Assembly: GCF_000938265.1 (NCBI RefSeq)
Contig: NZ_JYFC01000006.1
Span: 62,001-126,000, forward strand
Source of the DNA: Agreia bicolorata
Lineage (GTDB): Bacteria > Actinomycetota > Actinomycetes > Actinomycetales > Microbacteriaceae
Length of the DNA: 64,000 bases
Direction: 5' to 3'
Shown: positions 1-64,000 of the stretch, piece after piece
How positions within the stretch are numbered: position 1 is the stretch's first letter
Layout of the letters: each line of letters begins with the position of its first letter
Program-made: the position numbers and the translations under genes
The notes under the pieces: model-generated
Databases searched by the model: none
Seen by the model: the letters and a program-made list of their open reading frames with translations, nothing else
Told to the model about the DNA's origin: nothing

Positions 1-2
1 CC

Positions 3-1166
3 CCGTATCCGACCGGCCCCGAGCAGGGCGGCTCGCACGGTCGACCCCCGGTTCCGCCGATGCCGACGCAGGGGCCCATGCCGACGCAGCCCGCCTATCA
101 GCAGCGGTTCGGTGGCCCACAGCCGCAGCCCACCTTTTCGCCGCCGCCCAAGCCCGTCCGCACACGAGGCATGACGTGGTGGCAGTACCTGATGGTCGGC
201 GTCGCCGCGCTGCTCGCGATCGCGCTTCCCGCCTCGATCGTCATCTACTACACGGCCAACGCTCGACTCATCGCCGATCGCCAGTCGGTAGCCGATTACA
301 CCCCGAGCGACAACATCTCGTCGCTGGTCGAGCGTGCAGACCTGAACGACGTCGGCACATTCATCTTCTATACGAGTCATCCCGAGCTGAACACGGCCAA
401 CGAGTTCAACACGGCCTGCGGAATCCGCCCCGAGCAGTTCCTCCTCGGCTGCTACACGGGTGAGACCATCCATCTCTATGACGTCACCGAGGAGCGCCTC
501 GATGGGCTGCGCGAGGTCACCGCGGCCCACGAGATGCTGCACGCCGCTTTCGACCGCCTCGACAAGAAGTCGCAGGACCATCTGGGCGAACTGCTCGAGA
601 AGGCCTACGAGGAGCACGGAGACGATCCCGAGCTCGCAGACCGCATGGACGCCTATGCCGCGTCGCAACCGGGCACCCGCATCACCGAGCTGCACTCCAT
701 CGTCGGAACTGAATTCGCCGATCTCGACCCTGAACTCGAGGCGTACTACAAGCGCTACTTCAACGACCGCAGCATTGTTGTGGGCCTGCACGCTTCGTAC
801 ATGAAGGTGTTCACCGACCTCGAGCAGCAGACGACAGACCTGTCGAACCAGATTCTCGCGCTCGCAGACGAGATCGAGTCGGATACCAACACGTTCAACG
901 CCGACCAGAACCAACTCAACGCCGACATCGACGCCTTTATCGCCAAGAACCAGGCCTACGGCTACTCCGGCGATCCGGCCGGGTTCGATGCAGACAAGGC
1001 GGCTCTCATCGCCCGCGACTCCGAGCTCGACGCGCGCAGAACAGCGATCAACGACAAGACCACGCGACTCGGAGACCTGCAACAGCAGCTCCGAGACCTC
1101 GACGCCGACGCGCAGGCTCTGAACCGCAGCATCGACTCCACCATCGTTCCTGGCGAGGGAATCTAG
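3..1166 (+). CDS. Membrane-anchored protein with HExxH motif, 5' end outside window
   Basis: The frame is open to the left edge with no stop, so the true start probably lies outside; the first ATG inside is at 60. Counting from that ATG, residues 1-37 are Pro/Gln-rich, 43-65 form one membrane segment, and the rest is predicted to be outside the cell. Residues 157-161 read HEMLH, the HExxH zinc-metalloprotease signature, with Glu210 and Glu218 downstream as possible third ligands. The last 100 residues are coiled-coil-like, rich in Gln, Asp, Leu and Asn. I do not recognise a named family. A gluzincin-type membrane peptidase is an inference from the motif; a structural protein with a chance motif is the alternative. 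Confidence 0.8.
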   Translation, partial: PYPTGPEQGGSHGRPPVPPMPTQGPMPTQPAYQQRFGGPQPQPTFSPPPKPVRTRGMTWWQYLMVGVAALLAIALPASIVIYYTANARLIADRQSVADYTPSDNISSLVERADLNDVGTFIFYTSHPELNTANEFNTACGIRPEQFLLGCYTGETIHLYDVTEERLDGLREVTAAHEMLHAAFDRLDKKSQDHLGELLEKAYEEHGDDPELADRMDAYAASQPGTRITELHSIVGTEFADLDPELEAYYKRYFNDRSIVVGLHASYMKVFTDLEQQTTDLSNQILALADEIESDTNTFNADQNQLNADIDAFIAKNQAYGYSGDPAGFDADKAALIARDSELDARRTAINDKTTRLGDLQQQLRDLDADAQALNRSIDSTIVPGEGI

Positions 1167-1196
1167 CCGCACCCGCACCCGCACCCGCACCCGCAC
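1167..1196. repeat. CCGCAC hexamer tandem repeat, five copies
   Basis: Five perfect copies of CCGCAC follow directly after the stop codon of the HExxH protein gene. The run is a likely slippage site and lies in non-coding sequence. Confidence 0.9.
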
Positions 1197-1200
1197 CCGT

Positions 1201-1221
1201 CCCCTGAGCCTGTCGAAGGGG
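1201..1221 (-). repeat. Short dispersed repeat, TTCGACAGGCTCAGGG type, copy 1
   Basis: This copy reads CCCTGAGCCTGTCGAAGGG on the plus strand. It is the reverse complement of copy 2 at 1386-1409, so the two can form a long-range stem of about 20 bp around 165 nt. A third copy is at 32215-32240. It lies between two convergent genes. Confidence 0.85.
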
Positions 1222-1228
1222 CGCCCGC

Positions 1229-1288
1229 ATCGACTCGGCCCACAAGCGCCGAAAACCCCGGCCTTGCGTGCATGTGCGCCGAGTCGAT
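1229..1288. repeat. Inverted repeat with 10-bp arms between convergent genes
   Basis: ATCGACTCGG (1229-1238) and CCGAGTCGAT (1279-1288) are perfect complements around a 40-nt loop. The structure sits inside the inverted pair of dispersed repeats at 1201 and 1386. Confidence 0.6.
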
Positions 1289-1385
1289 CAAGCGCAGCAA
1301 AGTCAGTCGGCGCAGATGCACCTTCCGCAGCCGACGAGGGTGCCTTTGCGCCTAATCGATGCTCGCGAAGTCTCGCGGCGAAGTG

Positions 1386-1409
1386 CCCCTTCGACAGGCT
1401 CAGGGAACG
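1386..1409 (+). repeat. Short dispersed repeat, TTCGACAGGCTCAGGG type, copy 2
   Basis: TTCGACAGGCTCAGGGAACG lies just beyond the 3' end of the photolyase gene and is inverted relative to copy 1. Confidence 0.85.
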
Positions 1410-1423
1410 ATCGGGCGCGAACC

Positions 1424-2833
1424 CTAGCCCGGCTCGCCCAACGCGCGATCCTTCGAGATCGAGGCGTAGGCATCCAGAGCGGCCTTGCGCGACTCTTTCA
1501 GGTCGACGAGGGGCGGGGGGTAGGTCTCTGCGTCGATGTCGGGCACGAATCGGCGAATGTACTCGCGGGCGGGATCGAACTTCGTGGCCTGAAGCTCGGG
1601 GTTGAACACGCGAAAGTACGGCGCCGCGTCGACTCCCGACCCCGCCACCCACTGCCAGTTCACCGCATTGGCGGCCGGATCGGCGTCGACGAGCGTGTCC
1701 CAGAACCATCGTTCGCCCTCGCGCCAGTCGATGCGCAGATTCTTCACGAGGAACGACGCCACGACCATGCGCACCCGGTTGTGCATGATTCCGGTCTGCC
1801 AGAGTTCGCGCATGCCGGCGTCGACGAGGGGGACTCCTGTGCGGCCCATTTGCCACGCCTCCATCACGACCGGAGAAGGCTCGGCCCACGGAAAATCGTC
1901 GAAGGCCGGTCGCATGTTGGCGTGCGTGATCTGCGGCCAGTGAAAAAGCAGGTGATACGAGAACTCGCGCCACACGAGCTGCCGCAGAAACGCGCTCGCC
2001 CCCTCCGCGGCCCGGGTTCCCTCCGAGGTGCGTCTGTCGAGCGACGCCACGTAAGAGCGGGTCTCGTGCCACACCTGAAACGGGCTGATCTCGCCCCAGC
2101 GCAGATACGGCGAGAGACCGGATGTCGCATCCTGCGCCGGCAGATCCTGCTCGGCCACATACGACGACAGCTCGTCAGACAGGAACGCTCGGAGTCGCTC
2201 GAGCGCCGTCGTCTCGCCCGGCGTCCAGGCCTCGCGCAGGCCTCCCGCCCAGTCAGGCGCTGTGGGCAGCAGAGACCAGTCATCCAGAGCGTCGCTGGTC
2301 ACGCCGGCGAAGAGGGTTGCCTCGTCGACGACGGGCAGCGGATGCCGCGGCTCGGGTTCGGCGAGGCACGACCGGTAGAACGGCGTGAACACACGATAGG
2401 GGGCACCCTGGCCCGTGAGCACGGTCCAGGGCTCGAACAACAGTGACGCCTGAGTGCTTCGCGCCTCGACACCCGCAGCCCGCAGCGATGACTTGATGCC
2501 GGCATCCACGTTTCGTTCGGCCTCGCCGTATCTGCGGTTCCAGAAGACGGCCTTCGCGCCCGTCTCGGTCACGACGGAGTCGATCACGTCGGCGGCCGCG
2601 CCTCGTCGAAGAGTGAGCTCGAGGCCGATGTCGCGCAGCGACGAGGCGAGAGCCTCGAGACTGTGGTGCAGCCACCAGCGGGCCGCGCCGCCCAGTGGCC
2701 TGAGGCCTGAGCTGGCGTCATCCAGAATGTAGAGGCACACGATGGGCTCGCCACGCTGGGCGGCCTCGTGCAAGGCCGGGTTGTCTGCGACCCTCAGATC
2801 GTCGCGAAACCAGACGATGCTGGGTGCGCTCAT
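1424..2833 (-). CDS. phr: Deoxyribodipyrimidine photolyase
   Basis: This is a light-driven, FAD-dependent enzyme that repairs cyclobutane pyrimidine dimers. The protein has 469 residues, normal for class I photolyases. It starts with the alpha/beta antenna-domain signature VWFRDDLRVADNPAL, and the C-terminal FAD domain carries WRWFWDTLVDAD-like and NWQWVAGSGVDAAPYFRVFNP-like blocks that include the conserved tryptophans. The start codon overlaps the stop of the upstream marR-type gene (ATGA), so the two are probably translationally coupled. A cryptochrome-like photoreceptor role cannot be excluded from sequence alone. Confidence 0.95.
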   Translation of the reverse strand: MSAPSIVWFRDDLRVADNPALHEAAQRGEPIVCLYILDDASSGLRPLGGAARWWLHHSLEALASSLRDIGLELTLRRGAAADVIDSVVTETGAKAVFWNRRYGEAERNVDAGIKSSLRAAGVEARSTQASLLFEPWTVLTGQGAPYRVFTPFYRSCLAEPEPRHPLPVVDEATLFAGVTSDALDDWSLLPTAPDWAGGLREAWTPGETTALERLRAFLSDELSSYVAEQDLPAQDATSGLSPYLRWGEISPFQVWHETRSYVASLDRRTSEGTRAAEGASAFLRQLVWREFSYHLLFHWPQITHANMRPAFDDFPWAEPSPVVMEAWQMGRTGVPLVDAGMRELWQTGIMHNRVRMVVASFLVKNLRIDWREGERWFWDTLVDADPAANAVNWQWVAGSGVDAAPYFRVFNPELQATKFDPAREYIRRFVPDIDAETYPPPLVDLKESRKAALDAYASISKDRALGEPG

Positions 2834-3273
2834 CTGGCGGTGACGCTCGCGTAGAGCTTGCCGGTGAGGCGGGCGAGCTCAGTGAGCTCATCGGGTGAGA
2901 GGGCCGTGCTCATGCGGCTCGTGATGGAGCGACCGTGAATGCGAGCGGCGTCGCGGAACAGCGCAAATCCGGCGTCGGTGAGCGAGACCAGGGTTCCGCG
3001 GCCGTCGTTCGGATCGGTGAGCTTCGTGACAAGACCGCGGGCCGACAGCCGGTCGACCAGGCGAGAGATGCTCGGCTGGGTGAGCAGCACGTTCTCGTTC
3101 AATTCCCGGATGCGCAGGGTGCGGTTCTCGCTGCGGGTCAGGGTGAAGAGCACGTCGTATTCATTCAGCGAGATGACGCCGGAGGGGAACTCCGACGCGA
3201 TCTGTCGCATCACGGCGACCTGCGCGCGGAAAAGGGATTCCCACGCGTCGACGGGGGAGGCTGGCTTGGTCAT
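2830..3273 (-). CDS. MarR family transcriptional regulator
   Basis: The protein has 147 residues from the chosen ATG, which has an AGAGG ribosome-binding site about 8 nt upstream. A longer in-frame start at 3345 exists but would add an unusual N-terminus. The winged-helix core is visible as RIRELNENVLLTQPSISRLV followed by the wing DPNDGRGTLVSLTDAG, typical of MarR repressors. It is the first gene of a two-gene operon with phr and may control it or respond to oxidative or phenolic stress. The ligand is unknown. Confidence 0.9.
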   Translation of the reverse strand: MTKPASPVDAWESLFRAQVAVMRQIASEFPSGVISLNEYDVLFTLTRSENRTLRIRELNENVLLTQPSISRLVDRLSARGLVTKLTDPNDGRGTLVSLTDAGFALFRDAARIHGRSITSRMSTALSPDELTELARLTGKLYASVTAR

Positions 3274-3378
3274 GGGGATCCTCTCGTGGCTCCACATTAG
3301 GGCGGCCGCCGAGGAATTCCCGAAAGAGGAGAGGCGGGTTGACATCCCCGCCGAAGTGAGGGGCCCCGCAGACAGACA

Positions 3379-3412
3379 GAAAGCCCGTCGTAGAGGCTAA
3401 CGACGGGCTTTC
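3379..3412. terminator. Bidirectional intrinsic terminator
   Basis: Perfect 13-bp arms GAAAGCCCGTCGT and ACGACGGGCTTTC flank an 8-nt loop, with TCTT after the stem on the plus strand. It separates the marR-phr operon from the lower-GC stretch to the right. Confidence 0.85.
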
Positions 3413-3416
3413 TTCC

Positions 3417-3713
3417 CTTGCACCAAGAGTGTCCTGCAATCACATTCCGCGTTACTTGCCACAGCAAACAACTAACGCTCTAGAACCATATAACGGTTGA
3501 GTAACGGAGCGCTAGTTACCAAAACGTTATTTTGCTGGGAGTTGTCTGTGAGCCCCTGTTTGGGGGTGACTGTCCTTTGGTGTCCAGTACCTCATCGTTG
3601 GCAGGTCGGTCGGAGAGGATGCATGAGGCGGCGGCTTAGACGCGGCTCTCTCCGAGGCCCAGACGGCTTGATGAAGATACCCAAACTGCATAGCTCAGCC
3701 TGTTAGGCGATGG
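3417..3713. other. Lower-GC non-coding stretch
   Basis: I see no convincing gene. Base composition near 3480-3560 is close to even, well below the surrounding sequence, and there are several TAACG/CGTTA words. A 69-codon open frame here has no recognisable features or good ribosome-binding site. Confidence 0.5.
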
Positions 3714-4550
3714 CTATTGTCTGACGGCCGACGCTCTGATCGACTCTTTCATTGCGGTGATGAAGGATGTACGGGCATGCTCGTCGAGCAGGTCGAGCGA
3801 TAGGTACGGGTTGAGGTCTTCCAGCTCCACAAGGAGCAATTCCCCATCTCCTGTGCGGCAGGCATCGACGCGTTGGATGCCGTGTTCGATCGTGTTCCAA
3901 TCGATGAACTGTTGAGCAAAGGTCCAGTCGTCGTCGCTCGCTTGATAGTGCTGCAGCTCCCACCGTTTTGTGGGGTCTGGAGCATTGAGTGCGTATTGCG
4001 GGGTGCGGTCCACGTAGTAGAACGAGACCTCGTATTGGAAATCGATGCGAGGTTGCACGAGCAGATTGTCGTAGTGGAGCGTGGGAAGCTGGTCGCGCTG
4101 CACGACAGTGAGGCCGATCGAGTCAGCTCCCAACTTCGGCTTCGCGATGTATTCGGCAGTGTGGGGAAGTTGCGCGAGGTCGGCGGCGTCGTCGATTGTG
4201 GGGATGACTGGGTATCCGGCTCGGAACAGATCGAGCAGGTACTGCTTACCTGTCTGATCGGCTCGTCCGGTCGGTTCAGTGAACACGCAGATTCCGCGAT
4301 TTCGCGCGGCCTCCCGGAATGCTTCGTACTCAGGCAGGTAGTGAATGACAGGCCCGCTATTGCGCAACACGACGACGTCGAACGCGTCCATCAGCTGCTG
4401 TGCAGCGAGCGGGGGGCAGATCGCGACGTCGAAATCGTCGCCGAGCTGAGTGGAGAGGTAGATGTCCTCGTCGCAGTAGCGTCGGCCCTTCGCTTCGTAA
4501 GCGAGATCGCTGACATACAGGATGCGAAGACGCTGGCGAGCCGCACTCAT
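3714..4550 (-). CDS. ATP-grasp domain protein, ligase of unknown substrate
   Basis: The protein has 278 residues. The ATP-grasp fold is suggested by the block EYIAKPKLGADSIGL (ATP-lysine strand and glycine loop), NLLVQPRIDFQYEVSFYYVD (GE.S-like strand), and the metal-binding segment near residue 250, ELEDLNPYLSL, preceded by QRVDA. RimK and glutathione-synthetase-like members join a carboxylate to an amine via an acyl phosphate. It stands alone in a region of lower GC, flanked by about 300 and 650 bp without clear genes, which suggests recent acquisition. Substrate and partner are not apparent; a peptide-modifying ligase is one option. Confidence 0.75.
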   Translation of the reverse strand: MSAARQRLRILYVSDLAYEAKGRRYCDEDIYLSTQLGDDFDVAICPPLAAQQLMDAFDVVVLRNSGPVIHYLPEYEAFREAARNRGICVFTEPTGRADQTGKQYLLDLFRAGYPVIPTIDDAADLAQLPHTAEYIAKPKLGADSIGLTVVQRDQLPTLHYDNLLVQPRIDFQYEVSFYYVDRTPQYALNAPDPTKRWELQHYQASDDDWTFAQQFIDWNTIEHGIQRVDACRTGDGELLLVELEDLNPYLSLDLLDEHARTSFITAMKESIRASAVRQ

Positions 4551-5207
4551 GCTCGTGCTCCAGGCGATGCGGCTACCGGACCTGGCGCTCGATGGCCAAT
4601 ACGCAAGGGGCGGCTGAGGGTGAGCGGTCTGTAGATAGTTCGCATCGGGATCTCCAGGGCGGGACAGGCAGTCGCGCCGCCGGTCTTGAGGTGGTCAAGT
4701 GATCGAAGTTGCGCTGACGACGTGGTTTGACCGTGTCACGACGGAGCGTTCTGTTCGAGCTACTGCACAGTGGGCTGTGGTCTCCGGACGAGCAGCAGCT
4801 CACTCGGACGTTAGCAGCAGTGACGATGACCGCCACCTGATCTGCGTTTGTCCCGCCCTGAGAATTACCCCCAAAACTCCGGGACCACGCGAGCTTGACC
4901 GGTCGTGCACTTTCTACCGCCGCGACGTCCCCGTCCGACCGGACCTGTCGGCTGACTCCCGGGCGCGACTCTGTGTCCGGTCGAGCAAGACTTTGATCGG
5001 CCGCCGCCCACTTCCGACGGTATGAGGTGTCCCAGGAAGTGCGCACGCACTGCGCTTGGTATCGTTTCGCGTTTTTCCTTTTGGACAAGTTAGTTGCCAC
5101 AACTCGAGCGGCGTCGTTTATTCGACCGATCATGAAATGCCAGGAATCTAGACAGTTCCACCGGACAAATTGAATGGCAATTGGTCAGGTTGAATGGCAA
5201 GGGACAG
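4551..5207. other. Non-coding stretch upstream of the ATP-grasp gene
   Basis: No supportable gene is visible. Long open frames exist on both strands but they overlap one another, are Cys/Arg/Ser-rich without domain signatures, and lack ribosome-binding sites. GC is lower than in the surrounding genes. It could contain the promoter of the ATP-grasp gene or decayed sequence. Confidence 0.5.
5170..5200. repeat. Direct repeat TTGAATGGCAA, two copies
   Basis: TTGAATGGCAA occurs at 5170-5180 and 5190-5200, a 20-bp period (two helical turns). It marks the right edge of the lower-GC islet and could be a protein-binding site or a relic of integration. Confidence 0.55.
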
Positions 5208-5504
5208 CTATGCGCTCGTCGACACGGTCAGCAGCCAGGCGAAACCACCGAACGACACCAGGCCCAGCACGGCGCCAACGATGGAGCCGATCAGGCTGAA
5301 TGTAGGCCACTTGGCTCCGGGCAGGCGGCTCATCCTGAAGCCCTGTGCTGCGAAGAGCAGGGGAACGAAACAGGCGAGTACGGAGAATGTCCACGACCCG
5401 CCCTTTTGTGCCGTCGATGCGACGAGATAGATCGAAAACGCGGCGATGGCAATGCTCAGGATGGCGCAGGCGCGCGCCGATATTGGTTCGTTTTTCGCAC
5501 TCAC
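5208..5504 (-). CDS. Small three-helix membrane protein
   Basis: The protein has 98 residues with three hydrophobic segments (about 11-30, 38-54 and 71-93) and short polar loops, and no catalytic motif. The GTG start is supported by a TAATCT -10 box ending six bases before it, fitting a leaderless transcript. Codon use matches the flanking chromosome. It resembles the many uncharacterised small actinobacterial membrane proteins; its function is unknown. Confidence 0.75.
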   Translation of the reverse strand: MSAKNEPISARACAILSIAIAAFSIYLVASTAQKGGSWTFSVLACFVPLLFAAQGFRMSRLPGAKWPTFSLIGSIVGAVLGLVSFGGFAWLLTVSTSA

Positions 5505-5524
5505 GGATCTAGATTACAGATCCG
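5504..5524 (-). promoter_or_regulatory. Inverted repeat and -10 box at a leaderless start
   Basis: CGGATCT (5504-5510), a 7-nt spacer and AGATCCG (5518-5524) form a perfect dyad. On the minus strand it contains TAATCT (5516-5511), six bases before the GTG start of the small membrane protein. A repressor bound here would cover both the -10 box and the start. Confidence 0.5.
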
Positions 5525-5577
5525 GGTTCGAACACCGCGTGACGATTAAGGGAACGGCTTGCACGCACGTGACCGCT

Positions 5578-6957
5578 CTACGCGATGCGGATGAGCTTCT
5601 TGTTCACGAACTCGTCCATGGCGAGGCGGCCCATCTCGCGGCCGGTGCCGGAGCGCTTCACGCCGCCGAACGGCAGCTCGGCGGCGTCGCCCAGCACGAG
5701 GTTGATCCACACCATGCCGGCATCGATGGCGTCTGCGACGCGTAGCGCCTGCTCCTGATCGGTCGTGTACACGTAGGAGCCGAGCCCGAACGGGGTGTCG
5801 TTCGCCAGCCTGACGGCCTCCTCTTCTGACGATGCGCGATACAGGGCTGCGACCGGTCCGAAGAACTCTTCGTGGAACGCGTCCATCTGCGGCGTCACAT
5901 CTGCGAGCACGGCGGGCGGAAAGAAGTTGCCGTCGGGTTCACCCGACGCGAGGATCGTCGCACCCTGCGCTTGTGCCCGCTCCAACTGCTCGGTGAGCCG
6001 TTCGGTTGCGGCCTCGGATGACAGGGGGCCGAGCTGGGTGCTGTCGGCCATCGGGTCGGCGGGTTGGTTCGCGGTGAATGCAGACGTGAACTTCTCCGCG
6101 AAGGCGTCATACAACTCGTCGATGATGATGAACCGCTTGGCCGCGTTGCACGACTGGCCGTTGTTGTCGAGGCGCGCATTGACCGCGTCGTGAACGGCTG
6201 CGTCGAGGTCGTCGGTGGAGAGCAGGATGAACGGGTCGGAGCCACCGAGCTCGAGGACGACCTTCTTGAGGTGTTTGCCGGCCAGCTCTGCGACGGCCGA
6301 GCCGGCGCGCTCTGATCCGGTGACCGAGACGCCCTGCACGCGCGGGTCGGCAATGACGGTCGCGATCTGGTCGTTGGTCGCGAAGATGTTCACGTAGACC
6401 GAGTCGTGAGCGCCCAGCTCGGCTTCGGCGTCGTCGAAGATCTGCGCGATCGCCGCCGCCGACTCCGGGCATTGTGGTGCGTGCTTGAGCAGGATGGTAT
6501 TGCCGTTGACCACGTTCGGGCCGGCGAAGCGGGCCACCTGGTAGTACGGGAAGTTCCACGGCATGATGCCGAGCAGCACGCCGAGCGACGCGCGGCGCAC
6601 GAAGGCCGAACCGGTGCCGTCGGATAGCTCGATCGGCTCGTCGGCGGAGAAAGCCTCGCCGTTGTCGGCGTAGTACTGGTAGATCGCGGCTGCGAAATCG
6701 ACCTCGCCGAGCGCCTGCTCCAGGGTCTTGCCCATCTCGCGCACAGCGATCTGGGCCAGTTGCTCACGACGCTCGGTGTGAAGCGCTGCGACGCGTGCCA
6801 CCAGTGCAGCCCGCTCGTTGACCGGAACGCGACGAGACCATTCCTCGTGCGCTGCCGAAGCCGACGCGATCGCCTGCCGAAGCTCCTCGTCAGTGATCGT
6901 CGGATAGTCGCGGAGAGTCTCTCCGGTCGCGGGGTTGATGACGGCGTAGTCGCTCAC
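5578..6957 (-). CDS. gabD: NAD(P)-dependent succinate-semialdehyde dehydrogenase
   Basis: The protein has 459 residues of the aldehyde dehydrogenase superfamily. The catalytic Glu is in VVLELGGSDPFIL and the catalytic Cys in NNGQSCNAAKRFI; the N-terminus INPATGETLRDYPTIT is typical of GabD/YneI enzymes. It oxidises succinic semialdehyde to succinate, the last step of the GABA shunt. The matching transaminase, gabT, is 24 kb away on the same strand rather than adjacent. The GTG start has an AGGAG ribosome-binding site 8 nt upstream. Specificity for another aldehyde is possible. Confidence 0.9.
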   Translation of the reverse strand: MSDYAVINPATGETLRDYPTITDEELRQAIASASAAHEEWSRRVPVNERAALVARVAALHTERREQLAQIAVREMGKTLEQALGEVDFAAAIYQYYADNGEAFSADEPIELSDGTGSAFVRRASLGVLLGIMPWNFPYYQVARFAGPNVVNGNTILLKHAPQCPESAAAIAQIFDDAEAELGAHDSVYVNIFATNDQIATVIADPRVQGVSVTGSERAGSAVAELAGKHLKKVVLELGGSDPFILLSTDDLDAAVHDAVNARLDNNGQSCNAAKRFIIIDELYDAFAEKFTSAFTANQPADPMADSTQLGPLSSEAATERLTEQLERAQAQGATILASGEPDGNFFPPAVLADVTPQMDAFHEEFFGPVAALYRASSEEEAVRLANDTPFGLGSYVYTTDQEQALRVADAIDAGMVWINLVLGDAAELPFGGVKRSGTGREMGRLAMDEFVNKKLIRIA

Positions 6958-7063
6958 TGGTGTGCTCCTAAGATCTGAGGTGCTTCTCGTGCGATGCGGT
7001 CTTCGAATTGTAAGAGGCGAAGCCAGCTCCGAGAAGTCCGGCCGAGGTCGTCTCGAAGGTGGG

Positions 7064-8195
7064 TCAGCCTGCCAGGGGGAGAGAATCGGCCCACGGTTGG
7101 CCGCGTTCGAGCTGGGCGCTCAGGGTGAGCACCGAGAGCTCACCATTCGGCGGCCCGATCACCTGCACGCTGAGGGGCATTCCGTCGGCGCTGAACCCGG
7201 CGGGCACGGCGGCGGCCGGATTGCCGAGAACGTTCCACACCGAGGTGTAAGAGCTCACAGGCGTGGCACGTCTTACAGCTGTAAGTGCCCCGGCATCCTG
7301 CAGCTGGCCGATCGGCAAGGCGGCGGTGGGCGTGGTGGGAGTCAGCAGAAGGTCTACCCTGCCGAACAACTCATCAAGAAACGGCTCGCCCAGCCGAGAG
7401 GCGGTTCGCTCTGCCCAGCCTCCGAGCCGACGCAGCGGGCGACCAACGCGTAACAGGTTCCTGGTCCGAGACTCCAGACGTCGGGGCTCGTCGGCGCGGG
7501 CCGCCTCATCTGCGATGCCACCGCTCAGCTGAAGCTGGAACGGCACGCTCAGCTTGGGGTAAGCGGGGTCTGCCTCGATGATCTCGTGGCCGAGCCTCGC
7601 CAGAAGAGCCGCGTTGCGCCTTGAGTCCGAACAGCCCGCACCAGCTGGCGGGCAGCCGAATTGAGCCGCCGCCATCGCCGCCGATGCCGGCGGCCACTAT
7701 GCCGGATGCCACGGCCGCCGCCGTGCCACCGCTCGATCCGGCTGGCGACCTGTCGAGATTCCACGGATTACGAGTCATCCCGAAGGCTTCGCTTTCGGTG
7801 AAAGGCCAGATTCCGAACTCGGGCATGCGGGTCGTGCCGATGAGGACCGCGCCGGCCGCGCGGAGCCTGCGAACCACTTCGCTGTCTGCGAGGGCGGGCG
7901 TCGAGTACGCCGCGCTGCCGTACCGCGTGGGGATTCCGGCGATGTCGTTCTCTTCTTTGACGACCATGGGCACGCCGTGCAGCGGACCGAGATCGGAGGA
8001 GCTGCGGCGCTGGGCATCGAGTGCGTCGGCGCGCAGGCGGGCCTCGTCGGCCATGATCGTGGCGACGGCGTTGAGCGACGAATTGCGGGAGTCGATGACT
8101 TCGAGCGAGTGCTCGACGAGCTCCCGTGCGCTGACCTCGCCCGACGCCGCCCACTCCGCTTGCTGCACAACCGAGCTGTGAGTGAGTTCGCGCAT
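7064..8195 (-). pseudogene. Amidase, broken by internal deletion with frame change
   Basis: Two overlapping minus-strand frames encode the two ends of one amidase-signature enzyme. The N-terminal part (start 8195) retains the Ser-Ser-Lys elements: VPMVVKEEND for the lysine, AGSSGGTAAA and GGDGGGSIRLPA for the serines, ending at GLFGLK. The C-terminal part resumes in another frame near 7622 with RRNAALLARLGHEI and runs to the normal end. Roughly 110 residues that normally separate these blocks are missing, so both a deletion and a frame change lie near 7620. The product should be non-functional. A sequencing error alone would not explain the lost segment. Confidence 0.85.
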
Positions 8196-8237
8196 CTGGC
8201 ACCCGCCTTCGTCTTGTTGCCTACGCTATAGCTCGCC

Positions 8238-9341
8238 TCATTTCGCGCGGATTTCGGGGCGGCCCGCTCGCGAAGGCCGTGACCCGACAGCGGGAGCCAG
8301 CGTCAGCATCCACACCAGATAGGCCCCGCCGATGGCTGCGGTGACCAGCCCGACGGGAATCTGGAACGGCGACAGCAGTCGCTGCGCCAGCAGATCGGCG
8401 CTCACGAGGAGTGCGGCACCCATTGCCGCTGAAGCGAGCACGGTGACTCCCGGCGACCGTGCGATGCGACGGGCGAGCTGAGGTGCGGCGAGCGCGAGAA
8501 ACCCGATCGGGCCTGCCGTGGCCACGGCGATAGCCGCGAGGCAGACGCCCAGAGCCAGGGCGACGGTGCGGGCGCGCACCACCTGTACGCCCACGGCGGC
8601 GGCCGTATCGTCGCCGAGCTCGAGGATGCGCAGAGAGCGCGAGGCGAGAAGCGCCGCCGGCAGCGCGAGCATCAGCACGACCGCGAGTGGCAGCAGCGGC
8701 GGCCACGAGATCGCGTTGAGGCTGCCATACTGCCAGGCCTTCGCCACCTCGGCGTTCTCAATGTCGGCGCGGCTCACGAGGTAGTCGTTCGTAGCAGCCA
8801 GCATGGCGGCCACGGCGATGCCCGAGAGCACGAGGCGGTCTCCAGTCGCGCTCCGACGCAGTGCTAGCGCGATGACAACGGCAGCGGTCGCGAAGCCGCC
8901 CACGAGGGTGCCCACCAGAATCGTGGTGGCGGTCGACGCCCCCACGAGCAGGATCACGGTGAGTCCGCCCGTGGCCGCGCCCGTGGTGAACCCGATGATG
9001 TCGGGGCTGCCCAGCGGGTTGCGCGACACGCTCTGAAAGATGGCACCGGATGCGCCGAGCGCGGCACCCACAAGAAGTGCTGCGGCCGCGCGTGGCAACC
9101 GCTGGTCGACCACGATGAAGCGATCGAGATCGGATCCGCCGCCGACGAGGGCGTTCAGAGCACCGGCCGGGGTGATGGTGTAGTCACCCGTCGCGATCTC
9201 GACGGCGGCCACTGCCAGAGCCACGAGAAGCAGTGCCGCGGCGATGATGGCGGAGCGGCGGTGCACCAGCAGTGCGGTGCCGCCCGGCATCCGGAGCCGA
9301 GAATATCCGCGCGGCAGGGATCGCCCACCGAAGCCGGTCAT
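8238..9341 (-). CDS. Iron-siderophore ABC transporter permease (FecCD family), second subunit
   Basis: The protein has 367 residues with 8-10 membrane segments. The FecCD signature is seen in GASGAIFQSVSRNPLGSPDIIGFTTGA-like sequence near residue 100 and in the cytoplasmic loop GPIGFLALAAPQLARRI, which docks the ATPase. The ATG is chosen because it overlaps the stop of the upstream permease (ATGA); a much longer open frame upstream is a shadow of that gene. Together with the next permease it would form the membrane channel for a ferric siderophore. No ATPase gene follows; the downstream neighbour is an amidase pseudogene. Confidence 0.9.
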   Translation of the reverse strand: MTGFGGRSLPRGYSRLRMPGGTALLVHRRSAIIAAALLLVALAVAAVEIATGDYTITPAGALNALVGGGSDLDRFIVVDQRLPRAAAALLVGAALGASGAIFQSVSRNPLGSPDIIGFTTGAATGGLTVILLVGASTATTILVGTLVGGFATAAVVIALALRRSATGDRLVLSGIAVAAMLAATNDYLVSRADIENAEVAKAWQYGSLNAISWPPLLPLAVVLMLALPAALLASRSLRILELGDDTAAAVGVQVVRARTVALALGVCLAAIAVATAGPIGFLALAAPQLARRIARSPGVTVLASAAMGAALLVSADLLAQRLLSPFQIPVGLVTAAIGGAYLVWMLTLAPAVGSRPSRAGRPEIRAK

Positions 9342-10342
9342 GCGGGTCTCCGTCGAAGCAGCAGAGCGATGAGAACGGGGGCGCCGATGAAGGCCGTGAC
9401 GACGCCCACCTCGAGTTCGGATGGCTGGGCGATGAGCCGCCCGATCACATCCGCCGCCAGCACGAGCGACGGGCCGACCAGAGCGGAGAGCACGAGAATG
9501 ATGCGCTGGTCGACGCCCGCAATCAGTCGCAGTACGTGCGGAACCACGAGCCCCACGAAAGCGATCGGGCCGGCAGCCGCGGTGGCCGCGCCGCAGAGCA
9601 GGGTGATCGTGGCGATCACAACGACGCGCACAGCCGTCACCGGCACACCGAGCGAGACCGCCTGCTCGTCGCCGAGAGCCAGGGCATTGAGCGATGGGCC
9701 GCAGAGAAACGCGAGCACGAGGCCCGCCGCTATGAACGGCAGAACGGAGAAGACCGTGTCGAAACCGCGATTGGCGACGGAGCCGATCACCCAGAAGCGG
9801 TACGAGTCGAAGGCGGTCGCGTCGAACAGGGTGATGATGCGGGTGCATGCTCCAAGGCTGGCGGTGAGTGCGACCCCCGCGAGAACCAGCCGGGCATGGT
9901 CGCTGGCCTGGGTGCGACGAATGCTGATGAGGTAGACGAAGACGGCGGCGGCACCGGCTCCGAGAAAGGCGAACCACAGATACTCGTCGCTGCGAGTGAC
10001 GCCGAACACCGAAATCGCGATGACCACAGAGAACGCTGCCCCGGCGTTGACACCGAGCAGTCCCGGCTCGGCGAGAGGGTTGCGTGTCAGGGCCTGCATA
10101 AGCACGCCCGAGACGGCGAGGGCCGCGCCCGCCACGATCGCAAGGAGGGTTCGTGGCATGCGCAGCTGCCAGACGATGATCGACTCACGAGAGCCATCGG
10201 CGGCGAGCAGGCCGTTCCAGACCTCCCCTATGTTCAGATTCTTCGAACCGATCGCCAGGCTGAGAAGGGTGAAGATAATGATCACGGCTACGCCGACGAT
10301 GACGGCGGCAGCCAGCCGGATGCGGCGCGATCGCTTTGTCAT
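9338..10342 (-). CDS. Iron-siderophore ABC transporter permease (FecCD family), first subunit
   Basis: The protein has 334 residues from ATG 10342, or 338 if translation starts at GTG 10354 on a leaderless transcript. It shows the FecCD motif GAALAVSGVLMQALTRNPLAEPGLLG-like near residue 80, and GPIAFVGLVVPHVLRLI as the ATPase-contact loop. It is divergent from the lipoprotein at 10378, with an iron-repressor-type box between them. It should act in the cytoplasmic membrane in ferric siderophore import, repressed when iron is plentiful. Confidence 0.9.
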   Translation of the reverse strand: MTKRSRRIRLAAAVIVGVAVIIIFTLLSLAIGSKNLNIGEVWNGLLAADGSRESIIVWQLRMPRTLLAIVAGAALAVSGVLMQALTRNPLAEPGLLGVNAGAAFSVVIAISVFGVTRSDEYLWFAFLGAGAAAVFVYLISIRRTQASDHARLVLAGVALTASLGACTRIITLFDATAFDSYRFWVIGSVANRGFDTVFSVLPFIAAGLVLAFLCGPSLNALALGDEQAVSLGVPVTAVRVVVIATITLLCGAATAAAGPIAFVGLVVPHVLRLIAGVDQRIILVLSALVGPSLVLAADVIGRLIAQPSELEVGVVTAFIGAPVLIALLLRRRPA

Positions 10343-10354
10343 GTAAACGCCCAC

Positions 10355-10373
10355 TTAGGTAAGCCTATGCTTG
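10355..10373. promoter_or_regulatory. DtxR/IdeR-type iron box
   Basis: TTAGGTAAGCCTATGC begins a 19-bp match of about 14 positions to the DtxR/IdeR operator consensus (TTAGGTTAGCCTAACCT type). It lies between the divergent permease and binding-protein genes and overlaps the -10 box TATGCT (10366-10371), which ends six bases before GTG 10378. Binding of the Fe-loaded repressor should silence both directions. Confidence 0.75.
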
Positions 10374-10377
10374 GTTG

Positions 10378-11409
10378 GTGTTTACTGCCGAATTGAAGAA
10401 GCGAACCTCGCTCGTCGCCATGTCCCTTGCCGCCCTCCTTCTCGCCGGATGCTCCGCCACGTCGCCGGCCGCAACGGCGCCACCCACGTCCGACGCGCAT
10501 CCGGCCAACTATGTAACTCCGCGCACCATGCCCGAGGGTAAGGGCAGCGGGGCAGCCGATGGGGTCTTTCCGCGCACTGTTGTGCACTTTGCCGGGTCGA
10601 CGACTCTCGACGCCGCGCCGAAGAAGGTGGTCGTGATCTCGACCGGCCAGGCCGACGCGCTGCTCACACTCGGAGTGGTTCCCACAGGCTCGACCTCGGG
10701 CGATGGGGCCGACATGATTCCGTCATACCTCTACACGGCATTTCCCGATGACAAGGCCGCGCTCGACGCAGTCACCTACGTGGGCAGCCGCTTCGAGCCG
10801 AACGTCGAGACGATCGCGAACCTGGCCCCCGACCTGATCGTGATGAGCAGTGCCGGCAAGGATGCGACGGCGCTGTACTCGAGTTTGAGCGCCATCGCGC
10901 CGACCGTCGTAACCCAGGGAACGGGTCTGTATTGGAAGCAGGACTTCCTTCTGCTCGCCGACGCTATCGGCAAGACCCAACAGGCCGCGCAGTGGCTCGA
11001 CGACTACCAGGGCGACGCCCAGGCCTTCGGCGCGACAGTCAAGGGAGCGCCCACCGTCTCGTTCCTGCGGAAGAGCGCTGACCGTACGCGGGTCTTCGGT
11101 GTCGCCTCGTTCAGTGGCTCTGTCGCAGAAGACGCGGGGCTCGCCCGCCCCGAGAGTCAGCAGTTCACTGACGACACGTCCGTTGACATCAGTTCGGAGC
11201 AGCTCGACCAGGCCGACGCCGACTTCATCTTCTATGGAGTGCAGGGTGGCGACGACACCCAACTGACGTCACTGCCGCTGTGGCCCACCCTGGCCGCGGT
11301 CGACAACGAGCACGCTGTCTCGGTCGACGACGACGTGTTCTACCTGAACGTGGGGCCTACGGCTGCGCGGGGCGTGCTGTCTCAGCTTGAGAAGACGCTG
11401 GGCGGGTAA
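10378..11409 (+). CDS. Iron-siderophore substrate-binding lipoprotein
   Basis: The protein has about 343 residues. KKRTSLVAMSLAALLLAGC is a lipoprotein signal with the lipobox LAGC. The body fits the FepB/FhuD class III binding-protein fold: APKKVVVISTGQADALLTLGVVPTG near the start, an inter-lobe stretch NLAPDLIVMSSAGKD, and a C-terminal lobe ending LSQLEKTL. GTG 10378 is preferred over TTG 10375 because a TATGCT box sits six bases upstream, giving a leaderless start. It would hand ferric siderophore to the divergent FecCD permeases. Confidence 0.9.
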   Translation: MFTAELKKRTSLVAMSLAALLLAGCSATSPAATAPPTSDAHPANYVTPRTMPEGKGSGAADGVFPRTVVHFAGSTTLDAAPKKVVVISTGQADALLTLGVVPTGSTSGDGADMIPSYLYTAFPDDKAALDAVTYVGSRFEPNVETIANLAPDLIVMSSAGKDATALYSSLSAIAPTVVTQGTGLYWKQDFLLLADAIGKTQQAAQWLDDYQGDAQAFGATVKGAPTVSFLRKSADRTRVFGVASFSGSVAEDAGLARPESQQFTDDTSVDISSEQLDQADADFIFYGVQGGDDTQLTSLPLWPTLAAVDNEHAVSVDDDVFYLNVGPTAARGVLSQLEKTLGG

Positions 11410-11574
11410 CCCGCAGGAGCATGGCCGCCCGGCCCCGCTGAACCGGCGAAGAACTTTACACAGCCGGCGGGCAAGTCGAAATTAGCTGACGTTGTGTTAC
11501 GTCGGCGTCTAAAAGTTACGCGCTGGGCCGCCGCCGCGGTCGTCGTTCCATCAGTATCGGTCTCCTGACGAGGA

Positions 11575-13011
11575 ATGGACCGATCCACGATGAGAACAAC
11601 CGAGACGACCGCGACGATCAGCCCTGCCGGCGCCCTGACGAGCGCCGTGCAGAACCGACACCCGCAGATCGAGGTGCGTCCGGCATCCACCGACACTGCG
11701 GCCTATCGGTATGACTATGCGACCGCGCCGCGGCCGGATGCTGTGCCTGACGGCCGCCCGGGTCCAGCGGTGGCGTTCCCGACTTCCGCCGACGAGGTGC
11801 AGACTCTTGTGCGGCTCGCAGCCGAATTCGGCGTCACCGTCGTCGCTCGGGGTGCAGGAACCGGACTGGCTGGCGGAGCGAGCGCGGCCGACGACCAGCT
11901 CGTCATCTCGACCGAGCGGCTGAACCGCATCGTGGAGGTCTCGCCGCTCGACGAGGTGGCAGTCGTCGAACCGGGCGTCATCAATGGAGACCTCAATGCG
12001 CATCTGCGCGAGTTCGGGCTGTTCTATGCTCCCGATCCGGCCAGCTTCGAGATCTCGTCGATCGGCGGAAACATCGCCACGAACGCCGGGGGCCTGCGCT
12101 GCGCCAAGTACGGGGTGACCCGCGAGTCGGTGCTGGCCCTCGACGTTGTGCTGGCCGACGGCAGCCTCATCAGCGTCGGCCATCGCTCCATCAAGGGGGT
12201 GACCGGGCTCGACCTGACATCGCTCTTCGTAGGGTCGGAGGGCGTGCTGGGCATCGTGGTGCGCGCCACCCTCCGGCTGCGTCCTCTTCCCGTCGCCCGC
12301 CGCACCCTCACCGCGTTCTTCGACAGCACGGCATCCGGTGCCGAGGGTCTGGGCGCGATCACCCTCTCGCCCGTGCGGCCGGCCATCATCGAGTTCTTCG
12401 ACCGGGTCAGCCTCGAAGGTATCGATGGGCACTCGGGCACCCGGCTCCGAGAACGGGGCGAATCGCTCATCCTGATAGAGCTCGACGGCTACGGCATCGA
12501 CGAGCAGGCCGCAGACCTCGAGGATGCTCTCACGAGAGTCGGTGCGCGCGTCGCCGTCGAGTCGGACGAAGACAGCGCGGCGCTCTGGGAGCTGCGCCGG
12601 TACGGTCGGGGTCTGCCCGCCTCGCGCCGGTTCATCGGCGAGGACATCGCGGTTCCCAAGTCGGCGCTTCCGGCGGTCTATCGTTCCTTCGCCGCCCTCG
12701 AGGCCCGGTTCGGGGTCGAGATCTCGGCCGTCTCTCACGCGGGAGACGGAAATCTGCACCCGTTGATCACACAGGAGATCAAGCCGGGCGACGACCCCGC
12801 AGTCGTTCCGGAGTCGCTTGCAGAGGCGGCCACTGAGCTCGTTCGCGTTGCACTGGCACTCGGTGGCACCGTATCGGGCGAGCACGGAATCGGCACGCTC
12901 AAGCGTGAGTGGGCCGCTCTAGAACTCTCACAGCGCTCGATCGAAGCGCAGCGCGCCATCAAGGCCGCCGTCGATCCCCAACATCTGTTCAATCCCGGCA
13001 AGGCCATCTGA
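11575..13011 (+). CDS. FAD-binding oxidase, GlcD/D-lactate dehydrogenase type
   Basis: The protein has 478 residues with an N-terminal PCMH-type FAD domain (GAGTGLAGGASAADDQLVIS; later SSIGGNIATNAGGLRCAKYGVT) and a C-terminal FAD-oxidase cap with the HAGDGNLHP motif and GTVSGEHGIGTLKR, both typical of glycolate oxidase GlcD and D-2-hydroxyacid dehydrogenases. It would oxidise a D-2-hydroxy acid and pass electrons to the respiratory chain or an iron-sulfur partner, which is not encoded nearby. It heads a run of five co-directional genes with an ABC importer, suggesting that the importer brings in its substrate or a precursor. Confidence 0.9.
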   Translation: MDRSTMRTTETTATISPAGALTSAVQNRHPQIEVRPASTDTAAYRYDYATAPRPDAVPDGRPGPAVAFPTSADEVQTLVRLAAEFGVTVVARGAGTGLAGGASAADDQLVISTERLNRIVEVSPLDEVAVVEPGVINGDLNAHLREFGLFYAPDPASFEISSIGGNIATNAGGLRCAKYGVTRESVLALDVVLADGSLISVGHRSIKGVTGLDLTSLFVGSEGVLGIVVRATLRLRPLPVARRTLTAFFDSTASGAEGLGAITLSPVRPAIIEFFDRVSLEGIDGHSGTRLRERGESLILIELDGYGIDEQAADLEDALTRVGARVAVESDEDSAALWELRRYGRGLPASRRFIGEDIAVPKSALPAVYRSFAALEARFGVEISAVSHAGDGNLHPLITQEIKPGDDPAVVPESLAEAATELVRVALALGGTVSGEHGIGTLKREWAALELSQRSIEAQRAIKAAVDPQHLFNPGKAI

Positions 13012-13052
13012 GTCGCCCCCTCGTGCACCTATTCAGCAGAAAGAGAAACACC

Positions 13053-14699
13053 ATGACGATCTCGACGACAGTGCGGCGGGCGGCTAGTGCCGTCATCGCC
13101 GTTGCCGCGACGACGGCACTTCTCGTGGCGTGCGCCGCGGGCACAACCCCCGGTCAGGCATCCTCCGACTCGACTCCGGTCGAGGGCGGCAACCTGACGT
13201 TCCTGATTCAGGGCTATGACGCGGGTTGGGTGTCGAGCAAGACATCGATCTCGAGCTACGAGGGCAACCTGTGGGGCGAGATCACCGACAAGCTGATCTA
13301 TGTCGACGAACAGGGAACCCTGAGTCCGTGGATCGCCACCAGCTGGGAGGAGCTGAACGGAGCCACCGAGTTCGTCCTGCACCTCAAAGAGGGAGTCACC
13401 TTCTCCGACGGAAGCCCGCTCGATGCGGCCGCCGTCGTCGACAACATCAACATCTGGGCCAAGGGCGATCCCGACCGTGGCATCAGCAAAGTGGGTCTCT
13501 TCCCCTCCGGCAACTTCGACCACGCGGAGGCGACGGACAGCTCCACCGTGCACGTCTTCTTCACCTCGCCGGCGCTGAGTTTCATCCCGACGCTGGCCTA
13601 TCACGGCACGATCCTGCTCTCACCCGCGACCCTGGCCCTGCCCATCGACGACCAGGCCGATCTCGCGAAGCAGATCGGCAGCGGGCCTTTCACCGTGAAG
13701 TCGTTCACGCAGGGCGACAGCTATGTTCTCGAGAAGCGGCCCGACTACGACTGGGGACCGGGGGCGACCGGCCACAGCGGCGCCGCGTATCTCGACACCA
13801 TCACCTACAAGGTGATCAAGGACACGTCGGTGCGCACGTCGACCGTGGCGTCCGGTCAGGCCGATGTTGCCTACAACATCGAACCGCAGGAGATCGAGTC
13901 GCTCACAGACCAGGGGTTCGTCGTCGATACCCCTCGCTACCTGGGCTTCACCGACGGGTTCCAGGTCAACACCAGCGTCGCTCCCACGAACGAGCTCGCC
14001 GTCCGGCAGGCCATCCAGCACGGCATCGATCGCCAGGACATCGTCGACACCGTGTACACCGACAAGTGGGACGTGGCCACGTCGTTCCTCCAGAGCAACG
14101 TCCCCGAGGCCGGTGACTACAGCGAGCTGCTCTCGTACGACCCCGACAAGGCGGAGAAGCTGCTCGACGAGGCCGGGTGGGTACTCGGCTCCGACGGATA
14201 CCGGTCGAAAGACGGCACCACGCTCGAGTTCACCGTGACCCCCAACCCCTACGTTCCGTCGACTCAGGCGGAGGACGAGCTCATCGCCCAGCAGCTGAAG
14301 CGCATCGGCATCAAGGTGAACCTGAACGTCGTCGACGTGTCGGGCTACGCGGCGATCATTGCAGCCAAGCCTCCGCTGTTCCAGACGTCGCGGAGCTTCG
14401 TCGATGTCGGCACTGTCGCGGGAGTTCTGACCAGCCAGAACAAGGGTGAGGACTGGTTCAGCACCGGAACGAGCGACGAGAAGCTGAACGAGCTGGCGAA
14501 CGGAATCGCCACGGCCACGGATCGCGACTCGCGACAGGCGCTCGTCGACGACCTGCAGCAATACGTGCTCGATCAGGGGTACTCCATTCCGACCGTTCAG
14601 CTGGTGCAGCGCCTCTACCTGCTGTCGCCGAAGGTCAAGGGCGTGACCTTCAACGGTCTTGCCTACGCCAACTTCGCGACCGCCTGGATAGCACCGTGA
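13053..14699 (+). CDS. ABC transporter substrate-binding lipoprotein, family 5 (Dpp/Opp/Nik type)
   Basis: The protein has 548 residues starting at an ATG with an AGAAAGAGAAA purine-rich ribosome-binding site; the longer frame upstream runs through the oxidase gene and is not used. The N-terminus is a lipoprotein signal with LLVAC as lipobox. The family-5 signature is visible as TSWEELNGATEFVLHLKEGVTFSDG-like sequence near residue 105. It binds a small solute such as a peptide, nickel complex or opine outside the membrane. Its stop overlaps the start of the next permease. Confidence 0.92.
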   Translation: MTISTTVRRAASAVIAVAATTALLVACAAGTTPGQASSDSTPVEGGNLTFLIQGYDAGWVSSKTSISSYEGNLWGEITDKLIYVDEQGTLSPWIATSWEELNGATEFVLHLKEGVTFSDGSPLDAAAVVDNINIWAKGDPDRGISKVGLFPSGNFDHAEATDSSTVHVFFTSPALSFIPTLAYHGTILLSPATLALPIDDQADLAKQIGSGPFTVKSFTQGDSYVLEKRPDYDWGPGATGHSGAAYLDTITYKVIKDTSVRTSTVASGQADVAYNIEPQEIESLTDQGFVVDTPRYLGFTDGFQVNTSVAPTNELAVRQAIQHGIDRQDIVDTVYTDKWDVATSFLQSNVPEAGDYSELLSYDPDKAEKLLDEAGWVLGSDGYRSKDGTTLEFTVTPNPYVPSTQAEDELIAQQLKRIGIKVNLNVVDVSGYAAIIAAKPPLFQTSRSFVDVGTVAGVLTSQNKGEDWFSTGTSDEKLNELANGIATATDRDSRQALVDDLQQYVLDQGYSIPTVQLVQRLYLLSPKVKGVTFNGLAYANFATAWIAP

Positions 14700-15682
14700 G
14701 CAGGTCGTACGGGCGATACGCGCTGCTGCGAGCAGCGCAAGCCGTGGTCGTCATCCTGCTGGCCTACATTGGAACCTTCCTGGTCATCAGCGTGCTGCCC
14801 GGTGATCCGATCACCAACATGCTGCGCGATCCGCAGAACGGCCTCACCGACGACGAGATCCAGCAGATCGTCGCGCACTATGGACTCGACAAGCCCGTCG
14901 TCATCCAGCTGATCCTGTCGCTCGGTCGATTCGTCACCGGCGACCTGGGGTTCTCGCTGCAATCGAACCTGCCGGTGTCACAACTGCTGGGCGACGCGCT
15001 TCCTTCGACGCTGACGCTGGCGGGCACCGCGCTGCTGCTGTCGGTGGCGATCGCCGTGGTGATCGCATACGGCGTGCAGTACCTGCCGAGTCGGTGGGCG
15101 CGAGGAGTGCTGCGATCGGTGCCCTCGCTCTTCCTGTCGGTTCCCAACTTCGTCGTCGGCCTCATCCTGATCGAGATCTTCGCCTTCCGGCTCCATGCCT
15201 TCACCACGATCGACCCCGACAGCGCCGCGGCGACCCTGTTCGCCGCCCTGACCCTCGCCATCCCTGTATCGGCGCCGCTGGCGGAGGTGCTCATCGCCAA
15301 TCTCGACCACGAGTCCCGGCAGGAGTACGCCCTCGTGGCGCGCTCCCGCGGGTTGAGTCAGGCGCGGCTCTTCGCTCGGCACCTGGTCAAGCCCTCGATG
15401 CTTCCCGCCGTGGCGATGATCGCCCTCATCGTGGGCGAACTGCTCGGAGGGGCCGTGATCACCGAGACGATCTTCGGTCGTGACGGTCTCGGCACGGTCG
15501 TGCAGAAAGCGGTCACGAGCCAGGACGTGCCGGTGCTGCAGGCCGTGGTGTCGCTGGCCGCTGTCGTCTTCGTCACGGTGAACCTGCTCGCCGACCTCGC
15601 GTCGCCGCTGCTGGATCCGAGGCTCGACGCGAAGTCCGAACGAGACGCGAAGTCCGAACGAAAGGTCGTGGTGCCCGTATGA
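14696..15682 (+). CDS. ABC transporter permease, DppB type
   Basis: The protein has 328 residues and six membrane segments, beginning GRYALLRAAQAVVVILLAYIG, a standard DppB/NikB start. The inner-membrane-component loop with EYALVARSRGLSQARLFARHLVKPS is the EAA-type ATPase contact. The GTG start overlaps the previous stop (GTGA). It is part of the importer with the neighbouring binding protein, DppC-type permease and fused ATPase. Confidence 0.93.
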   Translation: MSRSYGRYALLRAAQAVVVILLAYIGTFLVISVLPGDPITNMLRDPQNGLTDDEIQQIVAHYGLDKPVVIQLILSLGRFVTGDLGFSLQSNLPVSQLLGDALPSTLTLAGTALLLSVAIAVVIAYGVQYLPSRWARGVLRSVPSLFLSVPNFVVGLILIEIFAFRLHAFTTIDPDSAAATLFAALTLAIPVSAPLAEVLIANLDHESRQEYALVARSRGLSQARLFARHLVKPSMLPAVAMIALIVGELLGGAVITETIFGRDGLGTVVQKAVTSQDVPVLQAVVSLAAVVFVTVNLLADLASPLLDPRLDAKSERDAKSERKVVVPV

Positions 15683-16530
15683 CCAGCCTGACAGGACTCG
15701 TGGCGCCGACGGAGCGGATCCGTGCCGCGGGCCGTTCGGCCGTTCGTGTGCCGCCGACGGTGGCGATCGCTGCGGTCGTCATCATCATTGTGCTGCTGTG
15801 GTCGCTGGTGCCCTGGCTGTTCACCTCGTACGACCCGTCGGTCGGTGATACGGCGGAGAAGCTGATGGCGCCGAGCGGTGCTCACTGGTTCGGCACCGAT
15901 CACCTCGGGCGTGATGTGTTCGCCCGGGTTGTGCACGGAACGGCATCGTCGGTGACCAGCGCACTCGTGGCCGTGTCGATCGGGCTCGTCGTCGGCAGCA
16001 TCATCGGCCTGGCGAGCGGATTTCTTCGCGGGGCGGTCGACGTGGTGCTCGGACGAGTCGTCGACGTGCTGCTCGCCATCCCGAGCTTCCTCCTGGCCGT
16101 CGTCATCGTCAGTTCTCTCGGCTTCCAGACGATCAACGCGGCGATCGCGACCGGAGTCTCGGCCATCGCCATCTTCGCCCGGCTGATGCGTGCCGAGGTT
16201 CTGCGGGCGCGCGGATCGGTGTTCGTCGAGGCCTCCTACCTGCAGGGCGGCAACAGGCTCCACGCGCTGCTCGGGCACATCCTTCCCAACACCTACAAGT
16301 CGGTGATCGCGCTGGCCGTGCTCCAGTTCGGAACCTCGATCCTGGTGATCGCGTCGCTCGCGTTCCTCGGCTACGGAGACCCACCACCGGCATCCGATTG
16401 GGGACTGCTCGTGGCCTCGGGCAAGTCGTACGCGACCGCACCGTGGCTCATCTACGCTCCCGCGCTGGTGATCGTGATCACCGTGCTGTCCGTGAACCGC
16501 ATCAGTACCTGGTTGAGGAGAACGCAATGA
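15679..16530 (+). CDS. ABC transporter permease, DppC type
   Basis: The protein has 283 residues. The N-terminal DppC-type segment ends in HWFGTDHLGRDVFARVVHGT, the conserved extracytoplasmic signature, followed by five further membrane helices and the EAA loop FVEASYLQGGNRLHALLGHILPN. Both ends overlap neighbours by ATGA junctions, so translation is coupled along the operon. It pairs with the DppB-type subunit. Confidence 0.93.
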   Translation: MTSLTGLVAPTERIRAAGRSAVRVPPTVAIAAVVIIIVLLWSLVPWLFTSYDPSVGDTAEKLMAPSGAHWFGTDHLGRDVFARVVHGTASSVTSALVAVSIGLVVGSIIGLASGFLRGAVDVVLGRVVDVLLAIPSFLLAVVIVSSLGFQTINAAIATGVSAIAIFARLMRAEVLRARGSVFVEASYLQGGNRLHALLGHILPNTYKSVIALAVLQFGTSILVIASLAFLGYGDPPPASDWGLLVASGKSYATAPWLIYAPALVIVITVLSVNRISTWLRRTQ

Positions 16531-18212
16531 CCGTATCGATCGAGACCACGCGCGAGGCTCTGATCGCCGACCGTCCCCTCCCGTCCACGAGGCCCGAGGG
16601 GCACCCCCTGCTCAGTGTCGAGGGCCTGTCGGTCTCCTACGGAGACGCGTCCGTCGTGCACGACGTGGGATTCACCCTCGAACGCGGGCAGAGCCTGGCG
16701 CTGATCGGCGAATCGGGCTCGGGCAAGTCGACGGTGGCGAAGAGCATCCTGCGCCTGCTTCCGACGGGCGAGAGCACGGTAAGCGGAAGCGTGAACCTCG
16801 ACGGCCGCGAGCTGTTCGGCCTGCCCGAGCGGCAATTCAGGCCCCTGCGCGGTCGCCTTCTGGGCTACATTCCGCAGGATCCCTCATCGGCTTTGAACCC
16901 GGTGCGCACCATCGGCTCGCAGGCCCACGAGGCCGCCGCGCTCGCGGGCGAATCGGATGCGCGGGTCCGGCGCCGAGACATCCTGTCGGTTTTCGAGAGG
17001 GTCGGCCTTCCCGACCCCGAGAGGGTCTACGCCTCGTATCCCCATCAGCTCTCCGGCGGCATGTTGCAGCGCGTTCTCATCGGACTGACCGTGCTGCCGA
17101 GGCCGGCGCTCATCGTCGCGGACGAGCCCACCTCGGCGCTCGACGTGACGATCCAGAAGCTGATCCTCGACCTGCTCTCCGAGCTGCGCCGAGACCTGGG
17201 CATCAGTCTGCTGCTCATCACGCACGACCTCGCGGTCGCCGCCGAGCGAGCGGAATCGATCGTGGTGCTGAAGAACGGGATCGTCGAGGAGAGCGGATCG
17301 TCGAGCCAGGTCTTCTCGACCCCGACGTCGGCGTACGCGCGGCAGTTACACGCCGACGTGCCCGCCCTCAACCCCGACCGATACCGGAGCCAGCGCGGCG
17401 CGGCATCCGGCACCACCCCGCCCGCCGCCCTGCCCGCGGTCGAGGTTCACGCCGCCACCAAACGTTTCCGCGCGGGCGACGTCGACGTGACCGCGCTCGA
17501 CGGCGTCTCGTTCACGGTCGCGAGAGGAACGACCCATGCACTCGTCGGCGAATCGGGGTCGGGCAAGACCACGGCCGTGCGCCTTCTGCTGGGCCTCGAA
17601 CAGCCGGATGCCGGACGGATCGAGGTGGCGGGCACGCAGGTGCACGGGCAGACGTCGGCAGGACTGCGCGGTCTGCGGCGCCACCTGCAGCTCGTCTACC
17701 AGAACCCGTTCACGTCGCTCGATCCCACCTGGCGGGTGGGCCGGATCGTGCGGGAACCGCTCGACCGCTTCAAGGTCGGGGAACGGGCCGGACGCGCCCG
17801 TCTCGTGGAGCAGACGATCGAGGAGGTCGGCCTGCCGGCATCCGTGCTGTCACGCCGACCGGGCCAGCTCTCGGGCGGTCAACGGCAGCGCGTCGCCATC
17901 GCCCGGGCACTCATCGTGCGGCCGGATGTTCTGGTGCTCGACGAACCGACGTCGGCCCTCGACGTGAGCGTGCAGGCCGGCATCCTCGAGCTGTTGTCGC
18001 GTCTGCAGCGAGAGCAGGGCCTCTCCTACCTGCTCGTCTCGCACGACCTGGCGCTGGTCAGACAGCTCGCCGACACGGTGACGGTGCTGCAGCGGGGAAA
18101 GCTCGTCGAGAGCGGCACGGTCGATCAGATCTTCGCGCGCCCTGCGCATCCGTACACGCGCGCACTGCTCGAGGCGATCCCACGCACGAGCCCCGGCCTG
18201 GCTCAGTCGTGA
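16527..18212 (+). CDS. ABC transporter ATP-binding protein, two fused ATPase domains (DppD-DppF)
   Basis: The protein has 561 residues with two complete ABC domains. Domain 1 has Walker A GESGSGKST, signature LSGGM and Walker B LIVADEPTSALD; domain 2 has GESGSGKTT, LSGGQRQR and VLVLDEPTSALD. In many bacteria these are separate DppD and DppF proteins; the fusion is common in actinobacteria. It powers the adjacent importer. The start is set by the ATGA overlap with the permease stop and a GAGGAG ribosome-binding site. Its 3' end overlaps the convergent SRPBCC gene by about 10 bp. Confidence 0.95.
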   Translation: MTVSIETTREALIADRPLPSTRPEGHPLLSVEGLSVSYGDASVVHDVGFTLERGQSLALIGESGSGKSTVAKSILRLLPTGESTVSGSVNLDGRELFGLPERQFRPLRGRLLGYIPQDPSSALNPVRTIGSQAHEAAALAGESDARVRRRDILSVFERVGLPDPERVYASYPHQLSGGMLQRVLIGLTVLPRPALIVADEPTSALDVTIQKLILDLLSELRRDLGISLLLITHDLAVAAERAESIVVLKNGIVEESGSSSQVFSTPTSAYARQLHADVPALNPDRYRSQRGAASGTTPPAALPAVEVHAATKRFRAGDVDVTALDGVSFTVARGTTHALVGESGSGKTTAVRLLLGLEQPDAGRIEVAGTQVHGQTSAGLRGLRRHLQLVYQNPFTSLDPTWRVGRIVREPLDRFKVGERAGRARLVEQTIEEVGLPASVLSRRPGQLSGGQRQRVAIARALIVRPDVLVLDEPTSALDVSVQAGILELLSRLQREQGLSYLLVSHDLALVRQLADTVTVLQRGKLVESGTVDQIFARPAHPYTRALLEAIPRTSPGLAQS

Positions 18213-18763
18213 GGCCTGCTTCCCCGTGCCTCGGCAGCCGCCGCGATCACACTGAGTACACGCTTCATGTAGGGCGCCCAGAACAGTCCCACGATGGCGC
18301 GCACGACGAACGCCCGGCCCGGCAGCGGAAAGAACCGATACTGCCAACGGATGTTCGTGGTCGCCGATTCGGCGTGCGGGCTCGAGCCACCGGGTCCACC
18401 CGACGCATCGGAGCCGGCGGGGCCGGCCGGGGTGAACGTCCATTCCGCGCGTCCCCCGCTCACGAGCCGACCGAGGATGCCCGTGAACCGGCTCAGATCG
18501 TAGGCGAAGAACGCGCCTGGCTCGCTCTGCGTGATTGTCTCGACGACGGTGCCGCCGTCCGAGAGCCGAAGGGTGCGCGTGTAGCCCACGACGTCCCAGG
18601 TTTTGGGCTGCCCCACCACCCCGATGACGGCGGGCAGCGGGCCGAAGCGCGGGTAGAACTCGGTGGGCGGAGTCTGCAGCGCGACAGTCCAGCTTCGGAG
18701 TGCCACGGCGCCAACGACGAGCTCGGTGGTGTAGCCGATAGCGCGGCGCGGGTTCGTGGTCAC
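18203..18763 (-). CDS. SRPBCC-like protein
   Basis: The protein has 186 residues. The alternation of strands with an aromatic/hydrophobic pattern (TWDVVGYTRTLRLSDGGTVVETI, GRAEWTFTPAG, NIRWQYRFFPLPG) and a C-terminal amphipathic helix RVLSVIAAAAEA is what is expected for the START/SRPBCC ligand-binding fold. A low-complexity Gly/Pro/Ser/Ala insertion lies near residues 118-135. Its start overlaps the stop of the glutamate-cysteine ligase family gene (ATGA), so it is cotranscribed with it. The ligand is unknown. Confidence 0.75.
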   Translation of the reverse strand: MTTNPRRAIGYTTELVVGAVALRSWTVALQTPPTEFYPRFGPLPAVIGVVGQPKTWDVVGYTRTLRLSDGGTVVETITQSEPGAFFAYDLSRFTGILGRLVSGGRAEWTFTPAGPAGSDASGGPGGSSPHAESATTNIRWQYRFFPLPGRAFVVRAIVGLFWAPYMKRVLSVIAAAAEARGSRPHD

Positions 18764-19866
18764 GGGCGTGCTCCGATCGATTGGGTCTCAGCGACAACGA
18801 GCCTCACGACGTCATCGAGTTCCTGCGTGCGCGCGAACGCCGCGCGCTGCCTGTCTGACGAGTTGCCTCGAGCGAGAGCGTCCTCCGCCAGAGCCTGCAC
18901 CTCGGCGTAGTCGCCGAATTCGTCGAGCGCGGGTCGGAGGCTTTCGATCAGGCCGCGAACCGCGTCGCCTGCGTCGATGGGATGCGGTCGTGCACCGGCG
19001 CTGAGCAGCTCTGCCGAGAGTCCTGTGCGTGCAGCCTGCCAGAGCGCTGCCCGCTGCACCGGCGCTCGCCGAGGCCGCAGCGGAACGCCGTTCTCGATGT
19101 CGATCTCGGCGGTGCGCACGGCCGCTCTGAACAGCCCGGCGATGAGCACCGCGTCGTCGACGAGCGGGAGCGCGTCGCATACGCGCAACTCGAGTGTGGG
19201 TGCGTGGGCCGACGGCCGGATGTCGAAGTAGGCCATGCCGTCGTCGGCGATAACACCGGTGCTGATCAGGTCGGCAATGAGTTCGTCGTACTCGGCGGCA
19301 GATTCGAGCGGGCCGGTAGCCCCGGCGCTCGGCCAGCGTTGCCACACGAGGCTCCGCACGCTCGCATAGCCGGTGTCGTGTCCGTTCCAGAACGGTGAAC
19401 TGGCCGACAGGGCCAGCAGAACGGGCAGATGCTCGGCCACACGCTGCGCGAGCTGAATGGCGAGATCTCGGTCGGAGACTCCCACGTGCACCTGGAAACC
19501 GCAGATCAGCTGCTCGTCGACAAGCAGCCGGTACTTCTCTTGCATGGCGCCGAAGCGCTGCGACGAGGTGAGCTCGAAGTCGGAGATCTCGGAGCGCGGG
19601 GCCGTGCCGACTGCCGCGATCCCCACCCCAAGCGCGCCCGCGGCATCCATCACGCCCTGTCGCAGCCGCACCAGTTCGTTTCGCAACTCGCCCAGCGTGT
19701 GCACAACGCGGCTGTTGGTCTCGACGGTGGTGCGCTGCAGTTCGGCGGCGTAGCTTTCGCTCGGCAGCGTCTCCAGTAACCGCGGCGCCGAGGCCGAGAG
19801 GCGCCACGAATCGAGGTCGATGAGGTGAAGCTCTTCTTCTGCGCCTAGCGTCAGTTCCGCGCTCAT
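18760..19866 (-). CDS. Carboxylate-amine ligase, YbdK/EgtA (GCS2) family
   Basis: The protein has 368 residues of the glutamate-cysteine ligase 2 family: LTLGAEEELHLIDLDSWRLS at the N-terminus is the ATP/metal-binding EEE-like start, followed by the conserved TNSRVVHTLGEL and GFQVHVGVSDRDLAI blocks. Members join glutamate to cysteine or a similar amine with ATP. GTG 19872 is an alternative start. It lies 60 bp downstream of a winged-helix regulator whose leader contains a Cys/Met-rich ORF, which fits a thiol-related role, but the true substrate cannot be read from sequence. Confidence 0.88.
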   Translation of the reverse strand: MSAELTLGAEEELHLIDLDSWRLSASAPRLLETLPSESYAAELQRTTVETNSRVVHTLGELRNELVRLRQGVMDAAGALGVGIAAVGTAPRSEISDFELTSSQRFGAMQEKYRLLVDEQLICGFQVHVGVSDRDLAIQLAQRVAEHLPVLLALSASSPFWNGHDTGYASVRSLVWQRWPSAGATGPLESAAEYDELIADLISTGVIADDGMAYFDIRPSAHAPTLELRVCDALPLVDDAVLIAGLFRAAVRTAEIDIENGVPLRPRRAPVQRAALWQAARTGLSAELLSAGARPHPIDAGDAVRGLIESLRPALDEFGDYAEVQALAEDALARGNSSDRQRAAFARTQELDDVVRLVVAETQSIGARP

Positions 19867-19929
19867 GAGCACAACCTAGCCGCAGGTGGGCGCTTCGTGA
19901 CAGCCCTAGCTTTCTCGGCTGCTCTCGGC

Positions 19930-20634
19930 TTAGAACAGGTCGGGCGACGGAGTCGAGGTGTGCTGCACCGAGACGTCTGCGTGGCGATCGAAGCGGTAGC
20001 CTGCGCCGCGCACCGTGCGCACGATGTCTTCGTAGTCGCCGAGCTTGGCGCGTAGACGGCGCACGTGAACGTCTATGGTGCGCTCGTTCGGAATGTCGCT
20101 GTCGTCGGCCGACCAGAGCGACGCGATGAGCTCTGCACGGTCGATGGTCTTTCCCTCGCGCAGCACGAGGTACTGGAGCAGCTCGAACTCCTTGTAGGTG
20201 AGGTTCGCCGCGTTGTTGTCGAGCAGTACACGCTTGCGCGACAGGTCGATCACGACGCCGTCGCGAGCGCGGTCTTCGTCGTCGGGAGTGTGGCGGTGCT
20301 TGGCGAGTGCCGCCGGATCCTGCAGAGCGAGGCGCACCACGTCGACATCGCGTCCGCCAGCGCCGCGGGGAGCGAGCGCCACGGCCGCGTAGGTCTCGGA
20401 CGAGGGGGAGAGCTTGGCCGCGAGGGCACGGAGCTGGGCCACGATCTCCGAAAGATCGGTGCCGTCTGCCGCCGCCTTGTCTTCATCGATTCCGACATAC
20501 AGAACGAATCCGCGGGCTTCGGTTCCGGTGGGTACCGCACGCAGGTGGGCCGATGTCGACTCGGCGGCGGGCTGCTCCGAGCGGGTGATCGGGGTGACGG
20601 TGGCGGGGCGGGTGTCGAGGTGTGCAAGAGACAT
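19930..20634 (-). CDS. Winged-helix (OmpR-type DNA-binding) regulator without receiver domain
   Basis: The protein has 234 residues. Residues about 135-225 form a Trans_reg_C winged helix: LTYKEFELLQYLVLREGKTIDRAEL, then NERTIDVHVRRLRAKLGD and VRTVRGAGYRFD. The N-terminal 120 residues are not a phospho-receiver; they include a Thr/Ala/Pro-rich tail and a short alpha/beta-looking segment. Transcription appears to start over 300 nt upstream, through a 33-codon Cys/Met-rich ORF and three hairpins, so expression is probably controlled by attenuation. The GCS2-family gene follows on the same strand. Confidence 0.88.
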   Translation of the reverse strand: MSLAHLDTRPATVTPITRSEQPAAESTSAHLRAVPTGTEARGFVLYVGIDEDKAAADGTDLSEIVAQLRALAAKLSPSSETYAAVALAPRGAGGRDVDVVRLALQDPAALAKHRHTPDDEDRARDGVVIDLSRKRVLLDNNAANLTYKEFELLQYLVLREGKTIDRAELIASLWSADDSDIPNERTIDVHVRRLRAKLGDYEDIVRTVRGAGYRFDRHADVSVQHTSTPSPDLF

Positions 20635-20748
20635 GGGAGAAATCCTTTGACGATGTGCCCTTGAGGCTCCGGCCGGATACGGCGACGAAGCGGATGCCCC
20701 AGGGCGGGCTGTGCGAATGGTGCGGCGGGAGAGCCGGAGACCGCGAAT

Positions 20749-20820
20749 GGTTCTGAGGGTCAGAACCAGGCGGGGGGAGCGGAGGTCTCTGCGTGACAGA
20801 GAGACGCAGACCTCAGAACC
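20749..20820 (-). promoter_or_regulatory. Alternative hairpins in the regulator leader (attenuator-like)
   Basis: In the minus-strand transcript, GGTTCTGAGG (20820-20811) can pair with CCTCAGAACC (20758-20749) over 10 bp. That pairing competes with two local hairpins: GAGGTCTGCGT/ACGCAGAGACCTC (20814-20782) and GGTTCTGA/TCAGAACC (20767-20749). A further small stem CCTGA/TCAGG lies upstream at about 20843-20830. These mutually exclusive structures between the short ORF and the regulator gene are what an attenuator looks like. No U-tract follows the last stem, so control could be Rho-dependent or translational. Confidence 0.65.
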
Positions 20821-20853
20821 CAGCGAACCTGATTTGTCAGGCTCAGTGTCTGG

Positions 20854-20955
20854 TTAGGCACACATTCGGCAACACATGACAGCGCTGCTGGGCATCATCA
20901 TGCCAGCAGTCCCCAGTGCCTCAAAGGAGGTAAGGGCGAGCGCGTTGTCAGTCAT
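20854..20955 (-). CDS. Cys/Met-rich 33-residue leader peptide (uORF)
   Basis: The ORF encodes 33 residues; nine are Met or Cys. The tail reads MMMPSSAVMCCRMCA, with Cys28, Cys29 and Cys32 in the last six positions. A TTGACA box (20992-20987) and TAGCTT (20967-20962) precede the ATG, the latter by six bases, so the transcript may begin at the start codon. Leaderless polycysteine uORFs that act as cysteine-responsive attenuators are known in mycobacteria. Here the downstream gene is a winged-helix regulator followed by a glutamate-cysteine ligase family gene. It is too short for ordinary gene calling. Confidence 0.7.
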   Translation of the reverse strand: MTDNALALTSFEALGTAGMMMPSSAVMCCRMCA

Positions 20956-20961
20956 GAATGA

Positions 20962-20992
20962 AAGCTAAGCGGAATATGACTCCGCGTGTCAA
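20962..20992 (-). promoter_or_regulatory. Promoter of the leader ORF and regulator
   Basis: TTGACA (20992-20987) is separated by 19 bp from TAGCTT (20967-20962), which ends six bases before ATG 20955. The -35 is perfect and the -10 matches TANNNT. Confidence 0.6.
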
Positions 20993-21002
20993 GAACTTTT
21001 TT

Positions 21003-21032
21003 CGTTGCGAGGTCTATCGTGACCTCGCAACG
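21003..21032. terminator. Hairpin after upp
   Basis: CGTTGCGAGGTC and GACCTCGCAACG form a perfect 12-bp stem with a 6-nt loop directly after the upp stop. On the upp strand it is followed by A residues, not U, so it may work as a Rho-assisted or U-less actinobacterial terminator or as a 3' stabiliser. Confidence 0.7.
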
Positions 21033-21034
21033 GC

Positions 21035-21667
21035 TCAGACGAGGCCGTAGAGGCGGTCGCCGGCGTCTCCGAGACCGGGAACGATATAGCCCTTCTCGTT
21101 GAGTCGCTCGTCGAGCGCACCGAGAACGAGGTGCACCTCGCGTCCTTCCGTGGCCTTCTCGAGCGCGGCGACGCCCTCGGGGGCCCCGAGCAGGCAGATT
21201 GCGGTCACGTCGACGGCGCCGCGGGCGAAGAGGAACTCGATGGCCGCTCCGAGCGACCCTCCGGTGGCCAGCATGGGGTCGAGAACGAAGCACTGCCGAT
21301 CGCTCAGATCGTCGGGCAGGCGCTCGGCGTACGTCGTGGGTTCGAGCGTCTCCTCGTTGCGCACCATGCCGAGGAAGCCTACCTCAGCACTGGGAATGAG
21401 CTTGACCATGCCCTCGAGCATGCCGAGCCCCGCGCGAAGAATGGGAACGATCAGCGGTCGCGGCTCCGAAATGGCGAGGCCCTTGGTCTCGGCGACCGGC
21501 GTCTGAATGGTGACGACCTCGGTGCGCACCTCGCGGGTGGCCTCGTAGGCCAGCAGGGTCACGAGCTCTTCGGTCAGCGCCCGGAACGTCGGAGCCGGCG
21601 TCGACTTGTCTCGCAGCACGGTGAGCTTGTGCGTGATGAGCGGGTGGTCGGCAACGTGAACTCGCAT
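21035..21667 (-). CDS. upp: Uracil phosphoribosyltransferase
   Basis: The protein has 210 residues, the usual length. It converts uracil and PRPP to UMP in pyrimidine salvage. The PRPP loop is [13 protein letters not shown] and the uracil-binding C-terminus is [16 protein letters not shown]. The ATG sits six bases after TAGATT (21679-21674), so it is probably leaderless. It is divergent from tadA with about 36 bp between the start codons. Confidence 0.97.
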
Positions 21668-21673
21668 AGGCTC

Positions 21674-21679
21674 AATCTA
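21674..21679 (-). promoter_or_regulatory. upp: -10 box for leaderless upp
   Basis: TAGATT on the minus strand ends six bases before the ATG, matching the TANNNT-N6-start pattern repeated across this window. Confidence 0.5.
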
Positions 21680-21703
21680 CTGGAGCGGAAGGGAACCGTC
21701 GGC

Positions 21704-22189
21704 ATGACCGAACGACCGCGCCCCGCGCATCCATGGCCTGCCGCCTACGGCGAGCGCATGCGCGAGCTGCTCGCAGACGCCCGGCTCGCCGAGGCATCGG
21801 GCGACGTTCCCGTGTCGGCTATGGTTCTGGATGCGTCGGGCCGGGTCATCGGGCGCGGCCGCAACGAGCGCGAGCTGCTGCACGATCCCACGGCCCACGC
21901 CGAGATGTTGGCGCTGCGCGAAGCATCAGCGGTGACGGGGGACTGGCGCCTCGAGGGCTGCACTCTGATCGTCACCCTCGAACCGTGTGTGATGTGCGCC
22001 GGAGCGATCTTGGGCGCTCGCGTGCCGACGGTGGTGTTCGGAGCGTGGGACGAAAAGGCGGGCGCTGTCGGCTCGGTCTACGACGTTCTGCGCGACCGAC
22101 GCCTCAACCACACGGTCGAGGTGTGGGCCGGCGTCGAGGCCGACGCCTGCGCTGCAGCCCTGACGACGTTCTTCCGCGGGCCCCGCTAG
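21704..22189 (+). CDS. tadA: tRNA-specific adenosine deaminase
   Basis: The protein has 161 residues from the ATG preceded by GGAAGGGA; the longer frame upstream only overlaps upp in antisense. The zinc and catalytic motifs are TAHAEMLAL (His, Glu) and EPCVMCAG (two Cys). It deaminates A34 to inosine in tRNA-Arg(ACG), needed to read CGC and CGA codons. Relatives acting on free bases exist, but the sequence fits TadA best. Confidence 0.95.
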   Translation: MTERPRPAHPWPAAYGERMRELLADARLAEASGDVPVSAMVLDASGRVIGRGRNERELLHDPTAHAEMLALREASAVTGDWRLEGCTLIVTLEPCVMCAGAILGARVPTVVFGAWDEKAGAVGSVYDVLRDRRLNHTVEVWAGVEADACAAALTTFFRGPR

Positions 22190-22289
22190 CCAGTGGCCGC
22201 GTTCAACAGGACGAATTGAAGACACGCCGGTGGGCGCGCGACGACTCGCCGTGCCAGGAGCAATACGCCCTGTAATACGGATAGACCGG

Positions 22290-23042
22290 CTACGAGGCTG
22301 GAAGCCCGCGCAGCCACTCGGTGAGGAATGACTCCGATGCTCGGCGCATATCCGGGCCGAGGCGGCCGAAGTCGTCTCGCAGCAGGGCCTGGTCGTAGCC
22401 CGCTCCCCGCACGTATTCCTCGTCGGACTCGAGCCACTCCTCGTGCATGTCGGCTGTGATCTCGGGATGGAACTGCACGGCCATCGCCCAGCTCCCGATG
22501 CCGAAGGCCTCGTTCGCGTAGTCGCCGGAACCGGCAAGTCGAGTGGCGCCCTCGGGCAGCGTGAACGTATCGCCGTGCCACTGCAGTACCGGGACCCCGG
22601 AGAAATGACGCACCGCCGACGATGCCCCGGCATCCGTCGGTTCAACCGCTCGGAAGCCGACCTGCACGGTATCGCCGGGCGCGACCACGGCGCCGAGCGA
22701 CGCGGCCATGACCTGCGAGCCGAAGCAGACACCCAGAGTCGGACGTTTCGCGTCGAGCCTGCTGCGGACGAACGCCAGCTCGGCGGCGATGAACGGATAG
22801 CGCTCGCCCTCGTAGACACCGGCGCTGGCGCCGAGCACGATCAGGAGATCGGCGGACGACGCGTTCGGCGGTAGCTCGTCACCCTCCGCGACATCGACGT
22901 ACTGCACGTCGAACCCCTCGGCCACGAGGACGGGCTCGAGGTTGCCCAGGTGCGCGATGCGCTCGTGCCTCAGCACCACGGCGACGCGCGCGAGAGGCGG
23001 CGGGGAGACGGTCTCGGTGCGGGATGGACCGGTGTCAGACAT
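22290..23042 (-). CDS. Class I glutamine amidotransferase (GMP synthase-like)
   Basis: The protein has 250 residues. The nucleophile elbow is GVCFGSQVMAASLG (Cys) and the partners are in MAVQFHPEI (His, Glu), so the triad is complete. It lacks the synthetase domain of GuaA. Stand-alone members of this type hydrolyse gamma-glutamyl compounds or glutamine. It overlaps the CDF transporter gene by 8 bp, hence an operon; a shared function is not evident. Confidence 0.9.
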   Translation of the reverse strand: MSDTGPSRTETVSPPPLARVAVVLRHERIAHLGNLEPVLVAEGFDVQYVDVAEGDELPPNASSADLLIVLGASAGVYEGERYPFIAAELAFVRSRLDAKRPTLGVCFGSQVMAASLGAVVAPGDTVQVGFRAVEPTDAGASSAVRHFSGVPVLQWHGDTFTLPEGATRLAGSGDYANEAFGIGSWAMAVQFHPEITADMHEEWLESDEEYVRGAGYDQALLRDDFGRLGPDMRRASESFLTEWLRGLPAS

Positions 23043-23994
23043 CGGTGGCGGGAACCGGCGCGTCGGCGACAGCCTCGCTCACGCTCGGCACGTACACGTC
23101 GGGCTCGAGGTAGATCACCCGCGCGATCGGCACAGCCTCGCGAATACGCGCCTCGACGGCGTTGATGGCCAACGCGACATCGGTGAGCGTGGTCACCGCG
23201 GGCAGCGTGATCTTCGCGCCGACGAGCATCTCTTCGGGTCCGAGGTACATGGTCTTCAGGTGCACGAGGTGCTCGACCTCGGGGCTCGACGTGATGGCGT
23301 TCTCGATCTTGCGCAGGTCTTCGTCGGTCGCACCCTCGCCGACCAGCAGACTCTTCGTCTCGATGCCAAGGATCACGGCGACGAGCACCAGCAGTGCGCC
23401 GATGAAGACCGTTCCGATGCCGTCCCAGACGCCGTTTCCCGTGAGCACGGTCAAACCGACTCCGGCGAACGCGAAGACGAGTCCCAGCAGGGCCGCGGTG
23501 TCTTCGAGCAGCACAACCGGCAGCTCCGGCGCCTTCGCCCGGCGGATGAACTGCAACCAGCTCAGCTTTCCGCGAGTGTGGTTCGATTCGGCGATCGCCG
23601 TGCGCAGCGAGAAGCCTTCGAGCCCGATGGCGATGACGAGTACCAGCATCGGAAGCCACCACACCTCGAGCGGGTGCGGATTGTTGATCTTCTCGATGCC
23701 TTCGTAGAGAGCGAAGACGCCACCCACCGAGAACAGAATGATCGACACCACGAAGGCGTAGACGTAGCGCTCGCGGCCATAACCGAACGGATGAGCCCGG
23801 TCGGCCTGCTTGCGCGACTTGCGGCCACCGAGCAGCAACAGCAGCTGGTTGCCCGAATCGGCGGCGGAGTGCACGCTCTCGGCGAGCATCGACGACGAGC
23901 CCGAGAAGAGGAAGGCGATGAACTTGGTGAGGGCGATGCCGAGATTGGCCGCCAGCGCGGCGAGAATCGCCTTGCTGCCTCCGGATGTGCTCAT
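23035..23994 (-). CDS. Cation diffusion facilitator family transporter
   Basis: The protein has 319 residues with six membrane helices. The CDF signature with metal ligands is ESVHSAADSGNQLLLL (first His/Asp pair) and DRAHPFGYGRERYVY between helices 2 and 3. The C-terminal cytoplasmic part fits a ZT-dimer domain. It exports Zn, Mn, Fe or Co in exchange for protons. It is the first gene of a pair with the glutamine amidotransferase and divergent from proC. Metal preference is not determined. Confidence 0.92.
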   Translation of the reverse strand: MSTSGGSKAILAALAANLGIALTKFIAFLFSGSSSMLAESVHSAADSGNQLLLLLGGRKSRKQADRAHPFGYGRERYVYAFVVSIILFSVGGVFALYEGIEKINNPHPLEVWWLPMLVLVIAIGLEGFSLRTAIAESNHTRGKLSWLQFIRRAKAPELPVVLLEDTAALLGLVFAFAGVGLTVLTGNGVWDGIGTVFIGALLVLVAVILGIETKSLLVGEGATDEDLRKIENAITSSPEVEHLVHLKTMYLGPEEMLVGAKITLPAVTTLTDVALAINAVEARIREAVPIARVIYLEPDVYVPSVSEAVADAPVPATDV

Positions 23995-24055
23995 GTGTGT
24001 GACCTCTGCGCGCTCTGTGCGAATCTCTGGCGGCTTGCCCGTCGAACCCCAATCC

Positions 24056-24061
24056 TAGGAT
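24056..24061 (+). promoter_or_regulatory. proC: -10 box for leaderless proC
   Basis: TAGGAT ends six bases before GTG 24068, supporting that start and a leaderless mRNA. Confidence 0.5.
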
Positions 24062-24067
24062 GGACGG

Positions 24068-24916
24068 GTGACCAACACCTCTCCCGTCTCCCTGCCCGCC
24101 ATCGCCATCCTCGGCGCCGGATCGATGGGACGCGCCATCCTCTCCGGCCTGCTTGCGCCCACGGTCGACGTGTCCGGTGGAATCCGCGTGACCAACCGCT
24201 CGGCCGCGCGCGCCGCGGAGTTCGACGACGTCGACGCGGTCACGGCCTGGGCGACCGACGACGAACCCGAGGCGAATCGCCTGGCCGTGGCCGGGGCATC
24301 CATTGTTCTGGTGGCGGTGAAGCCGCCCATGGTGCCCGCGCTGCTCGACGAGATCGCGGATGCGCTCGAGCCCGGCGCGATCGTCGTGAGCGTGGCGGCC
24401 GGTGTGACCGTCGCCACCTTCGAGCAGCGCCTGCCCGAGAGCGTGGCCGTGCTGCGGTCGATGCCGAACACACCCGCGATCGTCGGCAACGCCGTGACCG
24501 GACTGTCGGCCGGTACCCGGTCGACGCCCGAGCAGCTCGCCCTGGTCACGCGGGTGTTCGAGACGGTCGGCGAAGTTGTGGTCGTTCCCGAAGAGAAGCT
24601 GGATGCGTTATCGACGATCTCGGGATCGGGTCCGGCATACGTGTTCTTTCTCATCGAGCAGCTCACGGCAGTTGCCGTCGAGAAGGGCTTCACCCCTGAG
24701 GAGGCGGCCGTTCTTGTGAACGGAACGTTCCTGGGCGCGTCACGGCTGCTGGCGGCGTCGGAGTCGTCGCCCGCGGAACTGCGCCGGCAGGTGACGAGCC
24801 CGAACGGTACGACCGAGCGGGCCATCGCCGTGCTGCAGGACGGGGGAGTCGACGACCTCTTCGCCCGGGCGACGGATGCGGCCCTCGCCCGCGCCTGGGA
24901 GCTCGCCGCCGGGTGA
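24068..24916 (+). CDS. proC: Pyrroline-5-carboxylate reductase
   Basis: The protein has 282 residues and catalyses the last step of proline synthesis using NAD(P)H. The Rossmann start is AIAILGAGSMGRAIL, and the C-terminal P5CR dimerisation domain carries LDALSTISGSGPAYVFFLIE and RRQVTSPNGTTERAI, the family signature. It starts with GTG behind a TAGGAT box. A 66-bp inverted repeat follows its stop. Confidence 0.97.
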   Translation: MTNTSPVSLPAIAILGAGSMGRAILSGLLAPTVDVSGGIRVTNRSAARAAEFDDVDAVTAWATDDEPEANRLAVAGASIVLVAVKPPMVPALLDEIADALEPGAIVVSVAAGVTVATFEQRLPESVAVLRSMPNTPAIVGNAVTGLSAGTRSTPEQLALVTRVFETVGEVVVVPEEKLDALSTISGSGPAYVFFLIEQLTAVAVEKGFTPEEAAVLVNGTFLGASRLLAASESSPAELRRQVTSPNGTTERAIAVLQDGGVDDLFARATDAALARAWELAAG

Positions 24917-24924
24917 GGTGCGCC

Positions 24925-24990
24925 GAACGCGGGAGTTCGCGCCCATCGCGTGGCCCGTGCCACCGCTCGGCGCGTGAACACCCGCGCTCG
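24925..24990. repeat. 66-bp 3'-end repeat, family A, copy 1
   Basis: It starts GAACGCGGGAGTTCGCG and ends GCGTGAACACCCGCGCTCG. The two halves are imperfect inverted repeats, so it can fold as a long hairpin. The second copy, the same length, is at 25601-25666 after the next gene. Confidence 0.85.
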
Positions 24991-25007
24991 CACGTGGGAG
25001 GGCGCGC

Positions 25008-25013
25008 TATCGT
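25008..25013 (+). promoter_or_regulatory. -10 box for leaderless cysteine hydrolase gene
   Basis: TATCGT ends six bases before ATG 25020. Confidence 0.45.
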
Positions 25014-25019
25014 GCTGGA

Positions 25020-25592
25020 ATGGCTCTCCAGATGATGTCGACGGATCGGCCCGCGCTTGTCGTGATCGACGTGCAGCGAGGGTTCGACGATGCCGAGGTG
25101 TGGGGTGAGCGGGGCAACCCCGCCTGCGAAGCCCACATCGCGTCGCTCCTAGCGCTGTGGCGCAGCAGATCGTGGCCCGTGGTGTTCGTGCAGCATGACT
25201 CCGACGACTCGGCATCCCCGCTTGCGCCATCGTCACCGGGGCACGAGTTCAAGGATGTCATCACGGGCACTCCGGATCTCCTCGTGCGAAAACGGGTCAA
25301 CTCGAGTTTTTACGGCACGCCCGATCTCCACTCCTGGTTGCGCCAGGAGAGCATCACCGAGCTCGTCATCTGCGGAATCACCACCAACCATTGCTGCGAG
25401 ACCACCGCCCGGATGGCAGGAAATCTCGGCTACGAGACATACTTCGCCATCGATGCCACGCACACGTTCGACCGGGTGGGGCCGACCGGAGAGACCGTTC
25501 CTGCGGCAATCCTGTCGATGATCACGGCGACGAACCTGCACGGAGAGTTCGCCACGGTCGTCACGACCGGGGATCTGCTCGCCGACGCCTGA
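25020..25592 (+). CDS. Cysteine hydrolase, isochorismatase-like family
   Basis: The protein has 190 residues. The catalytic Asp is in ALVVIDVQRGF, the Lys in LVRKRVNSSFYGT, and the Cys in VICGITTNHCCETTARMAGNLGYE. The fold includes isochorismatases, nicotinamidases and N-carbamoyl amidases; the substrate cannot be named. The gene is flanked on both sides by copies of a 66-bp repeat, and the upstream copy ends about 18 bp before its promoter. Confidence 0.92.
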   Translation: MALQMMSTDRPALVVIDVQRGFDDAEVWGERGNPACEAHIASLLALWRSRSWPVVFVQHDSDDSASPLAPSSPGHEFKDVITGTPDLLVRKRVNSSFYGTPDLHSWLRQESITELVICGITTNHCCETTARMAGNLGYETYFAIDATHTFDRVGPTGETVPAAILSMITATNLHGEFATVVTTGDLLADA

Positions 25593-25600
25593 GCGGCGTC

Positions 25601-25666
25601 GAACGCGGGAGTTCGCGTCCCACGCGCCGGCCGCGCCACCGCTCAGTGCGTGAACGCCCGCGCTCG
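25601..25666. repeat. 66-bp 3'-end repeat, family A, copy 2
   Basis: GAACGCGGGAGTTCGCG at the left end is identical to copy 1, as is CCCGCGCTCG at the right end, with several base changes between. It follows the cysteine hydrolase stop and can form the same hairpin. Confidence 0.85.
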
Positions 25667-25709
25667 AGGCCGATGCGGCAACCCCCTGCGCGGTGTCAGG
25701 GAACGGGCG

Positions 25710-25715
25710 TAGCGT
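25710..25715 (+). promoter_or_regulatory. -10 box for leaderless SGNH hydrolase gene
   Basis: TAGCGT ends six bases before GTG 25722. Confidence 0.45.
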
Positions 25716-25721
25716 TTCAGC

Positions 25722-26453
25722 GTGAATCTTCTCTCCCTCTGGCCGATCAGCCTGATCGTGCGCCACCGCGAGGCGGAGGCTGCCCGCATCAACCTGACGA
25801 TTCCGGTCAACTCGGCATTCTGGCGAGCGCGTCAGAAGAAGAGTGGCGAGCTGCTCTACGTCGTGATCGGAGATTCTGCAGCGCAGGGCATCGGCGCGTC
25901 GAAGCCCCATCGCGGCTATGTGCAGATCGTCGCCGACCGGTTCGCAGCTGAGACCGGGCGCTCGGTTCGCATCGTGAATCTCAGCGTTGCGGGTGCCCGA
26001 CTTCGCGAGGCGCTCGCCATCCAGATGCCGAAGCTGGCCACGCTGCTGCGCGACGCCGAGCCTGATCTGATGACCGTCTCGATCGGGGCCAACGACATCA
26101 ATTCGTTCGAGAAAGATCGCTTCGCCCGCGAACTCGAGGAGCTGTACTCGCAACTCCCCTCGACGGCGATCGTGGCCGACCTGCCGTGCTTCCACATTCC
26201 GCAGCGCGAGCGCCTCGTCGCTGTCGCCAATCGCATCGTGCGGGCGACCGCTGATCGTCACGGGCTCACGGTTGCGCCGCTCTACGCGGTGACAAAGCGC
26301 CAGGGAATCGTGCGCGCCGTCTACCAGGCGGCCGGCGACCTCTTCCACCCGAACGACCGGGGTTACGCGGTGTGGGCCTCGGCGTTCCTGCCGGCGGTCT
26401 CGGGCCGGGCGCAGCGCATCCGCGCGCGAGCCGAGCCGCACCCCATGCCGTAA
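25722..26453 (+). CDS. SGNH/GDSL-type hydrolase
   Basis: The protein has 243 residues. Block I is VVIGDSAAQGIGAS (nucleophile Ser), block III is VSIGANDIN (Asn) and block V is DLFHPNDRGY (Asp/His), so all catalytic positions are present. No signal peptide is evident, which suggests a cytoplasmic esterase, lipase or deacetylase. It converges on trkA, with a GTTGCCGG/CCGGCAAC hairpin between. Confidence 0.92.
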   Translation: MNLLSLWPISLIVRHREAEAARINLTIPVNSAFWRARQKKSGELLYVVIGDSAAQGIGASKPHRGYVQIVADRFAAETGRSVRIVNLSVAGARLREALAIQMPKLATLLRDAEPDLMTVSIGANDINSFEKDRFARELEELYSQLPSTAIVADLPCFHIPQRERLVAVANRIVRATADRHGLTVAPLYAVTKRQGIVRAVYQAAGDLFHPNDRGYAVWASAFLPAVSGRAQRIRARAEPHPMP

Positions 26454-26485
26454 GCGGTCGACGTCTGCCGCCCGTCGCGACGAAC

Positions 26486-26505
26486 GTTGCCGGGCGACCG
26501 GCAAC
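26486..26505. terminator. Hairpin between convergent SGNH hydrolase and trkA genes
   Basis: GTTGCCGG, GCGA loop and CCGGCAAC form a perfect 8-bp stem; CCGGCAACAT recurs just downstream at about 26518. There is no T-tract. Confidence 0.55.
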
Positions 26506-26560
26506 ATCCGACGCCTCCGGCAACATTCGTGCCGCTATGTGGAGCGGCTACATGGGGCCG

Positions 26561-27229
26561 CTACTCGAGGGCCGAGAACTTCTCTATGTCGCTCGAGGTT
26601 CCGGAGACGATGATGATGTCGTGATCGGTGACGACGGTCTTCTCCGTGGCGTAGGTGAACGGCTTTCCGGGTGACTTCACCCCGACGACAGTGATGTTGT
26701 GCCGGGTTCGCACGCCCGACTCTGTGAGGTTCTTGCCACGGATCGGCTTGGGCGGATGCATCTTGACCAGAGCGAAGTCATCGTCGAACTCGATGAAGTC
26801 GAGCATGCGGCCGGATACGAGGTGCGCGACGCGCTCGCCAGCCTCCGCTTCGGGGTAGATCACGTGGTTCGCGCCGATGCGCTCGAGGATCTTTCCGTGC
26901 GACTTCGAGATGGCCTTGGCCCAGATCTGTGGAACCTTGAGGTCGACGAGGTTGGCCGTGATGAGCACGCTGGCCTCGATCGACGAACCCACGGCGACGA
27001 CCGCGATCGAGAACTCGCCCGCCCCGATCTGTCGTAGCGCGTCGATGTTGCGCGCATCCGCCTGCACCGTGTGGGTGATGCGCTCCGACCACTTCTGCAC
27101 GAGACCGTCGTTGTCATCGATGGCCAGAACCTCGCGGCCGAGGCGGTCGAGCTGGCCTGCCGTGGCGGCGCCGAAGCGGCCTAGGCCGATCACGAGTACG
27201 GGGGCGTCGTGCTTGATGCGATCAACCAA
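26561..27229 (-). CDS. trkA: Potassium uptake regulator, TrkA/KtrA type
   Basis: The protein has 222 residues with an RCK-N domain (VLVIGLGRFGAATAGQL, the NAD/ATP-binding glycine motif, ending the second strand at AIDDND) and an RCK-C domain (about 140-220; IRGKNLTESGVRTRHNITVVGV). It gates the KtrB channel in response to nucleotide. It overlaps ktrB by 8 bp. Confidence 0.95.
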   Translation of the reverse strand: MVDRIKHDAPVLVIGLGRFGAATAGQLDRLGREVLAIDDNDGLVQKWSERITHTVQADARNIDALRQIGAGEFSIAVVAVGSSIEASVLITANLVDLKVPQIWAKAISKSHGKILERIGANHVIYPEAEAGERVAHLVSGRMLDFIEFDDDFALVKMHPPKPIRGKNLTESGVRTRHNITVVGVKSPGKPFTYATEKTVVTDHDIIIVSGTSSDIEKFSALE

Positions 27230-28664
27230 CGATGGGCCTCTCTTCGGGTCGTCTGAACAGCTGCCGGCGCTGGCTCGCTGCCAGCGCGGCGGCGAGAGTC
27301 ACTGTACCAACGCGGCCCATGAACATCGTCGCGGCCAACACGTAGATACCCGAGTCAGGCAGGGATGCCGTGAGTCCGGTCGTGAGCCCGGATGTCGCGA
27401 ACGCAGAGATCACGTCGAAGAGCACGAAGTCGAGCGGCGCCTTGGTGATCTGCAGGATGACGATGGTCGCGACAGCCACGGTCGTCGCGCCCCACAGCAC
27501 CACGCTCACGCCGAGTCGCAGCACGTCGCCGGGGATGCGTCGCCCGAATGCCTCCATCGATTCGTTTCCACGTGCCTCGGCGAAGGCGGCGAGAAACAGT
27601 ACGGCGAGCGTCGTGACCTTGATTCCGCCGGCTGTGGATGCGGATCCGCCGCCGATGAACATAAGCATGTCGGTGACAAGCAGGCTCGAGCCGTTGAGGT
27701 CATGGATGGGAATCGTGGAGAAGCCGCCAGACCGGGTCATGACCGACAGGAACAGCGACTGGAAGATCGTGTCGCCGGCGTTGAGGTCTCCGTAGGTCTT
27801 CGGGTTGTCGAACTCGAGCACGATGTAGAGCACGGCTCCGGCGACGATGAGGATGAGCGAGGTGAGGATGGTGAGCTTCACGTGCAACGACCATCGCAGA
27901 GGCTTCTTGATGTTGCGCGACAGCACGTAGATCACGGGAAATCCGATGCTGCCCATAAAGACGCCCAGCATAAGGATGCTGAGAAACCAGTAGTCGTTCT
28001 CGAAGGGGGCGAGCCCCTCTGCGTTCGGCGAAAAGCCGGTGTTCGTGAAGGCCATGGCCGAGTAATAGAAGCTGTCGGTGATGGCCGGGGCGAGAGCGAC
28101 GCCGTCGATGAGCATGCGGGGAATGAGAAGCAGCGCAATCACGATCTGAATGACGAGTGAGCTCACTGCGACGGTGGCCAGAAGTCCACCGATCTCGCCG
28201 AGCCGCACGGCCTGGCCCTCCGACACGGCGCCGTGGCGCATCCGCATGGGGTTAGTGTCGCCGGCGGCCATGAGCCGACTCTTGAGACCGAGCTTGCGCG
28301 ACACAGCGAGGCCGAGAATCGAGGCCAGGGTGAGTACGCCCAGGGCGCCGATCTGCACGCCGATGAAGATGAAGATGTGGCCCACGACCGACCAGTGCGT
28401 CGCCATGTCGACGGTCGAGAGACCCGTGACGCAAACCACCGATACGGCTGTGAAGAGCGCATCGGCGAGCGGCGTGACCGAGCCTTTCGCCTGCGAGATC
28501 GGCAGCGAGAAGAGCACCGTGAAGATGAGGATCATCGCCGTGAAGATGAGGATCGCGAAGCGCGAGGGCGACTGCTCTGAGAACTCGTCGATCATGTCGC
28601 GGATGCGGCCGATCGGCGTGCGACTCGCGTAGACGGAGCGTCGCGTGGGTGCGGGTATGCGCAT
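27222..28664 (-). CDS. ktrB: Potassium transporter, KtrB/TrkH family
   Basis: The protein has 480 residues from ATG 28664, chosen for the GAAGGA ribosome-binding site; ATG 28724 with GGAG is an alternative that adds 20 residues. It carries four M1-P-M2 units: the first pore loop reads VVCVTGLSTVDMATHW, and later ones include AMAFTNTGFSPNAEG, MTRSGGFSTIPIHD and FATSGLTTGLT. It forms the K+ channel that works with the cytoplasmic TrkA/KtrA ring. The order ktrB-trkA with an overlap indicates one operon. Confidence 0.93.
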   Translation of the reverse strand: MRIPAPTRRSVYASRTPIGRIRDMIDEFSEQSPSRFAILIFTAMILIFTVLFSLPISQAKGSVTPLADALFTAVSVVCVTGLSTVDMATHWSVVGHIFIFIGVQIGALGVLTLASILGLAVSRKLGLKSRLMAAGDTNPMRMRHGAVSEGQAVRLGEIGGLLATVAVSSLVIQIVIALLLIPRMLIDGVALAPAITDSFYYSAMAFTNTGFSPNAEGLAPFENDYWFLSILMLGVFMGSIGFPVIYVLSRNIKKPLRWSLHVKLTILTSLILIVAGAVLYIVLEFDNPKTYGDLNAGDTIFQSLFLSVMTRSGGFSTIPIHDLNGSSLLVTDMLMFIGGGSASTAGGIKVTTLAVLFLAAFAEARGNESMEAFGRRIPGDVLRLGVSVVLWGATTVAVATIVILQITKAPLDFVLFDVISAFATSGLTTGLTASLPDSGIYVLAATMFMGRVGTVTLAAALAASQRRQLFRRPEERPIVG

Positions 28665-28794
28665 CGAGCGTCCTTCGTCGACAAGGCCGACAGCTGCTCG
28701 GTCGGCCGAATGAATTCCAGTCATGGTACTCCGGAGCGGCACCCGGGCGGCGCGCCAAGCCCGCTGGCTGAAGAGCAATCGGGCCTCGACTGAC

Positions 28795-28800
28795 TACCCT
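28795..28800 (+). promoter_or_regulatory. -10 box for leaderless ArsR gene
   Basis: TACCCT ends six bases before ATG 28807. Confidence 0.45.
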
Positions 28801-28806
28801 TGTGCC

Positions 28807-29307
28807 ATGGCCGACATCTTCTCTGTGATCGCTGACCCCACGAGACGCCACCTGCTCGAGCTTCTGCTCGAGCGCTACACGGCGGCGGGTTCTGCCGAGG
28901 CCACGCCTCACGCGGGGGAGTCGAGCGTTTCGGAGCTTGTTCACGCGCTCGACCTGAGCCAGCCCACCGTGTCGAAGCACCTCAAGGTTCTGCGCGATGC
29001 CGGTCTCGTCGCTGTTCGAGAAGAGGGGCAGCACCGGTACTACAAGCTCGACGCGTCGCCGCTCGAAGAGGTCGAAGACTGGGCCATTCCGTTTCTCTCG
29101 GCCGACTTCGACGGATCTCTCAAAGACGATGATGACGAGTGGGCAGACACGGGCGCGGGTGGTCAGACCCCGGATGTCGCGGGCTCGGCCTCGGAATTCG
29201 CCCGCAATGTCGGGCGCACGGTCGCGACGTCGAGCCATCAGGCGCGGGCCGTGGTCGAGGATCTTCAGGCCAACGCCAGCAAGCTGGTGTCGCGGCTGCG
29301 CAAGTAG
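28807..29307 (+). CDS. ArsR-type winged-helix regulator with C-terminal extension
   Basis: The protein has 166 residues. Residues 1-90 are the winged helix: IADPTRRHLLELLLERY, then LVHALDLSQPTVSKHLKVLRDAGLVAVREEGQHRYYKLD. The last 75 residues are acidic (KDDDDEW) followed by a basic helix, unlike classic metal-sensing ArsR, and no metal-binding cysteines are present. ATG 28807 is preferred over the upstream frame because it begins the domain normally and follows a TACCCT box. It is divergent from ktrB; its target is unknown. Confidence 0.9.
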   Translation: MADIFSVIADPTRRHLLELLLERYTAAGSAEATPHAGESSVSELVHALDLSQPTVSKHLKVLRDAGLVAVREEGQHRYYKLDASPLEEVEDWAIPFLSADFDGSLKDDDDEWADTGAGGQTPDVAGSASEFARNVGRTVATSSHQARAVVEDLQANASKLVSRLRK

Positions 29308-29435
29308 CGCCCGCCACCCGGTTGCCCCGCATCCGGTGAACGCCCTAGAGTTGCGAATCATCACGGAGTCTCATTCGTCACTCCTGTGACTCGTTGCAGT
29401 GATCGTATAGACGCTCGAATAAGAGGAGAGACGCC

Positions 29436-29633
29436 ATGGCCGGCTCAGACCTGCCCGACGTGCGCTTTCTCACGGTGGCCGAGGTCGCCGACATGATGCG
29501 CGTGTCTAAGATGACCGTCTACCGCATGGTGCACTCGGGCGAGATGCCGGCGATCCGCTTCGGTCGCAGCTTTCGCGTGCCCGAGACCGCGGTGGCCGAG
29601 GCCCTGACGCAGCACGCGGCAGACACGGCGTAG
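29436..29633 (+). CDS. Excisionase-like (MerR-superfamily) DNA-binding protein
   Basis: The protein has 65 residues. FLTVAEVADMMRVSKMTVYRMVHSGEMPAIRFGRSFRVPETAV is the helix-turn-helix of the excisionase/BldC type: recognition helix, then the wing that places Arg in the groove. It has a strong AGAGGAGAG ribosome-binding site. No integrase lies nearby, so a chromosomal regulator is likelier than a phage excisionase; such proteins are conserved in actinobacteria, often close to the bS22 gene (here 2.7 kb away). Confidence 0.88.
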   Translation: MAGSDLPDVRFLTVAEVADMMRVSKMTVYRMVHSGEMPAIRFGRSFRVPETAVAEALTQHAADTA

Positions 29634-29640
29634 CGTCGTA

Positions 29641-29704
29641 TCCGCGCCTGTTCGGCGCATCCGCTGCTGGTCGTCTGGGCGCCGATGCCCCGAGCAGGCG
29701 CGGA
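29641..29704. repeat. 64-bp palindromic repeat, family B, copy 1
   Basis: It begins TCCGCGCCTGTTCGGCGCATC and the other end is its near-complement, so it folds as a hairpin with arms of about 20 bp. It sits between convergent genes and may serve as a bidirectional terminator. The sister copies are at 30773 and 32548. Confidence 0.85.
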
Positions 29705-29707
29705 TGC

Positions 29708-30667
29708 TCAACGGTGCCAGCTGCGACGCGGATCTACGATGGGCAGTCCATCGCGCAGGAGGCGGGCCCGCATCTTCGGGATGCTGATGCAGACCGCCCA
29801 GTCCCAGCGCGTGACTTTTTTGGGGAGGGCCTTGAACCGGTCCTCCCGAATCTTCTCTTCGTAAATCACTTCGCCCGGGTCGCGGCCGCGGAGGTATTCG
29901 GGCTTGAAGTATTTGAACTTTCCGTCGACTTCGCCGAGGTGGTCGAAGCCTTCGAAGTCGTAATCCGGCTCGCCGATGAAGCCATCGGCGTCGAAGAACG
30001 GGGTTTGCAGTCGAGGCTCGGGGAAACCCGCGAGGTACATGTTCGCTCGGCCTGCCGACTCGGCGGGTGAGTCTGCGAGGTGGGTGGCGAACTCGAGGAT
30101 GCGCAGTGACCGGGCGTGGGCCTTCAGCGGCTTGGCCGCCTCCCACTCGGCCAGCAGCTGATCTTTGCTGAGGTGGCCGGGCCGCTTTCGGTGAAGCGAA
30201 TAGTCGGCGCTGGCGACGCCTGACATCGCCGAACTCACCGTGGCCAGATCGATGATCGTTCGAACGAACGACGTCACGAGCAGTCCGTCGATCTCGACGA
30301 CGTCGACCGAGGCCATCTCGGTGACATGAGCGACGACTCCATTCTTTGACCGCCCGCCGGATGTGCGATCGATCACCCGGTGCACGTCCCTCGGCCACCG
30401 ACCGATGATCGGGATGCCCCACACCGCGGCTGCGGACCAGTGTGACAGCACCGGTCGCTCGCGACGAGTCTCCGCGACAGCGCGTATGCGCAGGAGGTAG
30501 CGGTCGAGATCCTCGAGGTCCGTCCACTCGGCGGCAGACGTGTAGACACCTCTGCGAAGTCTGATCGCACGCCCGGAGGTGTGCGCACGAGCAAGGGCGT
30601 GGCGATCGCCTCCGAGTCGCTCGAACTCGCGGGCCAGCACCGGGCGTGGTCTTTTGTCGGTAGCCAT
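29708..30667 (-). CDS. AbiEi-like antitoxin-domain protein with PD-(D/E)xK-like C-terminus
   Basis: The protein has 319 residues. Residues 10-45 are a winged-helix-like start typical of actinobacterial AbiEi-type proteins (RAIRLRRGVYTSAAEW). Residues 70-140 include LSHWSAAAVWGIPI and the LVTSFVRTIIDLA block. The C-terminal part carries Glu203, PDYDF (Asp235) and GEVDGKFKY (Glu246, Asp248, Lys250), then IREDRF and RWDW, the arrangement of DUF559/Vsr-like endonuclease folds. No cognate nucleotidyltransferase toxin is next to it. A stand-alone defence or regulatory protein is an inference; the whole gene sits between two copies of the 64-bp repeat. Confidence 0.8.
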   Translation of the reverse strand: MATDKRPRPVLAREFERLGGDRHALARAHTSGRAIRLRRGVYTSAAEWTDLEDLDRYLLRIRAVAETRRERPVLSHWSAAAVWGIPIIGRWPRDVHRVIDRTSGGRSKNGVVAHVTEMASVDVVEIDGLLVTSFVRTIIDLATVSSAMSGVASADYSLHRKRPGHLSKDQLLAEWEAAKPLKAHARSLRILEFATHLADSPAESAGRANMYLAGFPEPRLQTPFFDADGFIGEPDYDFEGFDHLGEVDGKFKYFKPEYLRGRDPGEVIYEEKIREDRFKALPKKVTRWDWAVCISIPKMRARLLRDGLPIVDPRRSWHR

Positions 30668-30772
30668 GCACGCCAGCGTGCGACACCGTTGTCTCCCGAA
30701 CGTACCTATGGCCGCAAGGTGTGCACATCTCTCGTGTGGCGCTCGCGGGGGAGGAGTGCTCGGCGGAGAGAG

Positions 30773-30836
30773 TCCGCGCCTGTTCGGGGCATCCGCTACT
30801 GGTCGTCCGGGCGCCGATGTCCCGAACAGGCGCGGA
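30773..30836. repeat. 64-bp palindromic repeat, family B, copy 2
   Basis: It differs from copy 1 at only a few bases. Arms TCCGCGCCTGTTCGGG and CCCGAACAGGCGCGGA are perfect complements. It follows the 3' end of gabT. Confidence 0.9.
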
Positions 30837-30863
30837 GGCCCGGCGCGTGCTCGCGCGGAGCAG

Positions 30864-32195
30864 TTAGAGCAGCGCGAGCGCCTCTTCTAGGACTGTGGCC
30901 GCGTCGTCGATGAGCTCGTCGCTGATCACGACGCTCGGCATGATGCGCAGCACCGAGTCCCAGCTGCCCGCATCCAGCACGATCACGCCGTGCGTCGTCG
31001 CGTACTTCAGGATGGCGGTGAGCGCCTCGGGGTTGGGCTCCCGGGTGCCCGGTTTCACCAGCTCGACGCCGAACATGGCGCCCTTGCCGCGCACCTCGCC
31101 GACCACGTCGAACTTCTCTGCCCAGTCGCCGATTCGCGCCCAGAGGGAGGCTTCGACCCGCTGCGCCTCGGCCAGCAGGCCCTCGCGCTCGATGATGTCG
31201 AACACTTCGAGGGCGGCCGCGGTCGAGACCGGGTTGCCGCCGAACGTGCCGCCGATTCCGCCGGGCTGCACGGCATCCATGATCTCGGCGCGACCCGTGA
31301 CCGCGGCGAGAGGGAATCCGCCCGCGATGCCTTTGGCCGTGGTGATGAGGTCGGGGATCACGCCGTCGTGGTGCTCGATCGAGTACCAGGTTCCTGTGCG
31401 GGCGATGCCGGCCTGGATCTCGTCGGCGACGAAGACGATGCCGTTTTCGCGGCAGAACTCGGCGATGCGGGCAAAGTACCCGGGTGCCGGAATGACCACG
31501 CCGCCGTCGCCCTGGATCGGCTCGACGAAGAAGGCCGCGATCTCGGAGGCGCCGATGTGGGTCGTGATGTAGTCGATGGTCTTCTCGGCCGCCTCGGGGC
31601 CGGAGAGTCCGTCGCGGAAGGGGTAGCTCGTGGGAACGCTGTAGACCTCGCCCGGGAACGGGCCCATGCCGGCGCGCTCCGGCCAGGGGCGGTAGGTCAT
31701 GGCCATGGTGAGGTTGGTGCGGCCGTGGAAGGCGTGGTCGAGACTCACGATCGCGCGTCGGCCGGTGAACTTGCGGGCGATCTTGACCGCGTTCTCCACG
31801 GCCTCCGCGCCCGAGTTCACCAGGATCGAGTGCTTCTCGAAGTCGCCGGGAGTGATCTCGGCGAGCTTCTCGGCCACGCGCACGTAGTTCTCGTAGGGGG
31901 TGACGGTGAAGAGGGTGTGGGTGAGCTTGCCGGCCTGCGCTGCTGCGGCTGCGGCGACATCCGGATGCGCGTGGCCGATCGTGGTGACACCGATTCCGCA
32001 CCCGAGATCGATCAGTCGGTTGCCGTCGACGTCGACCAGGATCGCACCGGAGCCGCTCTCCATGTAGATGTTCGCGAGGGTACCGGCGCCGCGCGAGACG
32101 GAGCGCTCGCGGCGCTGTTGCAACTCCACCGATTTCGGCCCGGGGAGTTCTGTGACGAGCGAGCGCTGCTGGGGGATGTCGAAGTCGCGAACCAT
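30864..32195 (-). CDS. gabT: 4-aminobutyrate--2-oxoglutarate transaminase
   Basis: The protein has 443 residues of class III PLP-dependent aminotransferases. The PLP-phosphate site is LVNSGAEAVENAVKIAR, the cofactor Asp is in VADEIQAGIARTG, and the Schiff-base Lys is in ITTAKGIAGGFPL. It moves the amino group of GABA to 2-oxoglutarate, giving succinic semialdehyde for GabD. The ATG lies six bases after TAGGCT, suggesting a leaderless transcript. Related omega-transaminases for other amines are possible. Confidence 0.93.
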   Translation of the reverse strand: MVRDFDIPQQRSLVTELPGPKSVELQQRRERSVSRGAGTLANIYMESGSGAILVDVDGNRLIDLGCGIGVTTIGHAHPDVAAAAAAQAGKLTHTLFTVTPYENYVRVAEKLAEITPGDFEKHSILVNSGAEAVENAVKIARKFTGRRAIVSLDHAFHGRTNLTMAMTYRPWPERAGMGPFPGEVYSVPTSYPFRDGLSGPEAAEKTIDYITTHIGASEIAAFFVEPIQGDGGVVIPAPGYFARIAEFCRENGIVFVADEIQAGIARTGTWYSIEHHDGVIPDLITTAKGIAGGFPLAAVTGRAEIMDAVQPGGIGGTFGGNPVSTAAALEVFDIIEREGLLAEAQRVEASLWARIGDWAEKFDVVGEVRGKGAMFGVELVKPGTREPNPEALTAILKYATTHGVIVLDAGSWDSVLRIMPSVVISDELIDDAATVLEEALALL

Positions 32196-32201
32196 GTTGC
32201 C

Positions 32202-32207
32202 AGCCTA
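32202..32207 (-). promoter_or_regulatory. gabT: -10 box for leaderless gabT
   Basis: TAGGCT on the minus strand ends six bases before the ATG. Confidence 0.5.
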
Positions 32208-32214
32208 TGCGCCT

Positions 32215-32240
32215 GTTCCCTTCGACAGGCTCAGGGAACG
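32215..32240. repeat. Short dispersed repeat, TTCGACAGGCTCAGGG type, copy 3
   Basis: GTTCCC, TTCGACAGGCTCA and GGGAAC make a perfect 6-bp stem around the conserved core. It lies between divergent gabT and the bS22 gene, just upstream of the gabT -10 box. Confidence 0.85.
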
Positions 32241-32352
32241 GGAGGGGTTCGACGCGCATTAGTCGTTCAGCCATTGGCCTTGTAGACTGCTCCGAGGCAA
32301 AATTCTCTTCCGCTGCGATCTGCGCAGCGAAGCTCAAAATCGTGAGGTCCCT

Positions 32353-32451
32353 GTGGGTTCAGTAATCAAGAAGCGTCGCAAGCGTATGGCGAAGAAGAAG
32401 CACCGCAAGCTGCTTCGCAAGACACGTCACCAGCGCCGCAACAAGAAGTAG
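32353..32451 (+). CDS. Small ribosomal subunit protein bS22
   Basis: The gene encodes 32 residues starting with GTG behind a GAGG site: MGSVIKKRRKRMAKKKHRKL, then a tail of Arg/Lys/His. This matches the actinobacterial AURKAIP1/COX24-type peptide found in the small ribosomal subunit and named bS22. More than half of the residues are basic. It is shorter than normal gene-calling limits. A terminator hairpin follows about 40 bp downstream. Confidence 0.95.
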   Translation: MGSVIKKRRKRMAKKKHRKLLRKTRHQRRNKK

Positions 32452-32489
32452 CATCTCGTGCAGCGTTAAAGCGCTGCCGAAGTAGCACC

Positions 32490-32518
32490 AGCGCCAGGCC
32501 TCAGGTCTGGCGCTTTTG
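32490..32518 (+). terminator. Intrinsic terminator after the bS22 gene
   Basis: AGCGCCAG and CTGGCGCT form an 8-bp stem with a 9-nt loop, followed by TTTT. A smaller CAGCG/CGCTG stem lies at 32461-32476. Confidence 0.9.
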
Positions 32519-32547
32519 CTGTGCCCGGATGCGCTCGAACGGTCGCA

Positions 32548-32611
32548 TCCGCGCCCGCTGGGCGTATCCGCTACTGGACGACCAGGCGCCGATGCGCCGA
32601 ACCGGCGCGCA
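32548..32611. repeat. 64-bp palindromic repeat, family B, copy 3
   Basis: It shares the core ATCCGCTACTGG and GCGCCGATG with the other copies, with changes in the arms that mostly keep pairing. It lies between the convergent bS22 and HAD genes. Confidence 0.8.
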
Positions 32612-32617
32612 CGCGGC

Positions 32618-33391
32618 TCAGCGAGCCCGGCGGGCCTCTCGGCGCACGCGTTTGCGAGCCTCTTTGATGCTCGACGGGTTCAGTCGCATGACGGGCCAGT
32701 CGTGGTTCGTGGCGTGCGCGTGCAGAGCGTGATCGGGGTTCACCACGACCGGATGCCCGACGAATGTCAGCAGCGGAATGTCGTTGCTCGAGTCGGAGTA
32801 TGCCCAGCACTCAGTGGGATCGACGCCGAGCCCGTTGGCGAGTGCGATCGACGCGTCTGCCTTGTCTTGAGCGTGCATCACCGGGCCCTCGAGTACACCC
32901 GTGTAGACGCCGTCTTTCGACTCGAAGCGGGTTCCCAGTGCACCTGTCAGGCCGAGTCGACGTGCGAAGACGTCGGCGACCTCGCTGGCGGTGGCAGACA
33001 CTATCCAGACCTGGTGGCCCATGGCGAGGTGCTCTTTGGTGAGCGCCACCGTCTCAGGCCAGAGGCGCTGGCTGATGCGCCGATCGAAGATGTCCTCACT
33101 CAGCGAGCGGATCTCCGCCTGCGTCTTGCCCTCGATGAGGCGGAGTGCCTTGTCTTTGATGTCGCTGAGGTGGCCCATGTTCTCGCCGACCTTGATGAAG
33201 TGGCGCTGCTGCCAGAAGAAACGCCAGATGTCGCGTGGCGAGAGCATGCCCCGACGCCACGCACCGATCGCCACGTGCCATACGCTCGCTCCCCGCAGAA
33301 GCGTGTTGTCGACATCGAAGAAGGCGATGACTGGTCGGTCTCCGGCGGGCGACTCGTGCTCGCTGACGGGCGGGATTTCGGTATTCGGCAT
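32618..33391 (-). CDS. HAD-superfamily hydrolase, subfamily IB
   Basis: The protein has 257 residues. Motif I is IAFFDVDNTLLRG (nucleophile Asp), motif II is WIVSATAS, and motif IV is YSDSSNDIPLL. The cap between motifs I and II is helical, as in phosphoserine-phosphatase-like IB enzymes. It should hydrolyse a small phosphate ester in the cytoplasm; the substrate is unknown. The start at 33391 is preferred over an in-frame start at 33430. Confidence 0.9.
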   Translation of the reverse strand: MPNTEIPPVSEHESPAGDRPVIAFFDVDNTLLRGASVWHVAIGAWRRGMLSPRDIWRFFWQQRHFIKVGENMGHLSDIKDKALRLIEGKTQAEIRSLSEDIFDRRISQRLWPETVALTKEHLAMGHQVWIVSATASEVADVFARRLGLTGALGTRFESKDGVYTGVLEGPVMHAQDKADASIALANGLGVDPTECWAYSDSSNDIPLLTFVGHPVVVNPDHALHAHATNHDWPVMRLNPSSIKEARKRVRREARRAR

Positions 33392-33437
33392 GGGTTCCCA
33401 ATCGTACCCACCCGGGCGGCGCGACAGCACCGGGGTT

Positions 33438-33443
33438 TAGGGT
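33438..33443 (+). promoter_or_regulatory. -10 box for the glutaredoxin-like gene
   Basis: TAGGGT ends six bases before GTG 33450, as expected of a leaderless start. Confidence 0.45.
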
Positions 33444-33449
33444 GAATGA

Positions 33450-33731
33450 GTGCCCGCCATCCAGCTCACCCTGCTCTCGAAGCCGGGGTGCCATCTCTGC
33501 GATGACGCCCGACAGGTGGTGACCGACGTTCTTGCGACGTTCCCGCCTCGCGACGGCTCTCCGTTGGTGGCTTTCGACGAGAAGTCGATTCTCGACGACC
33601 CCGAACTCTTCGATGAATATGTCGAAGAGATTCCGGTGGTGCTGATCAACGGGCGCGTGCACACGATCTGGCGCGTCGACCCGGCGCGCCTCACGAACGC
33701 TCTCACCACCGAACTCGAGGAGTCCGCATGA
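33450..33731 (+). CDS. Glutaredoxin-like protein (DUF836 family)
   Basis: The protein has 93 residues with a thioredoxin fold: LTLLSKPGCHLCDDAR holds the redox CxxC motif (Cys-His-Leu-Cys) and EIPVVLING is the cis-proline strand. It probably reduces disulfides or glutathione-like mixed disulfides. It overlaps the Dabb gene (ATGA), so the two are cotranscribed. Confidence 0.92.
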   Translation: MPAIQLTLLSKPGCHLCDDARQVVTDVLATFPPRDGSPLVAFDEKSILDDPELFDEYVEEIPVVLINGRVHTIWRVDPARLTNALTTELEESA

Positions 33732-34027
33732 TCCGTCACGTCGTCGCATGGAAGCTTGCCGCCGAAGACGAAGAGGGGCGCGTGGCCGCTGCCGCCGCTA
33801 TTCAGGCCGCTCTCGCGCCGTTGCCCGCGATCATCCCTGAGATCAAGACCTTCTCGATCGGACCCAACGTGGCCTACGCCGACAAGAACTGGGACATCTG
33901 CCTCGTCGCCGACTACGACGATCTCGATGGTCTCGAGACCTACCAGGTGCACCCTGAGCACCTGAAAGCCGTCGACATCGTCAAGCCGCTCGTCTCGGCG
34001 CGGGCGAGTGTCGACTTCGAACTCTGA
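33728..34027 (+). CDS. Dabb family (stress-responsive alpha/beta barrel) protein
   Basis: The protein has 99 residues and starts with IRHVVAWKL, the usual Dabb beginning; the fold ends with VHPEHLKAVDIVKPLV. It forms dimeric alpha/beta barrels. Some relatives act in biosynthesis, most are uncharacterised. It is the second gene of a pair with the glutaredoxin-like gene. Confidence 0.9.
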   Translation: MIRHVVAWKLAAEDEEGRVAAAAAIQAALAPLPAIIPEIKTFSIGPNVAYADKNWDICLVADYDDLDGLETYQVHPEHLKAVDIVKPLVSARASVDFEL

Positions 34028-34031
34028 AACC

Positions 34032-34601
34032 GTGACGGCGCAGCTCGAGACACAAAGACTGATTCTTCGCCGCTGGCGCCCCTCTGATCGCGCGCCTTTT
34101 GCTGCGATGAACGCCGATCCCGAGGTGATGCGCTACTTTCCCGCGGTGCTCGACAGGGCGCGGAGCGATCTTTCCGCTGACCGGATCGACACGGGGTTCG
34201 ACCTTCACGGGCACGGGCGCTGGGCCCTGGAGCGCCGTGACACAGGGGAGTTCATCGGGTTCACCGGCATCGGGCCAATGCCGGCGGATGTACCCGGTTC
34301 CGATGGGATGGAGATCGGCTGGCGAATCGCCCGAGCGCACTGGCGGCAGGGTTTCGCTCTCGAGGCTGCCACCGGAGCGTTGGACGCCGCGTTCGCGCCG
34401 GATGCTGCTTGCCCGCTCCTCGAGGTCAACTCCATCACCGCCGTTATCAACGAGCCGTCGCGCGGCGTGATGCGCCGCCTCGGTATGCGCCACGTCGACG
34501 ACTTCGCGCATCCGGACGTGCCCGAGGCCTCGCCCATCAGTCCGTGTGTGCGCTACGTGCTCATCCGCGACGAATGGATGCGGTCGCGCCCGACCCCGTG
34601 A
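34032..34601 (+). CDS. GNAT family N-acetyltransferase
   Basis: The protein has 189 residues from GTG 34032; a start at 34008 would overlap the previous gene by 20 bp. ETQRLILRRWRPSD is the RimJ/RimL-type N-terminus and EIGWRIARAHWRQGFALEAA is the acetyl-CoA pyrophosphate loop (R-x-x-x-G-like). It acetylates an amine on a protein, antibiotic or small molecule; the target is unknown. Confidence 0.9.
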   Translation: MTAQLETQRLILRRWRPSDRAPFAAMNADPEVMRYFPAVLDRARSDLSADRIDTGFDLHGHGRWALERRDTGEFIGFTGIGPMPADVPGSDGMEIGWRIARAHWRQGFALEAATGALDAAFAPDAACPLLEVNSITAVINEPSRGVMRRLGMRHVDDFAHPDVPEASPISPCVRYVLIRDEWMRSRPTP

Positions 34602-34659
34602 GCGCGTTCGTTGCCGCAGATCCTGCCGCACGGCATCCGGATGCGCAGGGTGCGCCGGA

Positions 34660-34980
34660 TCAGGACGCTTCGGAGCGGCGCGATGCCTCGCGCTCTCGCT
34701 CGCGAATGAAGTCCGCAGCCGTCAGGCCGTGCACGCGCTTCTCGTACATCGACGCGGTCAGTCCTTCGACGAAGACGCCCGGGTCGGCATTGAGCGCGGT
34801 CGCGAGACGCACGAGCGTCTCGACGTTCGGATGGACCTGGCCGCGTTCGATCTTGCCGACGCTGGTCCAGTGCATCTCCGACAGCGAAGCCAGATCTTCA
34901 AGAGTGAGACCCAGCTTGAGTCGTTGTTCACGCACGCGCTCGCCGAGAATGATGGCGGCATCCGAGTGCGTTTTGGTCAC
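34660..34980 (-). CDS. XRE family transcriptional regulator
   Basis: The protein has 106 residues. Residues 10-68 form a Cro/C1-type helix-turn-helix: LGERVREQRLKLGLTLEDLASLSEMHWTS followed by KIERGQVHPNVETLVRLA. The C-terminal part is a short helical tail with basic and acidic pairs. The promoter region lies to its right, next to an ACAAACGC inverted repeat. The target is unknown. Confidence 0.9.
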   Translation of the reverse strand: MTKTHSDAAIILGERVREQRLKLGLTLEDLASLSEMHWTSVGKIERGQVHPNVETLVRLATALNADPGVFVEGLTASMYEKRVHGLTAADFIREREREASRRSEAS

Positions 34981-35032
34981 GCGTCATGATGTCGCGCATA
35001 AGAGAAGAGAGACCAGAGCGTCAAAGCTCAAT

Positions 35033-35059
35033 GCGTTTGTGCCCTATGGCGACAAACGC
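35033..35059. terminator. GCGTTTGT/ACAAACGC hairpin
   Basis: GCGTTTGT (35033-35040) and ACAAACGC (35052-35059) are perfect complements around 11 nt. It follows the 42-residue membrane-protein gene and precedes the XRE gene, so it could be a terminator or an operator. Confidence 0.55.
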
Positions 35060-35077
35060 ACCCGCAAGGGTGCCCGA

Positions 35078-35206
35078 TCAGCGAGCGGCGTACTCGCGCG
35101 TGGGCTGGCGGCGGTAGCCGTCGGTGGCGACGGCGCGCACGGTTGCGGCGATGCCGACGACCGAAAGGAGGGCGAAAATGGACGATACGACGATGGCGAT
35201 AAGCAT
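35078..35206 (-). CDS. 42-residue single-span membrane protein
   Basis: The ORF encodes one hydrophobic segment (IAIVVSSIFALLSVVGIAA) and a basic, Tyr-containing tail DGYRRQPTREYAAR. AAAGG lies about 14 nt upstream of the ATG. A CTTGT-A-ACAAG palindrome (35222-35232) is just upstream. Small proteins of this type with a Tyr/Arg tail are frequent in Microbacteriaceae; function is unknown. It is too short for standard calls. Confidence 0.65.
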   Translation of the reverse strand: MLIAIVVSSIFALLSVVGIAATVRAVATDGYRRQPTREYAAR

Positions 35207-35221
35207 GAGTTGTGAACCTTT

Positions 35222-35232
35222 CTTGTAACAAG
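35222..35232. promoter_or_regulatory. CTTGT-A-ACAAG palindrome upstream of the small membrane protein
   Basis: An 11-bp perfect palindrome directly upstream of the ribosome-binding region, with repeated CTCAAC words at 35235-35245. It could be an operator for the neighbouring XRE regulator. Confidence 0.35.
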
Positions 35233-35358
35233 TCTCAACTTCTCAACGCAGAAGCACAACTAACTATTTCTTCCGCCGACCGGTAGTTTCGCTACTGTCT
35301 TTGGTTCCCCCGGATGCCCTTCATTCGGCTATCAGCCTTTTCCCCGACCTGCGCTCCG

Positions 35359-35364
35359 TAAACT
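35359..35364 (+). promoter_or_regulatory. -10 box for the histidine phosphatase gene
   Basis: TAAACT ends seven bases before GTG 35372, fitting a leaderless transcript that would also cover the cytochrome c assembly genes. Confidence 0.45.
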
Positions 35365-35371
35365 GGACTCC

Positions 35372-36016
35372 GTGGTAGCCAGCCAGATCCATCTCGTGCG
35401 TCACGGCGAGGTCTTCAATCCCCAACGTGTGCTCTATGGGCGACTCCCGGGATTCGGCCTTTCCGATCTCGGTCATGAAATGGCGCGCTCCGCCGCGGCT
35501 GAACTCGTCGAGAGGCGGCGCGGCATCAGTGCCCTCTACGCTTCTCCGCTTCAGCGCACCCAAGAGTCGGCGCAACCTGTCTCCCAGGCCTTCGAACTGC
35601 CGATCATCACCGATCCACGCATCATCGAGCCGACGAACCGTTTCGAGGGCCTGAACATGCGCGGTCGCAGTTCTGCGCTCAAGAGCCCCCGCACCTGGCC
35701 GTGGCTTCGCAATCCCACGATTCCCAGCTGGGGCGAGCCATATGCATCCATCAAGACCCGCATGTTGGCGGCGATGAGTGACGCCTACAACTCGGTTGAG
35801 TCCGGCGACGTCGTGCTCGTGAGTCACCAGCTGCCCATCTGGACGACGCATCTCGCAATCGCGGGCAAACCGCTGTTCCACGATCCGCGCCGCCGTCGAT
35901 GCGAACTCTCGAGCATCACGAGCTTCGAGCGCATCGGAAACCGCTGGGTCGAGGTGGGCTATGTCGACCCAGCCGCCGATCTCGCCGAGAACGCGACCGA
36001 CGTGGGTGCCGTATGA
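35372..36016 (+). CDS. Histidine phosphatase family protein
   Basis: The protein has 214 residues. The catalytic RHG motif is in IHLVRHGEVFNP and the second catalytic His in VVLVSHQLPIW. In actinobacteria a gene of this type commonly leads the tlpA-ccdA-resB-ccsB cluster. It overlaps the next gene (ATGA). Confidence 0.93.
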   Translation: MVASQIHLVRHGEVFNPQRVLYGRLPGFGLSDLGHEMARSAAAELVERRRGISALYASPLQRTQESAQPVSQAFELPIITDPRIIEPTNRFEGLNMRGRSSALKSPRTWPWLRNPTIPSWGEPYASIKTRMLAAMSDAYNSVESGDVVLVSHQLPIWTTHLAIAGKPLFHDPRRRRCELSSITSFERIGNRWVEVGYVDPAADLAENATDVGAV

Positions 36017-36624
36017 CGGGCATCCGGATGCGCCGCGCGGCACGGGCGGGCCTGGCCGGCCTCGTCGTGGTCGGCGCCCTGCTGCTCGCGGGATGCTCGA
36101 ACGACCCCCTGGCAGAGCAGTACCTCTCGGGCGACAGCAAGAACTACATCGCCGGAGACGGTACGGTCACCGAGATCGAACCCGACTCGCGGCAGAAGCC
36201 AGTCGATTTCGCCGGAACCACCGCAGAGGGCGCCAGCGTGAGCCAGACCGACTACACCGGGCAGGTGGTCGTTCTCAACTTCTGGTACGCAAGCTGCGCG
36301 CCGTGCCGGGTGGAGGCTCCCCAGCTCGCGAAGCTCAGCGAGAAGTACGACGGACAGGGTGCGAGCTTCCTTGGAGTGAACGTGCGCGATCAGGCGCCCC
36401 AGGCCATCAGCTTCGAAGAGAACTACGGAATCAAGTACCCCTCGGTGATCGACACCGACGGCGCGCTGCAGCTTGCCTTCAGCGGTGAGGTGTCTCCGAA
36501 CGCCGTGCCGACCACCCTCGTCATCGACAAAGAGGGCCGGGTCGCCGCACGCATCCTCGGACAGGTGAGCGAGCCCTCGATTCTCGACACGCTCATCCGC
36601 GACACCATCGCCGAGCCGAGCTAG
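36013..36624 (+). CDS. TlpA/ResA-like thioredoxin lipoprotein
   Basis: The protein has 203 residues. GLVVVGALLLAGC is a lipoprotein signal with lipobox LAGC. The thioredoxin domain has FWYASCAPCRVEAP, a CxxC (Cys-Ala-Pro-Cys), and the cis-Pro strand NAVPTTLVID. It faces the outside and should reduce apocytochrome c CxxCH thiols before haem attachment, fed with electrons by CcdA. ATG 36013 is set by overlap with the phosphatase stop. Confidence 0.93.
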   Translation: MTGIRMRRAARAGLAGLVVVGALLLAGCSNDPLAEQYLSGDSKNYIAGDGTVTEIEPDSRQKPVDFAGTTAEGASVSQTDYTGQVVVLNFWYASCAPCRVEAPQLAKLSEKYDGQGASFLGVNVRDQAPQAISFEENYGIKYPSVIDTDGALQLAFSGEVSPNAVPTTLVIDKEGRVAARILGQVSEPSILDTLIRDTIAEPS

Positions 36625-36629
36625 CACCG

Positions 36630-37385
36630 GTGAACAATCCTTTCGCCGAGGCTGTGCTCTCCGGGCAGCTGCTTCTCGCCCTGCCGATCGCCCTGCTCGC
36701 CGGCCTTGTCTCGTTCGCTTCGCCCTGCGTGCTGCCGCTCGTGCCGGGGTACCTCGGCTATATCGGCGGCTTCGCCTCCGCTCCGGATGCCACGGGTCGC
36801 GCCCGCGGGCGGGGTCGCCTTCTGCTCGGCGTGGCCCTGTTCGTGCTCGGCTTCTCGCTGGTCTTCGTCGCATATGGCGCCGCTTTCGGTGCTGTGGGCG
36901 CCTGGCTGACGACGTGGCAGGACCTGATCACGCGCATCCTCGGTGTGGTGGTGATCGTGCTCGGCCTCGTGTTCGTCGGCCAGTTCACCTTCTTGCAGCG
37001 CACGTTCAAGCCCTCCTGGACCCCCGCCACAGGGCTGGCCGGTGCACCGCTCCTGGGTCTCGTCTTCGGCCTGGGCTGGACGCCCTGCATCGGTCCGACA
37101 CTCTCTGCCATATTCGCCCTCAGCCTCAATGGCGCCTCGCCGTGGCGCGGTGCGTTGCTCGGCCTGGTGTACTGCATCGGCCTTGGCGTTCCGTTCTTGC
37201 TGGTCGCTCTCGGCTTCAACTGGGTCACCGGATCTGTTGCATTCCTCAAGCGGCATATTCGCGCGGTCAACATCATCGGTGGTGCGCTGCTCATCGCCGT
37301 CGGACTTCTTATGGTCTCGGGAATCTGGACCATCGTTATGAACAACCTCCAGGGGGTGATGTTCTCTTTTGTCTCGCCCGTCTGA
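36630..37385 (+). CDS. ccdA: Cytochrome c biogenesis protein CcdA
   Basis: The protein has 251 residues with six membrane helices. The redox-active cysteines are in FASPCVLPLVPGYLGYIGG (first helix) and GLGWTPCIGPTLSAI (fourth helix). It carries electrons from cytoplasmic thioredoxin to the extracytoplasmic TlpA-like protein. It starts with GTG five bases after the previous stop and overlaps resB. Confidence 0.95.
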   Translation: MNNPFAEAVLSGQLLLALPIALLAGLVSFASPCVLPLVPGYLGYIGGFASAPDATGRARGRGRLLLGVALFVLGFSLVFVAYGAAFGAVGAWLTTWQDLITRILGVVVIVLGLVFVGQFTFLQRTFKPSWTPATGLAGAPLLGLVFGLGWTPCIGPTLSAIFALSLNGASPWRGALLGLVYCIGLGVPFLLVALGFNWVTGSVAFLKRHIRAVNIIGGALLIAVGLLMVSGIWTIVMNNLQGVMFSFVSPV

Positions 37386-39000
37386 TCATTACGATTCCCC
37401 GAGCCCGGCGCCCGAGTCCGCACGCGATCGCGATTCGGCATCCATAACCCAGCCGAAGCTGGGCGTAGTCGGCTGGCTGCGCTGGTTCTGGCGGCAGCTG
37501 TCGAGCATGCGCACCGCGCTCTTTCTGCTGCTGCTGCTCGCGCTGGCAGCGGTTCCCGGCTCGCTCGTTCCTCAGCGTTCGAGCGACCCCAACGGCGTCA
37601 CGCAGTACTTCGTCGACAATCCGACGCTCGCCCCGATTCTCGACAGCGTGCAGATGTTCTCGGTCTACAGCTCGGTGTGGTTCTCGAGCGTGTATCTGCT
37701 GCTGTTCATCTCGCTGGTCGGCTGCGTGATTCCGCGCACGAAGCACCACTTCGACGCACTGCGTTCGGCTCCTCCCAAGACTCCCGCCAGGCTGAACAGG
37801 CTTGGTGGCTTCACGACTCGTCAGGCCGAGGGCGACAGCGCGGAGATTCTCGAGTCGGCCCGGTCGATCCTCAAGAAGTCCGGTTACCGGGTCCGCTTGT
37901 TCCAGGATGCGCGCTCCACGTCGGTCTCGGCCGAGCGGGGCTATGCGCGTGAGACCGGCAACCTGGTCTTCCACACGGCGCTTGTCGGCATCCTCGTCAC
38001 TGTCGGAATCGGCGGCGGCTTCGGTTACGCCGGCCAGCGCGTGGTGGTCGAGGGGCAGACGTTCGTGAACACGCTGCTGGCGTTCGACTCGTTCAACCCG
38101 GGTCGGTTCTTCTCCGACGACACGCTGACCCCGTTCACGCTGCGGCTCGACAAGTTCGACGCCACCTACGAGACCCAGAACCTCAATGCGTTCGGGCAGC
38201 CCATCGACTACTCAGCGCATGTCACGACGACGGAGGACGGCCACGAGGCAGAGGGCGAGGTCAAGGTCAACAGCCCGCTGAAGATCGGCGGCTCGGACGT
38301 CTACCTGCTCGGCAACGGCTATGCGCCGACCCTCACCGTCAAGAATGCCCAGGGCGATGTGGTCTTCACGGACTCCGTACCCTTCCTGCCGCAAGACGCC
38401 AATCTCACTTCTCTCGGAGTCGTGAAGATCACCGACGGCCTGCCTGAGCAGGTGGGCATGATCGGCTTCTTCTATCCGACCCAGGATGTGGGTTCCAACG
38501 GCGCCTACTTCTCGTCGTTCCCCGAGGCCGAATATCCGGTTGTCACCCTCAATGTCTACGAGGGTGACCTCGGCCTCGACAAGGGCGTGCCGACATCCGT
38601 CTATTCGCTGGCCACAGACAAGATGACCCAGCTCACGGGGGGCAAGACCGGCGTCGACTCTATCGAGCTCAAGCCGGGTGAGACGGCTGCTCTGCCCAAC
38701 GGCATGGGCACGGTCACGCTCGACGGAATCAAACGCTTCGCGTCGTTCGACATTCACCGCGACCCCACTCAGCTGTGGGTGCTCGTTTTCGCGATTCTCG
38801 TGCTGGGCGGTCTGCTGACGTCGCTGTTCATTCCGCGTCGCCGAGTGTGGGTGAAACTCATCGAGAACCCCGACGGCAAGGGGGTCACGCTGGAGTACGC
38901 CGGTCTGGCCCGCGGAGACGATCCTCGACTCGACGATGCCGTTGCCGAATTCGCCGACAAACACATCAAGAGCCTTCCGGCGGCCAACCCTCCCGATTAA
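37369..39000 (+). CDS. resB: Cytochrome c biogenesis protein ResB
   Basis: The protein has 543 residues from a TTG that overlaps ccdA by 17 bp; no better start is visible. It has three N-terminal membrane helices (STMRTALFLLLLLALAAVPG-like; SSVWFSSVYLLLFISLVGC; NLVFHTALVGILVTVG), a large extracytoplasmic domain (about 215-460) and a final helix (LWVLVFAILVLGGLLTSLFI). It forms the haem-handling complex with CcsB. In most actinobacteria ccsB follows at once; here it lies 22 kb downstream. Confidence 0.94.
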   Translation: MSRPSDHYDSPSPAPESARDRDSASITQPKLGVVGWLRWFWRQLSSMRTALFLLLLLALAAVPGSLVPQRSSDPNGVTQYFVDNPTLAPILDSVQMFSVYSSVWFSSVYLLLFISLVGCVIPRTKHHFDALRSAPPKTPARLNRLGGFTTRQAEGDSAEILESARSILKKSGYRVRLFQDARSTSVSAERGYARETGNLVFHTALVGILVTVGIGGGFGYAGQRVVVEGQTFVNTLLAFDSFNPGRFFSDDTLTPFTLRLDKFDATYETQNLNAFGQPIDYSAHVTTTEDGHEAEGEVKVNSPLKIGGSDVYLLGNGYAPTLTVKNAQGDVVFTDSVPFLPQDANLTSLGVVKITDGLPEQVGMIGFFYPTQDVGSNGAYFSSFPEAEYPVVTLNVYEGDLGLDKGVPTSVYSLATDKMTQLTGGKTGVDSIELKPGETAALPNGMGTVTLDGIKRFASFDIHRDPTQLWVLVFAILVLGGLLTSLFIPRRRVWVKLIENPDGKGVTLEYAGLARGDDPRLDDAVAEFADKHIKSLPAANPPD

Positions 39001-39071
39001 CTCACGAGGCCTATGATGATCGCGGATTGCGCCCCACCGCGCGATCGTCAGACTCGGGGAGGGGGCGAGAC

Positions 39072-41324
39072 GTGCGGCCAGCGTCCCCCGGTGTCTCCTC
39101 GATCAGCAGGTCGCGGTCACGAGTCGGCACTGTCGCCATCGGGACGTTCACGCTCGCTCTGGTGGTCGTGGGGCTAGTGGCTTCGCCGAGCCCGTCGACG
39201 GTGGTGCAGGCCGGCGTGGGAGATTCGGGCGTGTGGGTGACGAGCGTCGCTGCCTCCGCTGTCGGACGTGTGAACACGGAGGTCGCCGAACTCAACGTGG
39301 CAGTGCCGATGCTCAATCCGCGCGCAGAGGTGGTGCAGAGCGGGTCACGGGTGATCATCGTCGACCGCGACGCCGGAACAGCGACGCTGCTCAACCCGGC
39401 TACCGCGAGGCCGGGCGGCTCCGTGGCGCTGCCGGCTCCTTCGGTCGGCCTGGTGATCACGGGCTCTGACGCCCTGATCACGTCGCAGACGGATGGTCGA
39501 GTGTGGTCAGTTCCGCTCGATGCGTTCGGGCGCAGTGCTGTCGCGCCCGACCCCGTGTTCGACCTGGGCCCGGGGGCGGTCGTTGCGACTACCCCGGTCG
39601 GCGGGGTCATCGCCGTTTCCCCGACGACGCACGAACTGCTTCGCGCAGAGCCGGGCACGTCGATTGCGCAAGCGGACCGCGCGGCAGTGGAGCTTCCGGC
39701 AGACTCCGGGCCGCTCCAAATCGTTGCCACGACGACCGCGTGGGCTGTGCTGGAGGCGTCGGCTTCGATGCTGGCCACGCCCGCGGGGCAGGTGGATCTG
39801 TCGGACTTCACCGACGGCGACGTCGCCGACGTGGTTCTTCAGGCTGCTGTCGACGTCGAACCAGAGCTGTCGTCCGCTTCGCCGGTCAACTCGGTGCTCG
39901 TGTCCACGCGGTCTTCATTGCTCGAAATCGAGCTCGGAACGGGCACCGTCTCGGTGTTGGATTCGGGGCACGACGGGGCTCCCGTCCGTCCGGTCGTCAC
40001 AGGTGGATGCACCTTCGCGGCCTGGGGAGACGGAACGTCGTGGCAGCGGTGTGCGGGCGACCCGACGGCCGGTGTGGCCGGGGTCTTGTCGGGCCTGGAA
40101 GCATCCGATCGCCCGGTCTTTCATACGAACAGCGGCCGCGCGGTACTCAACGATTCGGTGTCCGGTCGAGTCTGGGTTCCCCAGAGTGGCAACCGGGAGA
40201 TCGACAGCTGGGCGAAGCTGTTGGCGAGGAGCAATGATGCGGCGGGCACGTCTTCGAGCACGGTCACGGTTCCTATCGCCGTGGGGCCCGTCGGGCAGCT
40301 GGAGCGCATCGGGGTAGACCACGATTCTCCCTCGAGCGGTGGCTCGCCCTCGCCGCCGACCGAAGTTGTAGCCACACTGCCGCCCGCAGCTGTAGCCACA
40401 CTGCCGGAGCCGCCGTCCGTGCCTGACGCGGGCCCCGCGCATGAGTCGCCCGCGCGGCCGCCGGTTTCTGCGCCGGTCACGGCAATTCTTCAGCCCGAGA
40501 CGGGCACAGTGTCGCTGTCGTGGGCGCCTTTCGATGGACGGGGCGACCCTGTTCGCGGCTACTTCACGCAGAGTCTTGGGCCGGGCGCAACCACGGTCGA
40601 ATCGCCGTGTGTGCTGCTGCCTTCGGGAGGCGTGCAGGCCCCTCGCGGCGGCACCGTCGTCGACGTCGGCGCCTGGACGAGCGGTTCGTTCGACGGGATC
40701 GACCGGCCGGGAGCGAGCTATGGCTTCATCGTTTGGGGATACAACGGCGCGGGGTGCGCGGCCAGCGACGTGGTGACGGTCACGCCGCGTGCTGCGCCCG
40801 CCGCGGTCACGGCGCTCGACGGAGAGATGATCGACGTCGGCACCGACTACGACTACGAGATCACCTCGATCGCGCCTGAGGCGTCGCGTTACGAAGTGCA
40901 GAGACTGGATGCCGCGGGCAGCCCCGCGGGCGATGTCGCGGAGATATCCTTGGCCGGCTCGGTCGCCGTGCCGCGTGCACTGACCGGCGGGCCGTTCGGC
41001 GAGGTGTACTCGTTCCGCATCAGGGCCTGCAACGCGCAAGACGAGGGCGCAGCCTGCGGCCCGTGGAGCGACCGGGCTGCGCCCGAGGAGTCGTTGACCT
41101 TCGAGCCTGCCGACCTGAACTACTCAGCGGAGACCGGCACGTGGTCGTGGTCTAGCCTTCCCCTGAACGGTTCGCTGCCGGTGAGGGCGAAGTGTGGGAG
41201 CTGGTCTCATCAGGAAATCCCAGCCTTCAACTCCGCCGCCAAATGTTGGACCGACCCCGCCATCCCTCAGGACGACGCATGGCTTCTTGTGTTCGTAGGT
41301 TCCAAGTCGCGCATGCTCCCGTGA
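39072..41324 (+). CDS. Secreted beta-propeller/fibronectin III-type surface protein, short form
   Basis: The protein has 750 residues from a GTG with a GGGGAGGGG ribosome-binding site. Residues 18-37 are an N-terminal membrane or signal segment. Residues about 50-420 repeat short beta units (IIVDRDAGTATLLNPATA; ALITSQTDGRVWSVPLDA) like a propeller. A Pro/Ser/Thr linker leads to fibronectin-III-like units from about 475. The N-terminus resembles the much longer Fn3 proteins of actinobacterial MoxR-DUF58-transglutaminase clusters, but none of those partners is present, and the C-terminus has no anchor. It may be a truncated, secreted relative. Confidence 0.7.
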   Translation: MRPASPGVSSISRSRSRVGTVAIGTFTLALVVVGLVASPSPSTVVQAGVGDSGVWVTSVAASAVGRVNTEVAELNVAVPMLNPRAEVVQSGSRVIIVDRDAGTATLLNPATARPGGSVALPAPSVGLVITGSDALITSQTDGRVWSVPLDAFGRSAVAPDPVFDLGPGAVVATTPVGGVIAVSPTTHELLRAEPGTSIAQADRAAVELPADSGPLQIVATTTAWAVLEASASMLATPAGQVDLSDFTDGDVADVVLQAAVDVEPELSSASPVNSVLVSTRSSLLEIELGTGTVSVLDSGHDGAPVRPVVTGGCTFAAWGDGTSWQRCAGDPTAGVAGVLSGLEASDRPVFHTNSGRAVLNDSVSGRVWVPQSGNREIDSWAKLLARSNDAAGTSSSTVTVPIAVGPVGQLERIGVDHDSPSSGGSPSPPTEVVATLPPAAVATLPEPPSVPDAGPAHESPARPPVSAPVTAILQPETGTVSLSWAPFDGRGDPVRGYFTQSLGPGATTVESPCVLLPSGGVQAPRGGTVVDVGAWTSGSFDGIDRPGASYGFIVWGYNGAGCAASDVVTVTPRAAPAAVTALDGEMIDVGTDYDYEITSIAPEASRYEVQRLDAAGSPAGDVAEISLAGSVAVPRALTGGPFGEVYSFRIRACNAQDEGAACGPWSDRAAPEESLTFEPADLNYSAETGTWSWSSLPLNGSLPVRAKCGSWSHQEIPAFNSAAKCWTDPAIPQDDAWLLVFVGSKSRMLP

Positions 41325-41330
41325 CTTCTA

Positions 41331-41924
41331 TCAGCCGACGTCGAGAGATGACGCCTTGTTCTTGAACGTGCCCAGATCGTTGCTCGTGGAGATGAGGCCG
41401 GTGAAGGCGCCGCCGAAATTGATGTCGGCATAGAGCGTCGTCAAGCAGCCGTTGTACGACTGAATCGACTCGAACCGATCACTCCAGGTCAGCAGGTTCT
41501 GAAAACTGAAATTCACCCCGGCTCCGCAGCCGGTCGTATTCGACGTGAGGTAGCTCTTGCTGTCGCCTGTCTGGTTGATGCCGTCCCAGCCGGTGACGAG
41601 CAGATAGTCGGCCGTGGCGGTGCTCGTGCTCGCGGTCGTGGCGTTCGTGGAGGCGGCGGTTCGGGACGCGTTTGCGGAGCCCGTCTCGACCGCTACAAGC
41701 GGCCGGCCGGTGGCGAGTTCGATCTGCTCCCGCTCATCGAGGGCAGAGTCGAAGCAGCCTGTCGCGCCGGTGTCGACGTTCTCCCAGCACGACTGCGAGG
41801 CGGCGTTTGTGGCGGCGAGAGCGGGGCTGGCCACAAGGAGCGACGCAGCGACGGACGCGCCGCCGACGATGAGGCCGAGCGTGCGGCGCGAGAGACGTGT
41901 GCGGGGTGCGAGGCGAGTGATCAT
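41331..41924 (-). CDS. Secreted beta/gamma-crystallin-like protein
   Basis: The protein has 197 residues from the ATG ahead of the signal peptide (cleavage after SPALA). A Ser/Thr/Ala-rich linker (about 85-105) leads to a domain with NLLTWSDRFESIQSYNGC and YADINFGGAFTGLIS, which resembles beta/gamma-crystallin or inhibitor-I36 Greek-key units. Four to five cysteines could form disulfides. It runs against its neighbours and lies between the Fn3-type protein and the ECF sigma factor. Its role is unknown. Confidence 0.7.
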   Translation of the reverse strand: MITRLAPRTRLSRRTLGLIVGGASVAASLLVASPALAATNAASQSCWENVDTGATGCFDSALDEREQIELATGRPLVAVETGSANASRTAASTNATTASTSTATADYLLVTGWDGINQTGDSKSYLTSNTTGCGAGVNFSFQNLLTWSDRFESIQSYNGCLTTLYADINFGGAFTGLISTSNDLGTFKNKASSLDVG

Positions 41925-42204
41925 GGGGTCAGTCAATCGTTGCTGAATATCTCTCGGCAACGGCCCGAGGCGACGGTCGCGTGAACTCGTGGTCCAGCCC
42001 GTTCGTCTGTTGGTCATCTGAAACGCCGAGCATGACGATTCGAGAAACGACGGATGCTGTGGGTAACGCCCCGCAGATCGGCGACATCTATTTAAAGGTA
42101 CGGAATTGCGAACTCTGACGAGTTCGCCCCGTCTTGAAGGACATTGGATGCGCCGGCTTCTGCTTGACGCGGGTCATCGGTCACGGTGCGGTACAGTCCC
42201 TGTG
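41925..42204. other. Divergent intergenic region with AT-rich segment and dyad
   Basis: The stretch holds TATTTAAAGG (about 42090-42099) and the perfect dyad GAACTC-TGAC-GAGTTC (42110-42125). It probably contains promoters of both the crystallin-like gene and the sigma-factor gene. Confidence 0.5.
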
Positions 42205-42756
42205 ATGAATCGGGCAGCAGATGTGCGTCTGGTCGCCGACGCTGCGCGCGGTGACGAGCGTGCCTTCGCTGCACTCTATGACCGTCACGTCGAACCCATC
42301 TACCTTCAGGCTCTCTCAGAACTGGGAGATGAAGATGATGCGCAGGAGGTGACTCAGGAGGTATTCGCGATCACCTGGCGCAAGCTGTCGAGTGTGCGGC
42401 TCGTCGATGGCTCTGCGCTGCCCTGGATGCTGGTGACGTGTACGAACGTGACGGCGAACCGGCTGCGCTCCCAACATCGCCGACCCGTCGCCGGTAGCGT
42501 CTCCGAAGAACACCCGATGGAGAACGACACAGACAGGATTGATGAGAGATTCGACTCTCATCGGCTGATGGGACGATTGGAGGACGAAGTGATGGGCATG
42601 GCTGAACTCGATCAAGCCGTCTATCGCGCCGTCATCCACGAGGAGCGCTCGTACGAGGCGACAGCCGTTCAGCTCGGCATCTCCGTCGCCTCGGTACGAA
42701 AGCGTCTCAACCGGGTTCGCACCCGTCTCCGGCAGAAGTTCGGGGGCGAGCTATGA
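42205..42756 (+). CDS. ECF-type sigma factor
   Basis: The protein has 183 residues. Sigma region 2 is DERAFAALYDRHVEPIYLQ followed by EDDAQEVTQEVFAITWRKL, and region 4 is RAVIHEERSYEATAVQLGISVASVRKRLNRVRTRLR. It directs RNA polymerase to a specific promoter set. The next gene overlaps it (ATGA) and encodes a membrane protein, a typical anti-sigma arrangement. It lies just upstream of the surface/Pst cluster and may control it. Confidence 0.93.
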   Translation: MNRAADVRLVADAARGDERAFAALYDRHVEPIYLQALSELGDEDDAQEVTQEVFAITWRKLSSVRLVDGSALPWMLVTCTNVTANRLRSQHRRPVAGSVSEEHPMENDTDRIDERFDSHRLMGRLEDEVMGMAELDQAVYRAVIHEERSYEATAVQLGISVASVRKRLNRVRTRLRQKFGGEL

Positions 42757-43232
42757 GCACCACGCCCAGCCTCAGCCCCGAGCGCCGCGCAGCGATGCGC
42801 GGATGGGTCCTCGACTATGTCGAGAAGCGCCGGCGGCGGCGCCGACGTCTCACGCTTGTCGTCGGAGGCGCCGTCGCGATCTCGGCATTGAGCGCGGCGG
42901 CTTGGATCGGGATTGCATCGCAGCACGTGCAGGAACGCGAGGTGTTCTGCTACGAGCAAGCCGACGTGGATTCGAGAATCGCCGAAGCAGAGCGCTACTC
43001 AGGCGATGAGCTCGGTGATCCTTCTGAGCACGCCGTGGCCATGTGCGATGCGCTCTGGAGCGCCGGTGTCCTCCGCGGGGACTCCGCGGCAGAGCCCACT
43101 TCTGATGTCGGCGGACATCCGGTGCCCGATCTCACCCTCTGCGTGCGGCCCGATCAGTCGCTCGCCGTGTTTCCGAACACGAGCGACGAGTTCTGTCTCG
43201 CTCACGGAATGACCCCCAGAACGGCTCACTGA
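42753..43232 (+). CDS. Single-span membrane protein, probable anti-sigma partner
   Basis: The protein has 159 residues: a basic cytoplasmic start (KRRRRRRRLT), one membrane helix (LVVGGAVAISALSAAAWIGIA), and an extracytoplasmic part with four cysteines. It lacks a recognisable zinc anti-sigma HxxxCxxC motif, and the cytoplasmic part is short, so if it binds the sigma factor it uses an unfamiliar domain. The assignment rests on translational coupling. Confidence 0.6.
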   Translation: MSTTPSLSPERRAAMRGWVLDYVEKRRRRRRRLTLVVGGAVAISALSAAAWIGIASQHVQEREVFCYEQADVDSRIAEAERYSGDELGDPSEHAVAMCDALWSAGVLRGDSAAEPTSDVGGHPVPDLTLCVRPDQSLAVFPNTSDEFCLAHGMTPRTAH

Positions 43233-43426
43233 CCACCTTTTCATGGCCCGTCCGGCGACTCTGACGGTTACTTCTTTTCCGGGTAACGACCACCGTTACC
43301 CCCACAAAGTCGGCTTCGCCGAATGTTCATCGATGCGCCCCCGAACTGCGGTGGACAGTTCCCGATCTCGTATGCCGCCAGCATGAATAAGAGCCTGTTC
43401 GGGGGAGCATACTCATCCCTGGCAGG

Positions 43427-43458
43427 TGAAATCGCATCCCGGGGGATGGCATTTCACG
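43427..43458. repeat. Two-step inverted repeat upstream of the repeat-domain protein
   Basis: GTGAAAT (43427-43433), CATCC, GGATG and ATTTCAC (43452-43458) pair as a 7+5 bp stem with symmetric bulges. Similar GTGAAAT words follow at about 43472 and 43496. This could be an operator or mRNA structure. Confidence 0.5.
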
Positions 43459-43505
43459 CCGTTCGTATCGAGTGAAATTCGTGCATCGGGGGAGGTGAAA
43501 TCGTC

Positions 43506-44105
43506 GTGACCGGGTCATACACACCGCTCGTCACCTTTCTCGAATTCACCGATTCGCGACAGCTGATGCTGCGTCGATTCGCTGGACAACTCGCTAGGCT
43601 CTCGGTCGCAGAGACCGACCCGGCCGTGCGAGCGAGCGCCGATTCGATCTTCTGGCCTCTCGACAATCAGGGCCTGATCGTCGGGCGCCTCCTCGGTCTC
43701 AACCGTCGAGAGGTGGCGCGCACGGCGCGAATCTTCTCCACACTCGAGAAGGCTCGACGCACCACCTCCGCCTTGATCGCCGCCGGAGACCGGCTCACCA
43801 TGCACCTGGCGCGAAGCGGCACCGGATTCACCTGGTTCCTCTCGCTCTACGGCGCGCCGGCGTTGGTCGGTGTTCAGAGGTTCGAGACCGAGGAGGAGGC
43901 GCGGGATTCGGCCGCGCTCGCTCGTCGACAGGTCGCCGCGGCTCTCGTCTCGGCATCGAGCAGGAAGCTGCACGTGGCGGGAACCGGTCCGCTCAGCATC
44001 GACGCGCGCGGCGCCCACAGATTTTCGTTCTCGCACTCGGGCGATCCGCGCCTGGAGAACGAAGTGCCCGCATCCAACCAACTGGATACGGGCACCCGCG
44101 GATAA
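43506..44105 (+). CDS. Protein with two tandem repeats, DUF1508-like; paralogue of the 59.5-kb gene
   Basis: The protein has 199 residues, with GTG behind GGAGGTG. Two segments show the same pattern: IFWPLDNQGLIVGRLLGL and FTWFLSLYGAPALVGVQRF, each a Trp-containing strand, a turn with Gly, and a basic/acidic helix. This is reminiscent of the YegP/DUF1508 repeat. The protein at 59523-60188 has the same layout (TWTVFAGNGRSIASS; HAWAMNVDGAPRLIALRYF). No signal peptide. Function is unknown; it precedes the PstS-like gene by 56 bp. Confidence 0.6.
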   Translation: MTGSYTPLVTFLEFTDSRQLMLRRFAGQLARLSVAETDPAVRASADSIFWPLDNQGLIVGRLLGLNRREVARTARIFSTLEKARRTTSALIAAGDRLTMHLARSGTGFTWFLSLYGAPALVGVQRFETEEEARDSAALARRQVAAALVSASSRKLHVAGTGPLSIDARGAHRFSFSHSGDPRLENEVPASNQLDTGTRG

Positions 44106-44161
44106 ACCGTCTCTTGCGCCCCTGTACAGAGCGTAAGAACCCTAATGGTAAGGAAATTGCA

Positions 44162-45430
44162 ATGAGAAAAGCAAACTCCGTCGCGAAGGTCGCCATCACG
44201 GCTGGCCTCGCCTTTGGCCTGATCGCGGCTGGTGCTTCCACCGCCCAGGCTGACCCCAGCGCATCTGGTCGCACGTACCAGATGGCCGGATCCGACACGA
44301 TCCAGGGCGTCGGCAACGGCCTCACGAATGGATACACCGTTGGTTCCACCACGGTGTCAGCCTTCGCACCGAACATCGGCTCGTGGGATGCCTTCGGTTC
44401 TGCGACGATCACCCCCAAGACAGGCTCGATGTTCACACGTCCCGCCGGATCTGGTGACGGCGTCAAGGCGCTGAGCGCGTCGTGGAACACGGCCGCGGGC
44501 AAGGACACCTGGACTGATGCCAACGGTGTGGTCTCTCCTTCCCTGCAGCCGAGCGGCACCCACGCCCTCGACTTCGCCCGCTCGTCGTCTAAGCCGAGCA
44601 CGCCGGTCAACCCCGGCTTGTCGACTGACAAGCTGACCTGGGTTCCCCTGGCACGCGACGCGGTCTCGGTCGCGTTCCAGAGCGCAGGAGTGTCGGGCAT
44701 CTCGATCAGCAATCTCGACACCGCCGATCTCACCTTCCTCTACAGCGGAACCGGAAGCCGCACGTCGACCGCTCTCGGTGGAACCATCACCCGCTCCACT
44801 GTCAACGCTTCTGACCCGACCGACCCGGCGAACGACCCGGTCATCACGGTCGGCAGCACCTCGGTGAGCGTGCACCCGGTTCTGCCGACGCAGAGCTCGG
44901 GAACGCGCACCTTCTTCATCGGAGCCATCGGCGTGACCACGGCCACCACAGGATCGTGGGTGCGCCAGGGCGTGCAGGAGAACACCGCCACCGAGATCAA
45001 CGCCTCGGGTGAGATCGCTCCGTTCTCGGCAGCCCAGTGGATCCAGCAGAAGAACGGTGTCAGCGGAACGACCAACACCTTCACCGGAAGCAACGCCTCG
45101 AGCCTCAACCTGCTCAGCCTGAACACGCTGGCCCCCACGGCCGGATCGGGTTCGTCGCTGACGCCGGGCGCCTTGTTCGGCGACGCAACAGTGGTGCCGG
45201 GTACCACCACTGACCAGACCCTCTCGCCAGTCTTCGCTCGCGACGTGTTCACCGTTGTTCCGACGGCGAACTACAACAACGACGTGGCAGTCAAGAACCG
45301 GGTGGATTCCCTGCGCAGCGCGACTCGTAGCTCCACCTCCAGCGTCAAGATCGTGGCGGACTACGGCTTCAAGCCGCTGGCTTACACGGCCGCAGGTGCC
45401 GGCGTCTTCCACGCCAACTTCACCAACTAA
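44162..45430 (+). CDS. Secreted PstS-like protein
   Basis: The protein has 422 residues with a classical signal peptide cut near STAQA. The mature start, YQMAGSDTIQGVGNGL, resembles the phosphate-loop start of PstS, and LDFARSSSKPS and LTWVPLARDAVSVAF match further PstS-like blocks. It has no lipobox and no membrane anchor, unlike normal PstS, so it may be released or held by partners. It opens the long co-directional cluster and has a good AAGGA-type ribosome-binding site. Two strong hairpins follow it. Confidence 0.75.
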   Translation: MRKANSVAKVAITAGLAFGLIAAGASTAQADPSASGRTYQMAGSDTIQGVGNGLTNGYTVGSTTVSAFAPNIGSWDAFGSATITPKTGSMFTRPAGSGDGVKALSASWNTAAGKDTWTDANGVVSPSLQPSGTHALDFARSSSKPSTPVNPGLSTDKLTWVPLARDAVSVAFQSAGVSGISISNLDTADLTFLYSGTGSRTSTALGGTITRSTVNASDPTDPANDPVITVGSTSVSVHPVLPTQSSGTRTFFIGAIGVTTATTGSWVRQGVQENTATEINASGEIAPFSAAQWIQQKNGVSGTTNTFTGSNASSLNLLSLNTLAPTAGSGSSLTPGALFGDATVVPGTTTDQTLSPVFARDVFTVVPTANYNNDVAVKNRVDSLRSATRSSTSSVKIVADYGFKPLAYTAAGAGVFHANFTN

Positions 45431-45446
45431 CGCTCCATCCCGACGG

Positions 45447-45501
45447 CGCCGGGCGGGATGTTCCCGCCCGGCGTTGTCGCGGGGCCGCCGGCCCCGCGAC
45501 A
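45447..45501 (+). terminator. Two tandem strong hairpins after the PstS-like gene
   Basis: CGCCGGGCGGGA/TCCCGCCCGGCG (45447-45473) and TGTCGCGGGGCC/GGCCCCGCGACA (45475-45501) are perfect 12-bp stems with 3-nt loops. They have no T-tract and could cause partial termination or protect the first transcript segment. Confidence 0.75.
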
Positions 45502-45533
45502 TTCAGCACCTTATAGAGAAAGACATCGATCAC

Positions 45534-47210
45534 ATGAGTTCACCCACGTCGGCACGACGCACTTCGCGCTCACGCCGGACCCCGTTTTTTCTTCGCGTCG
45601 CCGGTGCCGCCCTGGGCGGACTGCTCGCGCTCGGCGGCGGGTTGGCTTTCGCCGCCCCGGCGCAGGCCGCCGCGCAAGACGCCACCTTTGCGCTCTCGCC
45701 CGTGACGGGTCCGACCACGAACTTTCCGAACGGCAAGGTCGTTGTTTCGACCGACTTCGCGTGTGCCGCGGATGGCACATCCGCTCGAGCCTTCGTCACG
45801 ACCCCGGGCGCAGAAATCGTGCCGGTTCCCGACGCGACCACGCCCTACTTTGGTACCTACGATTTGGTCAATTACCAGGATGTCGGTCGTGGTGAGAGTG
45901 GCGAGGTGTTGAGCCCCAGTTCCGTCTTCTCATTGTCTTTTAGCAGTAAGGACTTCATCTCCGCAGGCCTCGACACGTGGCTCAAGCCAGACATGAGTTA
46001 CAGCATCGGCTTCGTCTGCGTGACCGAGTCGGATGATCTCTACCTCGCGGCCGACGCCGACGGCAACAGCATCGCGACGTGGGGCACGCTGTCGATCGAC
46101 TCGAACAAGAACTACACCTTCAAGGCGGCGACGAAGGCGAGCACTCTCGATGCGTCGGCGCAGGCGGCAGGCGCGTACGCGGCCACCGTCAGTGCGTCGG
46201 TGAAGAGCGGCGGCCAGACCGCGACAGACGCCACCGGAAGTGTGGAGTTCTTCGAGGCAGGCACGAGCGTTGGCACGGCTCCGGTTACGGGAGGCGTTGC
46301 GATGCTTCCTCTCTCGGGTCTCAGTGTCGGGGTGCACAGCTACACCGCCAGCTACACCCCTGCTGGCGATTCGCCGTATTCGGCCTCGCAGACGACCGCT
46401 GCCGCCAGCGTCACGGTCGACCTTGTCAAGCTCGACACCACGGTCGGACTCACCGGCGAGTTGCAGGGCGAGAATGCAGCCGCCTTCACTGCCACCGTGA
46501 CCTCGGCCGGCGGCACGGCCAGCTCGGCGACCGGCGCGGTCGAGTTCTTCGATGGAGCCACCAAACTCGGTAGCGCTGACCTGGCTGCCGGAGTCGCGAG
46601 CTACACCGCCACAGCGTTGGCCGCGGGCGCAACCCACCAGATCACCGCGAAGTACCTCGGCGACTCGGCCTACAACGCCTCGCCGGCCTCCGCCAGCGTC
46701 GCAATCGTGGTTCCGGCTGCTCCCGTGGTTCTCGTCGCGGGAGCAACGGTCACCCCGGGGACGCGTTACAGCTACACCGCCCCGGCAGGCTCCTTCACCG
46801 CCGACGAAACCGTGACGGGCGAGATCCATTCCGCACCGATCAAGCTGGCCGAGACCGCCACGGCCGCCGCAGACGGCTCGGCGATCTACGTGTTCACGGT
46901 GCCCAGCGCGCTGGCTGCCGGCGACCACTCGCTGATCCTCACGGGTGGTCGGTCGGATGCCACGGTCAGCGTTGCCTTCGTTGTGGCGGCAGCCGCAGCG
47001 AACGACCCGGGAACTACTTCTCCCGGATCTACGACGCCGGGCGCCTCCGGAAGCAACGCGGCCGCCCTCTTCCACACGGACTGGGTCGGCGAGGCGGCGG
47101 GCAGCAACCCGGTGGGCTTCATCGCGGCGATCGCGGCGCTGCTGGCCCTCGCGGCCGGTGCTGCCGCGGCGGGTCTGAAACTGCGTCGGTCCAAGCGGAC
47201 TCGCGCGTAG
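45534..47210 (+). CDS. Ig-like repeat surface protein with C-terminal membrane anchor
   Basis: The protein has 558 residues: a basic start, a signal peptide cleaved near QAAA, a first domain (30-200), then two Ig-like repeats with matching cores TGSVEFFEAGTSVGTAPV and TGAVEFFDGATKLGSADL (the Big/Ig_3-type filamentous-adhesin repeat). A Gly/Ser/Pro/Thr linker leads to a hydrophobic helix (about 528-548) and a tail RRSKRTRA. This is the layout of a sortase substrate but no LPxTG is seen before the helix. ATG 45534 is preferred over the long upstream frame. Confidence 0.85.
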   Translation: MSSPTSARRTSRSRRTPFFLRVAGAALGGLLALGGGLAFAAPAQAAAQDATFALSPVTGPTTNFPNGKVVVSTDFACAADGTSARAFVTTPGAEIVPVPDATTPYFGTYDLVNYQDVGRGESGEVLSPSSVFSLSFSSKDFISAGLDTWLKPDMSYSIGFVCVTESDDLYLAADADGNSIATWGTLSIDSNKNYTFKAATKASTLDASAQAAGAYAATVSASVKSGGQTATDATGSVEFFEAGTSVGTAPVTGGVAMLPLSGLSVGVHSYTASYTPAGDSPYSASQTTAAASVTVDLVKLDTTVGLTGELQGENAAAFTATVTSAGGTASSATGAVEFFDGATKLGSADLAAGVASYTATALAAGATHQITAKYLGDSAYNASPASASVAIVVPAAPVVLVAGATVTPGTRYSYTAPAGSFTADETVTGEIHSAPIKLAETATAAADGSAIYVFTVPSALAAGDHSLILTGGRSDATVSVAFVVAAAAANDPGTTSPGSTTPGASGSNAAALFHTDWVGEAAGSNPVGFIAAIAALLALAAGAAAAGLKLRRSKRTRA

Positions 47211-47222
47211 CATCCGCAACAG

Positions 47223-47314
47223 TCGCCGCCTCGAGGCGGCGATATCTGATCGGTGCTGGCTGTGCCGCCCTGCCGGGCTGCGCAGCCAGCACCGCCTCTC
47301 AGCCAGCACCGATC
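47223..47314 (+). promoter_or_regulatory. Hairpins with alternative pairing between surface genes
   Basis: TCGCCGCC-TCGA-GGCGGCGA (47223-47242) is a perfect stem. GATCGGTGCTGGCTG (47248-47262) can pair with CAGCCAGCACC (47283-47293) or, over all 15 bases, with CAGCCAGCACCGATC (47300-47314). It may serve partial termination or mRNA stability. Confidence 0.65.
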
Positions 47315-47346
47315 ACCGCTTCGCCACTTGAGGAAACCGCTCCCTG

Positions 47347-50046
47347 ATGCACGCTTCTTCCCTTGCCCGCCTTTCTTCCGTTGCCCTCGCAGCGGCTCTC
47401 GTTGTCCTTGCTGCTCCGCCGTCGCAGGCCGCGCCAGCTGAACCTCTTGCCTGGGGGCCACAGGGGACCGTCGGCTCCGATTCGTCCGTGACCGTGCACT
47501 GGAATGCGGACGGAAATCCAGGCACGAGTATCGTGCCGCGGGACGCGAGCCAGGTGCTCCCGTTCACGGGAGGCAAGACCTATGACGATGTGCGCCCTCA
47601 GGTCAACGAGGCCTACGCTCAGACCTTTAACCCCGAGAGCCCGCTCGGCGGTCTCTCTATGACGGTTTCTCAAACCACCAACTTGGTGAACCAGGCGGTG
47701 ACCCTGGACGTGACCGGCCTGCCCGGCTTCGATGGGGTGAATGCCGCAGGGGTCTACCTGCAAGTCTTCCAATGCTGGGGGGCGCCACTAGATGGAAAAC
47801 CCGACCCTGCGGCCACGAACCCCGACCCTCGCACGTGTCAGACAGGCGTAGGCACTGACAGACCGATCGACAGCCCGGACTACCGCACGATCAATAGGGA
47901 TCCCCTTGTGAAGACGGGTGAACTTGCCGACCAGCAGGTTATGCCGTTCCTCACCGCGGCCGGTGTCGAAGCGGGTGCCGAAGAGATCGACGCCCACCTC
48001 AATCGAGCGACCACGAACGAGATTCCGAGGCTCGTCTCGTCGAACGCAGATGGAACAGCATCGCGCACGTTCGAGGTGCAGACGGGCATCGAAGCACCCG
48101 ACCTCGCATGCGGCCTGCAGCCGGACGCGCCGAGTTCGCAGAATTGCTGGCTCGTCGCCGTTCCGATCATCTCGTCCGTCGCCAACCGTTTCGGGGCGAG
48201 CAACGGCTGGCCCTCGGGGCTCACCCCCTCCCTTTGGGCGCAGCGCATGCAGGTGCGGCTCGGATTTCAAGACGTGGCTTCGGGCTGCGAGGGTGGCAAT
48301 AGCCGCATTCTGGCGGCCGGATCAGAGCTGGCGACCTACGCGATGTCGAGCTGGGTTCCTGGCCTCTGCGGCCAGGCGAAGATCGCCACAGGCTACACCC
48401 AGCTGAGTGACGACCAGGCGCGACGCCAACTTGAATCCGGCGCGAACGATTTCATCTTCACCTCTCAGGCCGCTTCGGCGAGCACGGCGGCGATCTATAC
48501 CCCTTCGGCCGTGGCGGGAACCGTGATCGGACTGACCATCGACTACCGGCCATGCGGCTTCTACGACGGTGAAACGGTCGAGCACTGCGGCTACCCGGAT
48601 CGCGCAACGGCAGAAGCCGAGTGGGCGAAGGCAGGGCAGCCGATCACTGATCTGCGACTCAACGCGCGGTTGGTGGCCAAGCTGCTCACTCAGACCTACC
48701 AGGTCGACTCTCCCCCCGGAACCGACATCGGCCAGAAGGCGCCGTGGGCGATCAACGGCATGAAACTCGAGCTCGATCCTGAGTTCTTGGCCCTGAACCC
48801 ACAGCTGAAATACCACGTTCCTTACACTCGGGCCAGCGCGCTCACCCGCCTCGAAACTGAGGGCCTCAAGTCTGACGCAGCCGCGAGGCTCTGGGCCTGG
48901 ATTCTGGGGGACGCCGACGGCAAGAGCTTTCTGAACGGCTGCCCGGACGCCGACGGCATAACCGTCAATCCGTGGTACTCGACACGCAGCTACGACGGCT
49001 GCCAGGCAGACGCGGCCAGGCTAGAGGTCGCCGCCGCGGCGAAACGCGACGCGACCGTCACGCCGACCGGATTCGCGCGAGATAAGGCCGCAAGTTACCC
49101 GCCCTCAGCGTCGGCGTACCCGCAGTCTCTCTTCGCGGAGTCGACCCCCGTGGGGTCACCCGACTCGCCCGAGAGCTACGTGGGCCCCGCCACTATGGTC
49201 GACCTGTACCCGAGCTACGCCGACCAGGCGGCTACAGCCCGCGTTGGCTTTCGCTCGCAGCCGTCGCGAGGCAGCTGGTGCACGAACCTCGACGGTGGCT
49301 GCTTCCCATCGCGATGGAAGCCCACGGTAGACCTGACCGCCACCCAGGGCACCCGCACCACCATCGTTGTGACCGACTCGGCGAACGCGGCACGCTACCA
49401 ATTGCCCACCGCGACGCTCTGCGACGACGCGGGCACCCACTGTGTTGGCGCGACGAGCCAATCGCTTCAGAAGGCGGTCGACGCCTTCGGGCAGGCCGCG
49501 CCCGGCGCCGTACGCACCGCCCCCGCTGTGCCCGACTACGCCGGCGGAGCGTACCCTCTGACCAACGTTGTTTACGCGGCTGCGGGTACGGCGAAGCTGA
49601 CCACAACCCAGGCCGCCGCCTACGCGGGCATGCTCGACTTCATCACCACCACCGGTCAGACGCCAGGGCAGCAGACGGGCCAGCTCAAGCCGGGCTTCGC
49701 TCCCCTGACAGCCACCCTGTCGGCTGATGCGGCGGCCTCGGTGGCGGCTCTGAGGTCATTCCAGCCGGCAGCTACCACGAAGCCGGCGGCGGCCACCGCA
49801 GCGAAACCAGCGGCCGTTACGGCCGGCCCGGTCGTGCCCAAGACCGTGGCGCCCCCCGCTGCGAGCGTGGCCGCCCCGACGACGCCGTCACCCGCTTCGA
49901 CCGCGGCACCGGTTGCCGGTGGTATCACGCCGATAACCGAGGTGGGATTTCCCCAATTCGGCCTGGTCGGAGGACTGGCGGCGGCTCTGGGAGCAGGGCT
50001 CTTCGCCCCCTTGCTCGCCCGGCGCAGAAAGGCGCTCGACGAATGA
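47347..50046 (+). CDS. Large PstS-like surface protein with C-terminal membrane anchor
   Basis: The protein has 899 residues. It has a signal peptide (cut near QAAPA). A long central part contains PstS-like blocks such as IYTPSAVAGTVIGLTIDY and LRLNARLVAKLLTQTYQ, and the later stretch GGAYPLTNVVYAAAG resembles the C-terminal lobe. Many cysteines are present. A Pro/Ala/Thr linker (about 795-855) precedes one hydrophobic helix and the tail ARRRKALDE. It is about three times longer than a normal phosphate-binding protein. Its stop overlaps pstC (ATGA), so it belongs to the transporter operon. Confidence 0.75.
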   Translation: MHASSLARLSSVALAAALVVLAAPPSQAAPAEPLAWGPQGTVGSDSSVTVHWNADGNPGTSIVPRDASQVLPFTGGKTYDDVRPQVNEAYAQTFNPESPLGGLSMTVSQTTNLVNQAVTLDVTGLPGFDGVNAAGVYLQVFQCWGAPLDGKPDPAATNPDPRTCQTGVGTDRPIDSPDYRTINRDPLVKTGELADQQVMPFLTAAGVEAGAEEIDAHLNRATTNEIPRLVSSNADGTASRTFEVQTGIEAPDLACGLQPDAPSSQNCWLVAVPIISSVANRFGASNGWPSGLTPSLWAQRMQVRLGFQDVASGCEGGNSRILAAGSELATYAMSSWVPGLCGQAKIATGYTQLSDDQARRQLESGANDFIFTSQAASASTAAIYTPSAVAGTVIGLTIDYRPCGFYDGETVEHCGYPDRATAEAEWAKAGQPITDLRLNARLVAKLLTQTYQVDSPPGTDIGQKAPWAINGMKLELDPEFLALNPQLKYHVPYTRASALTRLETEGLKSDAAARLWAWILGDADGKSFLNGCPDADGITVNPWYSTRSYDGCQADAARLEVAAAAKRDATVTPTGFARDKAASYPPSASAYPQSLFAESTPVGSPDSPESYVGPATMVDLYPSYADQAATARVGFRSQPSRGSWCTNLDGGCFPSRWKPTVDLTATQGTRTTIVVTDSANAARYQLPTATLCDDAGTHCVGATSQSLQKAVDAFGQAAPGAVRTAPAVPDYAGGAYPLTNVVYAAAGTAKLTTTQAAAYAGMLDFITTTGQTPGQQTGQLKPGFAPLTATLSADAAASVAALRSFQPAATTKPAAATAAKPAAVTAGPVVPKTVAPPAASVAAPTTPSPASTAAPVAGGITPITEVGFPQFGLVGGLAAALGAGLFAPLLARRRKALDE

Positions 50047-51092
50047 CCGAGACAACCGCAATCGCTCCTCGGCTTACTGCGCAGCCGTCTTATCCGGAGG
50101 ATGGCAGCGACGCGGCGGCCCCTCGCGCGCTGAAGTACGTCATCGAGCGGGCGGACAGAACTTTCCGAGGGGTTGCACGGGGTGGTGGCCTGATTGTTCT
50201 GACCATCATGGTGCTCGTGGGTCTATACCTGACCATCAACGCTGTCCAGGCGGTTTCTGCGGTCGGAATTGTGGAGTTCGTCACCGAAACCGCCTGGTCG
50301 CCCGAGACCAACAGGTTCGGCGTCGCGGCTCTTCTCACGGGAACGGTGCTGATCGCCTTGGTGGCGATTGTCATCTCGCTGCCACTGGCGCTCGGTATGT
50401 CGCTGTTCATCACAGAAATCACCGCAGGTGGTTTTCAGCGGTTCATGCGCTCGGTCATCGACCTGATGGCGGCAGTTCCCTCAGTCGTGTTCGGTCTTTG
50501 GGGGCTGGCCTTTCTGCAGCCCGCCATTGTGCCGTTTTCGCGCTGGCTCTCGACGTGGTTCGGCTGGATCCCCATCTTCGCGGTCGACGGCGTGGACCCA
50601 ACGAATCCGCTACCGAACACCTCTCTCTTCACGAGCTCGACCTTCATCGCCGGTCTCGTGGTCGCCATGATGGTGATCCCCATCATGAGCAGCCTGATGA
50701 TCGAATCGTTTTCTCGGGCACCCATCGGCGAGCGTGAAGGCGCATACGCGCTCGGTGCCACGCGATGGGGAATGATCCGCTCGGTCGTGCTGCCCTTCGG
50801 GAAGGGCGGTGTTATCGGGGGAACGATGCTGGGGCTCGGGCGGGCGCTCGGCGAAACGATCGCCATCTACCTGATCATCAGTCCCATCTTCGATATCAAT
50901 CCGCACATCCTGCAGAGGGGTGCCAACTCGATCGCTGCGCACATAGCGCTGCGCTACGGCGAGGCGAATTCCTTCTCGATGAGCGCGCTGATGGCGGCCG
51001 GTCTCGCACTGTTCGTCTTGACCATGGTGATCAACTTCACCGCATCCACCGTCATTGCCCGTTCGCGATCCGGCGCAGAAAGCGAGGGCTAA
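50043..51092 (+). CDS. pstC: Phosphate-type ABC transporter permease PstC
   Basis: The protein has 349 residues with six membrane helices. RSVIDLMAAVPSVVFGLWGL and the ATPase loop REGAYALGATRWGMIRSVVLPFGKGG are PstC signatures; LGRALGETIAIYL follows. It has a 45-residue cytoplasmic N-terminus. It probably forms the membrane channel with PstA. The neighbourhood is unusual for a Pst operon: surface proteins and sortase-fold genes instead of phoU. Confidence 0.93.
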   Translation: MTETTAIAPRLTAQPSYPEDGSDAAAPRALKYVIERADRTFRGVARGGGLIVLTIMVLVGLYLTINAVQAVSAVGIVEFVTETAWSPETNRFGVAALLTGTVLIALVAIVISLPLALGMSLFITEITAGGFQRFMRSVIDLMAAVPSVVFGLWGLAFLQPAIVPFSRWLSTWFGWIPIFAVDGVDPTNPLPNTSLFTSSTFIAGLVVAMMVIPIMSSLMIESFSRAPIGEREGAYALGATRWGMIRSVVLPFGKGGVIGGTMLGLGRALGETIAIYLIISPIFDINPHILQRGANSIAAHIALRYGEANSFSMSALMAAGLALFVLTMVINFTASTVIARSRSGAESEG

Positions 51093-51094
51093 GC

Positions 51095-52498
51095 GTGAGC
51101 ATCGACCACGACGTGCGGTCTCCCCACGAATCGATCATCGAACTGGACGAGAGCCTTCGCCTAGAGGAGTTCTCCGAGCCGGTCGCCGCGCCCTCCACCA
51201 CTCTGCCAAGGCTCGCACTGGCTGAGGAGCCGGAAGAACCGCCGAAAGTTGTCGTCGGAATTTCGCGGGACGACGTCTTGACGATCGCAGGTGCCGCGGT
51301 CTCTGGGCTGTCAGTGGGAGTGGTGCTGAGCCTCGTGCTCGGCGTTGTTCCTGTTGGCTGGATGTTCTTCGTCTCGTACCTCTGGTTCGTGGCGATATAC
51401 ACCACCCTCGTGTTCCTGCGTGATCGTGGACCCGCAGTGCGAGATCGGTTCTGGACGGTGATGCTTTCGTCTGCCGGAGTTGTCGTCGTGGCAACCCTCG
51501 GCTTGGTCATCGGATTCACGCTGCTGAGCGGCCAGGAGGTATTCGCGCAGGCCTTCGACCCGAGCAGCGGTCAGGCGATCTGGGAACGCTTTCATTTCTT
51601 GACCCTCGATATGGGAGGGGTCGGGCCCTTGGCGGCGCTGAAGGACGGCGGCATTCTGCACGCCATCGTCGGAACCCTCATACAGATCGGCGTCGCCCTG
51701 GCGATCACCGTTCCGTTGGGAATCACGACCGCTCTCTTTCTCGCCGAGGTGCGGGGCAAGTTCGCCCGTTTTGTACGCACGATCGTCGAAGCCATGACCG
51801 CTCTGCCCTCGGTCGTCGCCGGACTCTTCATTTACGCGGCCATCATCGTTGGGATCACCCACGAATTCAACGGGTTCGCGGCGTCCCTCGCCATCACCGT
51901 GCTCATGCTGCCGATCATGATTCGTTCCTCCGATGTGGTGCTGCGCCTGGTGCCGGGAAACCTGCGGGAGGCCGGACTTGCTCTGGGTGCGAGCCAGTGG
52001 TCCGTTGTCTGGAGGGTCGTCCTGCCCACAGTCCGCTCCGGACTGACCACGGCGATAATCCTGGCAACGGCCCACGGAATCGGTGAGACCGCGCCGGTTC
52101 TTCTCACCGCGGGAGTCACGTCCAACCTCAACATCAACCCGTTCAGCGGGCCGATGACCTCGCTTCCACTGGCCGCCCTCGAGTTCGTCAAGAACTCGCA
52201 GAACACGATGAAGGCCAGAGGCTTCGCCACCGCCGCAGTGCTGCTCGTTCTGGTGCTCGTTCTGTTCTTGATCGCTCGGAAGATCGGTGGACAAGAACCC
52301 GGCAAGCTCACGCCCGTTCAGCGAGCGAAGCTCGGCCAGCGCTCTCGGGCCACGGCGGCTCGGATGGCTCGCAACAGCCAACGGGCAGCCGCCGACCGGA
52401 CCATCTCACCACCCGGCGGCGAGCCTGCGCCAGCACATGCTGAACCCGACCCGCATCCACAATCGCCATCCCAGCAGAGCACCGGAGACAAAATATGA
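51095..52498 (+). CDS. pstA: Phosphate-type ABC transporter permease PstA, extended
   Basis: The protein has 467 residues, compared with about 300 for most PstA. Residues 1-55 are an acidic cytoplasmic extension, and two or three extra membrane helices (about 57-130) precede the PstA core. The core has TIVEAMTALPSVVAGLFIYAA-like sequence and the ATPase loop REAGLALGASQWSVVWRVVLPT. The last 75 residues are hydrophilic (Arg/Ala, then Pro/His/Gln). GTG 51095 is chosen because it follows pstC by two bases. Confidence 0.9.
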   Translation: MSIDHDVRSPHESIIELDESLRLEEFSEPVAAPSTTLPRLALAEEPEEPPKVVVGISRDDVLTIAGAAVSGLSVGVVLSLVLGVVPVGWMFFVSYLWFVAIYTTLVFLRDRGPAVRDRFWTVMLSSAGVVVVATLGLVIGFTLLSGQEVFAQAFDPSSGQAIWERFHFLTLDMGGVGPLAALKDGGILHAIVGTLIQIGVALAITVPLGITTALFLAEVRGKFARFVRTIVEAMTALPSVVAGLFIYAAIIVGITHEFNGFAASLAITVLMLPIMIRSSDVVLRLVPGNLREAGLALGASQWSVVWRVVLPTVRSGLTTAIILATAHGIGETAPVLLTAGVTSNLNINPFSGPMTSLPLAALEFVKNSQNTMKARGFATAAVLLVLVLVLFLIARKIGGQEPGKLTPVQRAKLGQRSRATAARMARNSQRAAADRTISPPGGEPAPAHAEPDPHPQSPSQQSTGDKI

Positions 52499-54153
52499 TC
52501 CGCCCACGTTTGCGCGCCCTCAGCCGTGCCCTCGGAGTCACTCTCGTGTTCGGCCTCATCGCCGGCGGGGCATTGCCGGCCGCGGCCGCCAGCTACCAGC
52601 GCATCTCCGGCGAAGGCTCGAGCTGGGCGGCGCTGGCCGTGCAGCAGTGGCAGGCAGACGTAAAGTCCCAGGGAGTTACCGTCGACTACGTTCCCAGCGG
52701 CTCGTCGCAAGGGCGAAAGAACTTCGCTGGCAGAATCGATGCCAAGTTCGCCGTGTCTGAGATCCCTTATCGCGGTGACACCGCCGACAAGCGCGACGAC
52801 AGCTATCCGGATTTCAATTTCACCATGATGCCTATGGTCGCCGGCGGCACCAGTTTTATGTACAACCTCGAGGTGAACGGGCAGCAGTTTCGAGACCTCA
52901 ATCTCTCGCAGCAGGCTGCAGCGGGCATTTTCTCCGGCACGATCACCCAGTGGAATGACCCGGCGATCGCGGCTGACAATCCCGGCGTGAACCTGCCTGC
53001 GCAGCCCATCACGGTGGTCGTGCGATCAGAAGGATCGGGTGCAACGGCACAATTCACCCTCTGGATGCTTCGCCAGTTTCCGGCTGCGTATCAGCAGTTG
53101 TGCTCGGTGAGCGGGGAGTGCGACGGCACTCACGCCACGAGCTACTTTCCTGCTCAGAACAAAGCCAACTTCGTGGCCCAGAGCGGCTCGGACGGCGTGA
53201 CGAAGTACACCGTGCAGACCTCTGGCACGATCAATTACGACGAGTTCGCATACGCGCAGCAGGCAGGGTTTCCCGTGGCGAATCTGAAGAACGCCGCCGG
53301 TTTCTACACGACACCGACCGACACGGCGGTGGCGGTCGGACTGACCCAGGCAGTTATCAACAGCGACCCGAACTCAGAGAATTACCTTGCGCAGGACTTG
53401 TCGAACGTATATGCCTATCAAGATCCGCGCAGCTATGCGCTCTCGTCCTATTCCTACTTCATGGTGCCGACGCAGACGACGAACCAGTTCGACGAGTCGC
53501 ACGGTGCCACGCTCGGCTACTTCACCCAGTACTCGCTGTGCGAGGGACAGCAGACGATGGGAACCCTGGGGTACTCGCCGCTGCCGATGAATCTCGTTCT
53601 CGCAGCGATGACGGAGATTCGGAAAATTCCGGGGCTTGATGCGCCGACCACGGCCAAATTGGATGCGGTGGCGAACTCCGCCCTCGGCGCGGATGGAGGA
53701 AACCCGTGCAACAACCCGACCTTCCAGCCGGGGGACAACCCATCGCACAACGTTCTCGTCGATAAGGCACCATTCCCGGCGGGCTGCGACGAGGCGTGCC
53801 AGGCACCGTGGCGCCTCGCAAGCGCCGGCGTCGCTGCCTCGGGTCCGACCTTCGATGCCGGCGCGCCGGCCGCCGCCGGGGGCGCTGGCGCGGGGGCAGC
53901 CGCGGCAGATAGCACGGCAGCAGCCGCGTCCACCAAAGTGTGTGATTCCGACACCGGCGTCTGTGTCGAAGGAACCGCAAATACGGTGGCGGGCGGCAAG
54001 GTGACACCCGTCTCGACCGTTATTCCTGGTCAGCAGGGGTGGGCCGGACCGCAGACCCTGATGGTTCTCGTCGGGGGGCTTCTCGCACTCTTCCTCGTGG
54101 CGCCGGCACTCGTCTCGCGTGTGCTCTCCAAGGCCCCACGGAAACGCATATGA
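52495..54153 (+). CDS. pstS: PstS-type phosphate-binding protein, anchored by a C-terminal helix
   Basis: The protein has 552 residues with a signal peptide (cut near ALPAAAAS). ISGEGSSWAALAVQQWQADV is the PstS phosphate-loop start, and AVSEIPYRGD, IFSGTITQWNDPAIA and VVRSEGSGATAQFTLWM follow in the usual order. Instead of a lipobox it ends with a Gly/Ala-rich linker, a cysteine-containing segment, a hydrophobic helix (about 522-542) and LSKAPRKRI. The start overlaps pstA. Confidence 0.9.
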   Translation: MIRPRLRALSRALGVTLVFGLIAGGALPAAAASYQRISGEGSSWAALAVQQWQADVKSQGVTVDYVPSGSSQGRKNFAGRIDAKFAVSEIPYRGDTADKRDDSYPDFNFTMMPMVAGGTSFMYNLEVNGQQFRDLNLSQQAAAGIFSGTITQWNDPAIAADNPGVNLPAQPITVVVRSEGSGATAQFTLWMLRQFPAAYQQLCSVSGECDGTHATSYFPAQNKANFVAQSGSDGVTKYTVQTSGTINYDEFAYAQQAGFPVANLKNAAGFYTTPTDTAVAVGLTQAVINSDPNSENYLAQDLSNVYAYQDPRSYALSSYSYFMVPTQTTNQFDESHGATLGYFTQYSLCEGQQTMGTLGYSPLPMNLVLAAMTEIRKIPGLDAPTTAKLDAVANSALGADGGNPCNNPTFQPGDNPSHNVLVDKAPFPAGCDEACQAPWRLASAGVAASGPTFDAGAPAAAGGAGAGAAAADSTAAAASTKVCDSDTGVCVEGTANTVAGGKVTPVSTVIPGQQGWAGPQTLMVLVGGLLALFLVAPALVSRVLSKAPRKRI

Positions 54154-55130
54154 CCATCGTGACGGAGCGGCCTGACTCCGCGGCAGACAACGTACCTCCA
54201 CCAGGGGGAGTGTTTGCGGAGCACATGCCGCCCAGAAAACCGAGTCCGGCCGCGTCACGACCGGCGAAAATCGCGGCCCCGGCCCTGGAGAGATTTCTCT
54301 CTCTCATGCTGGTGATGGTGTCTGTCACGATCCTCGCGCTGCTGGCCAACCTCGTGCTGGTTTCTCCCGTGCAGCATTACGCGAGCCAGAACCGGCTCTA
54401 CCAGGACATCCGGCTGGCCCTCGCCGAGGGATCAGCACCGACGGGGCCGGTGAATCCGGACGGCACCCTCGTGGAACCGGGAACCGCACTGGGGGTGCTG
54501 TACGCGCCCATCATCGGTATCGGCCACGAGGTGATGGTCGAGGGTACTTCGGCAGCACAGACCATGGAGGGCATCGGGCATCGCCGAGACACGGTACTGC
54601 CGTGCCAAGTGGGCACGAGCGTTCTCATGGCGCGCTCCGGAGCCTATGGAGGAGTCGGCCAGGCCTTCACAAAGCTTGTGCCGGGCGACAAGTTCTCCGT
54701 GACGGTGACACAGGGGTCCTGCACCTACGAGGTGATCTCGGCCCGTCGTCCGGGCGATCAGGCACCATCCGCGCCGGCTGCCCGCGAAGGACGGTTGACC
54801 CTCACCACTGCCTCTGGAGCACCCTTTATGCCTACCGAGGTATATCGAGTCGACGCCAAGCTGGTGACCGATGCGTTCGACCACCCTTCCGTCGCGTTTC
54901 CGACGGGCGCCCTGCCCTCTTCGGAGGCCGCTATGGGAACGGATACGAGCAACCTCTTCGCGCTCGTTCTGTTGCTCGAGCTGCTGGTCGGCGTAGCGAT
55001 CGGCGTCTCCTGGCTGTGGCGTCGATGGGGTCGCTGGCAAACCTGGATCGTCGGGGCCCCGGCGATCATCGCCGTCGGGCTGCTCTCAGCCACGGCTATC
55101 AATCAATGGCTCCTGCCGAATCTGCTCTGA
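54150..55130 (+). CDS. Sortase-fold membrane protein lacking catalytic His and Cys
   Basis: The protein has 326 residues: a hydrophobic helix at 49-71, an extracytoplasmic sortase-like domain (110-240), and two C-terminal helices (270-288, 298-318). The fold is read from GIGHRRDTVLPCQVGTSVLM, QAFTKLVPGDKFSVTV and the end block EGRLTLTTASG...YRVDAKL. Where sortases have the AGHR histidine this has ARSG (Arg162), and where they have L-T-T-Cys this has Ala221; the following Arg (Arg233) is kept. It is therefore predicted to be inactive as a transpeptidase, perhaps a scaffold. It lies between the PstS-type and pstB genes. Confidence 0.7.
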   Translation: MTIVTERPDSAADNVPPPGGVFAEHMPPRKPSPAASRPAKIAAPALERFLSLMLVMVSVTILALLANLVLVSPVQHYASQNRLYQDIRLALAEGSAPTGPVNPDGTLVEPGTALGVLYAPIIGIGHEVMVEGTSAAQTMEGIGHRRDTVLPCQVGTSVLMARSGAYGGVGQAFTKLVPGDKFSVTVTQGSCTYEVISARRPGDQAPSAPAAREGRLTLTTASGAPFMPTEVYRVDAKLVTDAFDHPSVAFPTGALPSSEAAMGTDTSNLFALVLLLELLVGVAIGVSWLWRRWGRWQTWIVGAPAIIAVGLLSATAINQWLLPNLL

Positions 55131-55167
55131 AACCACAGTTTTTCAACAAGAAAGCCGCGTTATTCGT

Positions 55168-56121
55168 ATGATCACTCTTCCTTTCAGCCGCCGGCAGCAG
55201 CCGGGGCGGTACGCGCGCGCGACCGACAACGAGTCCGCGGCTCCCACCGTGCAAACGGACATAATTCTTCCCGACATCGATTCTCCGAGCGGTTTGTCGG
55301 CGAACGGTGGCTTCGATGTGAGGCGAGAACTGTTCGGCGAAACCTCCGCCGGTGAACTCGTGGCCGACTCGATCACTGCGTGGTTCGGCACGCACAAGGT
55401 GCTCGACCGAGTATCACTGACGATGGAGACCGGCAAAGTAACCGCACTTATCGGTCCTTCGGGGTGCGGCAAGTCCACCTTCCTCCGCATCCTCAATCGA
55501 ATGCATGAGATGGTGCCGTCGGCGTCGCTCTCCGGGGAGGTGCGTCTCGACGGCAGCGATCTCTACGAGCGCAGCCAGAGGCTGACGTGGGCGAGACGTC
55601 AGGTCGGCATGATCTTTCAGAAGCCCAATCCTTTCCCGGCGATGTCGATCTACGAGAACACGATCGCGGCGCTGAATCTCACTGGCGTTCGGGCGAACCG
55701 TGAGCAGAAGGATCAGCTCGTCGAGGACAGTCTGCGCAAAGCGTCATTGTGGGATGAGGTCAAGGATCGGCTCGAGCAGCCGGGTGGTGGGTTGTCTGGC
55801 GGGCAACAGCAAAGGCTCTGCATCGCCCGCGCCCTCGCCGTGGCTCCGCGAGTCTTGCTCATGGACGAACCCTGCTCGGCACTCGACCCGACGTCGACGC
55901 GACGCGTGGAGGAGACCATCGCGCAACTCCGCGGTCAGATGACCATCGTGATCGTGACGCATAACATGCAGCAGGCCGCGCGGGTCTCCGACGAATGTGC
56001 GTTCTTCTTGGCTGCCCAGAACACACCGGGTGTGATTGTGGAGCACGGAGATACCGGTGCGATGTTCAATAATCCGCAGGATGAGCGCACATTCGACTAT
56101 GTCAACGGACGGTTCGGCTAG
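55168..56121 (+). CDS. pstB: Phosphate-type ABC transporter ATPase PstB
   Basis: The protein has 317 residues, about 60 more than usual because of an N-terminal extension (1-63) of low complexity. The catalytic motifs are intact: Walker A IGPSGCGKST, Q-loop MIFQKPNPFPAMSIYEN, signature LSGGQQQRL, and Walker B VLLMDEPCSALDP; THNMQQAAR holds the switch His. It should energise the adjacent PstC/PstA. No phoU follows. Confidence 0.95.
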   Translation: MITLPFSRRQQPGRYARATDNESAAPTVQTDIILPDIDSPSGLSANGGFDVRRELFGETSAGELVADSITAWFGTHKVLDRVSLTMETGKVTALIGPSGCGKSTFLRILNRMHEMVPSASLSGEVRLDGSDLYERSQRLTWARRQVGMIFQKPNPFPAMSIYENTIAALNLTGVRANREQKDQLVEDSLRKASLWDEVKDRLEQPGGGLSGGQQQRLCIARALAVAPRVLLMDEPCSALDPTSTRRVEETIAQLRGQMTIVIVTHNMQQAARVSDECAFFLAAQNTPGVIVEHGDTGAMFNNPQDERTFDYVNGRFG

Positions 56122-56124
56122 GCC

Positions 56125-56877
56125 ATGTCGATTCGTGCGATCTTTGGCTTCGCCCTGGCGGCTTTTCTCGTCGTCGGCGGAGTGGGCTATGTGGCGGCCA
56201 TGCCTCGGCCCGCCCAAATGGTCGGACTGCCTGTGGCGGAACAAGTTCCTCTCGGCGCGTCGGTCACAGTTCTTCCCAAGCAGGTAGGTATCGAGGGAGG
56301 TGATAGCGGTCAACAGGTGACGATCGACGGGCAGTGGATGCTCTCGATAGGAGCGACCGCCGGGATTCCTGCGCGGGCGCTCCAGGCGTACGCGTCGGCC
56401 GCGAACACCATCGATACCGCCCGACCCGACTGCCAGCTGGGGTGGAACACCCTGGCGGCCATCGGCATGGTCGAGTCCGGACACGGCACGCACGGCGGCG
56501 CCTCCATCGGTCCGGATGGCCAGCTGATCGGTAGCATCCTGGGCCCCGTTCTCGACGGTGTGGACTTCGACGCGGTCCCCGACACAGACCGAGGAGTGCT
56601 CGACGGTGACAGCCAATGGGATCGCGCCGTAGGGCCGTTCCAGTTCATCCCATCGACCTGGGCGGCATACGGCGTCGATGCATCGGGAGACGGTGTGGCC
56701 GACCCGAATCAGATCGACGATGCCGCCTTGACGGCCGCGGTGTATCTCTGCACCGCGGGTCAGGACCTCTCGACCGATGCCGGGTGGACTGCCGCGGTGC
56801 GGGCCTACAACAACAACGACGACTACGTCAGCGCGGTGCGAACGCAGTCTGCCGAGTACGCGCAGCTCGCCGGCTGA
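56125..56877 (+). CDS. Lytic murein transglycosylase
   Basis: The protein has 250 residues: one N-terminal membrane or signal helix, then a lysozyme-like SLT/MltB-type domain. The catalytic Glu is Glu117 in AAIGMVESGHGTHGG, and GPFQFIPSTWAAYGVD and YNNNDDYV are typical of the family. It would cut peptidoglycan glycan strands outside the membrane, perhaps to make room for a surface structure. The stop overlaps the next start (TGATG). Confidence 0.9.
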   Translation: MSIRAIFGFALAAFLVVGGVGYVAAMPRPAQMVGLPVAEQVPLGASVTVLPKQVGIEGGDSGQQVTIDGQWMLSIGATAGIPARALQAYASAANTIDTARPDCQLGWNTLAAIGMVESGHGTHGGASIGPDGQLIGSILGPVLDGVDFDAVPDTDRGVLDGDSQWDRAVGPFQFIPSTWAAYGVDASGDGVADPNQIDDAALTAAVYLCTAGQDLSTDAGWTAAVRAYNNNDDYVSAVRTQSAEYAQLAG

Positions 56878-57674
56878 TGACGCTGTTCCAGGAGACGCCC
56901 CCGAAGAGGCGCAGCAGCTATCGGCCCGTGAATCGGCCTGATGGCCGGCGGGTGCGGCCCCGGACGAGTCGTGCGCGTCGGTCGCTTCGTTCGCGTGTCG
57001 TCGGTGCGGGCCTCCTCGCCTTCGCCGGCCTGTGTGTCGCGTCAGCTCTGGTGCTCGGGGTGCTCGTTGCTACCGGATCGCCCACGGTCGTACCTCTCAT
57101 GGAGGCCGTGTCCCCTCCGGTCGATGAGCAGGCTGCCGCTGTCGCCGAAGACGCGGCGGCGGAGCAGCTCGTCGAGCAGCAGAACGGGGGCGTCGCACCG
57201 GATCCGATCCCGGGGCAGCCCCTGCGCATCCAGATACAGGCCGTGGGCCTCGACGCCGATGTGCGTGCCATGGGCGTGCCGGAGAGTCGCGAGCTCGACC
57301 CGCCGGGGCCCTATCGCGCGTACTGGATCTCTGACTACGGCGTGGCCGGGCCCGCCAGCACCAACACGACGTACCTCGCGGGGCATACCTACCGAGACGG
57401 CTCGGCCGTCTTCAACCCGTTGCTCGACGTTCCGCAGTCTGCGGGGGCGGTCTCGCCCGGCGAGTCGATCGTGATCACGACTCCTGAGGGCGACGTCTCC
57501 TACACGATCGAATCCACCGAGCTCTACGACAAGACGAGTGTCGAGCAGCAGACGAAGCTGTGGGAGCAGGTGCCTGGTCGTCTCGTGGTCGTGACCTGTT
57601 TTCAGTACAACGGCGGCACCTCGTCGAGCCAGAATTTCGTCGTCTACGCTCAGCTCGACCCCGGGCAGGCGTAA
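56877..57674 (+). CDS. Sortase, class F-like
   Basis: The protein has 265 residues with a basic N-terminus and one membrane helix (about 41-66). The sortase domain has the catalytic His170 in TYLAGHTYRDGSAVFNPL and Cys241 in LVVVTCFQYNGG. The third catalytic residue is less clear: the position normally held by Arg reads SSQNFVVYAQ (Asn253). It would join proteins to the envelope at a sorting signal. No LPxTG substrate is visible in this window. It overlaps the genes on both sides. Confidence 0.85.
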   Translation: MTLFQETPPKRRSSYRPVNRPDGRRVRPRTSRARRSLRSRVVGAGLLAFAGLCVASALVLGVLVATGSPTVVPLMEAVSPPVDEQAAAVAEDAAAEQLVEQQNGGVAPDPIPGQPLRIQIQAVGLDADVRAMGVPESRELDPPGPYRAYWISDYGVAGPASTNTTYLAGHTYRDGSAVFNPLLDVPQSAGAVSPGESIVITTPEGDVSYTIESTELYDKTSVEQQTKLWEQVPGRLVVVTCFQYNGGTSSSQNFVVYAQLDPGQA

Positions 57675-59530
57675 TGGCGGAACTGCTCGCGGGCCGCTAC
57701 GAGATCGGTCCTGTTCTGACGAGTACGGCCCTTGTTCTGAGGCATCGAGGCCGCGACACTCAACTCGATCGCGATGTCACGGTCACGTTTCTGCGCCAGG
57801 AGCTGGCCGAAGACGAGGCCAGCGTCGGACTTTTCTCGGCGATCATCTCGGTGACGTCTGAGCTGTCGCATCCCGGCATCGTCGCCGTGTACGACGCCGG
57901 ATCTGGCACGTTCGGCGATGTGCCTGTGCGCTGGGCGGTCGGCGAGGCAGTCGACGCGCCTAACGTCGACGAGTTCTCGCCCACACCACAGCAGGCAGAG
58001 CGGTGGGGAGCGGGCATGCTCGATATCGCCGAGCAGCTGGTTCAGGCCATGCAGAGCGCCCATGGCGACGGCGTCGTGCACGGCAACCTCGGACCTTCGA
58101 CGGTGCTGCTGCAGACATGCCCAGACGGCAGCCTGCGTGCGTGCGTGACAGGTTTCGGACCGCAGGCGGCCGATCTGGCGGTCTTGTCGAATCCGGCGGT
58201 GACCCAGCACATGTGGCAGGCGTTCACCGAGCAGGTCGAGTACCCGTCACCCGAGCAGCAGGCCGGTCGTGCGCCGACCCGCCGCAGCGATATCTACGGC
58301 TTCGGATGCGTGCTGGCCGCGTTGCTGCTGCACGTCGAGCGAGCCCCGGGTGGCGTTGACAGCGACGTCGCGCGGACCGCGGCGCTCGCCCGCATCGCTG
58401 AACAGGCGATGAGTGAGAAACCGGCGGATCGCCAGCACTCCTTCGCCGTGGTGGGCGAGCAGTTGCGCTGGGTCCGCTCGGCGAAGTCGCTCGATCACCT
58501 CGGCGAGAGCGGTGGTGATAGCGAGGTTTCGCCCCCCACGATGGTTCTGCCTTTCGCCCCGACGGCACGGGTCGAGCCGGCACCGGCCACGGAACGGTTG
58601 ACCTACCTGCCGGTCAAACGCGTGAAGCGCACGCGCCGAGCCCGTTCGGCAGGATCGAGCCGTGGTCGTCGATCGTCGCCCGGTGGGCGGATGTTCGCGG
58701 CTCTCACTCTCGTTGTGCTCATTGTGGCCGGGATCGGGTGGGGGATCAGCCAGTCTGAGACCCAGGCCTCATCGGCGTCGATCACCATCCCGTCTGTGGC
58801 CGGGCAGGAACTCGGCGCCGCAACAACGCTGCTCGGTTCGGTGGGACTCTCGCTCGGAGGCCAGATGCAGCGGCCGGACGCCATCGTGCCGGCCGGTCTC
58901 GTCTCGGCGACCGAGCCGGCGGCCGGCATTCAGGTGCCGGTCGGGCACTCGGTGACGCTCGTGATCTCCAGCGGACCCGATGCCCGCTCCGTGCCGCAGT
59001 TGCAGGCACTCTCTCTGGCGTCTGCCCAGGAGGCGCTTGCCGCCTCCGGTCTTGTGGCCGGGGAGATCGTGCAGCGGGACGGCCTTGCGGCTGCAGGTTC
59101 CGTGCTCGACAGCGATCCACCCTTCGGCACGTTGGTTTCCGCGGGGGTGGTCGTCGACATCGTGGTGGCGAGCGGCAATCAGCGTGTGCCGTCGGGTCTC
59201 CCCGGGCAGGCGGGCGTCGCGGCATCCCAACAACTTGCGGCCGCAGGCCTGGCGCCGCAGTTGCTCAGCCGACCGAGCAGCGACGTCGCCACCGGGGTTG
59301 TCATCGAGGTCATCCCTGGCGAAGGCTCCAGCGTGCCCCTCGGCACGATCGTCACGCTGGTCGTGGCGGAGTACACACCGCGTGCGGCTGACGGCGTGCC
59401 CACGACGACGCCGACGACAGCTTTGCCGACCAAGACGCCGCCGTCCCCTACCTCCGCCCCGACATCGAAGCCGACAACGTTCTCGCCCACCTCGCCGGCG
59501 GCGCAGCAGGATCACAACGGCGATGGGTGA
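57674..59530 (+). CDS. PASTA-domain pseudokinase (PknB-like)
   Basis: The protein has 618 residues. Residues 8-265 follow a PknB-type kinase fold, but the ATP lysine is missing (VTVTFL, Thr38 where VAVK is expected), HRD is HGN (136-138) and DFG is GFG (160-162). The helix-F Asp (RRSDIYGFG) is kept. One membrane helix (340-357) leads to three PASTA domains (about 370-435, 436-500, 501-565) and a Pro/Thr tail. PASTA domains bind peptidoglycan fragments. It is probably a non-catalytic sensor or scaffold. It overlaps the sortase gene (TAATG). Confidence 0.85.
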   Translation: MAELLAGRYEIGPVLTSTALVLRHRGRDTQLDRDVTVTFLRQELAEDEASVGLFSAIISVTSELSHPGIVAVYDAGSGTFGDVPVRWAVGEAVDAPNVDEFSPTPQQAERWGAGMLDIAEQLVQAMQSAHGDGVVHGNLGPSTVLLQTCPDGSLRACVTGFGPQAADLAVLSNPAVTQHMWQAFTEQVEYPSPEQQAGRAPTRRSDIYGFGCVLAALLLHVERAPGGVDSDVARTAALARIAEQAMSEKPADRQHSFAVVGEQLRWVRSAKSLDHLGESGGDSEVSPPTMVLPFAPTARVEPAPATERLTYLPVKRVKRTRRARSAGSSRGRRSSPGGRMFAALTLVVLIVAGIGWGISQSETQASSASITIPSVAGQELGAATTLLGSVGLSLGGQMQRPDAIVPAGLVSATEPAAGIQVPVGHSVTLVISSGPDARSVPQLQALSLASAQEALAASGLVAGEIVQRDGLAAAGSVLDSDPPFGTLVSAGVVVDIVVASGNQRVPSGLPGQAGVAASQQLAAAGLAPQLLSRPSSDVATGVVIEVIPGEGSSVPLGTIVTLVVAEYTPRAADGVPTTTPTTALPTKTPPSPTSAPTSKPTTFSPTSPAAQQDHNGDG

Positions 59531-60188
59531 TTCGGGCAAGGCCAAGCCGGTCCACCGCACGGCCATTTCGATCGATGTTTTCGAAAGCGCGGATTCGCAG
59601 GCGCTCAAGGACTTCCTCGAGCGGCGCCGTCGCATCCTGTCGCCGCTCTCGCGCAACTCCCCGCTCTCCGCGCAGCATTCGTCGGGTGGCCGACCGCTCA
59701 GCGGACCCATCTTCACGTGGACGGTCTTTGCGGGGAACGGCCGATCCATCGCATCGAGTGCGGAACTGTTCAGCAACGAGATTTCCGCAGAGCGCAGCGC
59801 GATCACGACCATGGCGAGGGTGGACGACATCGAGGTTCTGCGGGTGCGGGCCCACTCGGCGCCCATGCACGCGTGGGCAATGAATGTAGATGGGGCACCC
59901 CGACTCATCGCGCTCCGATACTTCACGACGGTGCGCCTGCGAGACCGCAACGCAGCGAGTGTTCTCGCCGCGCTCCACGATGGAATGGTCGTTCCGCCGG
60001 GTGATGGCCCTCCGCACCAGCGAATGCCGCCTCCCCTTTCGCCGCGTCGGATCACCGATGACCTACTGGCCGAGGTTGCGGGACCACTCAAACTTCGGGG
60101 CGAGGGCCGGCCGATCCGGCCGATCCTGAGGAGTTACATCTCGCAACCGGTCCGCAGCAGGATCCGCACAGACCGGGACGGTTCATGA
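59523..60188 (+). CDS. Protein with two tandem repeats, paralogue of the 43.5-kb gene
   Basis: The protein has 221 residues. Its repeats read IFTWTVFAGNGRSIASSAEL and MHAWAMNVDGAPRLIALRYF, the same pattern as in the gene at 43506, and the N-terminal ISIDVFESADSQALKDF corresponds to its VTFLEFTDSRQL. It has no signal peptide or membrane helix. The two paralogues stand at opposite ends of the surface/Pst cluster. It overlaps the previous gene by 8 bp and the next by ATGA. Confidence 0.65.
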   Translation: MGDSGKAKPVHRTAISIDVFESADSQALKDFLERRRRILSPLSRNSPLSAQHSSGGRPLSGPIFTWTVFAGNGRSIASSAELFSNEISAERSAITTMARVDDIEVLRVRAHSAPMHAWAMNVDGAPRLIALRYFTTVRLRDRNAASVLAALHDGMVVPPGDGPPHQRMPPPLSPRRITDDLLAEVAGPLKLRGEGRPIRPILRSYISQPVRSRIRTDRDGS

Positions 60189-60955
60189 CCGAGGTGCGCA
60201 TAAGCGAACGGCCGCGTGGCGGCGCTGGTTCTTCCGCCGGGCTGTTCCGATCGTTTCACCGAGCTCGCTTGCGTGCGGCGCTTCGCGTGCGAGTGCCGCT
60301 GCTCGTGTTGGCGAGCGCCGCGCTCGCGGCAGGTATATGGGGAGGCATCACCGCGACGCCGTCGGCCCGCGTTGATGCTGCGACTCAACCGACGGGCCGG
60401 GTCGCTGGTCCGGCGGTCGCCGCGCCTGTGGCGCAGCTTGCGGGCGGCGCGACCGACCCGGCGGCGGCTCAGGCCGCGGCGTCCCCGGCGGTGGTCTCCG
60501 CGGCGATCGATCCGGCGGATGGCCAACCCATCGCATCCATCTCGCCGGTGCCGGCTGTGCCGCCGCAGGCTGCGACGCCGGTCGCACCGACGCCCCTCTA
60601 TTCGATCTCGGTGACGGCTCGCGGGCACCAGACCGAGTTGGATGCTTGTCAGTGGGTTCGTATGGATGTCGGCGCGATCGCCCCGATCGTAGGCGCCCAC
60701 AACTTCTGCCACGGCGACATCGTGCTCGACATGACGATGGGGGAGATCGTGAGCGTGACGGGCACCGACCTCGACGGCGACTACCAGATCACCGGTAGCC
60801 GGGATGCTCGGGCCGGCGAGGATGCGGCCCGAGCCACCGCGGGCCTCTCCGGTGACCTCCTGTTTCAGACCTGCTACTGGGACGACGCGAGAGGCCTTCG
60901 ACTGGTGACGGCCGTCAAGGTGGATCTCTCGCTACCCCCTAGCGTGGTCGGCTGA
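60185..60955 (+). CDS. Membrane protein with possible sortase-like domain
   Basis: The protein has 256 residues: a basic start, one helix (about 34-54), an Ala/Pro/Val-rich linker (60-138) and a compact end domain. His172 (PIVGAHNFCHGD), Cys230 (LLFQTCYWDD) and Arg239 (GLRLVTAVKV) have the order and spacing (58 and 9 residues) of sortase active sites, with a MGEIVSVTG strand between. The similarity is weak and could be chance. It is the last gene of the cluster; ccsB follows with its own -10 box. Confidence 0.6.
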   Translation: MTEVRISERPRGGAGSSAGLFRSFHRARLRAALRVRVPLLVLASAALAAGIWGGITATPSARVDAATQPTGRVAGPAVAAPVAQLAGGATDPAAAQAAASPAVVSAAIDPADGQPIASISPVPAVPPQAATPVAPTPLYSISVTARGHQTELDACQWVRMDVGAIAPIVGAHNFCHGDIVLDMTMGEIVSVTGTDLDGDYQITGSRDARAGEDAARATAGLSGDLLFQTCYWDDARGLRLVTAVKVDLSLPPSVVG

Positions 60956-60977
60956 CGTTTATTCAGCCGGGGGAGCT

Positions 60978-60983
60978 TAGGAT
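60978..60983 (+). promoter_or_regulatory. ccsB: -10 box for ccsB
   Basis: TAGGAT ends seven bases before GTG 60991, suggesting that ccsB is transcribed separately from the surface cluster, on a leaderless mRNA. Confidence 0.45.
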
Positions 60984-60990
60984 TGCATCC

Positions 60991-62010
60991 GTGATGGAAA
61001 CGCTGGAACAGTACTCGATTCTCCTCGTCTATTCGGCGATGGCGATCTACGCGCTCGCGTTCATCTCGTTCGCGCTCGATCTTGCCAAGCGGTCGTCGCA
61101 GGTGAAGGCCGCGGCGGTGGCCGCTGCACCCGCATCCGCACCCGCCGAGCTCGTCGGCGCATCCGTGGCTGGCCGAAGTGGCGCAGTCGATGCGCCCGCC
61201 GCTACCGCTGGCGCATCCGGTGTCGCTGGTGCCGGTGTCGGCGCAACCCCGAAGCGTTCCGTCACCCTGCGCATCGGCGTGGCTTTGACCATTCTCGGGT
61301 TTGCGCTGCAGCTGGGCGGGGTCATCCTGCGCGGCATCGCGGCCGAGCGGGTGCCGTGGGCCAACATGTACGAGTTCTCGATCACGGGAACACTGCTCAT
61401 CATGGCCGTCTTCCTCGTGGTGCTCGTTCGCGAAGATCTGCGCTTCCTCGGCACGTTCATCACCGGGCTGGTGCTCATTCTGCTTGGTGTCTCCACCGTG
61501 AACTACTACGTCGCCGTGGTGCCGCTGCCGCCGGCGCTCGAATCGGCGTGGCTCGTGATCCACGTTTTCGTGGCCAGCCTCGGCACCGCGTTCTTCGCCA
61601 TCGGCGGCGCGCTGTCCGGCATCCAGCTGCTGCAGAACCGTCGCGAGGCGGCCAAGGGGTCGAAGTTCCTGAACTTCCGACTGCTCGACACACTGCCGGA
61701 CTCCGTGCGCCTCGAGAACCTGGCCTACCGCATCAACATCGTTGGTTTCGTCTTCTGGACCTTCACCCTCATAGCCGGCGCCGTCTGGGCAGAGCGTGCC
61801 TGGGGGCGTTACTGGGGCTGGGACACCAAAGAGGTCTGGACCTTCATCATCTGGGTCATCTACGCGGGGTACATCCACGCTCGGGCCACCAAGGGCTGGC
61901 GTGGATCGCGGTCGGCATGGCTTGCGCTGATCGGTTTCGCTGCCGTGCTGTTCAACTTCGGCGTTGTGAACGTGTTCTTCAAGGGGCTGCACGCCTACTC
62001 GGGTCTGTAG
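60991..62010 (+). CDS. ccsB: Cytochrome c biogenesis protein CcsB/CcsA
   Basis: The protein has 339 residues from GTG 60991 (ATG 60994 is possible) and eight membrane helices. The Trp-rich haem-handling motif is AERAWGRYWGWDTKEVW, and conserved His residues lie in VIHVFVASLG. An Ala-rich insertion fills residues 36-85. With ResB it transports haem and attaches it to apocytochrome c. Its separation from resB by 22 kb is unusual. Confidence 0.95.
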   Translation: MMETLEQYSILLVYSAMAIYALAFISFALDLAKRSSQVKAAAVAAAPASAPAELVGASVAGRSGAVDAPAATAGASGVAGAGVGATPKRSVTLRIGVALTILGFALQLGGVILRGIAAERVPWANMYEFSITGTLLIMAVFLVVLVREDLRFLGTFITGLVLILLGVSTVNYYVAVVPLPPALESAWLVIHVFVASLGTAFFAIGGALSGIQLLQNRREAAKGSKFLNFRLLDTLPDSVRLENLAYRINIVGFVFWTFTLIAGAVWAERAWGRYWGWDTKEVWTFIIWVIYAGYIHARATKGWRGSRSAWLALIGFAAVLFNFGVVNVFFKGLHAYSGL

Positions 62011-62026
62011 ACCGCGCGCTCGTATT

Positions 62027-62092
62027 CAGGAAGAACCGGCCTGAAAGCGCTTTTTCGTGCACGGGCGGTTCGTTCTACCTGAGCTGTGGCGC
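62027..62092. repeat. 66-bp direct repeat, family C, copy 1
   Basis: The repeat holds ACCGGCCTGAAAG, TTTTCGTGCACGGGCGGT and CTGTGGCGC at fixed spacing. It overlaps the 3' end of the membrane-protein gene at 62075 and follows ccsB. AAAGCGCTTTTT in this copy could terminate ccsB transcription. Confidence 0.85.
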
Positions 62093-62710
62093 CGACGGCA
62101 GCTCGTAGCGTGCACGGTCGAGGATGAGTGAGGCTCCGAAGAGCCCCATAGTGAGCAGTGTGGCCGCCAGCATTCCGGGCTGCGCTGCGAGGGCGGCGAG
62201 CAGCAGTACGCCACCCACGACGTAGAGAACGAGCCGCGACCGAGAGCCGCGCACAACGAGCAGAACGAGCACGACCGCCGCGAATCCGCTCAGCAGCACC
62301 GTGACCGCGAGCATCGGGCCAGACCAGAAGTCCCGCGGCTGCACGGTGGCGCGAAGCCTGCCGGTCGCGTCAGCCGCGAGAATGCTGAGGTACACGGCCG
62401 GCCCGAGCGAGAGAAGGCTGACCAGCCGCGGCCGAAGCGCCGGCGGAATCCAGGCCGACATCGCGACGATCGCCAGCGCGCTGACGAGCGCCCACACGAG
62501 AATGATCGTTGCAACGGGAACGATGTAGCCGATTCCGTCGGCACAGAAAAACGATCCCGGGGCGGCCTCGCCGACATCGGAGTACTCGCAGTAGAGATGC
62601 ACGCCGTCGCGCAGGAACGATACAAGGGGCAGGCCTCCGAGGATCACGGAGAGGACGAGCGAGACGCAGACCGAGGATGCTGCCCAAGCGCGGCCCGGAA
62701 CTGGTGTCAT
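62075..62710 (-). CDS. Integral membrane protein with five helices
   Basis: The protein has 211 residues with hydrophobic segments near 10-30, 62-85, 92-112, 132-152 and 160-200. The first loop holds two cysteines (LYCEYSD; FFCADG) that could form a disulfide. No catalytic motif. The gene is flanked by a 66-bp direct repeat and its last codons lie in the left copy. Function unknown. Confidence 0.7.
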   Translation of the reverse strand: MTPVPGRAWAASSVCVSLVLSVILGGLPLVSFLRDGVHLYCEYSDVGEAAPGSFFCADGIGYIVPVATIILVWALVSALAIVAMSAWIPPALRPRLVSLLSLGPAVYLSILAADATGRLRATVQPRDFWSGPMLAVTVLLSGFAAVVLVLLVVRGSRSRLVLYVVGGVLLLAALAAQPGMLAATLLTMGLFGASLILDRARYELPSAPQLR

Positions 62711-62744
62711 GGCATTGAGCCTGTCACGGGTGTCGGCTCTAGCT

Positions 62745-62810
62745 CAGGAGAAACCGGCCTGAAAGGCCATTTTCGTGCACGGGCGGTGCGTTCCACCTGA
62801 ACTGTGGCGC
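62745..62810. repeat. 66-bp direct repeat, family C, copy 2
   Basis: It differs from copy 1 at about 8 of 66 bases. Here the variable segment reads GGCC-TGAAA-GGCC-ATTTT, a hairpin with a T-run on the plus strand. It follows the 3' end of menC. Confidence 0.85.
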
Positions 62811-62825
62811 GGGCCCGAACGCGGG

Positions 62826-63824
62826 TCACGCCTGAAACGTGAGCACCTCGTAGCAGCGGGCGAGGCGCGCCCGCCACCAGGCGTCGCGCTCGGCGGATGC
62901 CGCGTGCTGCGTCAGCAGGGCCTCGTCGAGTTCGACGCGCTCCACCTCGATGAAGCCGCCGTTGGCGCGCACGGGCCGAGCCGTCACATCCGCCGCAAGC
63001 AGTGACGCGGTGCCCAGCCCGCAGTCGAAGTCGAGCGCGGGGATGCTCGCGGCGAGCCACGCTCCCATCGACAGGCCGACAGAGGTGTCAAGGGCACTCG
63101 ACACAACGACGGGCAGCCCGGCCTCGCGAACGATGTCGAGCGCCGAGTGCACTCCACCCAGCGGCTGCGCCTTGATCACGAGGAGATCTGCAGCCCCGGC
63201 GCGCGCCACCTCGAGAGGGTCGGATGCCCGGCGCACGCTTTCGTCGGCCGCGATCGGGATGTCCCAGTCGTGCAGGCGCTCGCGCAGCTCGGCGAGCTCG
63301 GCGATCGACGCGCAGGGCTGCTCGACATATTCGAGGTCGAATTCGGCCAGCGAGTGGATGGCGTGCTCCGCCTCGTCGACGTTCCAGCCGCCGTTCGCGT
63401 CGACGCGGATGCGCCCCTTGGCTCCGAGCTCTTTGCGCACTGCGCGCACGCGGGCGACGTCATCGGCGAGCACCTGCCCGGCCTCCGCGACCTTCACCTT
63501 CGCCGTGCGGCACCCGTCGTACATTCCGAGCACTTCGGGCACACGTGACGCATCCACCGCGGGAACCGTGGCGTTCACTCGGACGCGGTCGCGCAGGGGT
63601 GACGGCTGCGCGCGCCATCCGAAGTCGATGGCGGCCGCGAGCCAGGTGGCGGCCTCGTCGTCGCCGTATTCCACGAAGGGAGAGAACTCCGTGGAGCCCT
63701 CGGGGCCGCGGAACACGACGGCCTCACGGGTGTCGATGCGTCGAAACCGGGTGGTCAGCGGAAGCGAGACGACGTGGGCGGCAGCGAGCAGTTCGGCGAG
63801 GGGAGGGAACGCGGAGGAGGCCAT
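62826..63824 (-). CDS. menC: o-Succinylbenzoate synthase
   Basis: The protein has 332 residues of the enolase superfamily. Catalytic Lys are in TAKVKVAE and VIKAQPLGG, and metal ligands in RVDANGGWN (Asp), YVEQP (Glu) and ADES (Asp). It dehydrates SHCHC to o-succinylbenzoate in menaquinone synthesis. A CAGAAT box lies six bases before the ATG. Other enolase-family racemases look similar, but the length and motifs fit MenC. Confidence 0.9.
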   Translation of the reverse strand: MASSAFPPLAELLAAAHVVSLPLTTRFRRIDTREAVVFRGPEGSTEFSPFVEYGDDEAATWLAAAIDFGWRAQPSPLRDRVRVNATVPAVDASRVPEVLGMYDGCRTAKVKVAEAGQVLADDVARVRAVRKELGAKGRIRVDANGGWNVDEAEHAIHSLAEFDLEYVEQPCASIAELAELRERLHDWDIPIAADESVRRASDPLEVARAGAADLLVIKAQPLGGVHSALDIVREAGLPVVVSSALDTSVGLSMGAWLAASIPALDFDCGLGTASLLAADVTARPVRANGGFIEVERVELDEALLTQHAASAERDAWWRARLARCYEVLTFQA

Positions 63825-63845
63825 CTCCCCATTCTGCTCTCTGGC

Positions 63846-64000
63846 TCAGAAGAGGGCGGGTGGTGCGGTGTCTTCGGCCAGAACAGGCTCGACCGGGGTG
63901 GATGCGGCGGCGCCCGGCCATCCCGGGCCGCTCGGAACGGCGGTGCGGTTCTGGTACGCCGTGGATGCTGCGCGAGCGCGCGTGTCGGCCGCCTCGTTCA
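63846..64000 (-). CDS. C-terminal end of an unidentified protein, continues beyond window
   Basis: The frame is open from the right edge to TGA at 63848-63846 and gives about 50 residues, Ala/Pro-rich, ending EDTAPPALF. The codons follow local usage (GCATCC for Ala-Ser twice). No domain is recognisable in this part. Confidence 0.5.
   Translation of the reverse strand, partial: NEAADTRARAASTAYQNRTAVPSGPGWPGAAASTPVEPVLAEDTAPPALF

Follow-up and report, generated by a model that had tools for sequence, protein, structure and literature searches.

A widely conserved Cys-rich upstream open reading frame and its hairpins form a probable ribosome-gated leader of an orphan winged-helix regulator gene in Agreia and related actinobacteria

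Leader peptides with Cys codons were proposed upstream of actinobacterial cys operons in 2005 (PMC1262725), and translated leaderless upstream open reading frames (uORFs) carrying Cys codons were seen in mycobacteria in 2015 (PMC4633059). Polycysteine leaderless uORFs of mycobacteria have been reported to be cysteine-responsive (Canestrari 2020, as referred to in passages of PMC9031893 and PMC13236596), and a uORF leader has likewise been described for whiB7/wblC (Lee, Lee and Roe 2022, as referred to in a passage of PMC13236596). Judged by sequence comparison, the leader analyzed here resembles the known Cys uORFs in outline (a short leaderless ORF whose Cys codons come close to its stop, in a leader with no obvious terminator), but departs from the mycobacterial polycysteine attenuators in one feature that defines them, its target being an orphan winged-helix regulator gene instead of cys genes. 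It further differs in that its invariant part is CGA AUG and not cysteine, Cys can be lost, and conserved hairpins follow the uORF. A uORF ahead of an actinobacterial transcription regulator gene is also shared with the whiB7/wblC leader, which differs in its unrelated target family (the only Pfam domain here is Trans_reg_C, and the target is not of the WhiB family), in its different uORF, and in that no terminator was found here. With trp/ilvB-type attenuators, the leader would share the meeting of a codon-dependent ribosome position with RNA stems; it differs from them in lacking a U-tract terminator, and the anti-terminator pairing proposed in an earlier sequence-only reading of this DNA is not conserved. 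No description of the leader was found in the open-licence literature searched.

The window, meaning the whole 64,000-nt stretch of DNA that was analyzed, comes from an Agreia genome; among named relatives, four Agreia strains come closest, with 93-97% protein identity. The locus lies in a minus-strand series of genes, in which upp is followed by a 400-nt gap and then by the regulator gene:

21667..21035, minus strand: upp, first gene of the series
400 nt between upp and the regulator gene, minus strand: gap holding TTGACA, TTAGCTT, and the uORF
20987..20992, minus strand: TTGACA, the -35 hexamer of the uORF promoter, a perfect match to consensus
20962..20968, minus strand: TTAGCTT (TTAGCT/TAGCTT), a -10-like element 6-7 nt before the ATG
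20854..20955, minus strand: uORF of 33 codons, MTDNALALTSFEALGTAGMMMPSSAVMCCRMCA, opened by the ATG at 20955 and closed by a stop whose last nucleotide is 20854
20891..20904, minus strand: GGCATGATGATGCC, coding for GMMMP and also a small inverted repeat, absent from a few lineages
20863..20868, minus strand: CGAATG (CGA AUG, Arg-Met), the invariant core two codons ahead of the stop
20643..20648, minus strand: AAAGGA, Shine-Dalgarno sequence of the regulator gene
19930..20634, minus strand: orphan winged-helix regulator gene, with Trans_reg_C at residues 142-215 and no receiver domain recognized
19872..18760, minus strand: gene for a GCS2/YbdK-type carboxylate-amine ligase, after the regulator gene

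The ligase had been put forward as a cysteine-related target of the circuit, a link that comparison of 80 loci does not bear out. It adjoins the regulator gene only in Agreia (4/80 loci) and was accordingly rejected as a regulated target; outside this genus, no sulfur gene is linked to the regulator in the 80 loci, and the control of cysteine or sulfur genes that marks the polycysteine uORFs is therefore not seen in a leader whose target is a winged-helix regulator. The conserved upstream neighbors are instead upp and tadA (75 and 76 of 80 loci; window 21038..22186), a linkage that is possibly plain synteny. tadA encodes the tRNA adenosine deaminase, whose activity permits CGA decoding.

The regulator itself was found by protein search in 250 of 250 genomes (in one or a few of them, of very small size, the match is weak and at paralogue level only), in 120 of 120 genomes of family f6, and in 60 of 60 of family f7; we take f6 and f7 to be the Micrococcaceae and Brevibacteriaceae. 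The uORF ahead of its gene, ending in MCCRMCA and first noticed from the window alone, proved real: it occurs in 109 of 110 orthologous loci from many genera, which points to more than a chance reading frame, with the reservation that kinship among the sequences inflates uORF and leader counts and that the 110 loci include some duplicates of one genome; the codon counts below refer to 93 distinct leaders. Its stop lies a median of 192 nt from the regulator start in the leader set. Taken together, conservation over three families strongly supports the role proposed for it, that of a leaderless, Cys-rich uORF which would act in cis on the winged-helix gene.

The promoter that had been read upstream of the uORF holds in part. 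The hexamer at 20992..20987 is a perfect TTGACA and a -10-like element does lie 6-7 nt before the ATG, but the latter is merely TAnnnT-like, and a 9-of-12 consensus sigma-70 scan scored no promoter at the uORF because of this poor -10. The geometry is kept among the relatives: the distance from TTGAC to the uORF ATG is 36-37 nt in 77 of the 93 leaders (37 in 47, 36 in 30) and 35 in another 4, and a -10-like element ends 6-8 nt before the ATG. By geometry, this places the start of transcription at or beside the AUG, which fits leaderless translation of the uORF from the 5' end of the transcript.

At the end of the uORF, CGA AUG followed by two codons and a stop is invariant in 93/93 Microbacteriaceae leaders and 39/39 f6 leaders. 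In the Microbacteriaceae set, codon -6 is TGT in 78 of 79 Cys codons, codon -5 is Cys in all 93 (TGT 68, TGC 25), the Arg codon is CGA and the next ATG in every leader, codon -2 is Cys in 87 (TGY; Ser in 5, His in 1), and the last sense codon is mostly CGC or GCC, whereas the stop itself varies (TGA 45, TAA 38, TAG 10). No other Arg codon was ever seen, against a background, taken from neighboring genes of the same loci, of 6.2% CGA among Arg codons and 10.4% TGT among Cys codons; the Arg codon is thus held by its letters or as a codon, while the Cys codons mainly show T/C exchange.

The uORF has 33 codons in 61/93 leaders and ranges from 25 to 45 residues, and over codons 2-27 third-position change is not in excess (divergence 0.281, 0.288, and 0.286 at the three codon positions), so that no coding signature extends over the whole uORF. 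A small functional protein made together with the regulator, for instance a metal-binding one, would suit the Cys-rich C-terminus and its conserved residues; it is nevertheless highly improbable in view of this length range, of the loss of the middle GMMMP part in several genera that retain the uORF end (L061, L067, L076), and of an invariance that holds for CGA as a codon and not for residues. No NCBIfam model matched the peptide.

Enrichment of the Cys codons (TGT-TGY) is strong but stops short of invariance, and Ser, Arg, Asn, Phe, or Tyr takes their place in some lineages. This bears on the proposal that the leader is a strict cysteine-responsive attenuator, in which sensing would fall to the Cys codons, in the way of the mycobacterial polycysteine uORFs, and the regulator would take part in sulfur control. 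Cys at -5 and -2 with synonymous TGT/TGC exchange in Microbacteriaceae, the preference for the slow TGT over TGC, and CCC runs in many f6 leaders all speak for it. The picture for contiguous Cys codons near the stop is mixed: CC occurs in 79/93 leaders and CCC in many f6 leaders, but neither in L169, L269, L273, and L280. Against the proposal stand these four leaders, in which the core has no Cys, namely SGFRMQA (L169), MRNRMCM (L280), LRRRMCR (L273), and AMRRMCA (L269), as well as codon -2 of f6, which is His, Gln, Ser, or Pro, the CGA AUG that alone is invariant, and the restriction of sulfur gene linkage to Agreia. Lineages with NRM, RRM, SRM, FRM, or YRM also occur. Cysteine sensing is plausible, though probably not the whole story, and its strict form is a tentative option.

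Reading of CGA normally requires inosine at the tRNA-Arg wobble base. The invariant CGA codon might thus itself be the sensor, with the leader reporting CGA decoding (charged tRNA-Arg or A-to-I editing) and the Cys codons acting as an added brake, a reading that we regard as doubtful; Arg or CGA decoding is an equally doubtful candidate for the signal.

At the genome level, a single copy of the motif TGTTGYCGAATGTGYNNNTRR is present in each of 29 Microbacteriaceae genomes out of about 34, and the order's other families, represented by about 360 genomes, have no copy. A broader, related pattern found matches in Agreia and two f6 genomes only among 395 class-wide genomes, and none of these genomes outside the order gave a match. 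Within the window's own genome, the short pattern has a second match, TGCCGAATGTGCCGATGA at G000:C16:41766-41783. In a further set of 30 Microbacteriaceae genomes that includes many reduced ones, CGA AUG and the stop are kept in about two thirds, while in about a third, mainly genomes below 2 Mb, the regulator is kept and the CGA AUG uORF was undetected (L281-L284, L288, L290, L291, and others). Various other f6 genera likewise have no such uORF.

Downstream of the uORF, folding and comparison delineate the following elements:

20828..20841, minus strand: hairpin I (CCTGA...TCAGG), directly after the uORF stop
20782..20820, minus strand: hairpin II (GGTTCTGAGGTCTGCGT...ACGCAGAGACCTC), with GGTTCTGAGG at 20820..20811 as its 5' side and ACGCAGAGACCTC at 20794..20782, from MFE structures
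20749..20767, minus strand: hairpin III, GGTTCTGACCCTCAGAACC, a hairpin retained in Agreia relatives despite altered letters
20714..20719, minus strand: CATTCG, which is predicted to pair with CGAATG of the uORF, with a second copy at 20749..20744

Two of the hairpins after the uORF, I and II, are conserved, one of them with clear compensatory changes. Hairpin I recurs with other letters according to genus (TCGGC/GCCGA, CGAGA/TCTCG, CGACGA/TCGTCG) and has a mean z of -1.2 (t -5.8, n = 54 leaders). From its position and sequence, we infer that hairpin II is the Agreia counterpart of a family hairpin of the form GAGTYC...GRACTC. Positions 4-8 of this GAG...CTC hairpin form 157 pairs against 118.1 ± 6.4 after permutation (maximum 138 of 2000), in an alignment anchored only on GAG and CTC, from which 39 leaders, including all Agreia, fall off-anchor; the exchanges comprise T-A/C-G, C-G/T-A/A-T, and C-G/G-C. 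No terminator-like U-tract site was found on the minus strand between the uORF stop and the regulator. Rfam gave no covariance-model match in the window, and in eight relatives, searched up to E 1, it returned only a tRNA, a cspA match below threshold (L184), and one match at chance level.

The last 120 nt of the leader are enriched in CATCATC near the Shine-Dalgarno sequence of the regulator gene (35/93 leaders, expected 0.65; for instance L015, L060, and L077). As a partner of the uORF segment ATGATGATG, this motif was rejected, CATCATC being no rarer where ATGATG is missing (8/11).

The sequence-only reading had also drawn a switch, in which GGTTCTGAGG (20820..20811) would leave its local hairpin to pair at 10/10 positions with CCTCAGAACC (20758..20749). 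Both pairings can indeed be drawn in the Agreia window, but the mutually exclusive pair, as drawn, does not stand above chance. When the window leader is folded, both local hairpins form together and the GGTTCTGAGG:CCTCAGAACC alternative lies 3.4 kcal/mol higher (P<0.001); in five relatives, where it can form 10, 7, 5, 10, and 5 pairs, the penalty is 4.7 to 13.2 kcal/mol. Among the Agreia relatives, the pairable positions fall to 7, 5, 5, and 0 in L003, L004, L034, and L005, the last of which lacks both segments, so that the pairing is broken in 4/6 and the conserved mutually exclusive stems of a classical attenuator are not found in Agreia. Because it is energetically disfavored and not kept in these same-genus relatives, the switch was rejected as a conserved mechanism; conceivably it could still have a kinetic role in the window strain.

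A different pairing engages the end of the uORF itself. In Agreia (L001-L004, L031, L034), CGAATG:CATTCG is predicted with a pair probability of 1.0 at most positions. In f6 (39 distinct leaders), the uORF ends in CGA ATG N3 N3 stop, the usual peptide ends being MCCCRMQA and CCRMHA, with Ser, Phe, Tyr, or Arg replacing the Cys before Arg in some; CATTCG recurs downstream in 32/39 leaders (31 as GCATTCG, the exact complement of CGAATGC, and 1 as ACATTCG), where shuffled sequences predict 1.0, and most copies lie 75-93 nt past the uORF stop. Since both sides are invariant, this is conservation of complementarity and not covariation, and kinship inflates the count. In f7, the uORF ends differently (MCMPCVRGR, MLCVRDLTC, and similar), and its terminal GTTCG pairs with CGAAC about 20-40 nt on, the stem extending with altered yet still pairing letters (GTTCGCGACC:GGTCGCGAAC, GTTCGCGATCA:TGATCGCGAAC, GTTCGCGGC:GCCGCGAAC). 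Beyond the five constant anchor pairs, these positions form 94 pairs against 85.3 ± 2.2 after permutation (p 0.0004, 17 distinct leaders), with exchanges that include GC/AT compensation. Over all Microbacteriaceae, by comparison, the uORF end has no excess of downstream complementarity (duplex energy versus shuffles, mean z -0.11) and no codon-matched downstream partner, and a general long-range pairing in that family, with duplexes no better than shuffles and unmatched to codon type, was therefore rejected; we keep the pairing for f6, f7, Agreia, and most Agromyces alone.

In the f7 leaders L152-L155 and L192-L221, GCGTTCG at the uORF end has two possible partners, an earlier CGAATGC within the uORF and a downstream CGAACG, and two exclusive pairings can be drawn.

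If the uORF end were an RNA or DNA element only (a pairing strand or a protein site) and its peptide incidental, it would be readily understood why CGA is never swapped for another Arg codon, why f6 keeps CGAATG:GCATTCG, and why the f7 uORF end lies in a compensated helix. This seems unlikely, as the reading frame is kept, along with the two-codon distance to the stop and the spacing of AUG and promoter, while the stop varies, and the Cys codons change mainly by T/C at the third base.

We consider it likely that the leader is a ribosome-gated attenuator of this conserved, near-universal regulator. Briefly, transcription would most likely start at the uORF AUG, and the first ribosome would load at the 5' end and read about 33 codons. 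Toward the end, with two codons left before the stop, it would meet wobble codons that are decoded slowly (UGU UGU CGA AUG). The nucleotides of this end and those just past the stop would belong to stems of the leader RNA. A ribosome at the stop codon would sit over CGAAUG as well as over the 5' arm of hairpin I, whereas one held a few codons earlier on slow TGT/CGA, or absent, would free both, and the stems then formed would set the amount of regulator mRNA made or translated. Comparison lends support to the components of this scheme, that is, to the conserved uORF, the promoter-AUG geometry, the codon invariance, the stems, and, for f6, f7, and Agreia, the predicted pairing that involves the uORF end. 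From these we infer that the translation state would control regulator output, together with the direction, the step (transcription or translation), and the signal of that control. With no U-tract terminator present, translational control or Rho-dependent ending appears likelier than an intrinsic terminator.

As the signal sensed by such a ribosome-gated leader, a shortage of Cys-tRNA and a general slowing or stalling of translation are both possible, and in our judgement about equally so. In the latter case, the uORF would sense drugs or starvation as in whiB7/wblC, whose uORF riboregulation is published (Lee 2022, as referred to in a passage of PMC13236596), and the slow codons would merely set the pause. 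The nature of the target, a transcription regulator, the length of the leader between uORF stop and gene start, and the retention of the slow TGT and CGA codons agree with this possibility, which would leave the strong bias to Cys unexplained and does not sit well with a leader in which no intrinsic terminator is seen.

The ribosome-gated leader matters in that an uncharacterized regulator, near-universal among the sampled members of three actinobacterial families of soil and plant bacteria, sits behind a very highly conserved uORF, which offers a direct handle on what the regulator responds to. One codon of this uORF is conserved as letters and not as an amino acid, and simple mutations can tell apart the effects of codon choice, ribosome position, and RNA pairing.

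The regulator is of the OmpR/PhoB winged-helix type, with Trans_reg_C (1.3e-21) as its only Pfam domain. Its N-terminal part contains no Pfam receiver domain and is of low confidence in the AlphaFold model; it holds a different conserved block, which extends beyond Microbacteriaceae into f6 and f7. The DNA-binding half is closest to PDB 8hml, 8hig, and 8hih (E down to 8e-22), which we take to be GlnR structures. The OmpR-type winged-helix DNA-binding domain is thus shared with the GlnR-type orphan regulators of the OmpR family, from which the present protein would appear to differ in this N-terminal part. GlnR boxes have the form GTnAC-n6-GTnAC (review, PMC10704036). Around the uORF promoter, GTNAY repeats 9-12 bp apart (GTCAY every 10-11 bp by the -35) occur in 19 of 26 Agromyces and Cryobacterium-like leaders against 0.15 expected, and may possibly be an autoregulatory site of the regulator. 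In L098, L100, and L074, GTCAY direct repeats precede the uORF ATG by about 40-70 nt, in the manner of OmpR/GlnR-type operators.

Follow-up and report, generated by a model that had tools for sequence, protein, structure and literature searches.

What can a PASTA receptor do for a cell when its kinase domain has lost all three catalytic motifs? The question is raised by a gene of Agreia bicolorata that lies in the window analysed here, a stretch of 64,000 nucleotides of contig NZ_JYFC01000006.1 (Table 1). Its open reading frame is intact, and the product joins the kinase fold, transmembrane helix and PASTA ectodomain of a PASTA receptor to the general mark of a pseudokinase, a kinase fold from which every catalytic motif is gone. 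Pseudokinases and PASTA kinases are each already known; no paper on a PASTA pseudokinase was found in the literature searched, which leaves most subscription papers outside its scope, and a 2025 review of seven pseudokinase families has the word PASTA only in its reference list (PMC12599244). The gene comes at the end of a widely distributed operon encoding a phosphate-type transporter, cell-surface proteins and a sortase homologue that is itself dead, a pseudosortase. The reading that we favour, at a probability of roughly 0.45, is that the protein is the dead PASTA pseudoreceptor of a surface-exposed second Pst-type complex and pairs with an active kinase.

Table 1. Genes of the operon and next to it, and features of the pseudokinase, numbered from the first letter of the window
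Feature	Position	Strand	Basis or remark
ECF sigma factor and adjacent 159-aa gene	42106..43232	+	PF04542, PF08281; order same in congener G007
s44, secreted protein, no family, conserved in locus	44162..45430	+	
Ig-like (Big_3_5) surface protein, C-terminal membrane helix	45534..47210	+	PF16640, E 6.5e-25
bigS, 899-aa surface protein, C-terminal membrane helix	47347..50046	+	TIGR00975, E 1e-5, residues 665-796
PstC-type permease	50043..51092	+	PF00528, E 1e-8
PstA-type permease	51089..52498	+	PF00528, E 3e-13
PstS with C-terminal membrane anchor and D56E (SEIP)	52495..54153	+	TIGR00975, E 2e-52
Pseudosortase, class E-like homologue without catalytic His/Cys	54150..55130	+	
PstB-type ABC ATPase	55168..56121	+	PF00005, E 1.5e-35; Walker A and signature motif intact by eye
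Lytic transglycosylase (SLT_2)	56125..56877	+	PF13406, E 5e-10; candidate catalytic Glu117 by eye
Sortase-domain protein, class F-like, His and Cys kept	56877..57674	+	PF04203, E 4e-11
PASTA pseudokinase, 618 aa	57674..59530	+	Kinase fold without catalytic residues, one transmembrane helix, three PASTA domains
Pseudokinase domain, residues 1-267	57674..58474	+	AlphaFold2 pLDDT 86 (residues 1-276); PknB best PDB match, Z 25
Thr38 replacing VAIK lysine	57785..57787	+	PknB alignment
HGNLGPST replacing HRDxKxxN, residues 136-143	58079..58102	+	PknB alignment
GFG replacing DFG, residues 160-162	58151..58159	+	PknB alignment
Juxtamembrane TMVLP motif	58538..58552	+	Common to G007 orthologue
Transmembrane helix, residues ~340-358	58691..58747	+	Sequence
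Three PASTA domains, residues ~370-568	58781..59377	+	Pfam PF03793, three stretches
Protein X, 221 aa	59523..60188	+	Overlaps pseudokinase stop
Membrane-anchored protein, sortase-like H..C..R pattern	60185..60955	+	Pattern read by eye

The preliminary description had called the kinase domain degenerate, with Thr38, HGN and GFG in place of the ATP lysine, the HRD aspartate and the DFG aspartate, and in an alignment with M. tuberculosis PknB, the other kinases of the genome and PknB kinases of relatives these replacements came out exactly as named. The VAIK lysine of PknB (K40) is T38, the αC glutamate (E59) is I57, HRD has become H136-G137-N138, the catalytic-loop residues K140 and N143 are Gly and Thr, D156 of DFG is Gly, and G18 and G20 of the glycine loop are both Thr. 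Catalytic residues at shifted positions, a possibility that the same description had raised, were not found: a shifted VAIK lysine is rejected because residues 1-100 contain no lysine at all, K249 being the only one in residues 1-270. Judged by these residues, ATP chemistry is very unlikely. Seven other kinase matches of the same genome lie above the Pfam cut-off, six of them with the canonical VAxK/HRD/DFG set, while the seventh (L007) is itself divergent. The product itself reaches 28.7 bits with Pkinase PF00069, under the cut-off of 31.7, in a match that begins only at profile position 49, and it fails the equivalog threshold of the NCBIfam model PknB_PASTA_kin, with 217 bits against 450.

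That the rest of the fold, the membrane helix and three PASTA domains remain was also claimed, and this holds. The model of the kinase domain has a mean pLDDT of 86.4 and a pTM of 0.85; its top PDB match is PknB (5u94; Z 25.1, rmsd 2.6 over 235 residues), which ranks first in Foldseek as well, and PF03793 matches the ectodomain with E 6e-24, the three domains starting near residues 370, 440 and 505. Between kinase fold and membrane, the TMVLP stretch is a possible phospho-site, and related T-x-V-[LM] motifs occur in several of the operon kinases.

Four genomes, this one and three more, share the dead motifs HGxLGP and GFGP, and their pseudokinases form one clade (support 100/100). A profile built from the four, run on 398 genomes of the family, picks out these four alone, at 454-510 bits, the next-best match being a PknB-like protein at 114 bits. 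The named carriers are Glaciihabitans tibetensis and Leifsonia sp. ALI-44-B, from a scan with exact peptide patterns that divergent copies can escape. A fifth and more divergent pseudokinase (L183), with PASTA-like repeats, belongs to another family of the same order, and its gene follows pstB and a sortase gene. The five-member profile, run on 396 genomes of the order, gave no further clear case; one borderline match at 140 bits, a kinase of genome G600, falls near the ordinary kinases of that genome's family. In genome G611 the pseudokinase lacks much of the C-lobe. The pseudokinase is thus rare, and all five cases found lie in the same type of operon, downstream of pstB. Two membrane pseudokinases of Streptomyces without PASTA domains have the similar motifs HGDLGP and TGFG (L119, 9965-11635; L120, 3027-4694), and near the operon in a genome of another class a PASTA protein (L195, 13957-15459, oriented) keeps VALK and shows HGA at the HRD position and LSG at the DFG position. 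A role as a defence kinase was considered and rejected, the PADLOC matches being generic kinase hits.

The gene is under purifying selection throughout its structured parts. Compared with its orthologue in the congener G007, the gene of this genome (G000) has a pN/pS of 0.31 in the kinase domain and 0.30 in the transmembrane and PASTA part, so that the dead domain is as constrained as the sensor, whereas two parts evolve fast, the linker next to the membrane (0.56) and the tail (0.66). With this value of 0.31 and frames intact in several genera, a sequencing error or pseudogene is rejected. Conservation of HGxLGP and GFGP could also mean that the altered pocket catalyses some other reaction, as in pseudokinases of the SelO type, which we consider highly improbable for an N-lobe without lysine in a fold that has neither the metal-binding Asp nor the αC Glu. 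Over the block 56877-59530, which joins the neighbouring sortase gene to the pseudokinase, pS to G007 is about 0.5-0.56 as against 0.62-0.71 in the flanking genes, which suggests a later exchange of the block.

The genes upstream of the pseudokinase are co-directional, and their stops and starts mostly overlap, as the sortase stop overlaps the pseudokinase start. Upstream of the operon lies the ECF sigma factor, and the 159-residue gene beside it probably encodes its anti-sigma factor. PstS, PstC, PstA and PstB are all present together. Of the surface proteins, bigS, which is conserved in relatives, matches PstS weakly, and s44, which has no PDB match, is PstS-like by motif only. The operon PstS retains the phosphate-loop motif RS[DE]GSG; in 30 of 32 homologues its phosphate-site Asp56 is Glu (SEIP). 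The Asp of the canonical SDxP motif we take to be Asp56 in E. coli numbering, and the genome's other PstS (C12) has it, as SDSP. One might guess from the substitution that the operon PstS has a changed anion specificity. Since a separate PstS exists elsewhere in the genome, the operon is a second Pst-like system, and it differs from canonical PstSCAB, with which it shares the four components and the RS[DE]GSG motif, in the C-terminal anchor and prevailing D56E of its PstS and in its extra PstS-like surface proteins. The last gene of Table 1 encodes a protein whose conserved H..QTC..RLV pattern resembles a sortase triad; it has no family match and no convincing PDB match.

This neighbourhood of Pst genes and PstS-like proteins is conserved in relatives. 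Used as a probe, the pseudosortase finds matches of at least about 35% identity in about 60 of 299 genomes of the family, and its profile picks up members in 28 of 347 genomes when the order is searched and in 11 of 346 when the phylum is, some of them outside the class; the operon is a phylum-wide Pst-type transporter and cell-surface locus. The preliminary description had linked the pseudokinase to a surface system, and all five pseudokinases do sit in such an operon, but the Pst-type ABC transporter and PstS-like proteins that form its core went unmentioned. Relatives' operons also encode a WxLIP_PGBD protein (PF06030, E 1e-8) and a protein that matches WxL weakly, and in this they resemble the WxL/WxLIP (DUF916) clusters; unlike those, they add a Pst transporter and the pseudosortase, and the window's own copy has the Ig-like protein instead. 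No paper joining any three of WxL domain, phosphate ABC transporter, sortase and Microbacteriaceae was found in the literature searched, from which most subscription papers are absent.

Two sortases had been read next to the pseudokinase, and only one of them stands as such: the protein at 56877-57674, which matches the NCBIfam class F model with E 3e-10, under its cut-off, keeps His and Cys, while the one at 54150-55130 has neither. The alignment of the latter covers 64 operon copies, and in every one both catalytic residues are replaced, His by Arg (63 copies) or Lys (one) and Cys by Ala, Gly, Ser or Thr. His and Cys are kept in only two aligned sequences (L197 and L177), both outside Pst surface operons; a C-terminal PNL motif is conserved in the members aligned. 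The homology to sortases is firm on profile evidence: Pfam Sortase matches 10 of 10 members, and the family profile reaches E 7e-15 against PDB sortases, although an AlphaFold2 model built from three sequences only has a pLDDT of 46. Class E sortases, whose catalytic residues are His, Cys and Arg (PMC5148588), include SrtE1 of Streptomyces, to which the pseudosortase is homologous by profile and from which it differs in having lost the His and Cys. The term pseudosortase did not occur in the literature searched, most subscription papers being outside it.

What, then, does the pseudokinase contribute to such an operon? Five relatives have, directly after pstB, a PASTA kinase with a VAxK-type lysine, HRD and DFG or DYG, and at locus L189 a PASTA kinase lies upstream of pstC. 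PASTA kinases or pseudokinases occur in about 10 of 63 loci where about one is expected (rough binomial P 8e-8, a value that overstates certainty, since it treats the loci as independent and takes its kinase density from this genome). Because most operons are without one, the PASTA protein is an accessory and not a core part. Operon kinases and pseudokinases form two clades, supported at 100/99 and 100/100 respectively, whose deeper placement is unsure given the long branches of the kinase tree; with separate clades, and with one genome that has both, decay of the operon's own active kinase is not favoured. That genome is Glaciihabitans, whose operon combines an active-type PASTA kinase with a pseudokinase that stops before any transmembrane helix or PASTA domain. 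Such a truncated protein argues against a role as a PASTA-only anchor, in which the transmembrane and PASTA part would tether or localise operon products at the septum and the kinase fold would be a leftover. The well-kept PASTA domains, the lost catalysis and the fast-evolving juxtamembrane region and tail would all suit an anchor, yet it predicts the opposite of what Glaciihabitans retains and leaves the equal constraint on the kinase domain unexplained, and we regard it as quite unlikely. We find it unlikely, too, that the protein is a scaffold that binds PstB, PstA or protein X and gates transport by wall state with no active kinase involved. The position downstream of pstB in five of five cases would fit a scaffold, as would protein X, which follows the pseudokinase in three genomes (this one, G007 and G151), but the active kinase in the same slot of relatives suggests that phosphorylation is part of the circuit.

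Since ATP chemistry is very unlikely by sequence, the retained parts of the protein point to binding, and most likely it is a wall-sensing pseudoreceptor that works through protein-protein contact. The back-to-back dimer residues of PknB R10, L33 and R35 are kept in five of five pseudokinases, and D76 in four of five, with Glu in one; L33 and D76, which correspond to L31 and D74 here, have been lost by the operon's active kinases. In the dimer of the MviN pseudokinase (ActPs3, M. tuberculosis) the analogous Leu and Asp contacts, L750 and D793, are crucial (PMC12599244), and back-to-back pairing has been proposed to act allosterically in PknB autophosphorylation (PMC6333020). From the kept residues and both precedents we favour a pseudoreceptor that has an active Hanks kinase as its partner and would thereby couple the state of the wall to the Pst surface complex. 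Ordinary PknB kinases, however, also have R10, L33 and D76, and common descent may by itself explain why these are kept. Circumstantially, a partnership is best supported by Glaciihabitans, where a soluble pseudokinase stands beside an active PASTA kinase. In the pseudoreceptor that we propose, the PASTA domains would bind nascent or uncrosslinked peptidoglycan, by analogy with the extracytoplasmic domain of PknB, for which an interaction with lipid II and muropeptides has been reported (PMC6428115). The cytoplasmic domain would be a binding module, most likely joined back-to-back through its N-lobe to an active Hanks kinase, which would be the housekeeping PknB-type kinase at C14:406031 in this genome and, in Glaciihabitans, the PASTA kinase of the operon itself. 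The protein may also be phosphorylated in its TMVLP stretch. Thus engaged, the pseudoreceptor would position or gate the transporter and its PstS-like proteins where the wall grows, beside the lytic transglycosylase that the operon encodes. Cell-wall cues may govern assembly of the surface system, as the preliminary description suggested. The same domain plan and dimer residues could instead let the protein compete with PknB for muropeptides and dimerisation and so damp PknB signalling generally, a decoy role that we consider distinctly improbable since strict linkage to the operon favours a local one.

The protein resembles the PASTA kinases PknB and Stk1 in kinase fold, single transmembrane helix, extracellular PASTA domains and N-lobe dimer residues, and differs from them in lacking catalytic residues, in its place within a Pst surface operon and in forming its own clade. 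MviN-associated pseudokinases had been suggested for comparison, and like the operon pseudokinase ActPs3 is actinobacterial, has all three motifs degraded and stands in a wall-related context. Kinship is not supported: the operon pseudokinase has no MurJ flippase part, carrying a single transmembrane helix and PASTA domains instead, no MviN chain was among the 60 PDB sequences matched, and the activation-loop deletion that is a hallmark of ActPs3 was not seen by eye. The seven reviewed bacterial families as a whole (ActPs1-3, GLW, CP1, DYD, DLHK; PMC12599244) are likewise pseudokinases, several of them membrane-bound.

A wider reading, which we hold to be doubtful, is that of an actinobacterial, phylum-wide machine at the cell surface: a Pst-type transporter built around dead enzymes, with signalling and assembly achieved by binding rather than catalysis. 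The pseudosortase would hold, uncut, the sorting-signal-like tails of the PstS-family surface proteins, and in some lineages the PASTA pseudokinase, alone or with an active PASTA kinase, would report the state of the wall. More surprising than the pseudokinase itself is the locus around it, in which the pseudosortase is conserved. In this one operon, wall sensing is brought together with dead sortases of a conserved family and with a second Pst-like transporter whose anion site is altered. A PASTA receptor that has stayed under selection after the loss of catalysis separates wall sensing from phosphorylation, which makes the pseudokinase a means of studying the functions that PASTA receptors have apart from kinase activity.
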